A DNA stretch of 31,925 nucleotides, taken from positions 1-31,925 of IMG/VR virus record IMGVR_UViG_3300048587_000235. One strand, given 5' to 3'. A program made the position numbers and the translations under genes. Source of the DNA: a virus. The stretch's first letter is position 1. The number at the start of each line of letters is the position of its first letter. Shown here piece after piece: positions 1 to 31,925 of this stretch. The notes below the pieces were generated by a model. It was not told the origin of the DNA, ran no database searches, and saw nothing but the letters and a program-made list of their open reading frames with translations.

Positions 1-128
1 ATAACGTTAAGGTGCTTTGCGTTTGTGGCGGATTAGTAGCACTAACTGTCAGCATAGCACCAAAGCCAAATAGAACTACTGCGGTTTATTTCAGCACGTC
101 AGCCGCCATAACGCAAAACACGTGTTAT
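1..128 (+). repeat. attC-like palindrome 1
   Basis: The outer box ATAAC (1-5) pairs with GTTAT (124-128). The inner arm 12-31 (ending TGGCGG) is complementary to 103-121 (starting CCGCC) with two substitutions and a one-base bulge. About 70 nt of loop lies between. The left half belongs to a cassette whose gene lies off the left edge. The layout (AAC box, unpaired spacer, paired arms, loop, GTT box) resembles an integron attC site. The open frame at 12-230 is a by-product of this element. Confidence 0.65.
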
Positions 129-1260
129 AAGCTGGCTGCGGTTAATTACCTAAAAACTCAAATCGAAGCACTAAACAAAATAATTAAAAAAAAAGAGGGA
201 TGGAAAAAGATTTATTTGGTAACGACATAATAAAAGATGAATTGTTAAGAGATAAATTCATTGAGCCACCATTTACAAGACTTGATGCTGTTAGTGGTAG
301 TTGGCAAAAAAGAAAAAATATATGGAAGCAAAAAGGCATAAAAAGCGAAGTTGGTAGGCAAAGAGAATTAACAGGGCTGAATGGGTTTAATAATAATGCT
401 AATTATGAAACAAGGCAAAGCTATACAGGAACAAGTATATTTGACCCTGTATTGTGCGAACTAATGTATAAATGGTTTTGCCCTGATGGTGGCACAATAT
501 TAGACCCCTTTGCTGGTGGTTCTGTTCGTGGAATTGTAGCGAATTATTTAGGCTATAAATATACTGGAATTGAATTAAGGCAAGAACAGGTTGATAGTAA
601 CAGAGAACAGGCAATAAATATATTACCAATAGATAAACAACCGCAATGGTATTGTGGGGATAGTGATAATTTATTGGATGATAAATGGCAAACAAAATTT
701 GATTTATTATTTACTTGTCCGCCATATATGGATTTAGAAGTTTATTCTGATTTGCAAAGCGATTTAAGTAATATGAGTGATACCGAGTTTATTGTTAAAT
801 TTAATTCTATAATAAACAAAACTTTTAATCTATTAAAAGATGATGGTTTTGCGGTAATTGTTGTTGGGGATGTTCGTGATAAAAAAACAGGTTTTTATAA
901 AGATTTAATAACTATAACAAAACTTGCTTTTTACAAAGCTGGTTATAAATTATACAATGAGGCAATACTTTTAGAAAACGGATTAAATACGGCAGCAATG
1001 AGAGCAGAATCGTATATGAAAAATAAAAAATTAGTTAAAGTTCACCAAAATATACTTGTGTTTAAAAAGTGCGGTGGGCTTTTTTTTAATTCTTTTGAAA
1101 CGGAATTGTCAAACGAAGCAGGAATGTAGCAGCTTGCTTATAACGGCATCCGCTATGAGTAGTGGCGGATTTGGAACTACTCACTTTAAATTAATCACTA
1201 ATGAAAATAGAAAACACAGAACATCAAGAAAGTACTAACCCGCCATTACTTATAGCGAGT
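124..1260 (+). mobile_element. Cassette 1 (DNA methyltransferase), bounded by private inverted repeats
   Basis: The left end 124-139 (GTTATAAGCTGGCTGC) is the reverse complement of the right end 1129-1144 (GCAGCTTGCTTATAAC) at 14 of 16 positions. The right copy overlaps the stop codon of the methyltransferase. The unit would run from the GTT of palindrome 1 to just before the GTT of palindrome 2. If it circularised at these cores, the two repeats would extend the palindrome stem. Mobility is inference; no recombinase is in the window. Confidence 0.6.
200..1129 (+). CDS. DNA methyltransferase (N6-adenine or N4-cytosine type)
   Basis: This 309-residue protein would transfer a methyl group from S-adenosylmethionine to an exocyclic amine of adenine or cytosine in DNA. 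It has a SAM-binding motif DPFAGGS near residues 102-108 and a catalytic TCPPY motif near 172-176, in the order SAM site then catalytic site. The N-terminal part (PPFTRLDAV, then a Trp/Arg-rich stretch) resembles methyltransferases often carried by phages. It is the only gene of the first cassette and reads rightwards, opposite to the phage genes. The start at ATG 200 follows a purine-rich stretch. No restriction enzyme lies beside it, so it may protect DNA or be an orphan. The recognition sequence cannot be read from the sequence. Confidence 0.88.
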   Translation: MEKDLFGNDIIKDELLRDKFIEPPFTRLDAVSGSWQKRKNIWKQKGIKSEVGRQRELTGLNGFNNNANYETRQSYTGTSIFDPVLCELMYKWFCPDGGTILDPFAGGSVRGIVANYLGYKYTGIELRQEQVDSNREQAINILPIDKQPQWYCGDSDNLLDDKWQTKFDLLFTCPPYMDLEVYSDLQSDLSNMSDTEFIVKFNSIINKTFNLLKDDGFAVIVVGDVRDKKTGFYKDLITITKLAFYKAGYKLYNEAILLENGLNTAAMRAESYMKNKKLVKVHQNILVFKKCGGLFFNSFETELSNEAGM

Positions 1261-1266
1261 GTTGGC
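1139..1266 (+). repeat. attC-like palindrome 2
   Basis: The arm 1150-1168 (CCGCTATGAGTAGTGGCGG) pairs with 1240-1257 (CCGCCATTACTTATAGCG), with only G/A-type differences. The outer boxes are TATAAC (1139-1144) and GTTGGC (1261-1266). The loop holds ATG 1201, the only ATG available to the next gene. Confidence 0.68.
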
Positions 1267-1410
1267 GGTAGTATTCCTTCCCAAGCAGAATTAGTAGCAG
1301 AAACAGCAGATGCTTATTGCCCTAATTGTGAAGCATACATTGTTAATGAGCGAATAACTTATGATGAGTGTTGTGATAATTGCGGAACTGAAATTGAATG
1401 GCACGAATGA
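1201..1410 (+). CDS. Small zinc-ribbon-like protein starting inside palindrome 2
   Basis: This 69-residue protein has two Cys pairs, CPNC near residues 41-44 and CDNC near 58-61, as in a small zinc ribbon; the function is unknown. The only ATG in frame is at 1201, in the loop of the attC-like palindrome, so residues 11-25 are encoded by the right arm and the GTT box. Either translation really starts in the recombination site, giving a tail that would change whenever the cassette moves, or it starts at a non-ATG codon after 1261. The stop is followed within 15 bases by the next AAC box. Confidence 0.6.
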   Translation: MKIENTEHQESTNPPLLIASVGGSIPSQAELVAETADAYCPNCEAYIVNERITYDECCDNCGTEIEWHE

Positions 1411-1463
1411 TATTACCGCCAACGTCTGGTGCTATAAAATCGTTTTAATGTTTTATAGCACGT
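1261..1463 (+). mobile_element. Cassette 2 (zinc-ribbon gene), bounded by private inverted repeats
   Basis: The left end 1261-1274 (GTTGGCGGTAGTAT) is the reverse complement of 1410-1423 (ATATTACCGCCAAC) at 13 of 14 positions. The repeat differs from those of the neighbouring cassettes, while the AAC/GTT cores are shared. Confidence 0.6.
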
Positions 1464-1469
1464 GTTAGC
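1418..1469 (+). repeat. attC-like palindrome 3, short form
   Basis: The boxes are GCCAAC (1418-1423) and GTTAGC (1464-1469). The arm TGCTATAAAA (1430-1439) pairs perfectly with TTTTATAGCA (1451-1460) around the 11-nt loop TCGTTTTAATG (1440-1450). The same loop recurs exactly in palindrome 7. Confidence 0.68.
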
Positions 1470-1901
1470 TGACTGTATAAAATTTTCACTTTATGAGAAC
1501 ATTTAAATTTGAAAAAGAACAAGACAATAGATGGTATATAGTGCTTCCTGAATGGGAAGGCGATAAAGAAGAACTTGAAATGGTGTGTGGCGCTGATGTG
1601 ATGCTTGATATAGTGGCACAAGGCGAATGGCATACTTACCTAACTATAAGCGACAAAGAATTTGATAACCCAAGATTTACGCTGACATTTAATAGAGAGG
1701 AAGCCAATGGTGGTTGGTATGACCTAAAAAGTGATATATACGAATTTGAAGTATGGTTGTGCCACGTTACAAAATTTGTATTTGATGGTCGCCTTCCAAA
1801 AATTTTATATTGCAGCTAACGGAATGGGTATATGTGCTGTACGCCCTTCCGAAAGTTTAATCAAAGTACGGCACTCACTTGGCGTATAGCATATATACCG
1901 T
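1464..1901 (+). mobile_element. Cassette 3, bounded by private inverted repeats
   Basis: The left end 1464-1486 and the right end 1799-1820 are inverted copies. They share GTTAGCTG and TATAAAATTTT (19 bases), separated by an unmatched 3-4 nt. The right copy contains the stop codon region of the 108-residue gene. Confidence 0.6.
1493..1819 (+). CDS. Hypothetical cassette protein, 108 residues
   Basis: I do not recognise this protein. It is acidic and rich in Trp and other aromatic residues (for example RWYIVLPEWEG near residues 13-23 and GGWYDLKSDIYEFEVWLC near 73-90), with no signal peptide or membrane segment. That composition fits a small soluble beta-rich protein. It fills its cassette almost completely, starting about 24 bases after the left inverted repeat begins; its stop TAA lies within the GCTAAC box of the next palindrome. 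No promoter is visible, as is usual for cassette genes that rely on transcription from outside. Confidence 0.7.
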   Translation: MRTFKFEKEQDNRWYIVLPEWEGDKEELEMVCGADVMLDIVAQGEWHTYLTISDKEFDNPRFTLTFNREEANGGWYDLKSDIYEFEVWLCHVTKFVFDGRLPKILYCS

Positions 1902-1907
1902 GTTAGC
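1815..1907 (+). repeat. attC-like palindrome 4
   Basis: The boxes GCTAAC (1815-1820) and GTTAGC (1902-1907) are exact complements. The 18-nt arms 1828-1845 (GTATATGTGCTGTACGCC) and 1881-1898 pair throughout, with two G/T wobbles. The left spacer is longer than the right one, as in the other sites. The loop is 35 nt. Confidence 0.75.
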
Positions 1908-2310
1908 GGTTCGGCTTTGCGCCCAAATATTAAACTATGGGAATTATTGAATATAAATCAAAAGCTGGAAAGATAGAATCTGTATTAGCTGAACCTGACT
2001 TTCCTTTATGCACTTGTGGAGGAACTTTCAAGGTAGCAGATATTTTTACAAAGCGAGGTGAGCATTGGGGAACGTCTGCGGACTGTAAGGATTGTAAAGA
2101 ACATTTTTTTCAAGGTAGCTATGAAGAATTAAAAAGAAATATACCATCTGGACAAAAAGCGAGATTGTCTTCCTTAGCTGACCGCTAACGGAACGATTAT
2201 TTGCGTTCGGTGGGGCATTACACCACCTGAACTTCATTTGAAAAACAAAACTTAAATAATATGCAGAACAATAATTTGAATAACGAAAACCCCGCTGGTG
2301 CAAATAATGT
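1902..2310 (+). mobile_element. Cassette 4, bounded by private inverted repeats
   Basis: The left end 1902-1916 and the right end 2176-2189 are inverted copies. GTTAGCGGT matches exactly, followed by GCT after a short mismatch. The stop codon of the gene lies inside the right copy. Confidence 0.55.
1937..2188 (+). CDS. Small Cys-rich cassette protein, 83 residues
   Basis: The protein has a CTC motif near residues 25-27 followed by a Gly-Gly, and a CKDC motif near 50-53, which together could bind one zinc ion. There is no signal peptide or membrane segment, and I do not recognise the family. The C-terminal residues (LADR, then stop) are encoded by the right inverted repeat of the cassette, and the TAA stop sits inside GCTAAC. 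The + orientation matches all other cassette genes. Confidence 0.65.
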   Translation: MGIIEYKSKAGKIESVLAEPDFPLCTCGGTFKVADIFTKRGEHWGTSADCKDCKEHFFQGSYEELKRNIPSGQKARLSSLADR

Positions 2311-2316
2311 GTTAGC
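2184..2316 (+). repeat. attC-like palindrome 5
   Basis: The boxes are GCTAAC (2184-2189) and GTTAGC (2311-2316). The arms 2197-2216 and 2290-2308 share ATTATTTGC and GGGG, with a diverged centre. The loop contains ATG 2261, which opens a 21-codon frame (2261-2326) running through the right arm and the GTT box and ending at TAA in the left inverted repeat of the next cassette. This parallels the start in palindrome 2. Confidence 0.65.
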
Positions 2317-2655
2317 ACAAGGCTAATTGTCAATTTGAAATACTCTTTGAAAAGGACGGATTATGCACCGATGAAAGAACGATTTGGGTTCGTGTTTGGT
2401 CGCCTAAATTTCGCCATTTTGACTGGGAGGGGTTTGATTTGAACGATAAGGACACTATGGATAATGAAACGTTTTACTTACCGACAATTGCCCGACTTGA
2501 TATGGTCAATGGTTCGGATTGGTATTAGCCATTGGTGCTAACGGCTGACGCTATACGAAGGCAGGGGTTAAGATGCACTCCCTTTCAGCCTTATGCAAAT
2601 GATAAATAGATGCACGAACGCTCACTTTAGCAGTACGCCCCTGCACAGGCTATCG
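2311..2655 (+). mobile_element. Cassette 5, bounded by private inverted repeats
   Basis: The left end 2311-2326 and the right end 2525-2542 are inverted copies: GTTAGCAC and GGCTAA are shared, with two extra bases in the right copy. The unit holds an open frame without an ATG and palindrome 6. The stretch 2190-2775, which has no conventional gene, consists of palindromes 5 to 7, this startless frame and a cassette remnant. Confidence 0.5.
2316..2528 (+). pseudogene. Startless open frame in cassette 5
   Basis: A frame of 70 codons from 2316 to TAG 2526-2528 encodes a protein-like sequence (FEILFEKDGLC early, IWVRVWSPKF in the middle, NGSDWY at the end) rich in Trp, Phe and acidic residues like the other cassette proteins. 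There is no ATG near the beginning, and the upstream frame closes with a TAG inside the GTT box. It may be a degraded gene, a gene starting at a rare codon, or one entered by a +1 shift from the 21-codon loop frame that ends at 2326. I do not recognise the family. Confidence 0.4.
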
Positions 2656-2662
2656 AATTAGC
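2537..2662 (+). repeat. Degenerate attC-like palindrome 6
   Basis: The boxes GCTAAC (2537-2542) and ATTAGC (2657-2662) pair except at the outermost core base: GTT has become ATT. The inner arms GCAGGGG (2560-2566) and CCCCTGC (2638-2644) are exact, but the rest of the stem has diverged. The changed core could make the site inactive. Confidence 0.45.
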
Positions 2663-2680
2663 ACTTCGGTAGCACTTGCA

Positions 2681-2732
2681 CACAACGGTTTGGCTAAACT
2701 GTCGTTTTAATGCAGTTTTAGCCGTTGTTGTA
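2681..2732 (+). repeat. attC-like palindrome 7, short form
   Basis: The boxes are CACAAC (2681-2686) and GTTGTA (2727-2732). GGCTAAACTG (2692-2701) pairs with 2713-2723 leaving one extra A, around the loop TCGTTTTAATG (2702-2712), which is identical to the loop of palindrome 3. Only about 20 bases separate it from palindrome 6, so cassette 6 is empty or a deletion remnant. Confidence 0.65.
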
Positions 2733-2775
2733 GGTACGTAAGCCTACGGATTTTAAAACAAAAAACTTAAATACA

Positions 2776-2958
2776 ATGGAAGAAAATAAATTAGATGCAA
2801 ATGATTACGCCAAACTTGCCAAAGAGCAATTGAGAGAAGCGTACAAATCACTTTTAAAAGCTGCCGAAATTGATGGCAAATATGAATACAAAGACTCTAT
2901 AAAATGTAGAATGCTGGACAGAGCTTCAAAAGTAATTGAGATAACAGAAGGGCTTTAG
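2776..2958 (+). CDS. Hypothetical helical cassette protein, 60 residues
   Basis: This small charged protein is predicted mostly alpha-helical (YAKLAKEQLREAYKSLLKAA near residues 11-30, then a second helix near 42-58). There is no signal peptide, Cys motif or membrane segment, and I do not recognise it. The start at ATG 2776 follows an A-rich leader. The TAG stop is the first part of the right inverted repeat of the cassette. It is the last + strand gene before the phage lysis genes, which are transcribed towards it. Confidence 0.6.
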   Translation: MEENKLDANDYAKLAKEQLREAYKSLLKAAEIDGKYEYKDSIKCRMLDRASKVIEITEGL

Positions 2959-2971
2959 TAGGCTTATTACC

Positions 2972-3001
2972 TACAACGTATTGGGGCTATGAGTAGTGCG
3001 G
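2972..3001 (+). repeat. attC-like palindrome 8, left half only
   Basis: TACAAC (2972-2977), a short spacer and an arm GGCTATGAGTAGTGCGG closely resemble the left half of palindrome 2. I find no complementary right arm or GTT box before the phage gene ending at 3068, so the element is cut by the junction with phage sequence. Confidence 0.5.
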
Positions 3002-3067
3002 ATGAAATGCCCAAAGATTGAATTAATAACCTGCCCTTTTTATTCTCTAAATGTCGTGTAAAACGAA

Positions 3068-3643
3068 TTAACCAATCCACCCCAAAGGATTAAGCGTTTT
3101 TCTCAAATAGGAAATTGCAAGGTAAAGCACTAAAGCAATGACTATCCACCACCACGGGAATTTGCCTTGTTTCTCTTTGGAAACGGACTTATTCTTTCTG
3201 GTGGCCCTTTCTTTCAAATCGGTTTCGGAATTTTTGGTGGTTTTGGACTTGTCAATATTGGATATTTTTTGCCCAAACGTATCTATTTTTGAAACGCTTT
3301 CCTTTCGGCTCGAAATAACGGCATTTGCGCCCTTAATTTTCGTTACCCTACCCTGTGGGTCTATTAAGGTAATTTCTTTGTCTGGGTCGGCCTGTGTAAG
3401 CGAAACGTCCGTATTTTCAGTTATGGAATGGGTTTCGGTTTTTGCTACCATATTGTTGAGTTCAACAAAATGGTTTTCCGCCAATTCATTCACCCGCTCC
3501 ACCTTGGCAATCTCAGTTGAGACTTCTGAAACCTGTACGGCTTTCTTCTTGCCCCCGCAGCTGGTGGCCCACAGCACAAGCCAGACCATCAGCAGCAGGA
3601 AGGCTACGCGCAACAATCTACGGGCTATCAGTTCTTTGGTCAT
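3068..3643 (-). CDS. Putative single-chain spanin (u-spanin) lipoprotein
   Basis: This 191-residue protein has an N-terminal hydrophobic segment (residues 11-25) ending in a lipobox-like ATSC with Cys at position 29. A long polar, Lys/Ser/Thr-rich stretch follows, then one C-terminal membrane segment (FPWWWIVIALVLYLAISYL, about residues 162-180). A lipoprotein anchor at one end and an inner-membrane segment at the other is the layout of single-chain spanins, which fuse outer and inner membranes at the end of lysis. The position after endolysin and holin supports this. It overlaps the preceding gene by 4 nt and is the last gene of the leftward operon. The function is inferred from architecture, not from similarity. 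Confidence 0.55.
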   Translation of the reverse strand: MTKELIARRLLRVAFLLLMVWLVLWATSCGGKKKAVQVSEVSTEIAKVERVNELAENHFVELNNMVAKTETHSITENTDVSLTQADPDKEITLIDPQGRVTKIKGANAVISSRKESVSKIDTFGQKISNIDKSKTTKNSETDLKERATRKNKSVSKEKQGKFPWWWIVIALVLYLAISYLRKTLNPLGWIG

Positions 3644-3873
3644 TGCTCGAAGTAGTTTAATATTTCATTTATTGCCTTGGTTATGGTAGTCGGGTGGATC
3701 TGTGCGTCAACCTTTCCCTGCCTCCATTCTTGGTATTTCCGTAGCGTTTCGATGGCTTTTTTCGGGGCTACTTTCATCGTTTCCTTTACCGTGGTATCGG
3801 GGTTGGACTTTGCGTACTTTGCCGATACGATTTCGCCGGTTATGGCATTTCGATAGATTGTTTTTGTTTTCAT
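3640..3873 (-). CDS. Small phage protein with RNAxxGxIV...NPDTTVxET motif
   Basis: This 77-residue protein of unknown function starts with a motif (RNAITGEIV near residues 8-16, then NPDTTVKET near 25-33) that I associate with small phage proteins. A second gene at 25651-25848 has the same N-terminal motif and a different C-terminal part. It overlaps the M15 peptidase stop (ATGA) and the next gene start by 4 nt each, so it is translated as part of the lysis block. The C-terminal half (WRQGKVDAQIHPTTITKAI) looks helical and soluble. Confidence 0.75.
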   Translation of the reverse strand: MKTKTIYRNAITGEIVSAKYAKSNPDTTVKETMKVAPKKAIETLRKYQEWRQGKVDAQIHPTTITKAINEILNYFEQ

Positions 3874-4328
3874 ATTCTGGTATAAGTTGTTTTTCCATTT
3901 CTGCGTGAAGCCCTTAGTTGTGTTCGCCTATTTCTATTCGGTGAAACATAGCTCACGTGGACCCAATCGGGGTTATTGTCGTTTCCAAATTCCCAGATTA
4001 TCTGGTCAAAATCCAAATTATTGACGATGTAGTCAAAAATCTGCTTATTGGTAACGCCACCAAGCGTGTCGTCAATATCTATTGCCTCGCCCCTTACGTG
4101 CTGTGATGTGGCCGCCCCTCCCACTCTTTTGTTCAGGGTTTTGCTTCTGAAAAAGGAATTGATTTTAATCGGTACTCCGAAGTGGTTGCGTAGGGGTTCA
4201 AAAACTTTTTCCGCTACTACCATCATTGCCTTTAGTTCGCAATCGCCGGGCGTGTTGTCAATTCCGTACCTTTTTGCCGTTGCGCTGAATGTAGCCTCGG
4301 CATAACTAATGTGGTCGCTTATTTTCAT
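3870..4328 (-). CDS. Endolysin, peptidase M15-like (D-Ala-D-Ala carboxypeptidase fold)
   Basis: The 152-residue protein carries the zinc-peptidase signature SQHVRGEAIDI, with metal ligands His near 77 and Asp near 84, and a third ligand in DWVHV (His near 124). This is the M15 family (Peptidase_M15_3 type), whose phage members cut peptidoglycan peptide cross-links. It has no signal peptide, so release depends on the holin encoded upstream. A basic C-terminal tail (NRNRRTQLRASRRN) may contact the cell wall. It overlaps both neighbours in the lysis block. Confidence 0.88.
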   Translation of the reverse strand: MKISDHISYAEATFSATAKRYGIDNTPGDCELKAMMVVAEKVFEPLRNHFGVPIKINSFFRSKTLNKRVGGAATSQHVRGEAIDIDDTLGGVTNKQIFDYIVNNLDFDQIIWEFGNDNNPDWVHVSYVSPNRNRRTQLRASRRNGKTTYTRI

Positions 4329-4572
4329 TGTTTTCTATATTTTCAATTATTACTTCACGGTGCATAGTGTTGATGCGCCTTTCCAGTTTCAGCTGTATTC
4401 TAAGGCTGTCGAGTACTCGCTCCGTTCGGATGCGGTACTGGGTGTTCTTATGTATCTCGCTACTGTTCACGACGATAAAATAAGTGCCTACTATGGTGCA
4501 GGGGATCATCACCACCAGAAATATGGTGGAAAGTATGTTACTGAGGTTCGCTAAAATCTTCGGTGCCTTCAT
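4306..4572 (-). CDS. Small membrane protein of the lysis block
   Basis: This 88-residue protein has one strong membrane segment (about residues 15-35, ILSTIFLVVMIPCTIVGTYF) followed by a charged helical region (RVLDSLRIQLKLERRINTM). It lies between holin and endolysin and overlaps both (35 nt with the holin end, 23 nt with the endolysin start). The topology, a single segment plus a coiled-coil tail, would fit an Rz-like inner membrane component or a holin regulator. No family was recognised. Confidence 0.7.
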   Translation of the reverse strand: MKAPKILANLSNILSTIFLVVMIPCTIVGTYFIVVNSSEIHKNTQYRIRTERVLDSLRIQLKLERRINTMHREVIIENIENNENKRPH

Positions 4573-5104
4573 CTTTTTCTTCTTTGAATTGGTTAATGTC
4601 CAAATTTGAGTTGAATTTTTCGACTTTCTTTATCCATCCCAAGGGCGGGAACTTCCCATTGGTAAGAATAGAAGCGTTCACAAAGGCACTTCCTGCTGGG
4701 TATAGGAATACCATAATTCTTGTTATTGTGAGGAGATAGTCCATCGCTGCCTCGATGAACGGTGTCTTTTCGGGGTACAAAAATTGGAACCCTTCAAAGA
4801 GAATCCCTACCGACAGCACCAGCGATAGTTTAACGGCAAGGCCGATAATGTTTTTTTTTGGCGTAAAATCCCGCTTAACGAAGGCGTGTACCGCACTTCC
4901 GAGTATGTGGTCTATGGCGATGGCCACAAGGACAAAACCAATGTAGGCGATGTTGGCGTCTATCCAATGGGCTATTGGGTTGACCGACGCCAATGCAGAT
5001 AGGGGCAGGGATAGCATTAGCAATGATTTTAGTTTGACCACCGCGCTTCCGTTGTGGATGGCCAATAGGTTTTTTAATATGTAGGCGGCTATTGCTCTTA
5101 GCAT
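4538..5104 (-). CDS. Phage holin
   Basis: The 188-residue protein has several hydrophobic segments (about residues 25-42, 50-68, 88-106 and 120-142) and a motif region DHILGSAVHAFVKRDF...KKNIIGLAVKL typical of the toxin-secretion/phage lysis holin family. The last about 40 residues are polar and cytoplasmic. Holins form inner membrane holes that let the endolysin reach the wall. It lies directly upstream of the other lysis genes, separated from the small membrane gene before it by 7 nt. Confidence 0.75.
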   Translation of the reverse strand: MLRAIAAYILKNLLAIHNGSAVVKLKSLLMLSLPLSALASVNPIAHWIDANIAYIGFVLVAIAIDHILGSAVHAFVKRDFTPKKNIIGLAVKLSLVLSVGILFEGFQFLYPEKTPFIEAAMDYLLTITRIMVFLYPAGSAFVNASILTNGKFPPLGWIKKVEKFNSNLDINQFKEEKDEGTEDFSEPQ

Positions 5105-5111
5105 TTTTCGC

Positions 5112-5345
5112 TTATTTCCTTAACCCACGGTTCAGCTCCCGCAGGGCTTCATTGTCTTCTTTCAGGGCTATTTTTTGGGCCTTTTCATCTTTGGCGTTAA
5201 TCCAATTCCACACCCATCCTATTGTGCCAGAAGCTCCCACAAAAGCGAGAATAATTTCGCTCAACGTCATTGTCTTGTTGAAAATGAGCATAGCGGATAT
5301 GAAAATAGCGGCTATTATTGCGGAAAATATCAATTTTGTTTTCAT
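5112..5345 (-). CDS. Small membrane protein, possible second holin or antiholin
   Basis: Starting at ATG 5345 the product has 77 residues: two hydrophobic segments (about residues 3-20 and 28-45) and a charged helical tail (KDEKAQKIALKEDNEALREL). A TTG two codons upstream would give 79 residues. Its place at the head of the lysis block and the two-segment topology suggest a holin-like or antiholin role. No family was recognised. Confidence 0.65.
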   Translation of the reverse strand: MKTKLIFSAIIAAIFISAMLIFNKTMTLSEIILAFVGASGTIGWVWNWINAKDEKAQKIALKEDNEALRELNRGLRK

Positions 5346-5406
5346 ATTCAAAAAATTAAGGTTAGTATGGTTTCCAACAATGTTTTTCGCTGTTCAATAA
5401 TCTTTT

Positions 5407-6402
5407 TTATACGTAATTAATCAAAAAATCAAGTTTTAGAACTTTATATTTTGTAGTTCCCTCGTTTATGTTAGTACCGTATAAATGGATTATATTTTCA
5501 TTTGGGAATTTCTTTGGATGCCAACTCTCTACCGCAAAAATACCGTTATCCAAACGCATTATCTGTTCTGTCAATTCAAGGTTTTCATTTGAACGGCAAA
5601 GCACAAGACCCCTTGTCGCACTTGTTAAACTACTCCCTACCTTGGCTTGGTCTGTGCCTATCCACCACCATCGACCGTACATTTTGAAATATTCGCCATA
5701 GGAAGGAAAATAAAATCTACCTTCGTCTGCTGCACTATCCAAGTCAAGTATATCTCCCCTTACCCAATCCAGACCGTTTACAGTTGTGCTAACTTGTACA
5801 CTACCAGTAATAAAAGAAGGTAGAGACTGCTCTTTGTAATGAGTTCCTTTTAAAACCCCTTCAATATTCCAAATCTTTAAATAACCCGTATGGTCTTGTG
5901 GTAAGTCCTCGCCAAGAACATTGATAGGGTCTGGCTTTGTCCAAATATTTTCGTGCAATAAACCCCCATCGGTATATTGGCATCTTGTTTCAGCTTCATT
6001 ATTGACTGATATTCCCCTTTCGTGAGTAACCTGATAATAAATATTTATGACGTTGTCTTGAGATGGAAACCTAAGTAAAGAACAGGTTTCCTCTAATTCG
6101 GTTGTTTCTGGCGAAAGGTTTAAAACTCCAATATCCTCATAATCTGAAAGGTCAAGATTATTGCCCTTTCCCCAAACACTTCTATCTTGTTTCGGCAATG
6201 GCCTCCCGTGGTCTGTACTAAAAAGAAAAAAATACTTTTTATCACAAGGTATTTCGGGATATTCAGAAGCAATATAAGGTTGCACGAATAATTGAGTAGG
6301 TAAATCCGTATCAATCCCCCCACGCAAAACAACTCCATAATTAATTGGCGGCACATAAACAGGCTTACTACCAGATGTTGATATTATATTTTGTAATATC
6401 AT
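5407..6402 (-). CDS. Tail-associated protein, possibly a beta-propeller
   Basis: I do not firmly recognise this 331-residue protein. It is beta-rich, with repeated short segments such as YFFLFSTDHG, NVINIYYQV, YLKIWNIEG and NIIHLYGTN, spaced like propeller blades in carbohydrate-active proteins. No catalytic residues can be assigned. It overlaps the stop of the fibre gene before it (TAATG at 6402) and is the last gene before the lysis block, a usual place for receptor-binding or polysaccharide-binding tail proteins. Confidence 0.6.
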   Translation of the reverse strand: MILQNIISTSGSKPVYVPPINYGVVLRGGIDTDLPTQLFVQPYIASEYPEIPCDKKYFFLFSTDHGRPLPKQDRSVWGKGNNLDLSDYEDIGVLNLSPETTELEETCSLLRFPSQDNVINIYYQVTHERGISVNNEAETRCQYTDGGLLHENIWTKPDPINVLGEDLPQDHTGYLKIWNIEGVLKGTHYKEQSLPSFITGSVQVSTTVNGLDWVRGDILDLDSAADEGRFYFPSYGEYFKMYGRWWWIGTDQAKVGSSLTSATRGLVLCRSNENLELTEQIMRLDNGIFAVESWHPKKFPNENIIHLYGTNINEGTTKYKVLKLDFLINYV

Positions 6403-8153
6403 TATGCAAATGTGTTTATTAATGTTTCTATATTTGCCAATGAAGCTATTTTATCGGACTTCCATATAACACAATGGTTCATATATCCTTCGGCATAAAC
6501 AGTGTTTATCTGACCTATATTTAATTTTCTGTTTGTTGTTGAAGCTGTTGGTGCTACATCGGTGTCGGCAAGTGTTCCATTCACGTATAATTTTGTTTCA
6601 ACACCAGCTCTTCTTATAGCCGAAACTTGTGATGTTGTGTTGTCCGTATCTCGAGATGTAAGATTTATATTACCACCATTAAAAAACGCTCCGTTACTCA
6701 TATAAAGCCTAAATGAATCTGACTGAGAAACCTCTTTGTCAGAAAAAAGAGTTGCATAATCTTCTAAAGCTACCCTTCTTTTAATTGATGTAATGGTTTG
6801 ATTGTTGGTACTTGCCCATTGTTGAGCCGTAACAGCTTGCATCCAATCATCAGTTCCGTCCAAATACAAAAACGGAATATCATTAAACACATACATCGAC
6901 CCTGCATTAATCAATTTAGGCTGCGCTGCTTTAGTTGCCTGTACTAAATCACTACCAAAAGTTCCTTGGTCGTAAAGTGTAACTATAAATCCATCATTAC
7001 CACCTATCCAAGTATAAAGATTACCCCCTGCGCTAACGGGGCTATTCAATCCCACTTTATAATATTCATCAAAGCCTACATCGGTTTCGGCATCATCACT
7101 GCTTCTTCTTAACCTAAGTGCGTAAACTTGTGCTGAATCCATTTGGAAAAGCCCAAATCCACTATCAAAAGGATAGTTTGTAGATAAAAATTCAACCTCT
7201 ACAAGCTCAATTGCGTTAGTATCTTCAAAAATATCACCGTTATCATAGGTAACGGTAATAAAATCACCGTCAACCCCAGAAGAGGTAATGTTCAGTGTAA
7301 TTTTAGTTTCAGAAACAAAAGCCCAACTGTTTAGCGTGGCATTTCCTGTAACCGTTATAACCATATTTGCACTAAACCCTGTTCCCGTTACGGTAATGTT
7401 TCTTGTTTGTGTTGGTGCAAGTGCGGGTAAATAATGTGAAGTTGTTACCGCTCCTAAACTTCCACGCTTTAAATTCCCTATTATAGAAAACTCATTGCTT
7501 CCTCTGCAAATCAATGATACCATTGAATTACGGTCATTTATGAAAAATCTATTTTCCTCGTCTCTTACACCTCTAAATCTAACATCTGTACCCTGAACGA
7601 CCTCCAATGTTCCAAGTCCACGCCTTTCGATGTTTATAGTATCATTCTCGGAATAATCATCTTTTTGAATTGTTACGGTTTGCGCTGTTTCTTTATTGAA
7701 CGGGTATATTTTTCCTGTTCCTTTTTGAGTTCCATCAAATATTGTGGCGGTATCGGTTATTTCTGATTGAAACTCTATTGTAGCATCGCCACCGCTTCCT
7801 GCCCACGGCGCACTAATAAGCTCATAATCAGCCATAGTGCCGTTGGTAGTGCCAAGATAGCGGTAGTAGGCTTGCAGCCTTGTCTCTCCCGCTGGAAAGG
7901 TTAGGAATGGGTCTGCGGTGGCGTCTGCAACTCCATAAACCCCATCTTCTATTTGTGCGCCCTGCCCAGCTAAAAGTGATGCAATGTCTGTAAAGTTTTG
8001 AATGATGGTATTTGAAATAAACGGATTCGTTCCATCGCTCCCGTCATTAATAAGCTGGCTCGTTTTGGTCGGTATTTGTTGATACCCACTTTGAACGAAA
8101 ATAGATACCTTTTCCTGCCCATCGTTTACTTTTACTTTTACTCTTTCTGCCAT
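6402..8153 (-). CDS. Tail fibre/spike with TIG-like and arabinofuranosidase-B-like modules
   Basis: The 583-residue protein is modular. The first about 50 residues resemble a short phage attachment region. Residues about 240-315 (TRNITVTGTGFSANMVITVTG...) look like an IPT/TIG immunoglobulin-like domain. Residues about 335-420 contain RLRRSSDDAETDVGF, then FIVTLYDQGTFGSD and KAAQPKLI, a pattern I know from the alpha-L-arabinofuranosidase-B-like domain. The C-terminal part (FLYLDGTDDWM to the end) resembles a concanavalin-like jelly roll. It probably binds or trims host surface glycans; catalysis is not proven. Start ATG 8153 lies one base after the previous stop. Confidence 0.75.
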   Translation of the reverse strand: MAERVKVKVNDGQEKVSIFVQSGYQQIPTKTSQLINDGSDGTNPFISNTIIQNFTDIASLLAGQGAQIEDGVYGVADATADPFLTFPAGETRLQAYYRYLGTTNGTMADYELISAPWAGSGGDATIEFQSEITDTATIFDGTQKGTGKIYPFNKETAQTVTIQKDDYSENDTINIERRGLGTLEVVQGTDVRFRGVRDEENRFFINDRNSMVSLICRGSNEFSIIGNLKRGSLGAVTTSHYLPALAPTQTRNITVTGTGFSANMVITVTGNATLNSWAFVSETKITLNITSSGVDGDFITVTYDNGDIFEDTNAIELVEVEFLSTNYPFDSGFGLFQMDSAQVYALRLRRSSDDAETDVGFDEYYKVGLNSPVSAGGNLYTWIGGNDGFIVTLYDQGTFGSDLVQATKAAQPKLINAGSMYVFNDIPFLYLDGTDDWMQAVTAQQWASTNNQTITSIKRRVALEDYATLFSDKEVSQSDSFRLYMSNGAFFNGGNINLTSRDTDNTTSQVSAIRRAGVETKLYVNGTLADTDVAPTASTTNRKLNIGQINTVYAEGYMNHCVIWKSDKIASLANIETLINTFA

Positions 8154-8154
8154 T

Positions 8155-8511
8155 TTAGAAATCTGTTACGTCCTGAATTATCTTAACTATTCCCCAAACA
8201 TATGTTTTTATCTTTCCACTTGGAAAAGTAACCTGTACATCATAATAATATGAGTCTACTTCCCAATCAACGGGCGTAAACTCGTCTATTTTAAAAATTC
8301 CATTTGTGGGGTCGGTTAACGTAATGCCTGTGCCTGTAACTATATCTTTTACAACTGCACCCGTTTTGGAGCGAAATCTAAACTGCGCCCGAATAGTGCA
8401 ATCGGTCAAATCAATAGGGGTATCATTACCGTCAAAATACTCAAACTCCACGCTTGAAAACGTATCGTTCTTAACCCTGTCCTCTAAATTTCTTTGTACT
8501 ATGCTTGCCAT
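8155..8511 (-). CDS. BppU-N-terminal-like baseplate protein
   Basis: From ATG 8511 the product has 118 residues; a TTG five codons earlier is possible, but the ATG overlaps the preceding stop as TAATG, the pattern used throughout this operon. The sequence (IDLTDCTIRAQFRFRSKTGAVV..., then ITLTDPTNGIFKID and YYYDVQVTFPSGKIKTYVWGIVKI) resembles the N-terminal beta-sandwich of upper baseplate proteins of Gram-positive phages. A role in attaching fibres to the tail tip is inferred from this and from its place between two fibre genes. Confidence 0.68.
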   Translation of the reverse strand: MASIVQRNLEDRVKNDTFSSVEFEYFDGNDTPIDLTDCTIRAQFRFRSKTGAVVKDIVTGTGITLTDPTNGIFKIDEFTPVDWEVDSYYYDVQVTFPSGKIKTYVWGIVKIIQDVTDF

Positions 8512-9887
8512 TATACATATATCCAATTAGTTCCGTCATAAAATACGGGTCTTTTTGTTGACCCTGTTGTGCTTACAGTTGAACCAGAAGCTGAAGCTCC
8601 GTATGTCTGACCGTCTGTTATATAAACAATCTTGCCTATTGATGGTGGTGGAAGTGTTCCTATTGTATAGCCAACCAAAATAAAAGAGGACGTTAGCATA
8701 TTTACAATCGGCCTTTCTGGGTCTGTATTATCTACAACTATATTTGTTCCAGCTACTACCGATTTAACATAAGTGTACGTTGGTGGCTGGTTCAACCCAG
8801 ATTGTACGTTAATCCAATCCAATAACATTGGAGCATTGCCTGTAAATGTTATATGCAATCTATCAAAAGTTGTTGTTGATGATTGACTTATGAATCTTGA
8901 TATTGGTATCTGTGCAACTTGCCAAGAAGTTGAAGTAATATCTATTCCGTAATTAACCGCGTTTATACTATTAATGGAAAGTATTCTATAATTTGAAGTC
9001 GCAGTATCAATTAATTTAAATTCAATAGTCTGCCCACCATTCCAAGCCGTTAGCTTAATAGCAAAATTTAACTTTTGATCTGTTGCGTATGATATGTCCG
9101 TTAGGTTTGTCCAACTTACATAGTCATTCACAAGTGCTGGGATATTTAAAGAAACAGTACCTAAAAATGGGTCTGATGTATCTGTTAAGTTTCCGCCAGC
9201 TACAAGGTGTGTATTTCCCCATTCATCGGGCTCTCCTGTCGCTTCGTCATAAATTAAATCTAAAACTGTGTTAGGGTCTGTTGTAGCGGCAGCAGCAACT
9301 ACAGAAAATGAAACCTCTACTTGTGTTGCAAGGTTTACCGTTGGTTTTACAGGAGAGGCAGCTGGCGTTCCCTCAATTATTACTACCGAAAATGTTGGTG
9401 GATATGCAAACGCATTAACCTCAATAGCAAAGACATCAATTCTTGGATGTGTTGGGTCTCCATCCGACAATGTTTTATTTGCAGTTACAAATTCATCGTA
9501 TTTTATGTTGTTTATGATAAATGACGTTGCCCAAACTTTATACGCAAGGTCAGTGAGTCCTAACTTTATAATTCCGCCATTTATGACCGTATTGCCGGAA
9601 TATAACTCTGTGAAACTTGGTAAAGGTGTAAGTTTTAGTTTTGGTGTTGACGCTCCAACTGGAGTATAAACCGTTGGCACTTGCCCCTCTTTGCCCTGAA
9701 GTGTTGTATCCAATACATCTGAAAGCCCCGTATATTTGAGAAAAAAGGATTTCAACGTTGACCATTTAATCCATTTAGTGCTTCCAGCGGAGTTCTGTGT
9801 AGTGTCTGAAACATCGACAACCTCAAACTTATCATCCAATGCTGGCGATGTAAGCTCCGGTTTATCTGTTAATCTTTGATTTGCCAT
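8511..9887 (-). CDS. Tail fibre protein
   Basis: The 458-residue protein begins with an attachment region (LTDKPELTSPALDDKFEVVD, residues 5-24) common at the N-terminus of phage fibres. A beta-rich middle follows, with a possible galactose-binding-like domain (about residues 205-370, including FKLIDTATSNYRILSI and PMLLDWINVQSG). It ends with a Ser/Gly-rich stretch and the typical ending RPVFYDGTNWIYV. It likely contacts the host surface. The start overlaps the upstream stop as TAATG. Confidence 0.72.
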   Translation of the reverse strand: MANQRLTDKPELTSPALDDKFEVVDVSDTTQNSAGSTKWIKWSTLKSFFLKYTGLSDVLDTTLQGKEGQVPTVYTPVGASTPKLKLTPLPSFTELYSGNTVINGGIIKLGLTDLAYKVWATSFIINNIKYDEFVTANKTLSDGDPTHPRIDVFAIEVNAFAYPPTFSVVIIEGTPAASPVKPTVNLATQVEVSFSVVAAAATTDPNTVLDLIYDEATGEPDEWGNTHLVAGGNLTDTSDPFLGTVSLNIPALVNDYVSWTNLTDISYATDQKLNFAIKLTAWNGGQTIEFKLIDTATSNYRILSINSINAVNYGIDITSTSWQVAQIPISRFISQSSTTTFDRLHITFTGNAPMLLDWINVQSGLNQPPTYTYVKSVVAGTNIVVDNTDPERPIVNMLTSSFILVGYTIGTLPPPSIGKIVYITDGQTYGASASGSTVSTTGSTKRPVFYDGTNWIYV

Positions 9888-10435
9888 TAGTTGTATATGT
9901 AATTATTGCCATCTTGGAAGATAGCCGTGTTTCCGTCCATAAATATCTTTAAATCAAACCCACTCACAATGTTTAAGTTGTCTAAAAAGTACGCTTGATT
10001 GTCCTCTTTACCGGTAAAAGTAACGCGATAACCGTTCAATGCTTCTTTTTCCGTTCCAGTTTCATTGGTAACACTTGCGTCAAGACCGTTCCAAAGCCCT
10101 AAAATGCGTATATTTCCCAATCTGTCAATATAAATAGCCCTATAAAGTGCCTTTGTAAACTTATAAATCTCGCTTTGAACCGTAGTTTTGGGAAATTGCA
10201 ACGTTAATGTTTGGTTGTAAAAGTCAGCACCGCCCTCAATTTCGCTATTTTCATTGAAACTTGATGCGTTTGAATGACCCTCGTATATGTCGGTACTTGG
10301 GAATGCCGTTACTTTCTGTCCCGAAATAGTGATTTGGCTTCGGGAATACTTTACATAAGGGAACAAATAGACTTTATTTATCCCGCCCTGTAAATCCTTG
10401 CAGCCCTTTGCTATATTTTTTGTCAGTCCGTACAT
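9887..10435 (-). CDS. Second tail-tube-like protein (paralogue of 12981-13490)
   Basis: From ATG 10435, which overlaps the preceding stop (TAATG), the product has 182 residues. It aligns along its length with the 169-residue protein at 12981-13490: CKDLQGGINKVYL against CKDGLGGNSKLYL, QTLTLQFPKT against QTLTIVLKKM, DRLGNIRILG against DRNGKYHAIG, and LNGYRVTFTG against LNGYTLTGVA. The paralogue's place directly after the capsid gene suggests a tail tube fold. This copy lies next to portal, adaptor and fibres and could be a terminator, a tube-initiator or a tube-fibre adaptor. The assignment rests on internal similarity. Confidence 0.65.
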   Translation of the reverse strand: MYGLTKNIAKGCKDLQGGINKVYLFPYVKYSRSQITISGQKVTAFPSTDIYEGHSNASSFNENSEIEGGADFYNQTLTLQFPKTTVQSEIYKFTKALYRAIYIDRLGNIRILGLWNGLDASVTNETGTEKEALNGYRVTFTGKEDNQAYFLDNLNIVSGFDLKIFMDGNTAIFQDGNNYIYN

Positions 10436-10929
10436 TATCTTCCGAAATACCAGCCCGCTGTTAATTTTATATCCCCATCTGCGTTTACATCGTCTTGACA
10501 ATGTTTATATTCCGCTATGGTGTTCTTGCAAATCCATTTATTGAACCGTTGTACGTACATCTGTGCCATTGCCGAGTACTTTTGCGCCAAGAACTGTGCT
10601 TCTTCTTTATCCACAATCTCTTGGTTTTCGGGAGCGTGTTTGAACAACCCACCGTTCCCGAGTGTATAGCTTGAAATTTCTATATATTCGGCCGTTGCCT
10701 GATATTTTACTATCGGCTGTACATATTCAGTATAAAGCGTTGCGTAAAGTCCCGTATAAGTAGGAAAGTCAGAAAGCATCTTATCGTAAAGTTCAGTTCC
10801 CAACAAAGGCTCTATTACCGTTACTTGCACGTTGTCTATACAGAAATTGAATTTATCAACATCAACGTTTCCGCCCATTATCGTTGTTTGGGCTATCTGT
10901 TGGGGTGTTATGAATAATTTGATTGCCAT
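10435..10929 (-). CDS. Head-tail adaptor-like protein (DUF6712 type)
   Basis: This 164-residue, mainly helical protein (TPQQIAQTTIMGGNVDVDKF..., CIDNVQVTVIEPLLGTELYDKM, EYVQPIVKYQATAEYIE) resembles a DUF6712-type phage protein common in Bacteroidota phages. Its size, helical content and position immediately after the portal gene fit a head completion or connector protein that docks on the portal. The start ATG overlaps the portal stop as TGATG, and its own stop overlaps the next start as TAATG. Confidence 0.65.
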   Translation of the reverse strand: MAIKLFITPQQIAQTTIMGGNVDVDKFNFCIDNVQVTVIEPLLGTELYDKMLSDFPTYTGLYATLYTEYVQPIVKYQATAEYIEISSYTLGNGGLFKHAPENQEIVDKEEAQFLAQKYSAMAQMYVQRFNKWICKNTIAEYKHCQDDVNADGDIKLTAGWYFGR

Positions 10930-12620
10930 CAGCTTCTATAGTTAGGTTTTAAGCTCCACCAATTGTTAGCGGGTTCGGCTACTTTTGCCACCCTTGAATC
11001 ATTATCCTGCCACATTGCATCCTTTCTGTCTTTTGGGTCAAGTTCAAGTATCATTTTACGTGCATCGTTTACGCTTATCTGCTCATTGCCTTTCTTCATA
11101 TAGATAACACGTTGCCACCAATGCTTACAGTTTACGCCACCTTTGAAAAGGAATATGTTATAACTACTTTGTCCACTTGGCGCAAATTCTTCATTGTAAT
11201 TATAGTTTGCGTTCAAATCCTCCGCCCGGTAAACTTTGTTTGAAAACATCACCTTTTTACAGAACATTCTTTCGGGCAATGGGTTTCCCGCATACTTATA
11301 GCGTATCTTAAATAGTGAAGTGTCCTGCTCGCTTTTTTTATCGCTGGTCTTTGGCGTGGATGCAAGTTGAAAAATAGTATTTAGTTGGCTTTCCTTTAAT
11401 GTGATAGCATCGCACCTTTCATCTTCTATTATTTCCCATTCGTTTTCATCTATGACCTCACCCATTTCGATAAGCCTATCAATCTGTTCTTCGCTAAATG
11501 GGTTTTGTTTTCCCTCTTTGCTCAACTTTGTTGGCTGGGCCTGTGTTGGCTCTGTAAGCTGTATAAATTTTAAATCAAGGTTTATGTTGTAGAAAGTAAG
11601 AATGTCCTGTAAGGCATCTATAATGTGTTGTTGTTTCGGGGCAATGACACGCTTTACGAGTTGCGCTTCTGCCGTATCCATTTCGTCCGCAGTATTTGAA
11701 AACCCGCTACTTGAAACGATACCGACTATTGAAGGGCTTGTTGCTCTGTGTGCTGTCAATAATTGTTGTTTGGCTTCCTCTGTTAAAAATTGCCATTGTT
11801 TGTGAATGTTTTCGTTAACAGGGAATGGCGTTATTGTAATTTCAGCATCCCTCCCGTTAAACGAAAGTATAAACCGTGAAGCATTTGGACTGCCCGTTAA
11901 TTTCTGTTTTATTTTTTTCTCAAACTCTGCCTTTTCCTCTGTTGAAAGACTTTTGCCATCGGGGACGTTTATGATGTAGCCGGCACTCAATCCGTTCTTG
12001 ATTGAGTTGATATTAAGGTTAGCTATTTCCTCTTCCATTTCAGCGTATGGAAGTCCGCTCAAATAATCGGGGTCTGCAAAATAATCCTTTCCTGCCTTAT
12101 AGGGTTTAATCCTGAATATCTCGATATTTTCTTTTGAAGTTCCAAAGGCGGGATATTCTTTAGGTGGATTTTGGGTTATCTTGCTCCAATTTTTGGAATA
12201 CCAATAGCTTTCTATTTCGCCATCCTCATTTTCTATGCTCGGCACTACCAAATTTGTGGGGATATGCGCCAAAGTAGCCAAATCCTTACCGCCTTTTGTT
12301 TTGATACATTGGATGGTAGCTTCGCCAAATAACTGAAAGTCTGAGATTATTTTTTTTAGTTCGGTATCTTTTAATATAGTCTTTAGGTAAGTCCAGTCCT
12401 TTAGATTTGTATTTGAGTTGGTAGCGCCCAATCCCTTACCGTAAATCAAATCAATATAGGAATTTATAATAGAGGCGTTCGTAGGGCTTCCATTGTACCT
12501 ATCAATAATGTACTGGTAAAACTCGTTGTTCTTACCGTTAAGCACATAGCCTTTGTACTTCTGCTCCACAATTGCGGGGCGTACATAGTTACTAAGTTGG
12601 ATTAAGTTTATATCACTCAT
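10929..12620 (-). CDS. Portal protein
   Basis: The 563-residue protein has the length and pattern of a phage portal: an N-terminal region with NGSPTNASIINSYIDLIYGKGL (about residues 43-64), an alpha/beta wing, and a helical core (QQLLTAHRATSPSIVGIV, then TAEAQLVKRVIAPKQQHIIDALQ). The last about 130 residues (GGVNCKHWWQRVIY...) form an extra domain seen in Bacteroidota phage portals or structural proteins. Portals form the dodecameric vertex for DNA packaging. Here the gene lies downstream of the major capsid gene, which is unusual. It overlaps the previous gene by 8 nt. Confidence 0.82.
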   Translation of the reverse strand: MSDINLIQLSNYVRPAIVEQKYKGYVLNGKNNEFYQYIIDRYNGSPTNASIINSYIDLIYGKGLGATNSNTNLKDWTYLKTILKDTELKKIISDFQLFGEATIQCIKTKGGKDLATLAHIPTNLVVPSIENEDGEIESYWYSKNWSKITQNPPKEYPAFGTSKENIEIFRIKPYKAGKDYFADPDYLSGLPYAEMEEEIANLNINSIKNGLSAGYIINVPDGKSLSTEEKAEFEKKIKQKLTGSPNASRFILSFNGRDAEITITPFPVNENIHKQWQFLTEEAKQQLLTAHRATSPSIVGIVSSSGFSNTADEMDTAEAQLVKRVIAPKQQHIIDALQDILTFYNINLDLKFIQLTEPTQAQPTKLSKEGKQNPFSEEQIDRLIEMGEVIDENEWEIIEDERCDAITLKESQLNTIFQLASTPKTSDKKSEQDTSLFKIRYKYAGNPLPERMFCKKVMFSNKVYRAEDLNANYNYNEEFAPSGQSSYNIFLFKGGVNCKHWWQRVIYMKKGNEQISVNDARKMILELDPKDRKDAMWQDNDSRVAKVAEPANNWWSLKPNYRS

Positions 12621-12918
12621 ATTCGTACAGTCCGTCCGTTAATTTAAAAGCCTGTGTGCTTTGGGTTGTCGCAAATATCTTTCCCCTATACACTACATCC
12701 GACCCCGCGCTTACCTTCATCTGAAATTTGTCGTTCTCAACAAAAGTATAATCAAACCTAACGGTTATCTTTCCATCCTTTACGAAATAGGTATTTGTTG
12801 GCGTGGAAACAACCGAATCAACCTCGTTCTTTAACTCTACCGTAATTGTATTGTCAGGGTAGAATCTTGGAACAAAAGTAATATCGTGCGTTGTTGATGA
12901 AGGGGAAACTACTTTCAT
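12613..12918 (-). CDS. Small structural protein upstream of portal
   Basis: This 101-residue beta-rich protein (FVPRFYPDNTITVELKNEVD, KITVRFDYTFVENDKFQMKV, then VVYRGKIFATT) has no signal peptide or membrane segment. It lies between the strong hairpin terminator at 12930-12958 and the portal gene, which it overlaps by 8 nt. In Bacteroidota phages, small genes of this type occur beside structural genes; I cannot assign a precise role. Confidence 0.65.
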   Translation of the reverse strand: MKVVSPSSTTHDITFVPRFYPDNTITVELKNEVDSVVSTPTNTYFVKDGKITVRFDYTFVENDKFQMKVSAGSDVVYRGKIFATTQSTQAFKLTDGLYEYE

Positions 12919-12929
12919 ATATTATAAAC

Positions 12930-12958
12930 AAAAAAACCCCCTTATTGTTATAGGGGGC
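12930..12958 (-). terminator. Intrinsic terminator after the tube gene
   Basis: On the minus strand, GCCCCCTATA is followed by a short loop, GGGGG and seven T. It lies between the tube-like gene (stop 12981) and the next start (12918). It would reduce transcription after the abundant capsid and tube products. Confidence 0.78.
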
Positions 12959-12980
12959 TTGCAATTAAAACTGGAAAAAA

Positions 12981-13490
12981 TTACACCAAAGCAAGTAAAG
13001 CCGTTACTGTGTCGTTATCCAAAATAGGGGCTAATGCTCCAGTAGTGGCAACCCCTGTCAATGTATATCCGTTTAAATCTGTCTTTGCACCTCCCGTACT
13101 TGCAACCACCGTAAAATCAATGCCGTCATCAATTCCTATTGCGTGGTACTTTCCGTTTCTGTCTTTTACAACTGCCTGCGGGAAACCATAAGCCAATAGA
13201 TTGAATTGGGCGCTTGTTGTAGCATCCATTTTTTTCAAAACGATTGTTAGGGTCTGCGTGTTTACGGTCGTTCCCGTGTTTCTGTCAGAAACCATCGACT
13301 GCTCCAAAGTGTTTCCATCGCCCTCAAGCTCAAATTCAAACACTTCCGTAATGCCCGCATTTATAGCAGTTGCCTCGCCATTTGCAATCGTGAAAGGGTC
13401 TTCAATATCGTTGTAAAGATATAGTTTTGAGTTTCCCCCCAACCCATCTTTACAAGCCTTTGTTCTACCCGCTGTTAATAAACAAGCCAT
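12981..13490 (-). CDS. Putative major tail tube protein
   Basis: The 169-residue protein follows the major capsid gene and precedes a strong terminator, consistent with high expression. It has repeated beta segments (TEVFEFELEGDG, NTQTLTIVLKKMD, KTDLNGYTLTGVA), as in tail tube proteins that stack as hexameric rings. It is paralogous to the protein at 9887-10435 through the CKDGLGGNSKLYL, QTLTIVLKK, DRNGKYHAIG and LNGYTLTG segments. The fold assignment is inferred from size, position and beta pattern. A hairpin lies between it and the capsid gene. Confidence 0.65.
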   Translation of the reverse strand: MACLLTAGRTKACKDGLGGNSKLYLYNDIEDPFTIANGEATAINAGITEVFEFELEGDGNTLEQSMVSDRNTGTTVNTQTLTIVLKKMDATTSAQFNLLAYGFPQAVVKDRNGKYHAIGIDDGIDFTVVASTGGAKTDLNGYTLTGVATTGALAPILDNDTVTALLALV

Positions 13491-13508
13491 ATTTTATAAT
13501 GTATTATA

Positions 13509-13526
13509 GGGGCTAAATAAAGCCCC
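13509..13526 (-). other. Intercistronic hairpin between capsid and tube genes
   Basis: GGGGCT and AGCCCC flank a six-base loop. No T run follows on the minus strand, so it is more likely an RNA-stability or weak pausing element than a full terminator. Confidence 0.5.
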
Positions 13527-13532
13527 TTGTTA

Positions 13533-14465
13533 TTATGCGGTTAAGTCAAGCCAAACGATTTCCTCTGGGTTGTAGTATCCCATACCACCGCTGTAAACCA
13601 TTTTGCCCCTTACTTGTCCGGTCAATAGTCCGATTTCATCCTCATCAACAATTGTAAGTTCGTTGTGGTCTGCTTTCAGTCCTGTTGCGAAGATTAGGTT
13701 TTTCTTGTCGTAAACAATAATTGTATTGTCGGGCAATCCGTTAACCTCGGTCAACATATACTTACCGAATTTAACTTGCTTCTCGTCTGCAGTTCCATCG
13801 TTTGCAATACCTTTTGAAATTAGGTAAAAGCTGTACGCTTGGAATACATCGGGAGAAACTGCAACCGTTAATGTTTTGCTTCTGCGAACCGCTCTTGGGA
13901 TTGCATTGAGGGCAAGTTTTAAATCTGCTTCAACTGTGGATTCAGTTACAGAATGCCCGGGTGCTGTTACTCCGTTCCCATCTTTTATGATGTTTGCATC
14001 TGCCGCGAATTGAACAAGAAACCCATCCCCGATTTCACCGTTTGTCGCTGCCGTTCCCGTCCAAATTTCAGAATCCACCTTTTCGGCTTGCTCGCTTAGA
14101 ACCTCTACTTGGATAGCTTCCATAATATCGGAAGGGGCATTTGGATTTGATGCGCTTGCGCCCATTGAATCCTCGCTCCAAGTCTGACGGAAATCTTCTT
14201 TACAGATTTGGAATGCGTTCATTACCTTTTTTGGCTCTATGGTCTTTTCTGAAAGTACGATTGCGCCTTCAGGGGCGAATCCACAAGTGTAATCCACAGT
14301 GCCGTCCGTGTAACGGATTTTGCGAAGGTGATACTTATAGTTTACGTTTTCCGCTACGGTTACAAGACCTAAGCGAAGCGTGTCGGCTTCTTTAAAAGCA
14401 GCCCCGATTATCTCGCCAGCCACCTTGCCTACATAATTACTGTTTACTGTTGTTGTTGTTGCCAT
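13533..14465 (-). CDS. Major capsid protein (HK97-type, Bacteroidota phage family)
   Basis: The 310-residue protein has the features of an HK97-fold capsid subunit: an N-terminal arm (TVNSNYVGKVAGEIIGAAF), an E-loop-like stretch, a long spine-helix region (DIMEAIQVEVLSEQAEKVDSEIW, about residues 113-135), a P-domain segment (LKLALNAIPRAVRRSKTLTVAVSPDVFQAY) and a C-terminal beta segment ending NPEEIVWLDLTA. Shells of this type are matured by the protease encoded just upstream. It sits between a decoration-like gene and the tube gene. Confidence 0.82.
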   Translation of the reverse strand: MATTTTVNSNYVGKVAGEIIGAAFKEADTLRLGLVTVAENVNYKYHLRKIRYTDGTVDYTCGFAPEGAIVLSEKTIEPKKVMNAFQICKEDFRQTWSEDSMGASASNPNAPSDIMEAIQVEVLSEQAEKVDSEIWTGTAATNGEIGDGFLVQFAADANIIKDGNGVTAPGHSVTESTVEADLKLALNAIPRAVRRSKTLTVAVSPDVFQAYSFYLISKGIANDGTADEKQVKFGKYMLTEVNGLPDNTIIVYDKKNLIFATGLKADHNELTIVDEDEIGLLTGQVRGKMVYSGGMGYYNPEEIVWLDLTA

Positions 14466-14486
14466 TTCTTTTTATTTATTAATTAA

Positions 14487-14885
14487 TTATGCGAAGGTGC
14501 ATCCTGCTGCTGTTACTACTGAACCTTCTACGTACCAATTAGTACCGTCTGATTCTAATGATACCCAATCCCCTTTAAGGAATTTTGCTATTACCAATGT
14601 TATCGTTGTTTCTGCGTCTGCGGCTACTACCGCACCAGCTACTTGTGCGCTTCCAAAAATCAAAGAGTTTCCTCCTGTGATTGTCCAGTTTGTCCCTGCG
14701 GTTGTTGCAGTGCAAATGAATTTAAAGTTAACTCCTGCTATTGGTGCTGGAAGTGTGATTGCTTTTCCCGTTGCTGGCAATAAAAATGTTTTACCAGCGT
14801 CGGAAGCGGTTAAGGTCTTTGCAGCCGTAACGGATTCATAAACGTTATTGGCGTTAAGTTGTCTGTAAATTGTTGTTGTGCTCAT
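14487..14885 (-). CDS. Putative capsid decoration or head-fibre protein
   Basis: This 132-residue protein is rich in Ala, Thr, Val and Gly. It has beta segments (GKTFLLPATGKAITLP, FKFICTATTAGTNWTITGG) and the ending WVSLESDGTNWYVEGS, a pattern found in small head-fibre or decoration proteins. Its place between the protease and the capsid gene supports a head role. It has no signal peptide or membrane segment. A surface-exposed capsid protein is the best guess. Confidence 0.65.
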   Translation of the reverse strand: MSTTTIYRQLNANNVYESVTAAKTLTASDAGKTFLLPATGKAITLPAPIAGVNFKFICTATTAGTNWTITGGNSLIFGSAQVAGAVVAADAETTITLVIAKFLKGDWVSLESDGTNWYVEGSVVTAAGCTFA

Positions 14886-14886
14886 T

Positions 14887-15969
14887 TTAGTTTTGTCTTA
14901 TTTTTTCAAGTAATCTTCCTTTTTTATCCAAAGCCACTTGCGTTGGCTGTGCTTTTACTGGCTTAGCCGCAGGCTCTTTTGAAAGTTCCACAATTGTTTC
15001 CTCTTGTTTTTTGATAAGCTCATCCTGTGCTTTCAATTTGGTTTCAAGAGTTTTAAATCGTTCTTCCGTTGCCTCCGCATCCTTTTTGTATTTGATCATA
15101 ATGGATTTGATTGCGTTTGCAATCTCCGCCATTTGCGCATCGTCATTCATTTGCGCAGGGGCATCTGGTTTCGCTGCAGCGGCTTCTTTTACCTCTGCAA
15201 TCATACCATCGGTTGTAACAACAAGTGTCTTTCCATCTTCTATTGGATAATCTCCAACAGGCAAAGGCACTTTAGTACCATCATCAGCCATAACCCAAAC
15301 AGGAACTCCTGCTGCAAGTTGTTCGCCTTCAAACTCAATGGTAGTATCTCCCGAAACCACCGAACCAAGTTTAATTTCTTTTTCCATTCCTAAGAATGCT
15401 TTAACTTCCTTCATAAAGGAATCCAATTTGTCTGACATATTTATTTCATTTTTTAAATTAATCTGCTTTAAGTCAATCATAGCGTCAACGCTAAAACCTT
15501 TTACCTTTCCTGTCTTTACATAGTTGTTCCAAACATCGTCGCTATCAACCTTCATAGTGGCTATCCAACTGCCCTTTGGGTACGATAACCCGAAGTTTGC
15601 GGATTTGTCAATTTTTGTGTCCTCAACTATCCAACTTTCAACGAACGTTACGCCATCAATTGGGTCTAAATGCTCAATCGTGCTGTTCTTTTGGTAGTTC
15701 GATTTGAAGAAATGGTGTGAAAGTTCCTTTATGGTGTCGGCATCAAATACGATATTGAACTCCTGTCCGTCCTGATTGCGATATATCTTTTTGTCAGGCT
15801 CTAAAACAAGCCCTATCAAGATACGTTGTTCTTTGTCGATTTCCTTTAATTGTATCTTTTCATTTTTTAAAGCTACAAATAGCCCTTCCATAGCTGGGTC
15901 GTCCACTAACGATATTCCGAAAACACCGTCATTTTTTGCAGGATTGAAAGTCGCTTGGTAGGTTATCAT
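14887..15969 (-). CDS. Prohead protease (XkdF/S78-like) fused to a scaffold-like domain
   Basis: From ATG 15969 the product has 360 residues; a TTG three codons earlier is less likely. The N-terminal about 165 residues match an XkdF-like prohead protease: FGISLVDDPAMEG near the start, a probable catalytic His in STIEHLDPIDGV, and a probable catalytic Ser in VKGFSVDAM. The C-terminal half is Glu/Lys-rich, with a coiled coil (about residues 285-335) of the kind that acts as a scaffold and is removed on maturation. An internal methionine (NMSDKLDSFMKEV) could start a separate scaffold. A hairpin abuts the start codon. Confidence 0.82.
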   Translation of the reverse strand: MITYQATFNPAKNDGVFGISLVDDPAMEGLFVALKNEKIQLKEIDKEQRILIGLVLEPDKKIYRNQDGQEFNIVFDADTIKELSHHFFKSNYQKNSTIEHLDPIDGVTFVESWIVEDTKIDKSANFGLSYPKGSWIATMKVDSDDVWNNYVKTGKVKGFSVDAMIDLKQINLKNEINMSDKLDSFMKEVKAFLGMEKEIKLGSVVSGDTTIEFEGEQLAAGVPVWVMADDGTKVPLPVGDYPIEDGKTLVVTTDGMIAEVKEAAAAKPDAPAQMNDDAQMAEIANAIKSIMIKYKKDAEATEERFKTLETKLKAQDELIKKQEETIVELSKEPAAKPVKAQPTQVALDKKGRLLEKIRQN

Positions 15970-15970
15970 A

Positions 15971-15998
15971 CAATACAAACAAAATAAATGTTGTATTG
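15971..15998 (-). promoter_or_regulatory. Inverted repeat abutting the protease start codon
   Basis: CAATACAAAC (15971-15980) and GTTGTATTG (15990-15998) form an imperfect stem with a nine-base A/T-rich loop. In the leftward mRNA the stem ends immediately before ATG 15969, so it could limit translation of the protease. No experimental basis. Confidence 0.35.
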
Positions 15999-16032
15999 TT
16001 ATACTTTTTTAAGACTTTTTTTATTTTTGTGT

Positions 16033-17613
16033 TCACAAAGTAGCATTACTTTCAATATTCCTATCCATTTCTTGACTGCTCGATACGTCAGAAGAAACTA
16101 CATAGGCTTTTATGGGTTGGTTTCCTCCCTGTATTGAATCGGCTATTTGATTGCTTCCAGTACCCTGTACTAAATTGAATGATGGGGCTGGTGGCGCTCC
16201 CGTTCCCGAACCTACACTTGCGCTCGTTGTTACGGGCTTGGTGGATAGTATTTTCTTTACGTTTATAAATCCAGCAATACCAATAGCTGCGGCATTGGCA
16301 AACTTTAATATAGTTCCGAACGGATCGGGTATTACCGAAGTTGCGCTAAGTGCAGAAGTAACACCTTGAAAAGTGTTTATGGTAGCTTGTGAAGCTGCTA
16401 TCCCCTTTGCCAAGGCGCTACCTTCTTTTGCAAGCCCTCCGAGTATATTCAATGTTTGATTGGCAATAGCAAACTTGGCATCCCTCAACCTTTCCTCATC
16501 CTCTTTAATCTTGTCGTTCTTTTCCTTTTCAATTTTAGCTTCTTCTTCTGCCCTTTGCTTCGCTATTTCAAGTGCCTGTTCGTCATAGTATTTATTTACC
16601 TCCGCAATGGCCTCACGCTTAAACACTTCGTCCGCAACAAGGTTTTCTATTTCAAGCAATCTTCTTTCCCTTTCAACTTCCGATTTTACGAGTTCGTCTT
16701 CCCTGTTCTTGTCGGCAAACTCTTGGCGTATTCTCGCTATTTCCTCAATGGCTTTTATCTCCTCGTCTATGCGTTTTTGTGCGGAATCGTCAAAGGTTAT
16801 TTTTGTGTTGTCGGTTTCTTTTTGGGTATTGGTTTTTGATTTTTGTTCGGGGTTATCTATATCAAAAAGAACCGTTTCCAAATCAATTGCCTCGCCTTTG
16901 GCTTTCAGCAATGCCTGTTCCAGTTCATTGATTGCCTTCGCCCTTTCCCTTACCGTGTCAGTTGAATATTGAGCAGCACCCTCCGCGCCAAGAAAGGCAA
17001 ATGCCGCAGCCCCTTTTATTTTTTCCCACAAAGATAGTTCTTCACTTGTTGCCTTTAATCTTTCAAGTTGAACCTCAAGTATCTTTATTTGTTCTTTGTT
17101 GTATTCCTGTGCCTGTTTTACAAGTGCCTTTTTTTGTTCCTGCAACGCTTCCGTTGCTTTGCCCTCTTTTGTTAATAGGCTTATTTTTTTATCCAGCAAT
17201 CCTATCTCGGAAGATAATACGTCGGCATTTGAACGGTTAAGTTGCAATTGTTCTTCGAGCCTTTCGTTTGCTCTTGTGATAAATTCTACAATGTCATCCC
17301 AATATGTAACCACCAATCCAAGCGAAACAACAAAAGCACCTATACCCGTTGCCAATAGCGCGCCACGTGTTGCCTTTAAAGAACCATTGAAAAGTTTGGA
17401 CGCTTCAAAGGCATCCTTTAACCTTGTGGCAAGTCCTCCCGTCAAGCTGTCGAGTATTGCAATAGCCCCGCCATTGCCGGCTACGTCGTCAACAGACTTT
17501 GCGGCTTTCTTTCCCTCCTTGTCTACCTTGTCTAAACTCCCAGCAAGCCTTTCCGCATCCTTTGCGGTTTCGTCCATATTGGACGTTATTATGATTTCCC
17601 TCGTGATCGCCAT
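16033..17613 (-). CDS. Tail tape measure protein
   Basis: The 526-residue protein has the usual tape-measure mixture. The N-terminal region is helical (DETAKDAERLAGSLDKVDKE). A hydrophobic pair of helices follows (GALLATGIGAFVVSLGLVVTYW, about residues 84-105). A long Glu/Lys/Arg coiled coil covers about residues 115-375, and a second hydrophobic region (INTFQGVTSAL..., AAAIGIAGFINVKKI) about 400-465. The short length suggests a rather short tail, roughly 80 nm if the usual 0.15 nm per residue holds. It overlaps the end of the small gene at 17589-17744. The assignment is by architecture. Confidence 0.8.
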   Translation of the reverse strand: MAITREIIITSNMDETAKDAERLAGSLDKVDKEGKKAAKSVDDVAGNGGAIAILDSLTGGLATRLKDAFEASKLFNGSLKATRGALLATGIGAFVVSLGLVVTYWDDIVEFITRANERLEEQLQLNRSNADVLSSEIGLLDKKISLLTKEGKATEALQEQKKALVKQAQEYNKEQIKILEVQLERLKATSEELSLWEKIKGAAAFAFLGAEGAAQYSTDTVRERAKAINELEQALLKAKGEAIDLETVLFDIDNPEQKSKTNTQKETDNTKITFDDSAQKRIDEEIKAIEEIARIRQEFADKNREDELVKSEVERERRLLEIENLVADEVFKREAIAEVNKYYDEQALEIAKQRAEEEAKIEKEKNDKIKEDEERLRDAKFAIANQTLNILGGLAKEGSALAKGIAASQATINTFQGVTSALSATSVIPDPFGTILKFANAAAIGIAGFINVKKILSTKPVTTSASVGSGTGAPPAPSFNLVQGTGSNQIADSIQGGNQPIKAYVVSSDVSSSQEMDRNIESNATL

Positions 17614-17744
17614 TGCCTTTTTATTTTATATCTTACGCTTTTCCAATCCGTAACAAGTTCGTGCTTCCCCTTGGCAATTTCTATAGCCCTGCCACCTCCG
17701 TAAAAATCCCCTTTCTTTAATATTTCTAAAATATCCGCTATCAT
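17589..17744 (-). CDS. Small basic protein between tail tip and tape measure genes
   Basis: This 51-codon frame begins with ATG overlapping the stop of the tail tip gene (ATGA) and ends 25 nt inside the tape measure gene. The product (MIADILEILKKGDFYGG..., then IEIAKGKHELVTDWKSVRYKIKRQW) is basic and helical and looks like a genuine protein rather than chance sequence. Its unbroken fit into the gap between two structural genes is the main support. The function is unknown. Confidence 0.6.
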   Translation of the reverse strand: MIADILEILKKGDFYGGGRAIEIAKGKHELVTDWKSVRYKIKRQWRSRGKS

Positions 17745-20029
17745 TGCCCTGATTGGTTTATGTAAATGGTTTGTTTGTTATTTGCGTTGGTTATGATTAA
17801 ATAAACACCTCTGTCGTCTGGATCAGTATTCTCAATAAAAGTCAATGTTAAATGGTTTCCAGATTGTGTTACAGTTAGAAAGTCAATCGTTGCGCCTTGA
17901 CTTACTTTTTGGATGGTTGCTCCTTCTAAGTTGCTTACATAGATTGTATCGGTCTTTGCCGTGTAATCTGTATAGTAAGAACGTGGAGCAACTACGCCCC
18001 CAATACTTTCATCAAAAGAATTAACAAGGTCGAAATTGGTCTTTCCATTCAACAGGTTAAAACTGTATTTGTCTATCCGATAATAGCTTTCCTTTATTTT
18101 CAATACATCGTTTAGCTGTAGCTTTAGTGTTAACCATAAAGGAAGCACCGCACTAAAATTAAAACTCCTTTTTTTTATGTTGAATATCGCCTCGATATAT
18201 TTCTGATAATGGTTCGAGTAAAGCGTGTTTTGAATAACAGACCCATCCCATTCGTTAATTTCCTTTCCAAAGGTGGTAGAGTATTGCGGATAGTTCACAA
18301 AATCAACGTGCATCGGTATATTGAAACCGTCAAGTTCCTGTTTATTGCCATCGTCATCAATAAAACCTATCGGTTTTGTTATCGAACTTATGTTTTGATT
18401 GTAGAATAAATGGGCTTTTGGGTTAGCGGGGCTTAAATCCTCCCCGATTATAGCCGCATATTGCACCTGTGAAAGTACATTGTCCTGCAAATCGGGCAGT
18501 CTTTCGTAAACAAATTGCTCAAAAGGCAGTTCAAAGGCCAAAGAATCCCCGTCCAAAGGGTTTCCATTGTCATCATTCAATCTCAACTCCTCATCACCAT
18601 AGGCAATAAGTGTGTTTTCTTTAAATTGAAGGTTCAATATTGTCGTGGGTTCGGAAAATTTAAACGATATTTCGTTAAGTATTTCGCCCCTTGACACGTC
18701 AAAACTCTCAAAGTCAATGTATCTTGTTACTTCATAAACATTGCCCTCAGCATAATATTCATTCAATCCATTGATATACAATGTTCCGTCATCCTGTGGA
18801 ATAACCACCAACTTATACATATTGAACAGCCCCTTTAAAAAGTCTATAATCTTCATTTTTGGGACTTCTTCCGCAACAACAAAGACACTTTCTATTGTGT
18901 TCTCAGAAGCAAATGTAAAAAAGTATTGATTAGGTGGGTCTCCGGGTACAGAACTGTTTCGTCTTTGTTCCAATTCAGCAGAATAAACAAACTTTTGCGT
19001 ACATACCACCTCGTAATAAACGGAATATGTTATCTCGCCACCATCATAATCCAAGCGTGATTGTTGTGTTGCAGTTCCCGTATGGGTCGTTTCTTTAAAC
19101 ACCTCCCCATCCCTGTACATTTTAATTGTGTACTCAACATTTTCATACCCTGCCGAGGGGGTTACTTCTAAAGTCATAAAGAATCTGACCCTATCGTCTG
19201 AGGCACTTGTGTTCTGAACTGTATATGACCCCACATTAGTTGAAAGGTTCATGTAGGTACTATCTCCTGAATCAAAATCTACTATTTGTGTATCGCCACC
19301 TGTTTGCTTTTCTTTGTGGGGGTTGAGCCACATGTAGAGCTTGGTAAATTCCGAAGTCCCGAAAAAATCCCTACTGAAAACAATATCGTACTTTGTTTCA
19401 ATCGCTTCAATAATTCGTATCAGCTTTAGGCTTGGTCTCAAATCGTTCCAAATAACACCAGCATCGTTGCCACCCAAATAAGATATATTGGCAAGTTTTT
19501 CCGTTTGAGTGTTGTCTGTATTAATCGAATTGATGTAGTACTGTTTCTTTACAAAGAGATTGTAAATTAAATCCCCCGAAAACAAAGACCCTTCCAACCC
19601 CGTTCTAACCGTGTCTGAATCGTAGTCGTGATCGTAAGCGGAAAGGTCAAGACTGCTCAACTCATCGTTCTTTAACTTGTCCTTTAAATCGACTAAGTTT
19701 CCGAAGAAGTTAATCGTGTATGCACTCGGTTTGTTTTTTTTAACGCTTACTTTTGACAACCTGAATTTACCGTACTTAAAAGGGATTCCGTCCAAATCTA
19801 TTCGCCCATCAATCTTTGTGCGCGCATCAAAAGAATTGTCAATATTAGCATCATAGTAGTGCCTGAATATAATATTGTTCCTTCGGGATGCCGGAACTGT
19901 GAAAGTTCGCGTAAAGGAAGTGGTATTCTTTGTAATGTCCTTAATATCCACAACGGAAGAAACCACCTCCACGTTTTCATCTTTGAACTGGTCTAATCTT
20001 TGGTTTGCTATGTACAGGGTTGTAATCAA
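17741..20029 (-). CDS. Large tail tip/baseplate protein
   Basis: The 762-residue protein starts with YIANQRLDQFKDENVEV and contains SFTRTFTVPASRRNNIIF (about residues 37-54) and IDGRIDLDGIPFKYGKFRLSKV. I know this N-terminal pattern from Bacteroidota phage tail proteins, where it probably serves as a distal tail/hub-like module. A mixed middle part includes PKMKIIDFLKGLFNMYKL (about residues 385-402). The last 80 residues form a beta domain ending TIYINQSGQ. It lies beside the tape measure gene, as hub proteins do. Distal-tail versus hub assignment is uncertain. Confidence 0.7.
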   Translation of the reverse strand: MITTLYIANQRLDQFKDENVEVVSSVVDIKDITKNTTSFTRTFTVPASRRNNIIFRHYYDANIDNSFDARTKIDGRIDLDGIPFKYGKFRLSKVSVKKNKPSAYTINFFGNLVDLKDKLKNDELSSLDLSAYDHDYDSDTVRTGLEGSLFSGDLIYNLFVKKQYYINSINTDNTQTEKLANISYLGGNDAGVIWNDLRPSLKLIRIIEAIETKYDIVFSRDFFGTSEFTKLYMWLNPHKEKQTGGDTQIVDFDSGDSTYMNLSTNVGSYTVQNTSASDDRVRFFMTLEVTPSAGYENVEYTIKMYRDGEVFKETTHTGTATQQSRLDYDGGEITYSVYYEVVCTQKFVYSAELEQRRNSSVPGDPPNQYFFTFASENTIESVFVVAEEVPKMKIIDFLKGLFNMYKLVVIPQDDGTLYINGLNEYYAEGNVYEVTRYIDFESFDVSRGEILNEISFKFSEPTTILNLQFKENTLIAYGDEELRLNDDNGNPLDGDSLAFELPFEQFVYERLPDLQDNVLSQVQYAAIIGEDLSPANPKAHLFYNQNISSITKPIGFIDDDGNKQELDGFNIPMHVDFVNYPQYSTTFGKEINEWDGSVIQNTLYSNHYQKYIEAIFNIKKRSFNFSAVLPLWLTLKLQLNDVLKIKESYYRIDKYSFNLLNGKTNFDLVNSFDESIGGVVAPRSYYTDYTAKTDTIYVSNLEGATIQKVSQGATIDFLTVTQSGNHLTLTFIENTDPDDRGVYLIITNANNKQTIYINQSGQ

Positions 20030-20041
20030 TTTTTTCTTTTA

Positions 20042-20069
20042 AACCGCCCCTAAATTAATAAGGGCGGTT
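20042..20069 (-). terminator. Terminator-like hairpin before the tail tip gene
   Basis: AACCGCCC (20042-20049) and GGGCGGTT (20062-20069) form a strong stem. The T run after it on the minus strand is weak (TTTAAAAG), so termination may be partial. It lies between the 51-residue gene and the tail tip gene. Confidence 0.55.
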
Positions 20070-20079
20070 GTTAATTTAA

Positions 20080-20235
20080 TTAATTATTATCACGCCTTAC
20101 GGTTTCTTTCCAATTTTCAATATCAGCGTGCGTGACATTGTTTTGGTTCAATTCACTAATTCGGTTTTTTCTTTCTTCAGACAACAAGTAATTACCGAAA
20201 CTTACAATGTCTTTTTTGTTAAAATAAGTTACCAT
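20080..20235 (-). CDS. Small conserved-looking phage protein, 51 residues
   Basis: ATG 20235 opens a 51-codon frame ending at TAA 20082-20080. The product (YFNKKDIVSFGNYLLSEER near residues 4-22, then VTHADIENWK) resembles small proteins that I associate with Bacteroidota phage tail regions. It fills the gap between two tail genes and is followed by a hairpin. It has no membrane segment. The function is unknown. Confidence 0.7.
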   Translation of the reverse strand: MVTYFNKKDIVSFGNYLLSEERKNRISELNQNNVTHADIENWKETVRRDNN

Positions 20236-20288
20236 TTTTCTTTATTTTTCAATGGTTATCGCCTACTCTTTAGCTTTTCGGCTTCCGC

Positions 20289-21362
20289 TTAAATATTATT
20301 TATTTCGTTATAAGAATACTCAAAATCAACTTCGTAATTAATCAGCTTTTCTTTTAACTGTGTTTTATAGGTAAGGTCTTTCGATTTTATATTGATGGGC
20401 GTAATTAAAGCGCCCTCTATTATCCATTGTCTTTCGCTTAGGAATAATTGTTTGAAAGTTTCGTTTCTGCTTTCGGAAACAAATCCGCTATTTATTTTGA
20501 ACCCCTCGCGCCCCTGTACGTTGTAGGTCACGAATTGGTGATTTCCATCAATAGGCTGACCCCTATCGCTTTCAAAACTTTCGGAAGTCGTTGTTAAGTT
20601 TGACGAACGTTCCTTGAAAAATGTAAGCACCTGTTCATAACCATATTTATTCTGAAACATAACTTGAACGGGATTGTATTTCCATTCATCCGTAACCAAT
20701 AGGGTGATGCCTGTAATATCCTGCGTATCAAATTTATGGGTTATTTCAATATATGAATTTGAAGCAAGGTCGGAAATCTTGACCCAAAGATTTTTTACAA
20801 GTTCGTTTGAGTTTGTGGTAGCGGACACGTTAAACGTAAAATTAATATCGCTCCCCGGATGCGATGTAACGGTTATCTGCGAATCTTCCGTTTCACTTAC
20901 CAATATTGGAACGCAGAACAAACCGCCCCTTTCCACTTTAAAATCAGTTCCCGAGACCAGCATTCCTGTTTCGTTCAAAGACTGGTTGTCCATTGCGTAA
21001 TAATAGCCCCTCGACATCAGTTCCGTATGTTGAAGCTGTGCAAATTCAGTACCCGACCCTCTGTTGTATTTTACTTGTGTCTTGACCCACGCTGAATTTA
21101 TATTATCCACTACGTTCGTATCGGTTGCGGTCTGCGGCTCGAACTCTACAAAATCACTCACAACCCTCGAAATATTGACCTTGCTCGTTCCTGTGCTGGC
21201 CGTTGGGTTTGGAATTGTCCAAGAATATGTTGGTGTTGATGGAGGCGATAACTTTGCCCCTTTCCAAACAAATACTTCTAATATGTAGGAATCGCAGACA
21301 AGCCCGCTATTGGGGCTTACAAATGGGGTTTCTATGTAGTGGGGCGAAAGGGAACGTATCAT
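20289..21362 (-). CDS. Tail protein, 357 residues
   Basis: This beta-rich protein (SYILEVFVWKG, SWTIPNP, VNISRVVSDFVEF, YIEITHKFDTQDITGITLLVTDEWKYNPVQV) has no membrane segment or signal peptide. It starts in an ATGA overlap with the tail completion gene and lies just upstream of the tail tip gene. Its size and position fit a distal tail or tail-tip component of Bacteroidota siphophages. No catalytic motif is visible and the exact role is unknown. Confidence 0.65.
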   Translation of the reverse strand: MIRSLSPHYIETPFVSPNSGLVCDSYILEVFVWKGAKLSPPSTPTYSWTIPNPTASTGTSKVNISRVVSDFVEFEPQTATDTNVVDNINSAWVKTQVKYNRGSGTEFAQLQHTELMSRGYYYAMDNQSLNETGMLVSGTDFKVERGGLFCVPILVSETEDSQITVTSHPGSDINFTFNVSATTNSNELVKNLWVKISDLASNSYIEITHKFDTQDITGITLLVTDEWKYNPVQVMFQNKYGYEQVLTFFKERSSNLTTTSESFESDRGQPIDGNHQFVTYNVQGREGFKINSGFVSESRNETFKQLFLSERQWIIEGALITPINIKSKDLTYKTQLKEKLINYEVDFEYSYNEINNI

Positions 21363-21886
21363 TTTAAACTCATTTTTAATAAATCCTCAACCTCTAAAGC
21401 GTATGCTTCCACAATATCATCGGGCAGGCTCTTGAAATGGTACTCAAATGGCGTTGTCAAAAAGTGTGTCGTTTCCAATCCTGTGTGATATACTGAATTG
21501 GCCAACGCAAACAAAAGTCCTTTCCTTTTTTGGAACTTTCCGCTCTTTGTTCTGGGCGCGATTCCCCTTCTTATACTCCAGCCGTTAAATGCCATATAGG
21601 GTGGGCGTTTGTTTTTATATCTAAAGTTTTCACGGCTTCCAAAAACACTTTTCTTTTTCCATTTCGTGCCGTCGGCCTTTGTACCGCCTACTCCCTTGAC
21701 CCCTTGATCTATGTAGATACCGTAATCCTCCATTGACAAAGAAGTGGTAAAGCTATTCTTGTATTCAATCGTTTCGGCTTTAAGCGAATTGGAAAGCGCG
21801 CCACTTGCGTTCTTTTTTTTAAGATTATCCTTTGCATCGGAAATTACATTTGCCCAAAAATTATCTATTGCCTGTTTTACGTACAT
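21359..21886 (-). CDS. HK97 gp10-like head-tail joining/tail completion protein
   Basis: The 175-residue basic protein has the pattern of the gp10-like family: an N-terminal helix, then DYGIYIDQGVKGVGGTKADG (residues 57-76) and RPPYMAFNGWSIRRGIAP, ending in a helix (DDIVEAYALEVEDLLKMSL). Such proteins complete the neck or tail terminator. It overlaps the preceding gene by 10 nt and the next by 4 nt. Confidence 0.72.
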   Translation of the reverse strand: MYVKQAIDNFWANVISDAKDNLKKKNASGALSNSLKAETIEYKNSFTTSLSMEDYGIYIDQGVKGVGGTKADGTKWKKKSVFGSRENFRYKNKRPPYMAFNGWSIRRGIAPRTKSGKFQKRKGLLFALANSVYHTGLETTHFLTTPFEYHFKSLPDDIVEAYALEVEDLLKMSLK

Positions 21887-22344
21887 AGGTTTAATGTTGT
21901 ATTGGGCATTTCTACTTCAAATGTGAGTTTCCATCCATCCAATAGATTTACGTTGGAATAGGTTATGATTTCAAGTTGTGGATTCTCATTTGCCGTTATA
22001 TTGTTGTCCTCAAAATCCCTGTACATTGATGTCCACAATCTATTTAAAGCTGCTAAGGTATCGTTGTAATTATCCACTTCATTATCCTGACCCCAAAATT
22101 TATCGGTTCTTATTTCTTTGTTTATGTCGCGGATATCCAAACAAACTATCTCAACATTGAATTTAACCGTTTGCCCATTGGTGAAACTTCCCGAAACAAT
22201 ATCAACATTCAACAAAGGGAAAACATTGCCCTTGTCCAAATCAATGCTATCGTCTGGGGAATTTGTTACGGTGTTGATATATTCATCAGCATCAGCAAGC
22301 TGTTTGATGTAGTAGAGAAGTTGGGTATATTGGTTTAAACTCAT
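21877..22344 (-). CDS. Tail terminator-like protein
   Basis: This 155-residue alpha/beta protein (LNQYTQLLYYIKQLADADEYIN, NVFPLLNVDIVSGSF, TVKFNVEIVCLD, LTFEVEMPNTT) resembles tail terminator proteins, which have an N-terminal helix followed by antiparallel strands. It sits next to the gp10-like gene, the common pairing in siphophages. Its ATG starts where the upstream gene stops. The family was assigned by pattern only. Confidence 0.6.
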   Translation of the reverse strand: MSLNQYTQLLYYIKQLADADEYINTVTNSPDDSIDLDKGNVFPLLNVDIVSGSFTNGQTVKFNVEIVCLDIRDINKEIRTDKFWGQDNEVDNYNDTLAALNRLWTSMYRDFEDNNITANENPQLEIITYSNVNLLDGWKLTFEVEMPNTTLNLCT

Positions 22345-22541
22345 TAGTCCAATGTTTTTAAAACGTCTTTTTCTTTTGTAAATTCAAAGTCCTCGTGGTA
22401 ACTTTCTTCAATTCCACAAATCAACTCATAAGATATTTGGTTACGCCTAAGAAAAATACCCCTAATCATTCTTTGCTTTTGGTCTGGATCTGTTTTTAAA
22501 TAAACATATTCCCCAATATCGTATTTTGTATCTATTCTCAT
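22344..22541 (-). CDS. Hypothetical protein, 65 residues
   Basis: This short protein contains YDIGEYVYLKTDPDQKQRMIRGIFLRRN near residues 7-34, like small SH3-type domains found in phage hypothetical proteins. It starts within the ATGA overlap of the tail chaperone downstream frame and ends at the next start. It has no membrane segment. The function is unknown. Confidence 0.68.
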   Translation of the reverse strand: MRIDTKYDIGEYVYLKTDPDQKQRMIRGIFLRRNQISYELICGIEESYHEDFEFTKEKDVLKTLD

Positions 22542-22807
22542 AACTGCGTTGTTGTTGTGCCGGGTTTCTTTTTTCTTAACTGTGTTTCAAGTTTCTGTTT
22601 GTCTATTTTGTGCGCTAAAAACAACAATGTTTCTCCCGCTGGCTTATCTAAAACCTTATCCATCTTTAATAAGTTTCCCTTAGCTAAACTTTCAATCGTT
22701 GCATACCATCCCCATTTTTCAAAATAGCTTAATGCGCCATCGCCTTCGCTTGTTCCGCTTCCGTATATCTCTGGATACTTACCCTTAATTCCCTCGCTAT
22801 ATTGCAA
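22538..22807 (-). CDS. Tail assembly chaperone, downstream frame (GT-like, made by -1 frameshift)
   Basis: This frame has no good start of its own (TTG at 22807) and lies in the -1 frame relative to the 188-residue chaperone. The two share 79 nt. A run of nine T on the minus strand (22814-22806) contains T TTT TTT in the zero frame. A shift there gives a fusion of about 252 residues: 163 from the first frame plus 89 from this one (LQYSEGIKGKYP..., YFEKWGWYATIESLAKG). The organisation copies the lambda G/GT pair, where the longer product recruits the tape measure. The exact shift site is inferred. Confidence 0.72.
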   Translation of the reverse strand: MQYSEGIKGKYPEIYGSGTSEGDGALSYFEKWGWYATIESLAKGNLLKMDKVLDKPAGETLLFLAHKIDKQKLETQLRKKKPGTTTTQL

Positions 22808-23295
22808 AAAAAAAGCAATGCCCCGTTTACGATATTCATAGGCATTTGTTTCATTGCTTCTGCCTTTTCCTCGGTTCCTGAATAGTACTCTATGTTATAG
22901 TTCCCAAAGGCATCTTTTTTGGTTACCTTTCTAAATAACACGCCCATCGTCTTGTGCAAATCTTCTATTTCTACGCCGAAGGTTGAAAGGTCTACGAACT
23001 CCCGTGTGGTAATCTTGTCCAAGTTCGGAACAAAACCATATTCAATTCCATTCATTTTAAAAGTGTTCTTGAATGGAGTGTCCTCGTTCATTGCCTTGTC
23101 AATCTGCTCCACGATTTCCGAATAGTCCTTGTGTGATATGTCCTTTACTTTTCGATGTGACAGACACGTGAATATCTCAATCTTTCGTGTGTTGAAATTA
23201 AATAGGTTCAAGTCCTCCCTTAAACAAAGTTTGTGGTACTTTTGGTATTGTTCAAGCGTAATGTCGCCAATATGTTCGGGCAAAGTGATCTTCAT
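22729..23295 (-). CDS. Tail assembly chaperone, upstream frame (G-like)
   Basis: The 188-residue protein starts KITLPEHIGDITLEQYQKYHKL and contains RKIEIFTCLSH, EFVDLSTFGVEIEDLHKTMGVLFR and DAFGNYNIEYYSGTEEKAEAMKQM, features I know from Bacteroidota phage proteins encoded before tail genes. It ends in a long 79-nt overlap with a second frame, with a T9 slippery run, which points to programmed -1 frameshifting. In other siphophages, chaperones of this kind keep the tape measure soluble during tail assembly. It lies immediately after the large terminase gene. Confidence 0.72.
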   Translation of the reverse strand: MKITLPEHIGDITLEQYQKYHKLCLREDLNLFNFNTRKIEIFTCLSHRKVKDISHKDYSEIVEQIDKAMNEDTPFKNTFKMNGIEYGFVPNLDKITTREFVDLSTFGVEIEDLHKTMGVLFRKVTKKDAFGNYNIEYYSGTEEKAEAMKQMPMNIVNGALLFFCNIARELRVSIQRYTEAEQAKAMAH

Positions 23296-23328
23296 ACTGT
23301 ATAAACAAATTAAAAGGTTTTTTGTTAT

Positions 23329-24558
23329 TTACCAAATCTCTATACCGAAAGCACCGTCCAAATGATAGGTTACATTGTATCTTATACCATCAATTGCGTG
23401 ATTCCAATCGTCAACGTATAACTTTGAAGTCTTGTCTGAATAAACGTGGTTGTTAAATTCTTTTGCGATGTTGTGGCTGTTTTCCTCTACTATTATTTGG
23501 AAGTCCTGCATTCGTGTTATGCCACTCTCAATCGTTCCTTTTTTGACGGCTTGGATATTAACCCCCGCATCCTTTAAATCATCAATCAAACGTGGCTCTG
23601 CGCTATCTGCAATTATAAGTTTATTGCCTACCCTTGCCAATATCATCTTTGCAAGGTCTGAACTCTTGTTCCCTTTGGAATAGATATGCTCCTTGACGTA
23701 GATAATCTTTTTCTTTTTATCTATTGCTACCTCGGTCAATGTGTCCGGGTCAACGGAATATCCAAAGTCCATCCCGCAGGATGTTTGCAGGTTATCGGGA
23801 TTGAACGCGCCGAACTTCCAATTATCGAATACAACCCCCTCGGCTTTTTCAAGCCAGCCGCCTAAGTATTTGTGAAGATATTTTTTAGGGTTGGTTAATT
23901 TAATCTCGTTAACCTTATCTAAAAAGGATTGTGAGAGATAACCCATTCTTTCCGCAATATGATATGTGGTGTGTATTGCTTCAACAGATGGATGGTTTGA
24001 TATTAAAACCTGTTCTCCTTCAATTTGAATTGGTGTTGTATATCCCTCAAGCCAACGTTTATAAATGAAGTGTTCTTTAGTACTTGGGTTTTGAACCCAA
24101 ATAACTCTGTTTTGTGTTATGCTTCCACGAATACTATCGTCAATATCATCAAAAGTTCCCTCATCTCTAAAATCCTCCCCCTCGTCTATTATCCAAGTCG
24201 TTATTCCTGCAAGTGATTTAAGGTTTGCTGTCTGGTCTCCTTGATTTGTTTTTATACCGCTAAACAGAATAAAAGACCCTGTATGTATATTAGTGTATTT
24301 GTTTCCTGACTTTCTAAAATCTACATTACTTCCATTAAGCCCTATTGAATTTTCAAACTCTGGAATAATTGATTTCTCCGCACTTGCCATTGTATATCTT
24401 GTTATCAATATACCTTGATTTTTTTGGTACGTTAACCTTGAAGCGAAGTCGTGTATTGTTGTAGATTTAAGGGATGCTCTACCCCCTGTTAAAAGATAGT
24501 ATCTTTTTTTTGAAGTAATTAAAGGTTGGTAGGCTTTATGTATTCTTATTCCACCCAT
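23329..24558 (-). CDS. Terminase large subunit (Terminase_3/PBSX type)
   Basis: The 409-residue packaging motor has an N-terminal ATPase and a C-terminal nuclease. Walker A is LLTGGRASLKST (about residues 22-33) and Walker B with the catalytic Glu is WIIDEGEDF (about 122-130). RNase H-type metal ligands are likely in GMDFGYSVDP (Asp near 264), IIADSAEP (Asp near 318) and HAIDGIRY (Asp near 390). Walker A has Leu where Gly usually precedes Lys-Ser. The length is usual for the family. It is preceded by a small-terminase-like gene that it overlaps by 13 nt. Confidence 0.93.
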   Translation of the reverse strand: MGGIRIHKAYQPLITSKKRYYLLTGGRASLKSTTIHDFASRLTYQKNQGILITRYTMASAEKSIIPEFENSIGLNGSNVDFRKSGNKYTNIHTGSFILFSGIKTNQGDQTANLKSLAGITTWIIDEGEDFRDEGTFDDIDDSIRGSITQNRVIWVQNPSTKEHFIYKRWLEGYTTPIQIEGEQVLISNHPSVEAIHTTYHIAERMGYLSQSFLDKVNEIKLTNPKKYLHKYLGGWLEKAEGVVFDNWKFGAFNPDNLQTSCGMDFGYSVDPDTLTEVAIDKKKKIIYVKEHIYSKGNKSSDLAKMILARVGNKLIIADSAEPRLIDDLKDAGVNIQAVKKGTIESGITRMQDFQIIVEENSHNIAKEFNNHVYSDKTSKLYVDDWNHAIDGIRYNVTYHLDGAFGIEIW

Positions 24559-24815
24559 TCAATAGGGGAGATGTTTATGTCTTTGCCGTTGGTTGTTATG
24601 TCTGTTGTGCTTTTTGGATTGCCTAAGTAGTATGCTAAGAATAATTTAGATGCTTGTAGATCACCTTCAAGGGCTTGTTTCTTTACGGACTTCAAAACAG
24701 AAACAACATCTTCTATTGTAGAAGCATCTTCAAGAGCATTTTTATAATCGTTTTTACGTTTATCAACTCCTTTTGATTTTGTGCTATTCCCTCCATTAAA
24801 TTTTCTCTTATCCAT
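24546..24815 (-). CDS. Putative terminase small subunit
   Basis: From ATG 24815 the product has 89 residues (TTG two codons upstream gives 91). It is a basic, helical protein with GGNSTKSKGVDKRKNDYKNAL near the start and DVVSVLKSVKKQALEGDLQASKLFLAYYLG near residues 37-66. That arrangement is typical of DUF5681-like and small-terminase proteins encoded directly before TerL. It would recognise phage DNA and load the motor. It overlaps TerL by 13 nt. Confidence 0.6.
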   Translation of the reverse strand: MDKRKFNGGNSTKSKGVDKRKNDYKNALEDASTIEDVVSVLKSVKKQALEGDLQASKLFLAYYLGNPKSTTDITTNGKDINISPIEWVE

Positions 24816-24840
24816 AATCAATAGAAATCAATAATTGATT

Positions 24841-25230
24841 TTACTTTTCATATTGTTCAAAAACCAAATCTATTTTCTTTATCATTTCAATAAGCACTTT
24901 GATTGTGCCTTGACAGTTTAGGCAATCGGGTTTCCAATATTGCCTATTGAATATATCTGAATGGGTTTTGCAAACAAACAATATTTCATCCCAACTTAGT
25001 TTTAAAGTCCTGTTTTGTTGAAAGGCTTTCCAGTCTTTGTATTCCTGTTCGGTCATACACCTTGCCTTGAAACGGTAAGGGAGTAGCTTGTTTAGTTTCG
25101 CTTCCCTTTCTTCACAACCACAATCTTTGCCGTTTACGAATGTATCTAATCCCGTTGCTTTTATTGCCTTTGCAATTGTTGTTCCAACACCGCCCGATTT
25201 GATGGTTACTTTCTTTTTTGGTTTAGCCAT
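24841..25230 (-). CDS. Cys-motif phage protein upstream of terminase
   Basis: This 129-residue basic protein has KDCGCEEREAKLN (about residues 36-48), RCMTEQEYKDW and PDCLNCQG. These Cys pairs could bind a metal. I associate the GCEER pattern with small proteins in Bacteroidota phage packaging regions. It overlaps the sigma-like gene end by 8 nt. The function is unknown; a packaging or DNA-binding accessory role is only inferred from position. Confidence 0.65.
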   Translation of the reverse strand: MAKPKKKVTIKSGGVGTTIAKAIKATGLDTFVNGKDCGCEEREAKLNKLLPYRFKARCMTEQEYKDWKAFQQNRTLKLSWDEILFVCKTHSDIFNRQYWKPDCLNCQGTIKVLIEMIKKIDLVFEQYEK

Positions 25231-25654
25231 TTAATATAAATTCTTTAGCGTTCTTTATTTCCCGGAACACAAAACCGTAATTGATATTGTATTCTTTTTC
25301 TATTTCCCTCAATGACCTATCAAAACTTTCGTTCAACAATTCCCTTTTATGCCATTCAAGTTGATCTATTCTTTTTAGTATTCTATCTTCTTCATCTGTT
25401 GGCTCGAAATATCTTTGGTTGCATTCTATTTGTAGCTTTTCCGTTAACCTAACATTCTTTGTTTCCTTGCAATGGTTAATGAATAGGTTTAATATTGTTC
25501 TGTAAATATAGCGATTATTTACTTCTTCTTTGTCAAATATTCTTAGATATGCTTCTTGTAAAATATCTTGGGCTAAGTCTTTATCCCCGCAAATGGAGAT
25601 TGAAATGTTTGTCCATTTCTCGTTGTCCTTATTGCTCCAGTTCTTTGGGTTCAA
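25223..25654 (-). CDS. Sigma-70-like (ECF-type) transcription factor
   Basis: The 143-residue protein contains a region-2-like helix (GDKDLAQDILQEAYLRIFDKE, about residues 23-43) as in extracytoplasmic-function sigma factors, followed by IYRTILNLFINHCKE. A C-terminal region-4-like helix-turn-helix covers SLREIEKEYNINYGFVFREIKNA, about residues 113-135. It lies immediately before the packaging and structural genes, so it may direct host RNA polymerase to late promoters. It is short for a sigma factor, and region 4 is weak. It overlaps both neighbours by 4-8 nt. Confidence 0.72.
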   Translation of the reverse strand: MNPKNWSNKDNEKWTNISISICGDKDLAQDILQEAYLRIFDKEEVNNRYIYRTILNLFINHCKETKNVRLTEKLQIECNQRYFEPTDEEDRILKRIDQLEWHKRELLNESFDRSLREIEKEYNINYGFVFREIKNAKEFILNG

Positions 25655-25848
25655 CGGGTTTTTAAATATTCATCAATTAAACTATAGTCAATTGGTCTAC
25701 CCTGTTCTTCTAAGAAGTCGCAGAAGTCCTTTAATATATCCCTGTGGTTAAATATCGTTTCGGTTACGGTAGTATCTGGATTTTGTTTTGCAAATTCCTC
25801 TGTTACTATTTGTCCGTTTATTGCGTTACGGTGGATTGTTTTTTTCAT
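25651..25848 (-). CDS. Small protein, paralogue of the protein at 3640-3873
   Basis: This 65-residue protein begins with HRNAINGQIVTEEFAKQNPDTT; its N-terminal about 30 residues match the protein at 3640-3873 (RNAITGEIV..., NPDTTVKET) while the C-terminal parts differ. It starts inside the end of the interrupted gene (ATGA) and overlaps the sigma-like gene start. The function is unknown. Confidence 0.75.
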   Translation of the reverse strand: MKKTIHRNAINGQIVTEEFAKQNPDTTVTETIFNHRDILKDFCDFLEEQGRPIDYSLIDEYLKTR

Positions 25849-26054
25849 AGCTTCTTTTTTAGAATATTAACAGGGTTTTTTCCTTTTTCAATAAGTTTTA
25901 TATCAACCGCTAAAGCCGCTTATCTTTCTGTATCATAGTATTTTGAATTTCCTAACATCTGTACGCCCCATAAATTTAAACCATTAGAGTCTTTAAAAAG
26001 AGATACGTATTTATATATTTTGCTTTTTCTTATTCTTTTTAGTTGTGTGGCCAT
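25845..26054 (-). pseudogene. Small phage gene interrupted by one in-frame TAA
   Basis: ATG 26054 opens a frame of 69 sense-length codons that fits exactly between its neighbours and ends in an ATGA overlap with the next start. Codon 45 (25922-25920) is TAA. The reading DTER, stop, AALAVDIKLIEKGKNPVNILKK suggests that the stop replaced a GAA (Glu) codon by one base change. The N-terminal part (MATQLKRIRKSKIYKYVSLF, then NLWGVQMLGNSKYYDTER) looks like a normal small phage protein. A 44-residue product, a natural nonsense mutation, a sequencing error or readthrough are all possible. Other genes here use TAA as an ordinary stop. Confidence 0.7.
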
Positions 26055-26056
26055 AG

Positions 26057-26128
26057 CTATTCAAAGATTAAATCACTTCCATTAACCACCTCCGCATCAA
26101 CTACGTTTATTTCGTTTGGATCTAACAT
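26057..26128 (-). CDS. Possible 23-residue peptide
   Basis: ATG 26128 overlaps the stop of the preceding gene by 7 nt, and the frame ends at TAG 26059-26057, two bases before the next start. The acidic peptide (LDPNEINVVDAEVVNG) fits the coupled operon, but its size leaves real doubt. Confidence 0.4.
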   Translation of the reverse strand: MLDPNEINVVDAEVVNGSDLIFE

Positions 26129-26424
26129 TCTGTGTAGTGGATTATTGGTTTCATTTTTTGGTTGCCTTTTCGGTTTCTTTTAGACGAAATTACTCGAGCT
26201 CCTAAATTCTTTTTTACGCTTGGCAACAATTGGATTGTTTTTACGTATTTTACAAAACTCATTTTACCAATCTTCTTAACGATTAATGGATATGAATTTG
26301 AGTTGTTGAACTCCCTTGTTTCTTTTTGCCGTCTTTCACGTCTGTTAGGGAATTGATTTATAAAAGGATTATCTTTTGTAATTAAATCCTTTTGACACGT
26401 GTAGGGTGTGTTTATGTGTTTCAT
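26122..26424 (-). CDS. Basic hypothetical protein, first gene of the sigma operon
   Basis: This 100-residue, very basic protein (RRERRQKETREFNN near residues 28-41, then KKNLGARVISSKRNRKGNQKMK near 70-91) could bind nucleic acid; no family was recognised. The promoter-like element at 26429-26459 ends only four bases before ATG 26424, so either the mRNA is nearly leaderless or the true start is at a later codon. Confidence 0.6.
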   Translation of the reverse strand: MKHINTPYTCQKDLITKDNPFINQFPNRRERRQKETREFNNSNSYPLIVKKIGKMSFVKYVKTIQLLPSVKKNLGARVISSKRNRKGNQKMKPIIHYTEC

Positions 26425-26428
26425 AGTT

Positions 26429-26459
26429 CAAATATAGTTAATTATTTTTGATTAATCAA
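26429..26459 (-). promoter_or_regulatory. Bacteroidota-type promoter for the sigma/packaging operon
   Basis: On the minus strand, TTG (26459-26457) is followed after 20 nt by TATATTTG (26436-26429), matching the known Bacteroidota consensus TTG...TAnnTTTG. The spacing equals that of the promoter at 31376-31406. Confidence 0.65.
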
Positions 26460-26462
26460 TAG

Positions 26463-27002
26463 TTAAAACCTCGTTCCTTTTTTAGCCTGTTTTTTTAGAT
26501 AGTCAGTAGAAATATCATATCTCAATCCTGTGCCTACATTGTAACGCCACGGGGAATCTTTTAAGTCGTGCCTTTGATTTACGTTTACAAGGCTTATAAC
26601 GCTTAAATTCTTTGTCAAAGGTATCTTTATTTCCGTTGAAAATTCCCAACTTACCGAACGGCTGTCGTGCCTGAACATATAACCGTAGCCGATTAACGGT
26701 GTTACATCAATTTTTAAAATATAGGTATGGAATGAATAACCCGCTTCAACTCCGAAGCGTGAATAATCGCCACCAGACAACTGCGCCCATTCGTATTTTG
26801 GAGCAACTACCAAATACCCCAAGTCGCTGTCGTTACCCTGCAATACTATTTTAAATTGAAGGTCTGGGGTTAAGGGGTCGTTTCCGTGGTCATCGCCGAG
26901 TAGGAACAAACGATTGTCTTGGCTTATCTGAAATCCAATTGATGTTTGTGAATATCCCGCTACAGTGAATAACAGTATTAACATTGTTATATTTGCTTTC
27001 AT
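26463..27002 (-). CDS. Secreted outer-membrane beta-barrel-like protein
   Basis: From ATG 27002 the product has 179 residues (an ATG two codons upstream is possible). The first about 19 residues form a signal peptide (MKANITMLILLFTVAGYSQ). The mature part alternates polar and aromatic residues in short strands (IGFQISQDNRLFLL, LQFKIVLQG, FGVEAGYSFHTYILKIDV, WEFSTEIKIPL, YNVGTGLRYDI), as in small outer-membrane barrels. A phage-encoded outer-membrane protein could alter receptors or block superinfection. That role is inference; porin-like families are common and no specific one was recognised. It is an isolated gene between the sigma operon and small early genes. Confidence 0.6.
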   Translation of the reverse strand: MKANITMLILLFTVAGYSQTSIGFQISQDNRLFLLGDDHGNDPLTPDLQFKIVLQGNDSDLGYLVVAPKYEWAQLSGGDYSRFGVEAGYSFHTYILKIDVTPLIGYGYMFRHDSRSVSWEFSTEIKIPLTKNLSVISLVNVNQRHDLKDSPWRYNVGTGLRYDISTDYLKKQAKKGTRF

Positions 27003-27064
27003 AATCATTTGTATTAAGTGGTTATTAATTGGGCGGTGTTTTGCTTCCTACGGCTTACCGCCCT

Positions 27065-27445
27065 TTATTTGTTTAGTGCTTTTTTAAAATTCAATATGAT
27101 TTTTTCTAATTCCTTTGCTATCGTTATGGTTTGGCTCATTCCATAAATTCTTTGTGGAGGATAATCAGTTTCCCATTGGATTAATTTTTTTGCTTGCAAT
27201 TCCAACTCCTTTATCCTTTCTTGCATTTGCCTTGGAGATAGCCCTGTTTCGTTGGCTACGTTAAAGGCTTCGCATATTAGTTCTGCGTTTGCTTTTACCT
27301 CTTCGTCGGAATGAAATCCTATTGCGGTTTTTACTTCTATTGTAGGTATTCCGTCTATTTCTATTGAAAACCTTTTGCCTATTTTATACTTATGTTGTAA
27401 TTCAATAATTTCTGTTTTTCCCTTCGTAATATCTTTTGCTTCCAT
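27065..27445 (-). CDS. Hypothetical early phage protein, 126 residues
   Basis: This soluble protein has EEVKANAELICEAFNVANETGLSPRQMQERI near residues 48-78, a segment like the ANAELI...AFN motif of small phage early proteins, then a helical C-terminal half (ELELQAKKLIQWE; ITIAKELEKIILNFKKAL). No catalytic motif or membrane segment is present. The function is unknown. It lies between the outer-membrane-type gene and a 180-bp intergenic stretch with a hairpin. Confidence 0.7.
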   Translation of the reverse strand: MEAKDITKGKTEIIELQHKYKIGKRFSIEIDGIPTIEVKTAIGFHSDEEVKANAELICEAFNVANETGLSPRQMQERIKELELQAKKLIQWETDYPPQRIYGMSQTITIAKELEKIILNFKKALNK

Positions 27446-27571
27446 AGTTAAGAGTTTTTAAGTTTCTCTTCAAGTTCTTTATTTGTAACCGTCATTTTCG
27501 GCATCTGCTCCGTGGGGTAGGGTGCTTGACCAACTGCTCACGACAGTCCCCAACTTCTTATATTTGCGTTA

Positions 27572-27605
27572 CGTTGTAGTGCATTAGAACGACACCACAA
27601 CAACG
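27572..27605 (-). repeat. Lone hairpin with a cassette-palindrome-like loop
   Basis: On the minus strand CGTTGTTGTGGTG and CACTACAACG pair around TCGTTCTAATG (27592-27582). This loop differs by one base from the loop shared by palindromes 3 and 7 in the left cassette array. The hairpin lies just downstream of the 65-residue gene, in the same relation as palindromes to cassette genes. Complete AAC/GTT boxes and cassette repeats are not evident. The rest of 27446-27626 holds no gene that I can support. Confidence 0.45.
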
Positions 27606-27626
27606 GGTATAAGTAATAAAATAATA

Positions 27627-27824
27627 CTACCATCCGTACACTTCCCAATCTTGCTTCCAATATTTAGTTCGTCTAACATCCCAAAACTCTTTTTCGTTAA
27701 GTGGTAGTTCGCTTTCATCCATTAGCACACCATCTACTTTTTTTATGTATTCGTGTGGTTCAAAAAATCTATGAGTTAAGTACTCACCTTTTTCTAATAA
27801 TTCCTTTGCTTGTTCTATTAACAT
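27627..27824 (-). CDS. Small Trp-rich protein, possibly Tad2/DUF2829-like
   Basis: This 65-residue acidic protein has AKELLEKGEYLTHRFFEPHEYIKK near residues 6-29 and the C-terminal pattern EFWDVRRTKYWKQDWEVYGW. The arrangement (a helix ending in KG, a basic/aromatic strand, and a W...W ending) resembles small DUF2829/Tad2-type phage proteins, some of which block the Thoeris defence by binding its signal molecule. The likeness is weak and the family assignment uncertain. A cassette-like hairpin follows the gene. Confidence 0.55.
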   Translation of the reverse strand: MLIEQAKELLEKGEYLTHRFFEPHEYIKKVDGVLMDESELPLNEKEFWDVRRTKYWKQDWEVYGW

Positions 27825-27885
27825 AATTTCGTTTTTTATTTACCGTATTATTTTACTACTCATACCTAAAACGTTATAACCCATT

Positions 27886-28020
27886 TCAAAGTTTATCCCT
27901 TTCTATTCTTTCGAGTAGTATGGTTTCTACCATATTTGAAAAGTTTCGGTTTTCTTTCTTTGCCTGTGCTTCTACCCATTCACATACTTTATCGGATAGT
28001 GTCATCGTCTTTTGTGCCAT
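27886..28020 (-). CDS. Short ribbon-helix-helix-like regulator, 44 residues
   Basis: ATG 28020 lies two bases after the stop of the upstream gene. The product is MAQKTMTLSDKVCEWVEAQA followed by KKENRNFSNMVETILLERIE. A short strand, a helix, NRNFSNMVE and a second helix are the layout of Arc/CopG-type ribbon-helix-helix domains, here at minimum size. Such proteins repress promoters as dimers. The target is unknown. Confidence 0.65.
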   Translation of the reverse strand: MAQKTMTLSDKVCEWVEAQAKKENRNFSNMVETILLERIERDKL

Positions 28021-28022
28021 TT

Positions 28023-28385
28023 TTAAAAATCTATTTTGTTTGTTATCTCGGTTAAAATTACATTCATTAAATAAGAATCCCTTTCCAATTCAGTATCAAA
28101 CTCAACTTCATCAGAAGAAATGTCGCCATCCTCATCTATTGAGATTTTACTTTCGAATTTTCCCGCGTACTCATCTTTCAAATCTGAAATCACATAAGAC
28201 AAATCAGCGCAAGCAGAGCGACCGGTCATTGCATCGTGGTCTGAAAATCTAATTACTAATTTCATTCCATATTTGTTGTCATTAGTGATGGTAACATAAT
28301 CAGAAGTTTTAGAAGCATCTAATGTTACTGTAAATCCCAATTCTTGGAAGTGATTTTGTACTGTGTATGATTCGTTGTAGTTCAT
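28023..28385 (-). CDS. Hypothetical acidic protein, 120 residues
   Basis: This acidic soluble protein (YVTITNDNKYGMKLVIRFSDHD near residues 29-50; ISIDEDGDISSDEVEFDTELE) has mixed alpha/beta character. A TATATTTG box ends 20 bases upstream of its ATG, so it probably begins a small transcript including the ribbon-helix-helix gene. Family and function are unknown. Confidence 0.72.
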   Translation of the reverse strand: MNYNESYTVQNHFQELGFTVTLDASKTSDYVTITNDNKYGMKLVIRFSDHDAMTGRSACADLSYVISDLKDEYAGKFESKISIDEDGDISSDEVEFDTELERDSYLMNVILTEITNKIDF

Positions 28386-28404
28386 CTTAGTTGTTTTGAT
28401 GCTT

Positions 28405-28437
28405 CAAATATACAAACTTATTTTCAATTATAACTAA
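28405..28437 (-). promoter_or_regulatory. Bacteroidota-type promoter upstream of the 120-residue gene
   Basis: TATATTTG on the minus strand (28412-28405) matches the -7 box of the phylum. The upstream element is weak: TTAG at 28437-28434 in place of TTG at the expected distance. Confidence 0.5.
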
Positions 28438-28449
28438 CTATTTAAAACT

Positions 28450-28563
28450 TTAACATTTTAATCTTGATTCCCTTACGTGCTGGTGTATCTTTTCAATCCA
28501 ATTATTTAAAGATTGGGCATTTTCTGGCTGCCAAGTGCTGGGTATTGTTATTTGTAGGTTCAT
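28450..28563 (-). CDS. Possible small protein, 37 residues
   Basis: ATG 28563 overlaps the stop of the DnaA-like gene (ATGA), and the frame runs to TAA 28452-28450. The product (MNLQITIPSTWQPENAQSLN, then NWIEKIHQHVRESRLKC) has a protein-like composition with an amphipathic helix. The coupling pattern is the main support. The function is unknown. Confidence 0.5.
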   Translation of the reverse strand: MNLQITIPSTWQPENAQSLNNWIEKIHQHVRESRLKC

Positions 28564-29051
28564 ATTGAGTTCATTTTTAGGTAAGGCCTTAACCTTGTTT
28601 CTTTAAAATCTATTAGTTTTTCTTTTGGCAATTTATTGAACATATCCAATATCTCTCGCTCCACTTCTGTATTTGCTATTCGTTTGTTCAATATCTCAAC
28701 TTGCTTTTCAAGTCTTTTTTTGTTTGAGTATAGATATTTAAGCTCAAGGTCTCTCCCGCTTAGGTTTGGATCAAATACCTCCAATTGTTCTTCAATTGCT
28801 TTTTTTATCGACTCAAATTCAAAATCCCCTTTAAGCTCTCCATATCTCTTTATTCCGTGCGTAACTGTTGCGCTATCCCTGCCACCTGCGAGGCTTCCTA
28901 TTTTAGCATTTGAAATTGTGGGGAACATTTTTTTTGCGTTATAGAAGTAAACGAACCTTCCGAAAGCTATAATGTCATCTCTTTTTCTTGATGACAAATC
29001 TATTTTTACAGCCTTACAGCAATATTCAAAAAATAGTTCAAGTTCTTTCAT
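28560..29051 (-). CDS. Replication protein with a DnaA domain IV-like DNA-binding fold
   Basis: The 163-residue protein has SSRKRDDIIAFGRFVYFYNAKK (about residues 20-41) and AGGRDSATVTHGIKRY (about 55-70), a close likeness to the DnaA C-terminal signature (GGRDHTTVLHA) that binds origin boxes. There is no ATPase domain, so it is not full DnaA. The C-terminal half is a coiled coil (about residues 100-150). It probably marks the phage origin or interacts with replication proteins encoded beside it. It overlaps the previous gene end by 1 nt and the next start by 4 nt. Confidence 0.8.
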   Translation of the reverse strand: MKELELFFEYCCKAVKIDLSSRKRDDIIAFGRFVYFYNAKKMFPTISNAKIGSLAGGRDSATVTHGIKRYGELKGDFEFESIKKAIEEQLEVFDPNLSGRDLELKYLYSNKKRLEKQVEILNKRIANTEVEREILDMFNKLPKEKLIDFKETRLRPYLKMNSI

Positions 29052-29557
29052 TATCTGTATTTGTTTAATGCGTTGTTTATTTCAACTGTTATACATTCGG
29101 TTACTGTTTCTGTATCCCAAACATCATTTAAAAGCGTTTCGACTACTTTTTTTGCTTTAATGGTATTCTGCGCCCTTTCATCATTAGAAACCAAAACAGG
29201 GTGCTTTAAATCAATTCCTACGCTTTCCAAAGCTGTATATCTTTCGTTGTCGTTTAATTGCTCCTTAAAATCCTCAATCCATTGTTCAATCGGTTTTTCT
29301 AAAATTGAATGTAATTGTTTGCGTGGAAGCGTGTCCATTACCGTTGATTGGTGCTTTGATAAAAATCGCATATAAACGAAAATGTAAAGTTTAGCGAATA
29401 GCTGGTTTGATTCGTATTGTTGATTTTGTTGTGCCTTAACGTATCTTACTATCTCGTTATATGCTTCAATATCTAATTCATTAACTGGAAATGGTTTTGG
29501 ATTGTCATTGTCGCCAAATCTCCAACCTATTCTGTTCACTGCTTTTATTATATCCAT
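29051..29557 (-). CDS. Hypothetical protein of the replication operon
   Basis: The start at ATG 29557, four bases after the helicase stop, gives 168 residues; a longer frame would overlap the helicase. The protein is helical (DIEAYNEIVRYVKAQQNQQYES, then KLYIFVYMRFLSKHQSTVMDTL, then KAKKVVETLLNDVWD). No motif was recognised. Its fixed place between the helicase-like ATPase and the DnaA-like protein suggests a replication accessory role. Confidence 0.72.
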   Translation of the reverse strand: MDIIKAVNRIGWRFGDNDNPKPFPVNELDIEAYNEIVRYVKAQQNQQYESNQLFAKLYIFVYMRFLSKHQSTVMDTLPRKQLHSILEKPIEQWIEDFKEQLNDNERYTALESVGIDLKHPVLVSNDERAQNTIKAKKVVETLLNDVWDTETVTECITVEINNALNKYR

Positions 29558-29561
29558 ATTT

Positions 29562-30422
29562 TTATTTTTTAAAAGGGTCAATATCCCCATAGGTTTCGAT
29601 TGCATCATCTGAAATATAGGGCAACCAGTTATTATCTATTCTCATTGTGAAAGGCTCAAATTTATTACCTCTTGCCCTTTGGCATTCCACAAGTGAGTAA
29701 TCTCCATTGTCTTTTATCGTTACAACCGTTTCGCATTTTTGCTGTAAGATAGTTCCTAAGTGTCCTCTTGCTTTTGTTGTTCCGGGGTTTAAGTGCAATA
29801 TTCCGCTTATATGGCATTTAGATATTGAAGAATATCGCATTAAAGATTGTGTAAATTGGTCGCATTCCTCAAGGTCGTTAAAGTTCTTTACGAAATCTAC
29901 ATACCCATCAATAAAGCATAATCCTATTTTGCTTTTAAAAGGACTTTCCATAAAAAGCCATTCAAGGTATTGCGCCCTTTCAAAGTTTGTTTTTTCTCTT
30001 AGTTTTATAACTTTATAGTTTTCTGGTAAATTACCTACCATTTTTGGTATTCTTATACCATTTAACCACGCATAGTATTCGTCCTGCTCTCCATCCAAAG
30101 AAATTATGTATTTATCTGAAAGGTTATGACCCTGTATCAAATCATTAGCAAATCCCGAAGCTTGCCCACCAATTGAACAGGCTTCAATAAGTGATTTTAA
30201 AAATGATTTTCTTGCTTTTTCTTCTCCCTTAATCAGAGATATGTTTCCGAAAGTTCCGAAAGGATTATGATATCCTCTTGTATCGCGCCCTATGCTTATT
30301 GCCAGTGGTGGCCTTTCATATACTTGCTCTAAATCAATAAGGCATTCGTTATGCACCTTTAGCATATCCGCTTTAGATATTTCCTTTTCGCCCTTAATTA
30401 AATCAAATGATAGTTCTTTCAT
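29562..30422 (-). CDS. RecA-fold ATPase/replicative helicase-like protein
   Basis: The 286-residue protein resembles the RepA/AAA_25-like hexameric ATPases of Bacteroidota phages. A Walker A-like loop KGEEKARKSFL (about residues 65-75) lacks the classic Gly before Lys-Ser. Walker B is IGLCFIDGYVDFV (about 166-178). A later segment ILHLNPGTTKARGHLGTILQQKCETVVTI holds sensor and finger residues. It would unwind DNA at the phage origin with the neighbouring DnaA-like and DUF6291 proteins. It overlaps the preceding gene by 4 nt. Confidence 0.8.
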   Translation of the reverse strand: MKELSFDLIKGEKEISKADMLKVHNECLIDLEQVYERPPLAISIGRDTRGYHNPFGTFGNISLIKGEEKARKSFLKSLIEACSIGGQASGFANDLIQGHNLSDKYIISLDGEQDEYYAWLNGIRIPKMVGNLPENYKVIKLREKTNFERAQYLEWLFMESPFKSKIGLCFIDGYVDFVKNFNDLEECDQFTQSLMRYSSISKCHISGILHLNPGTTKARGHLGTILQQKCETVVTIKDNGDYSLVECQRARGNKFEPFTMRIDNNWLPYISDDAIETYGDIDPFKK

Positions 30423-31057
30423 TGTTCCACTGGTTTTGAGCCGTAAAGCTTCCTATCTTTTGAAATAAAAGCATTGTAGTATTTATCTACATTCTCTAAA
30501 AAATGCGAAGGTTGCAAAGTCATTGAGGAAAAGGAAATAACCTCTTGAAAGAATAAACCCCGCATCGCTTCCCTTAGTTGCTCCCTTGAATAGTCTTTTA
30601 CCGCATTGTTGAATTTAGGAATGTCGAATGTTTTTAGCTTTTTTATATTTGTAGGCACTTTAAGATATGATTGTCTGCATTTAGCCCAATCTTCTAAAAA
30701 TTGTTTCTCAGAACATTTTTCATCACTAAGATACATAGTATCTACATTAACATTATCATTTACGGCTTCGAGTTGCTTAGCATTTGCTTCTATTTGCTTA
30801 GCATTTGCTTTGCCTCCCTTAGCACCTGCTTCTTTCCTTTTTTCTCTTATTTCATCCCACTTTTTCAAATCCTTTTTTAGCACTGGCTTCATATGACCGA
30901 AAGCCATTTTAACCAGTATGTTTTTTGTTTCTGGGTTTTCATCATTAACATAACTAAGAATATGCTTTAAAAGTTCCCCAGCATCTTCATTAGGCATTTC
31001 CCTAACCATATTAATCCAATCAGAATAAAAAATAAAAGTTTTCTTACCCTCAGCCAT
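30419..31057 (-). CDS. DUF6291-type replication protein
   Basis: The start at ATG 31057, one base after the previous stop, gives 212 residues; the longer frame upstream only overlaps that gene. The N-terminal part (KKTFIFYSDWINMVREMPNEDAGELLKHILSYV...) matches the DUF6291 pattern of phage replication initiator-like proteins, followed by KRKEAGAKGGKANAKQIEAN. A 21-nt tandem duplication (first copy from 30773, second from 30794) repeats ANAKQxEA in the linker. The C-terminal half is helical. A role as initiator or helicase loader is inferred from its place before the helicase gene. Confidence 0.75.
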   Translation of the reverse strand: MAEGKKTFIFYSDWINMVREMPNEDAGELLKHILSYVNDENPETKNILVKMAFGHMKPVLKKDLKKWDEIREKRKEAGAKGGKANAKQIEANAKQLEAVNDNVNVDTMYLSDEKCSEKQFLEDWAKCRQSYLKVPTNIKKLKTFDIPKFNNAVKDYSREQLREAMRGLFFQEVISFSSMTLQPSHFLENVDKYYNAFISKDRKLYGSKPVEQ

Positions 31058-31058
31058 A

Positions 31059-31268
31059 TCAAAGTAGTTTATGAAAATAGGAAATAATTCTCTTTTGGGT
31101 TTCGTGGTTATCCAAATACTCAATTTTATAGTCCTTAACCATAAAACCATCTTCCAATACTTTTCCATTGTTATCTTCTGGACCAGATAAAAGCCTTCCA
31201 AGTTCGCTCCTTTGGTCCGGAGTAACTTCAATCCTATGGTGTATTAAATATTCTTTAAGAGTTGGCAT
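31059..31268 (-). CDS. Hypothetical early protein behind the attenuator-like leader
   Basis: This 69-residue protein (LKEYLIHHRIEVTPDQRSEL near residues 4-23, ending IEYLDNHETQKRIISYFHKL) is helical and polar; no family was recognised. It is the first gene after the promoter at 31376-31406 and the hairpin at 31277-31328, so it would be the first product controlled by that leader. Confidence 0.7.
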   Translation of the reverse strand: MPTLKEYLIHHRIEVTPDQRSELGRLLSGPEDNNGKVLEDGFMVKDYKIEYLDNHETQKRIISYFHKLL

Positions 31269-31276
31269 AATTCAAT

Positions 31277-31328
31277 AAAAAAACCCTTTAAATCAAGTAG
31301 GGTCCAAGCTACCATCATTAAAAGGTTT
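31277..31328 (-). terminator. Terminator-like hairpin in the early leader (possible attenuator)
   Basis: On the minus strand AAACCTTTTAA (31328-31318) pairs with TTAAAGGGTTT around a loop containing a small GTAG/CTAC stem. Seven T (31283-31277) follow within the stem end and beyond. It lies between a good promoter and the first ATG (31268), where a terminator would stop the promoter's own transcript. Confidence 0.68.
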
Positions 31329-31375
31329 GTTTTAAATTTCTTTTTGTTGCCTATTATCTGGACCGCAACGTTAAG

Positions 31376-31406
31376 CAAATATACAACCAAATACTTTAAA
31401 AATCAA
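31376..31406 (-). promoter_or_regulatory. Bacteroidota-type promoter for the replication operon
   Basis: Minus strand TTG (31406-31404), 20 nt, TATATTTG (31383-31376). The box and spacing equal those of the promoter at 26429-26459. Downstream, TCTGGACC occurs on the + strand at 31357-31364 and again at 31177-31184 within TTATCT...AGATAA, a possible operator. Confidence 0.68.
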
Positions 31407-31413
31407 AATTATT

Positions 31414-31674
31414 TTAGTTGTTGACCGTTAATTTTTCGTACACTTTAATAGCGTGTTCTTTGTCTTTTAGCTTGTGGGTGTGGTACGTAAAAGGATGTCC
31501 ATATTTGTTATTGCGAGTTGCTTTTATGGCTTCCATTTTAACGCCATATTTAAGCCTAATTTCCGACAATCGAGTTCTTAATCCTATCAGTGTAGGAAAG
31601 TCGTAAAAGTTAACGTAACCCTGTTTAATAAGGGTATAAAGCACTTCCTGTGTGTTTGTTAGTGGTGGTTTCAT
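31414..31674 (-). CDS. Helix-turn-helix protein
   Basis: The 86-residue protein has a winged-helix-like pattern (VLYTLIKQGYVNFYDFPTLIGLRTRLSEIRLKYG, about residues 11-44, then KATRNNKYGHPFTYHTHKL) that I associate with small HTH proteins of Bacteroidota phages. The segment DFPTLIGLRTRLSEIR would be the recognition region. It overlaps the methyltransferase stop by 4 nt, and the promoter of the replication operon lies just after it. It may regulate that promoter. Confidence 0.7.
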   Translation of the reverse strand: MKPPLTNTQEVLYTLIKQGYVNFYDFPTLIGLRTRLSEIRLKYGVKMEAIKATRNNKYGHPFTYHTHKLKDKEHAIKVYEKLTVNN

Positions 31675-31925
31675 AGTTCCATAGTTAACTGTTTTACACT
31701 TTCCTTAAAACGCTTTTCAGCTTCGATCAAATTAAGTTTAGCCTGTTTGAAATAACTATCCTTTAATTCTATTCCTATTGCTTTCCTGCCCATTGATACA
31801 GGGCTAAAAACCTCACTTCCAACACCCATAAAAGGCGTTAATACAACTTCATTAGGATTTGAGTAAAGTTCCACAAGCCTATCAATTACATCTAATTGCA
31901 AGGGGTGTACGTGCTTTTCGTCATC
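31671..31925 (-). CDS. DNA methyltransferase, C-terminal part (cut by window edge)
   Basis: The open frame enters from the right edge; 84 residues are visible. They contain HVHPLQLDVIDRLVELYSNPNEVV followed by the SAM-binding motif LTPFMGVGSE and GRKAIGIELKDSYFKQAK, the C-terminal half of N4/N6 DNA methyltransferases in which the catalytic (D/N/S)PPY motif comes first. That motif must lie off the edge. The order is opposite to that of the cassette methyltransferase at 200-1129, so they are not duplicates. Confidence 0.85.
   Translation of the reverse strand, partial: DDEKHVHPLQLDVIDRLVELYSNPNEVVLTPFMGVGSEVFSPVSMGRKAIGIELKDSYFKQAKLNLIEAEKRFKESVKQLTMEL

Follow-up and report, generated by a model that had tools for sequence, protein, structure and literature searches.

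Two overlapping open reading frames directly behind a terminase gene raise the question of whether they are read as one protein or as two and, if as one, at which step the frame is changed. The window analysed is the entire IMG/VR virus record of 31,925 bases, in which the virion genes lie on the minus strand. The first frame, ORF A (G-like; 23295-22729, minus strand), starts with ATG and encodes the 188-amino-acid product of unslipped reading. The second, ORF B (T-like; 22807-22538, minus strand), is an extension in the -1 frame that encodes 89 amino acids from a TTG and carries a KWGWYATI motif. This TTG, its sole start, takes its Ts from the end of a nine-T run (22814-22806, minus strand; A9 on the plus strand), which is read as CTT TTT TTT TGC in the frame of A and is the candidate slippage site. 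At this run begins the stretch read in two frames (22729-22807, minus strand). A sequence-only reading of the locus had described an overlap of 79 nt with a second, -1 frame without a good start, a T9 run offering T TTT TTT, and a fusion of about 252 residues. We confirmed the overlap and its frames; the run holds one T_TTT_TTT heptamer in phase with A, and the fusion computed for a -1 shift has 252 amino acids. In the third frame a TAG (22797-22799, minus strand) lies 6 nt past the run, and translation would halt there if the transcript lacked one U.

ORF A is preceded directly, with a gap of 33 nt, by the gene for the large terminase subunit TerL (23329-24558, minus strand; Terminase_3, E 1.9e-19; Terminase_3C, E 4.3e-9). 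The probable tail tape measure gene (16033-17613, minus strand) was recognised by weak matches to phrog_24676 (E 1e-8) and phrog_3336 (E 1e-4) and lies about 5 kb downstream of the A/B pair; the site thus follows TerL and does not adjoin the tape measure gene, as had been noted from the sequence. Downstream of B, a gene conserved in most relatives (21877-22344, minus strand) belongs to phrog_30964, a family of unknown function, and the 65-amino-acid frame between the two (22344-22541, minus strand) is present in only 3 of 282 relatives. ORF A matches phrog_32199 (E 1.7e-14) and ORF B matches phrog_38404 (E 5e-4), both of them function-unknown families. Further upstream, a small protein (25223-25654, minus strand) has a weak match to Sigma-70 region 2 (E 0.0027, below the Pfam cut-off), and an annotated counterpart occupies the same position ahead of the terminase genes in phage P12024L; it may serve the phage as a sigma factor for its late genes. 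In addition, two proteins flanking the portal gene (12981-13490 and 9887-10501, both minus strand) match phrog_19091, of unknown function, and may possibly be duplicated tail tube proteins.

To gather related loci, A, B and alignments of the two were used as queries against viral contigs, and one genome collection and three genomes were searched as well; annotated phages were added by tblastn. The resulting set is a sample, as each scan contributed the best 80 of 111, 539, 575 or 577 relatives. In total 398 loci were obtained. Four of them (L187, L204, L291 and L392; cut at contig ends, lacking B or lacking the run) were set aside before the runs were counted, and the others were collapsed by identical flanks to 282 distinct loci. 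A locus with a T11 run and another relation of A to B (L003) was included in the run count over 282 loci. Together with a locus in which B is broken downstream (L080), it was excluded from the analyses of stimulators, of ATG codons between the run and the WGWY motif, of start codons near the stop of A, and of hhalign profiles; it alone was excluded from the counts of third-frame stops and of start codons for B. The surroundings of the pair are conserved: TerL homologues were recognised in 247 of the 282 loci, and B is followed by a homologue of the 21877-22344 gene in 264 of them. The same order of TerL, A and B is found in the isolates P12024L and P12024S, which have a Persicivirga (Nonlabens) host. 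Three contigs from the genome collection carry the titles of Flavobacteriales, Bacteroidetes and Winogradskyella MAGs; since these are small contigs in bins, their titles point weakly to Bacteroidota as the probable hosts of the T9-family phages.

The conservation of the T run in homologues had been suggested as a check on the proposed frameshift. B lies in the -1 frame relative to A in 281 of the 282 distinct loci, and a run of at least eight Ts is kept at the junction in all 282, of at least nine in 281. Its length is nine in 264 loci, ten in 16, and eight and eleven in one each; a T7 run does not occur. This length is held irrespective of the codon phase, as 234 of the 264 T9 runs are in phase 1, 26 in phase 0 and 4 in phase 2. 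In the first 161 distinct loci, the codons flanking TTT TTT co-vary such that nine Ts result: GTT or CTT is combined with Txx in 128 loci, TTT with a codon not starting in T in 22, and GGT or AGT with TTG in 4, with 7 other combinations. In one close pair (L048 and L049) the run is shifted by one base and both flanks are altered. This linkage cannot be put down to the frame of B, given that the first residue of B is variable (F, L, M, C, S or Y).

We also followed these changes on a tree of 200 distinct loci (a FastTree estimate made before the last scan, with the run left out and many weak forks). At least 10 changes of phase and 7 changes of length were counted, and 8 of the 200 loci depart from nine. 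When the downstream codon was allowed to evolve freely on the tree, no simulation had so few departures, whether among 2000 per rate at three rates or, in a repeat, among 3000 per rate at two rates chosen close to the number of changes observed. A more conservative test on independent pairs, in which significance was unreachable with five pairs only, gave 3 for, 0 against and 2 without difference (p 0.25). The one T11 run (L003, 6481-6492, on a contig shared with L019 and L102) stands apart, as the frame of A meets a stop right after the run and the relation to B differs; this is either an assembly error or a natural variant relying on slippage for both products.

As a background we used 991 other ORFs of the related loci (770,493 nt), with expectations obtained by synonymous shuffling. 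Runs of T7 were found 113 times against 179 expected, T8 runs 5 times against 28, and runs of T9 or longer were absent against 8.4 expected. An in-phase T_TTT_TTT without further Ts occurred 91 times, with 137 expected. The bare heptamer is therefore tolerated in ordinary genes, whereas T8 and longer runs are avoided there, yet kept at the A/B junction. The shortage of T8 and longer runs in other genes could be due to replication slippage. For A runs, a like shortage is seen from A9 upwards (20 observed against 48 expected; for A10 or longer, 2 against 31); avoidance thus starts at T8 for T runs and becomes clear only at about A9 for A runs, so that the strands differ in tolerance.

A site of polymerase slippage is recognised by an A or T run of about nine that is conserved in length whatever its codon phase, and this is what the A/B junction displays. 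Slippage in vivo is described as highly efficient on nine As or Ts and as established in bacteria, where the RNA-DNA hybrid spans 9-10 bp (PMC5009743). In E. coli and Buchnera, transcription insertions at A or T runs are reported to be mostly of a single nucleotide and to rise exponentially with length (PMC5574713), and one inserted base is what reaches the frame of B. In many bacterial genomes, selection against runs of this kind is also reported to become visible at a length of nine (PMC1088944). Taken from the sequences, the pattern indicates that the A-B fusion is made more probably through RNA polymerase slippage than through ribosomal frameshifting, and both could act. We infer that polymerase slippage is probably the main process, with a possible ribosomal share.

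According to the explanation that we favour, A and B would each encode half of a single phage morphogenesis protein. The majority of transcripts, with U9, would be translated into A. In some transcripts, the host RNA polymerase would re-align the all-rU:dA hybrid at the T9 run and add one extra U, and ordinary translation of these U10 transcripts would run from A into B and yield the 252-residue fusion. The length of the run would set the ratio of A to A-B, so that nine would be kept, and transcripts that have lost one U would run into the stop close after the run. Taken as a whole, with the host polymerase as the slipping machine and the ratio as its outcome, this account seems to us somewhat better than an even bet.

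Its strongest competitor places the shift in the ribosome, as a conventional programmed -1 frameshift at U_UUU_UUU like that of lambda G/GT, with the extra Ts incidental or mildly helpful. An in-phase heptamer of the X_XXY_YYZ type, here T_TTT_TTT, fits within the run at every distinct locus and the -1 direction is correct. Tail chaperones of many phages are described as using -1 ribosomal shifts (PMC5009743). In E. coli, U_UUU_UUU is reported to shift at more than 0.10% without a stimulator, and the H_HH.U_UU.Y heptamers, to which it belongs, to rank with the efficient heptamers when a strong pseudoknot is present (PMC4066793). Seven Ts would suffice for this mechanism, yet T7 was found in 0 and T8 in 1 of 282 loci, the flanking codons compensate to hold nine, and other genes often contain the bare heptamer. 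Moreover, no stimulator was found in 78 diverse loci for which nested folds were computed. The RNA 5-65 nt downstream of the run (mean z +0.28) and the 60 nt before it (mean z +0.26) were no more folded than shuffled sequences, with control windows at z -0.24 to -0.47, and an SD-like 5-mer within 20 nt upstream of the run was present in 0 of the 78 loci. Some known -1 frameshifting sites are without a stimulator. In Bacteroidia, the anti-Shine-Dalgarno sequence is reported to be sequestered, so that ribosomes work without SD pairing (PMC9976891) and an SD stimulator is not expected to function there. Of the frameshift that had been predicted from the sequence, the conserved and programmed change into the -1 frame stands, but a ribosomal mechanism on T_TTT_TTT is doubtful, since it is the nine-T run in any codon phase that is conserved and not the heptamer, and since structure and SD stimulator were not detected. 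We regard the purely ribosomal explanation as unlikely.

Both processes might also contribute in similar measure on the same U run and jointly set the ratio. A T9 run meets the requirements of both at once, but the pattern of conservation needs no ribosomal part and the constraint on length is explained without the ribosome, which makes an equal partnership more unlikely still. Another property of the junction concerns the third frame. A stop in this frame lies within 12 nt past the run in 82% of 199 loci, compared to 37% at random positions of A (counts that ignore kinship), and in 141 of the 199 it is found at the same spacing of 6 nt. Such an early stop would suit the discarding of a slippage product.

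A reading that needs no fusion makes B an independent gene, which would be started at a codon of its own or by re-initiation at the stop of A. In the records of P12024L and P12024S, the annotated B begins with an ATG overlapping the stop codon of A, and in 83 of 280 loci some start codon is located no more than 12 nt from this stop. Against this, in 210 of 281 loci the frame of B contains no ATG, GTG or TTG between the stop that precedes it and the 20th codon past the run. An ATG occurs in this interval in only 13 of the 281 loci, and between the run and the WGWY motif it is absent from 256 of 263 (present in 7). The residues of B right after the run are conserved as well, and homologues exist in which A and B are one frame. 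On the start-codon counts we rejected an independent start for B, and a separate gene appears very improbable. Homologues with separate starts for B and no slippery run, which would have spoken against the predicted frameshift, were not seen in the T9 family.

The one-frame homologues were found in the Duneviridae. In laban6-1, Ingeline_1 and 23T, A and B form one continuous ORF of 293-301 amino acids, which aligned to the profile of the fusion through the junction (hhalign probability 97.4%, E 1.5e-11, 222 columns). The match to A alone was significant too (E 6.7e-10), the match to B alone was not, and Polaribacter phage Leef_1 aligned poorly in this comparison. The Duneviridae junction, LFF or LYF, is encoded without a T run above T6. 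These distant relatives support the fusion, and they provide a control made by nature, as the run is missing where the reading frame need not change. We had considered Flavobacterium phage 6H as a case with a frame change of its own and rejected it, because 23T, which is more than 98% identical, has one continuous ORF. In 6H (L399, 10352-10927, minus strand) the annotated protein is shortened by a frame disruption relative to 23T-like phages, which is probably a sequence error or a mutation. Taken together, the sequence comparisons indicate that the A-B fusion is real and programmed. The least credible explanation of all is a sequencing error, gene decay or phase variation of the homopolymer in the DNA: homopolymers are error-prone and mutable and L003 has T11 with a different frame relation, yet T9 recurs across hundreds of contigs as well as in the isolates P12024L and P12024S, and A and B are in one frame, as phase variation would produce, in 0 of 394 T9-family loci, so that DNA-level switching is not in use and was rejected together with fusion at the DNA level.

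Recoding of tail chaperones is a textbook example of ribosomal frameshifting. From layout and synteny, A and A-B are quite probably tail assembly chaperones comparable to lambda G/GT. The AlphaFold2 model of A has a mean pLDDT of 88, that of B is of low confidence (69). Searches of the PDB, by fold with the model of A and by sequence, gave no usable match for A or B, and absences from the fold library were not counted as evidence. In BFVD, the best Foldseek matches of A are uncharacterised phage proteins, one of them from P12024S; a protein named tail assembly chaperone was matched weakly (E 0.061). Pfam and PHROG searches of A and B gave no match with an assigned function, and one of 32 family members matched Phage_TAC_7 weakly (E 0.043).

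The resemblance to lambda G/GT lies in a short protein and its -1 extension made from overlapping ORFs of morphogenesis genes at one slippery site, with a second ORF that has no separate start, as found in the T9-family loci. GT, the -1 product of lambda, is described as bridging the tape measure and the tail tube (PMC5009743). In contrast to lambda, A/B has a homopolymer T9 kept by its length and not a heptamer with stimulators. It adjoins TerL, about 5 kb from the tape-measure-like gene, and does not lie just upstream of the tape measure; its frame change is probably made in the transcript, and family searches detect no sequence relation between the two systems. Closer in the proposed mechanism are dnaX of Thermus (nine As or Ts) and mxiE/spa13 of Shigella (a U run), where transcripts of mixed length give two products by ordinary translation (PMC5009743, PMC1088944). 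These are cellular or secretion-system genes, whereas A/B is a phage morphogenesis gene, and unlike in dnaX and mxiE, nine is kept here by compensating codon changes over a large family. The single ORF of the Duneviridae (laban6-1 gp017, Ingeline1_5 and 23T ANB40982.1) is homologous over most of the fusion and has a similar position among the virion genes, but it is continuous and yields no short product by such a route. The nearest annotated counterparts, gp40-gp41 of the Inhavirus P12024L and gp38-gp39 of P12024S, belong to the same family, with the same order after TerL, the T9 run and the -1 frame; they differ in coming from isolated phages with a host and in being annotated as two separate hypothetical proteins.

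Such records carry a warning for annotation, as the two ORFs of A/B phages are listed as separate hypothetical genes. Among open-licence papers, we found no description of a tail chaperone made by transcriptional slippage. It is an even call whether, in a large family of phages of Bacteroidota, RNA polymerase slippage on exactly nine Ts determines how much short and how much long tail chaperone is made, and has thereby moved a classical ribosomal shift to the transcript in hosts that are blind to the Shine-Dalgarno sequence. If this is true, the quantity under selection would be the ratio of the proteins and not the machine that makes it. The length of the run would then be a direct readout of the ratio of A to A-B, and the coupling to Shine-Dalgarno-blind hosts would become testable.
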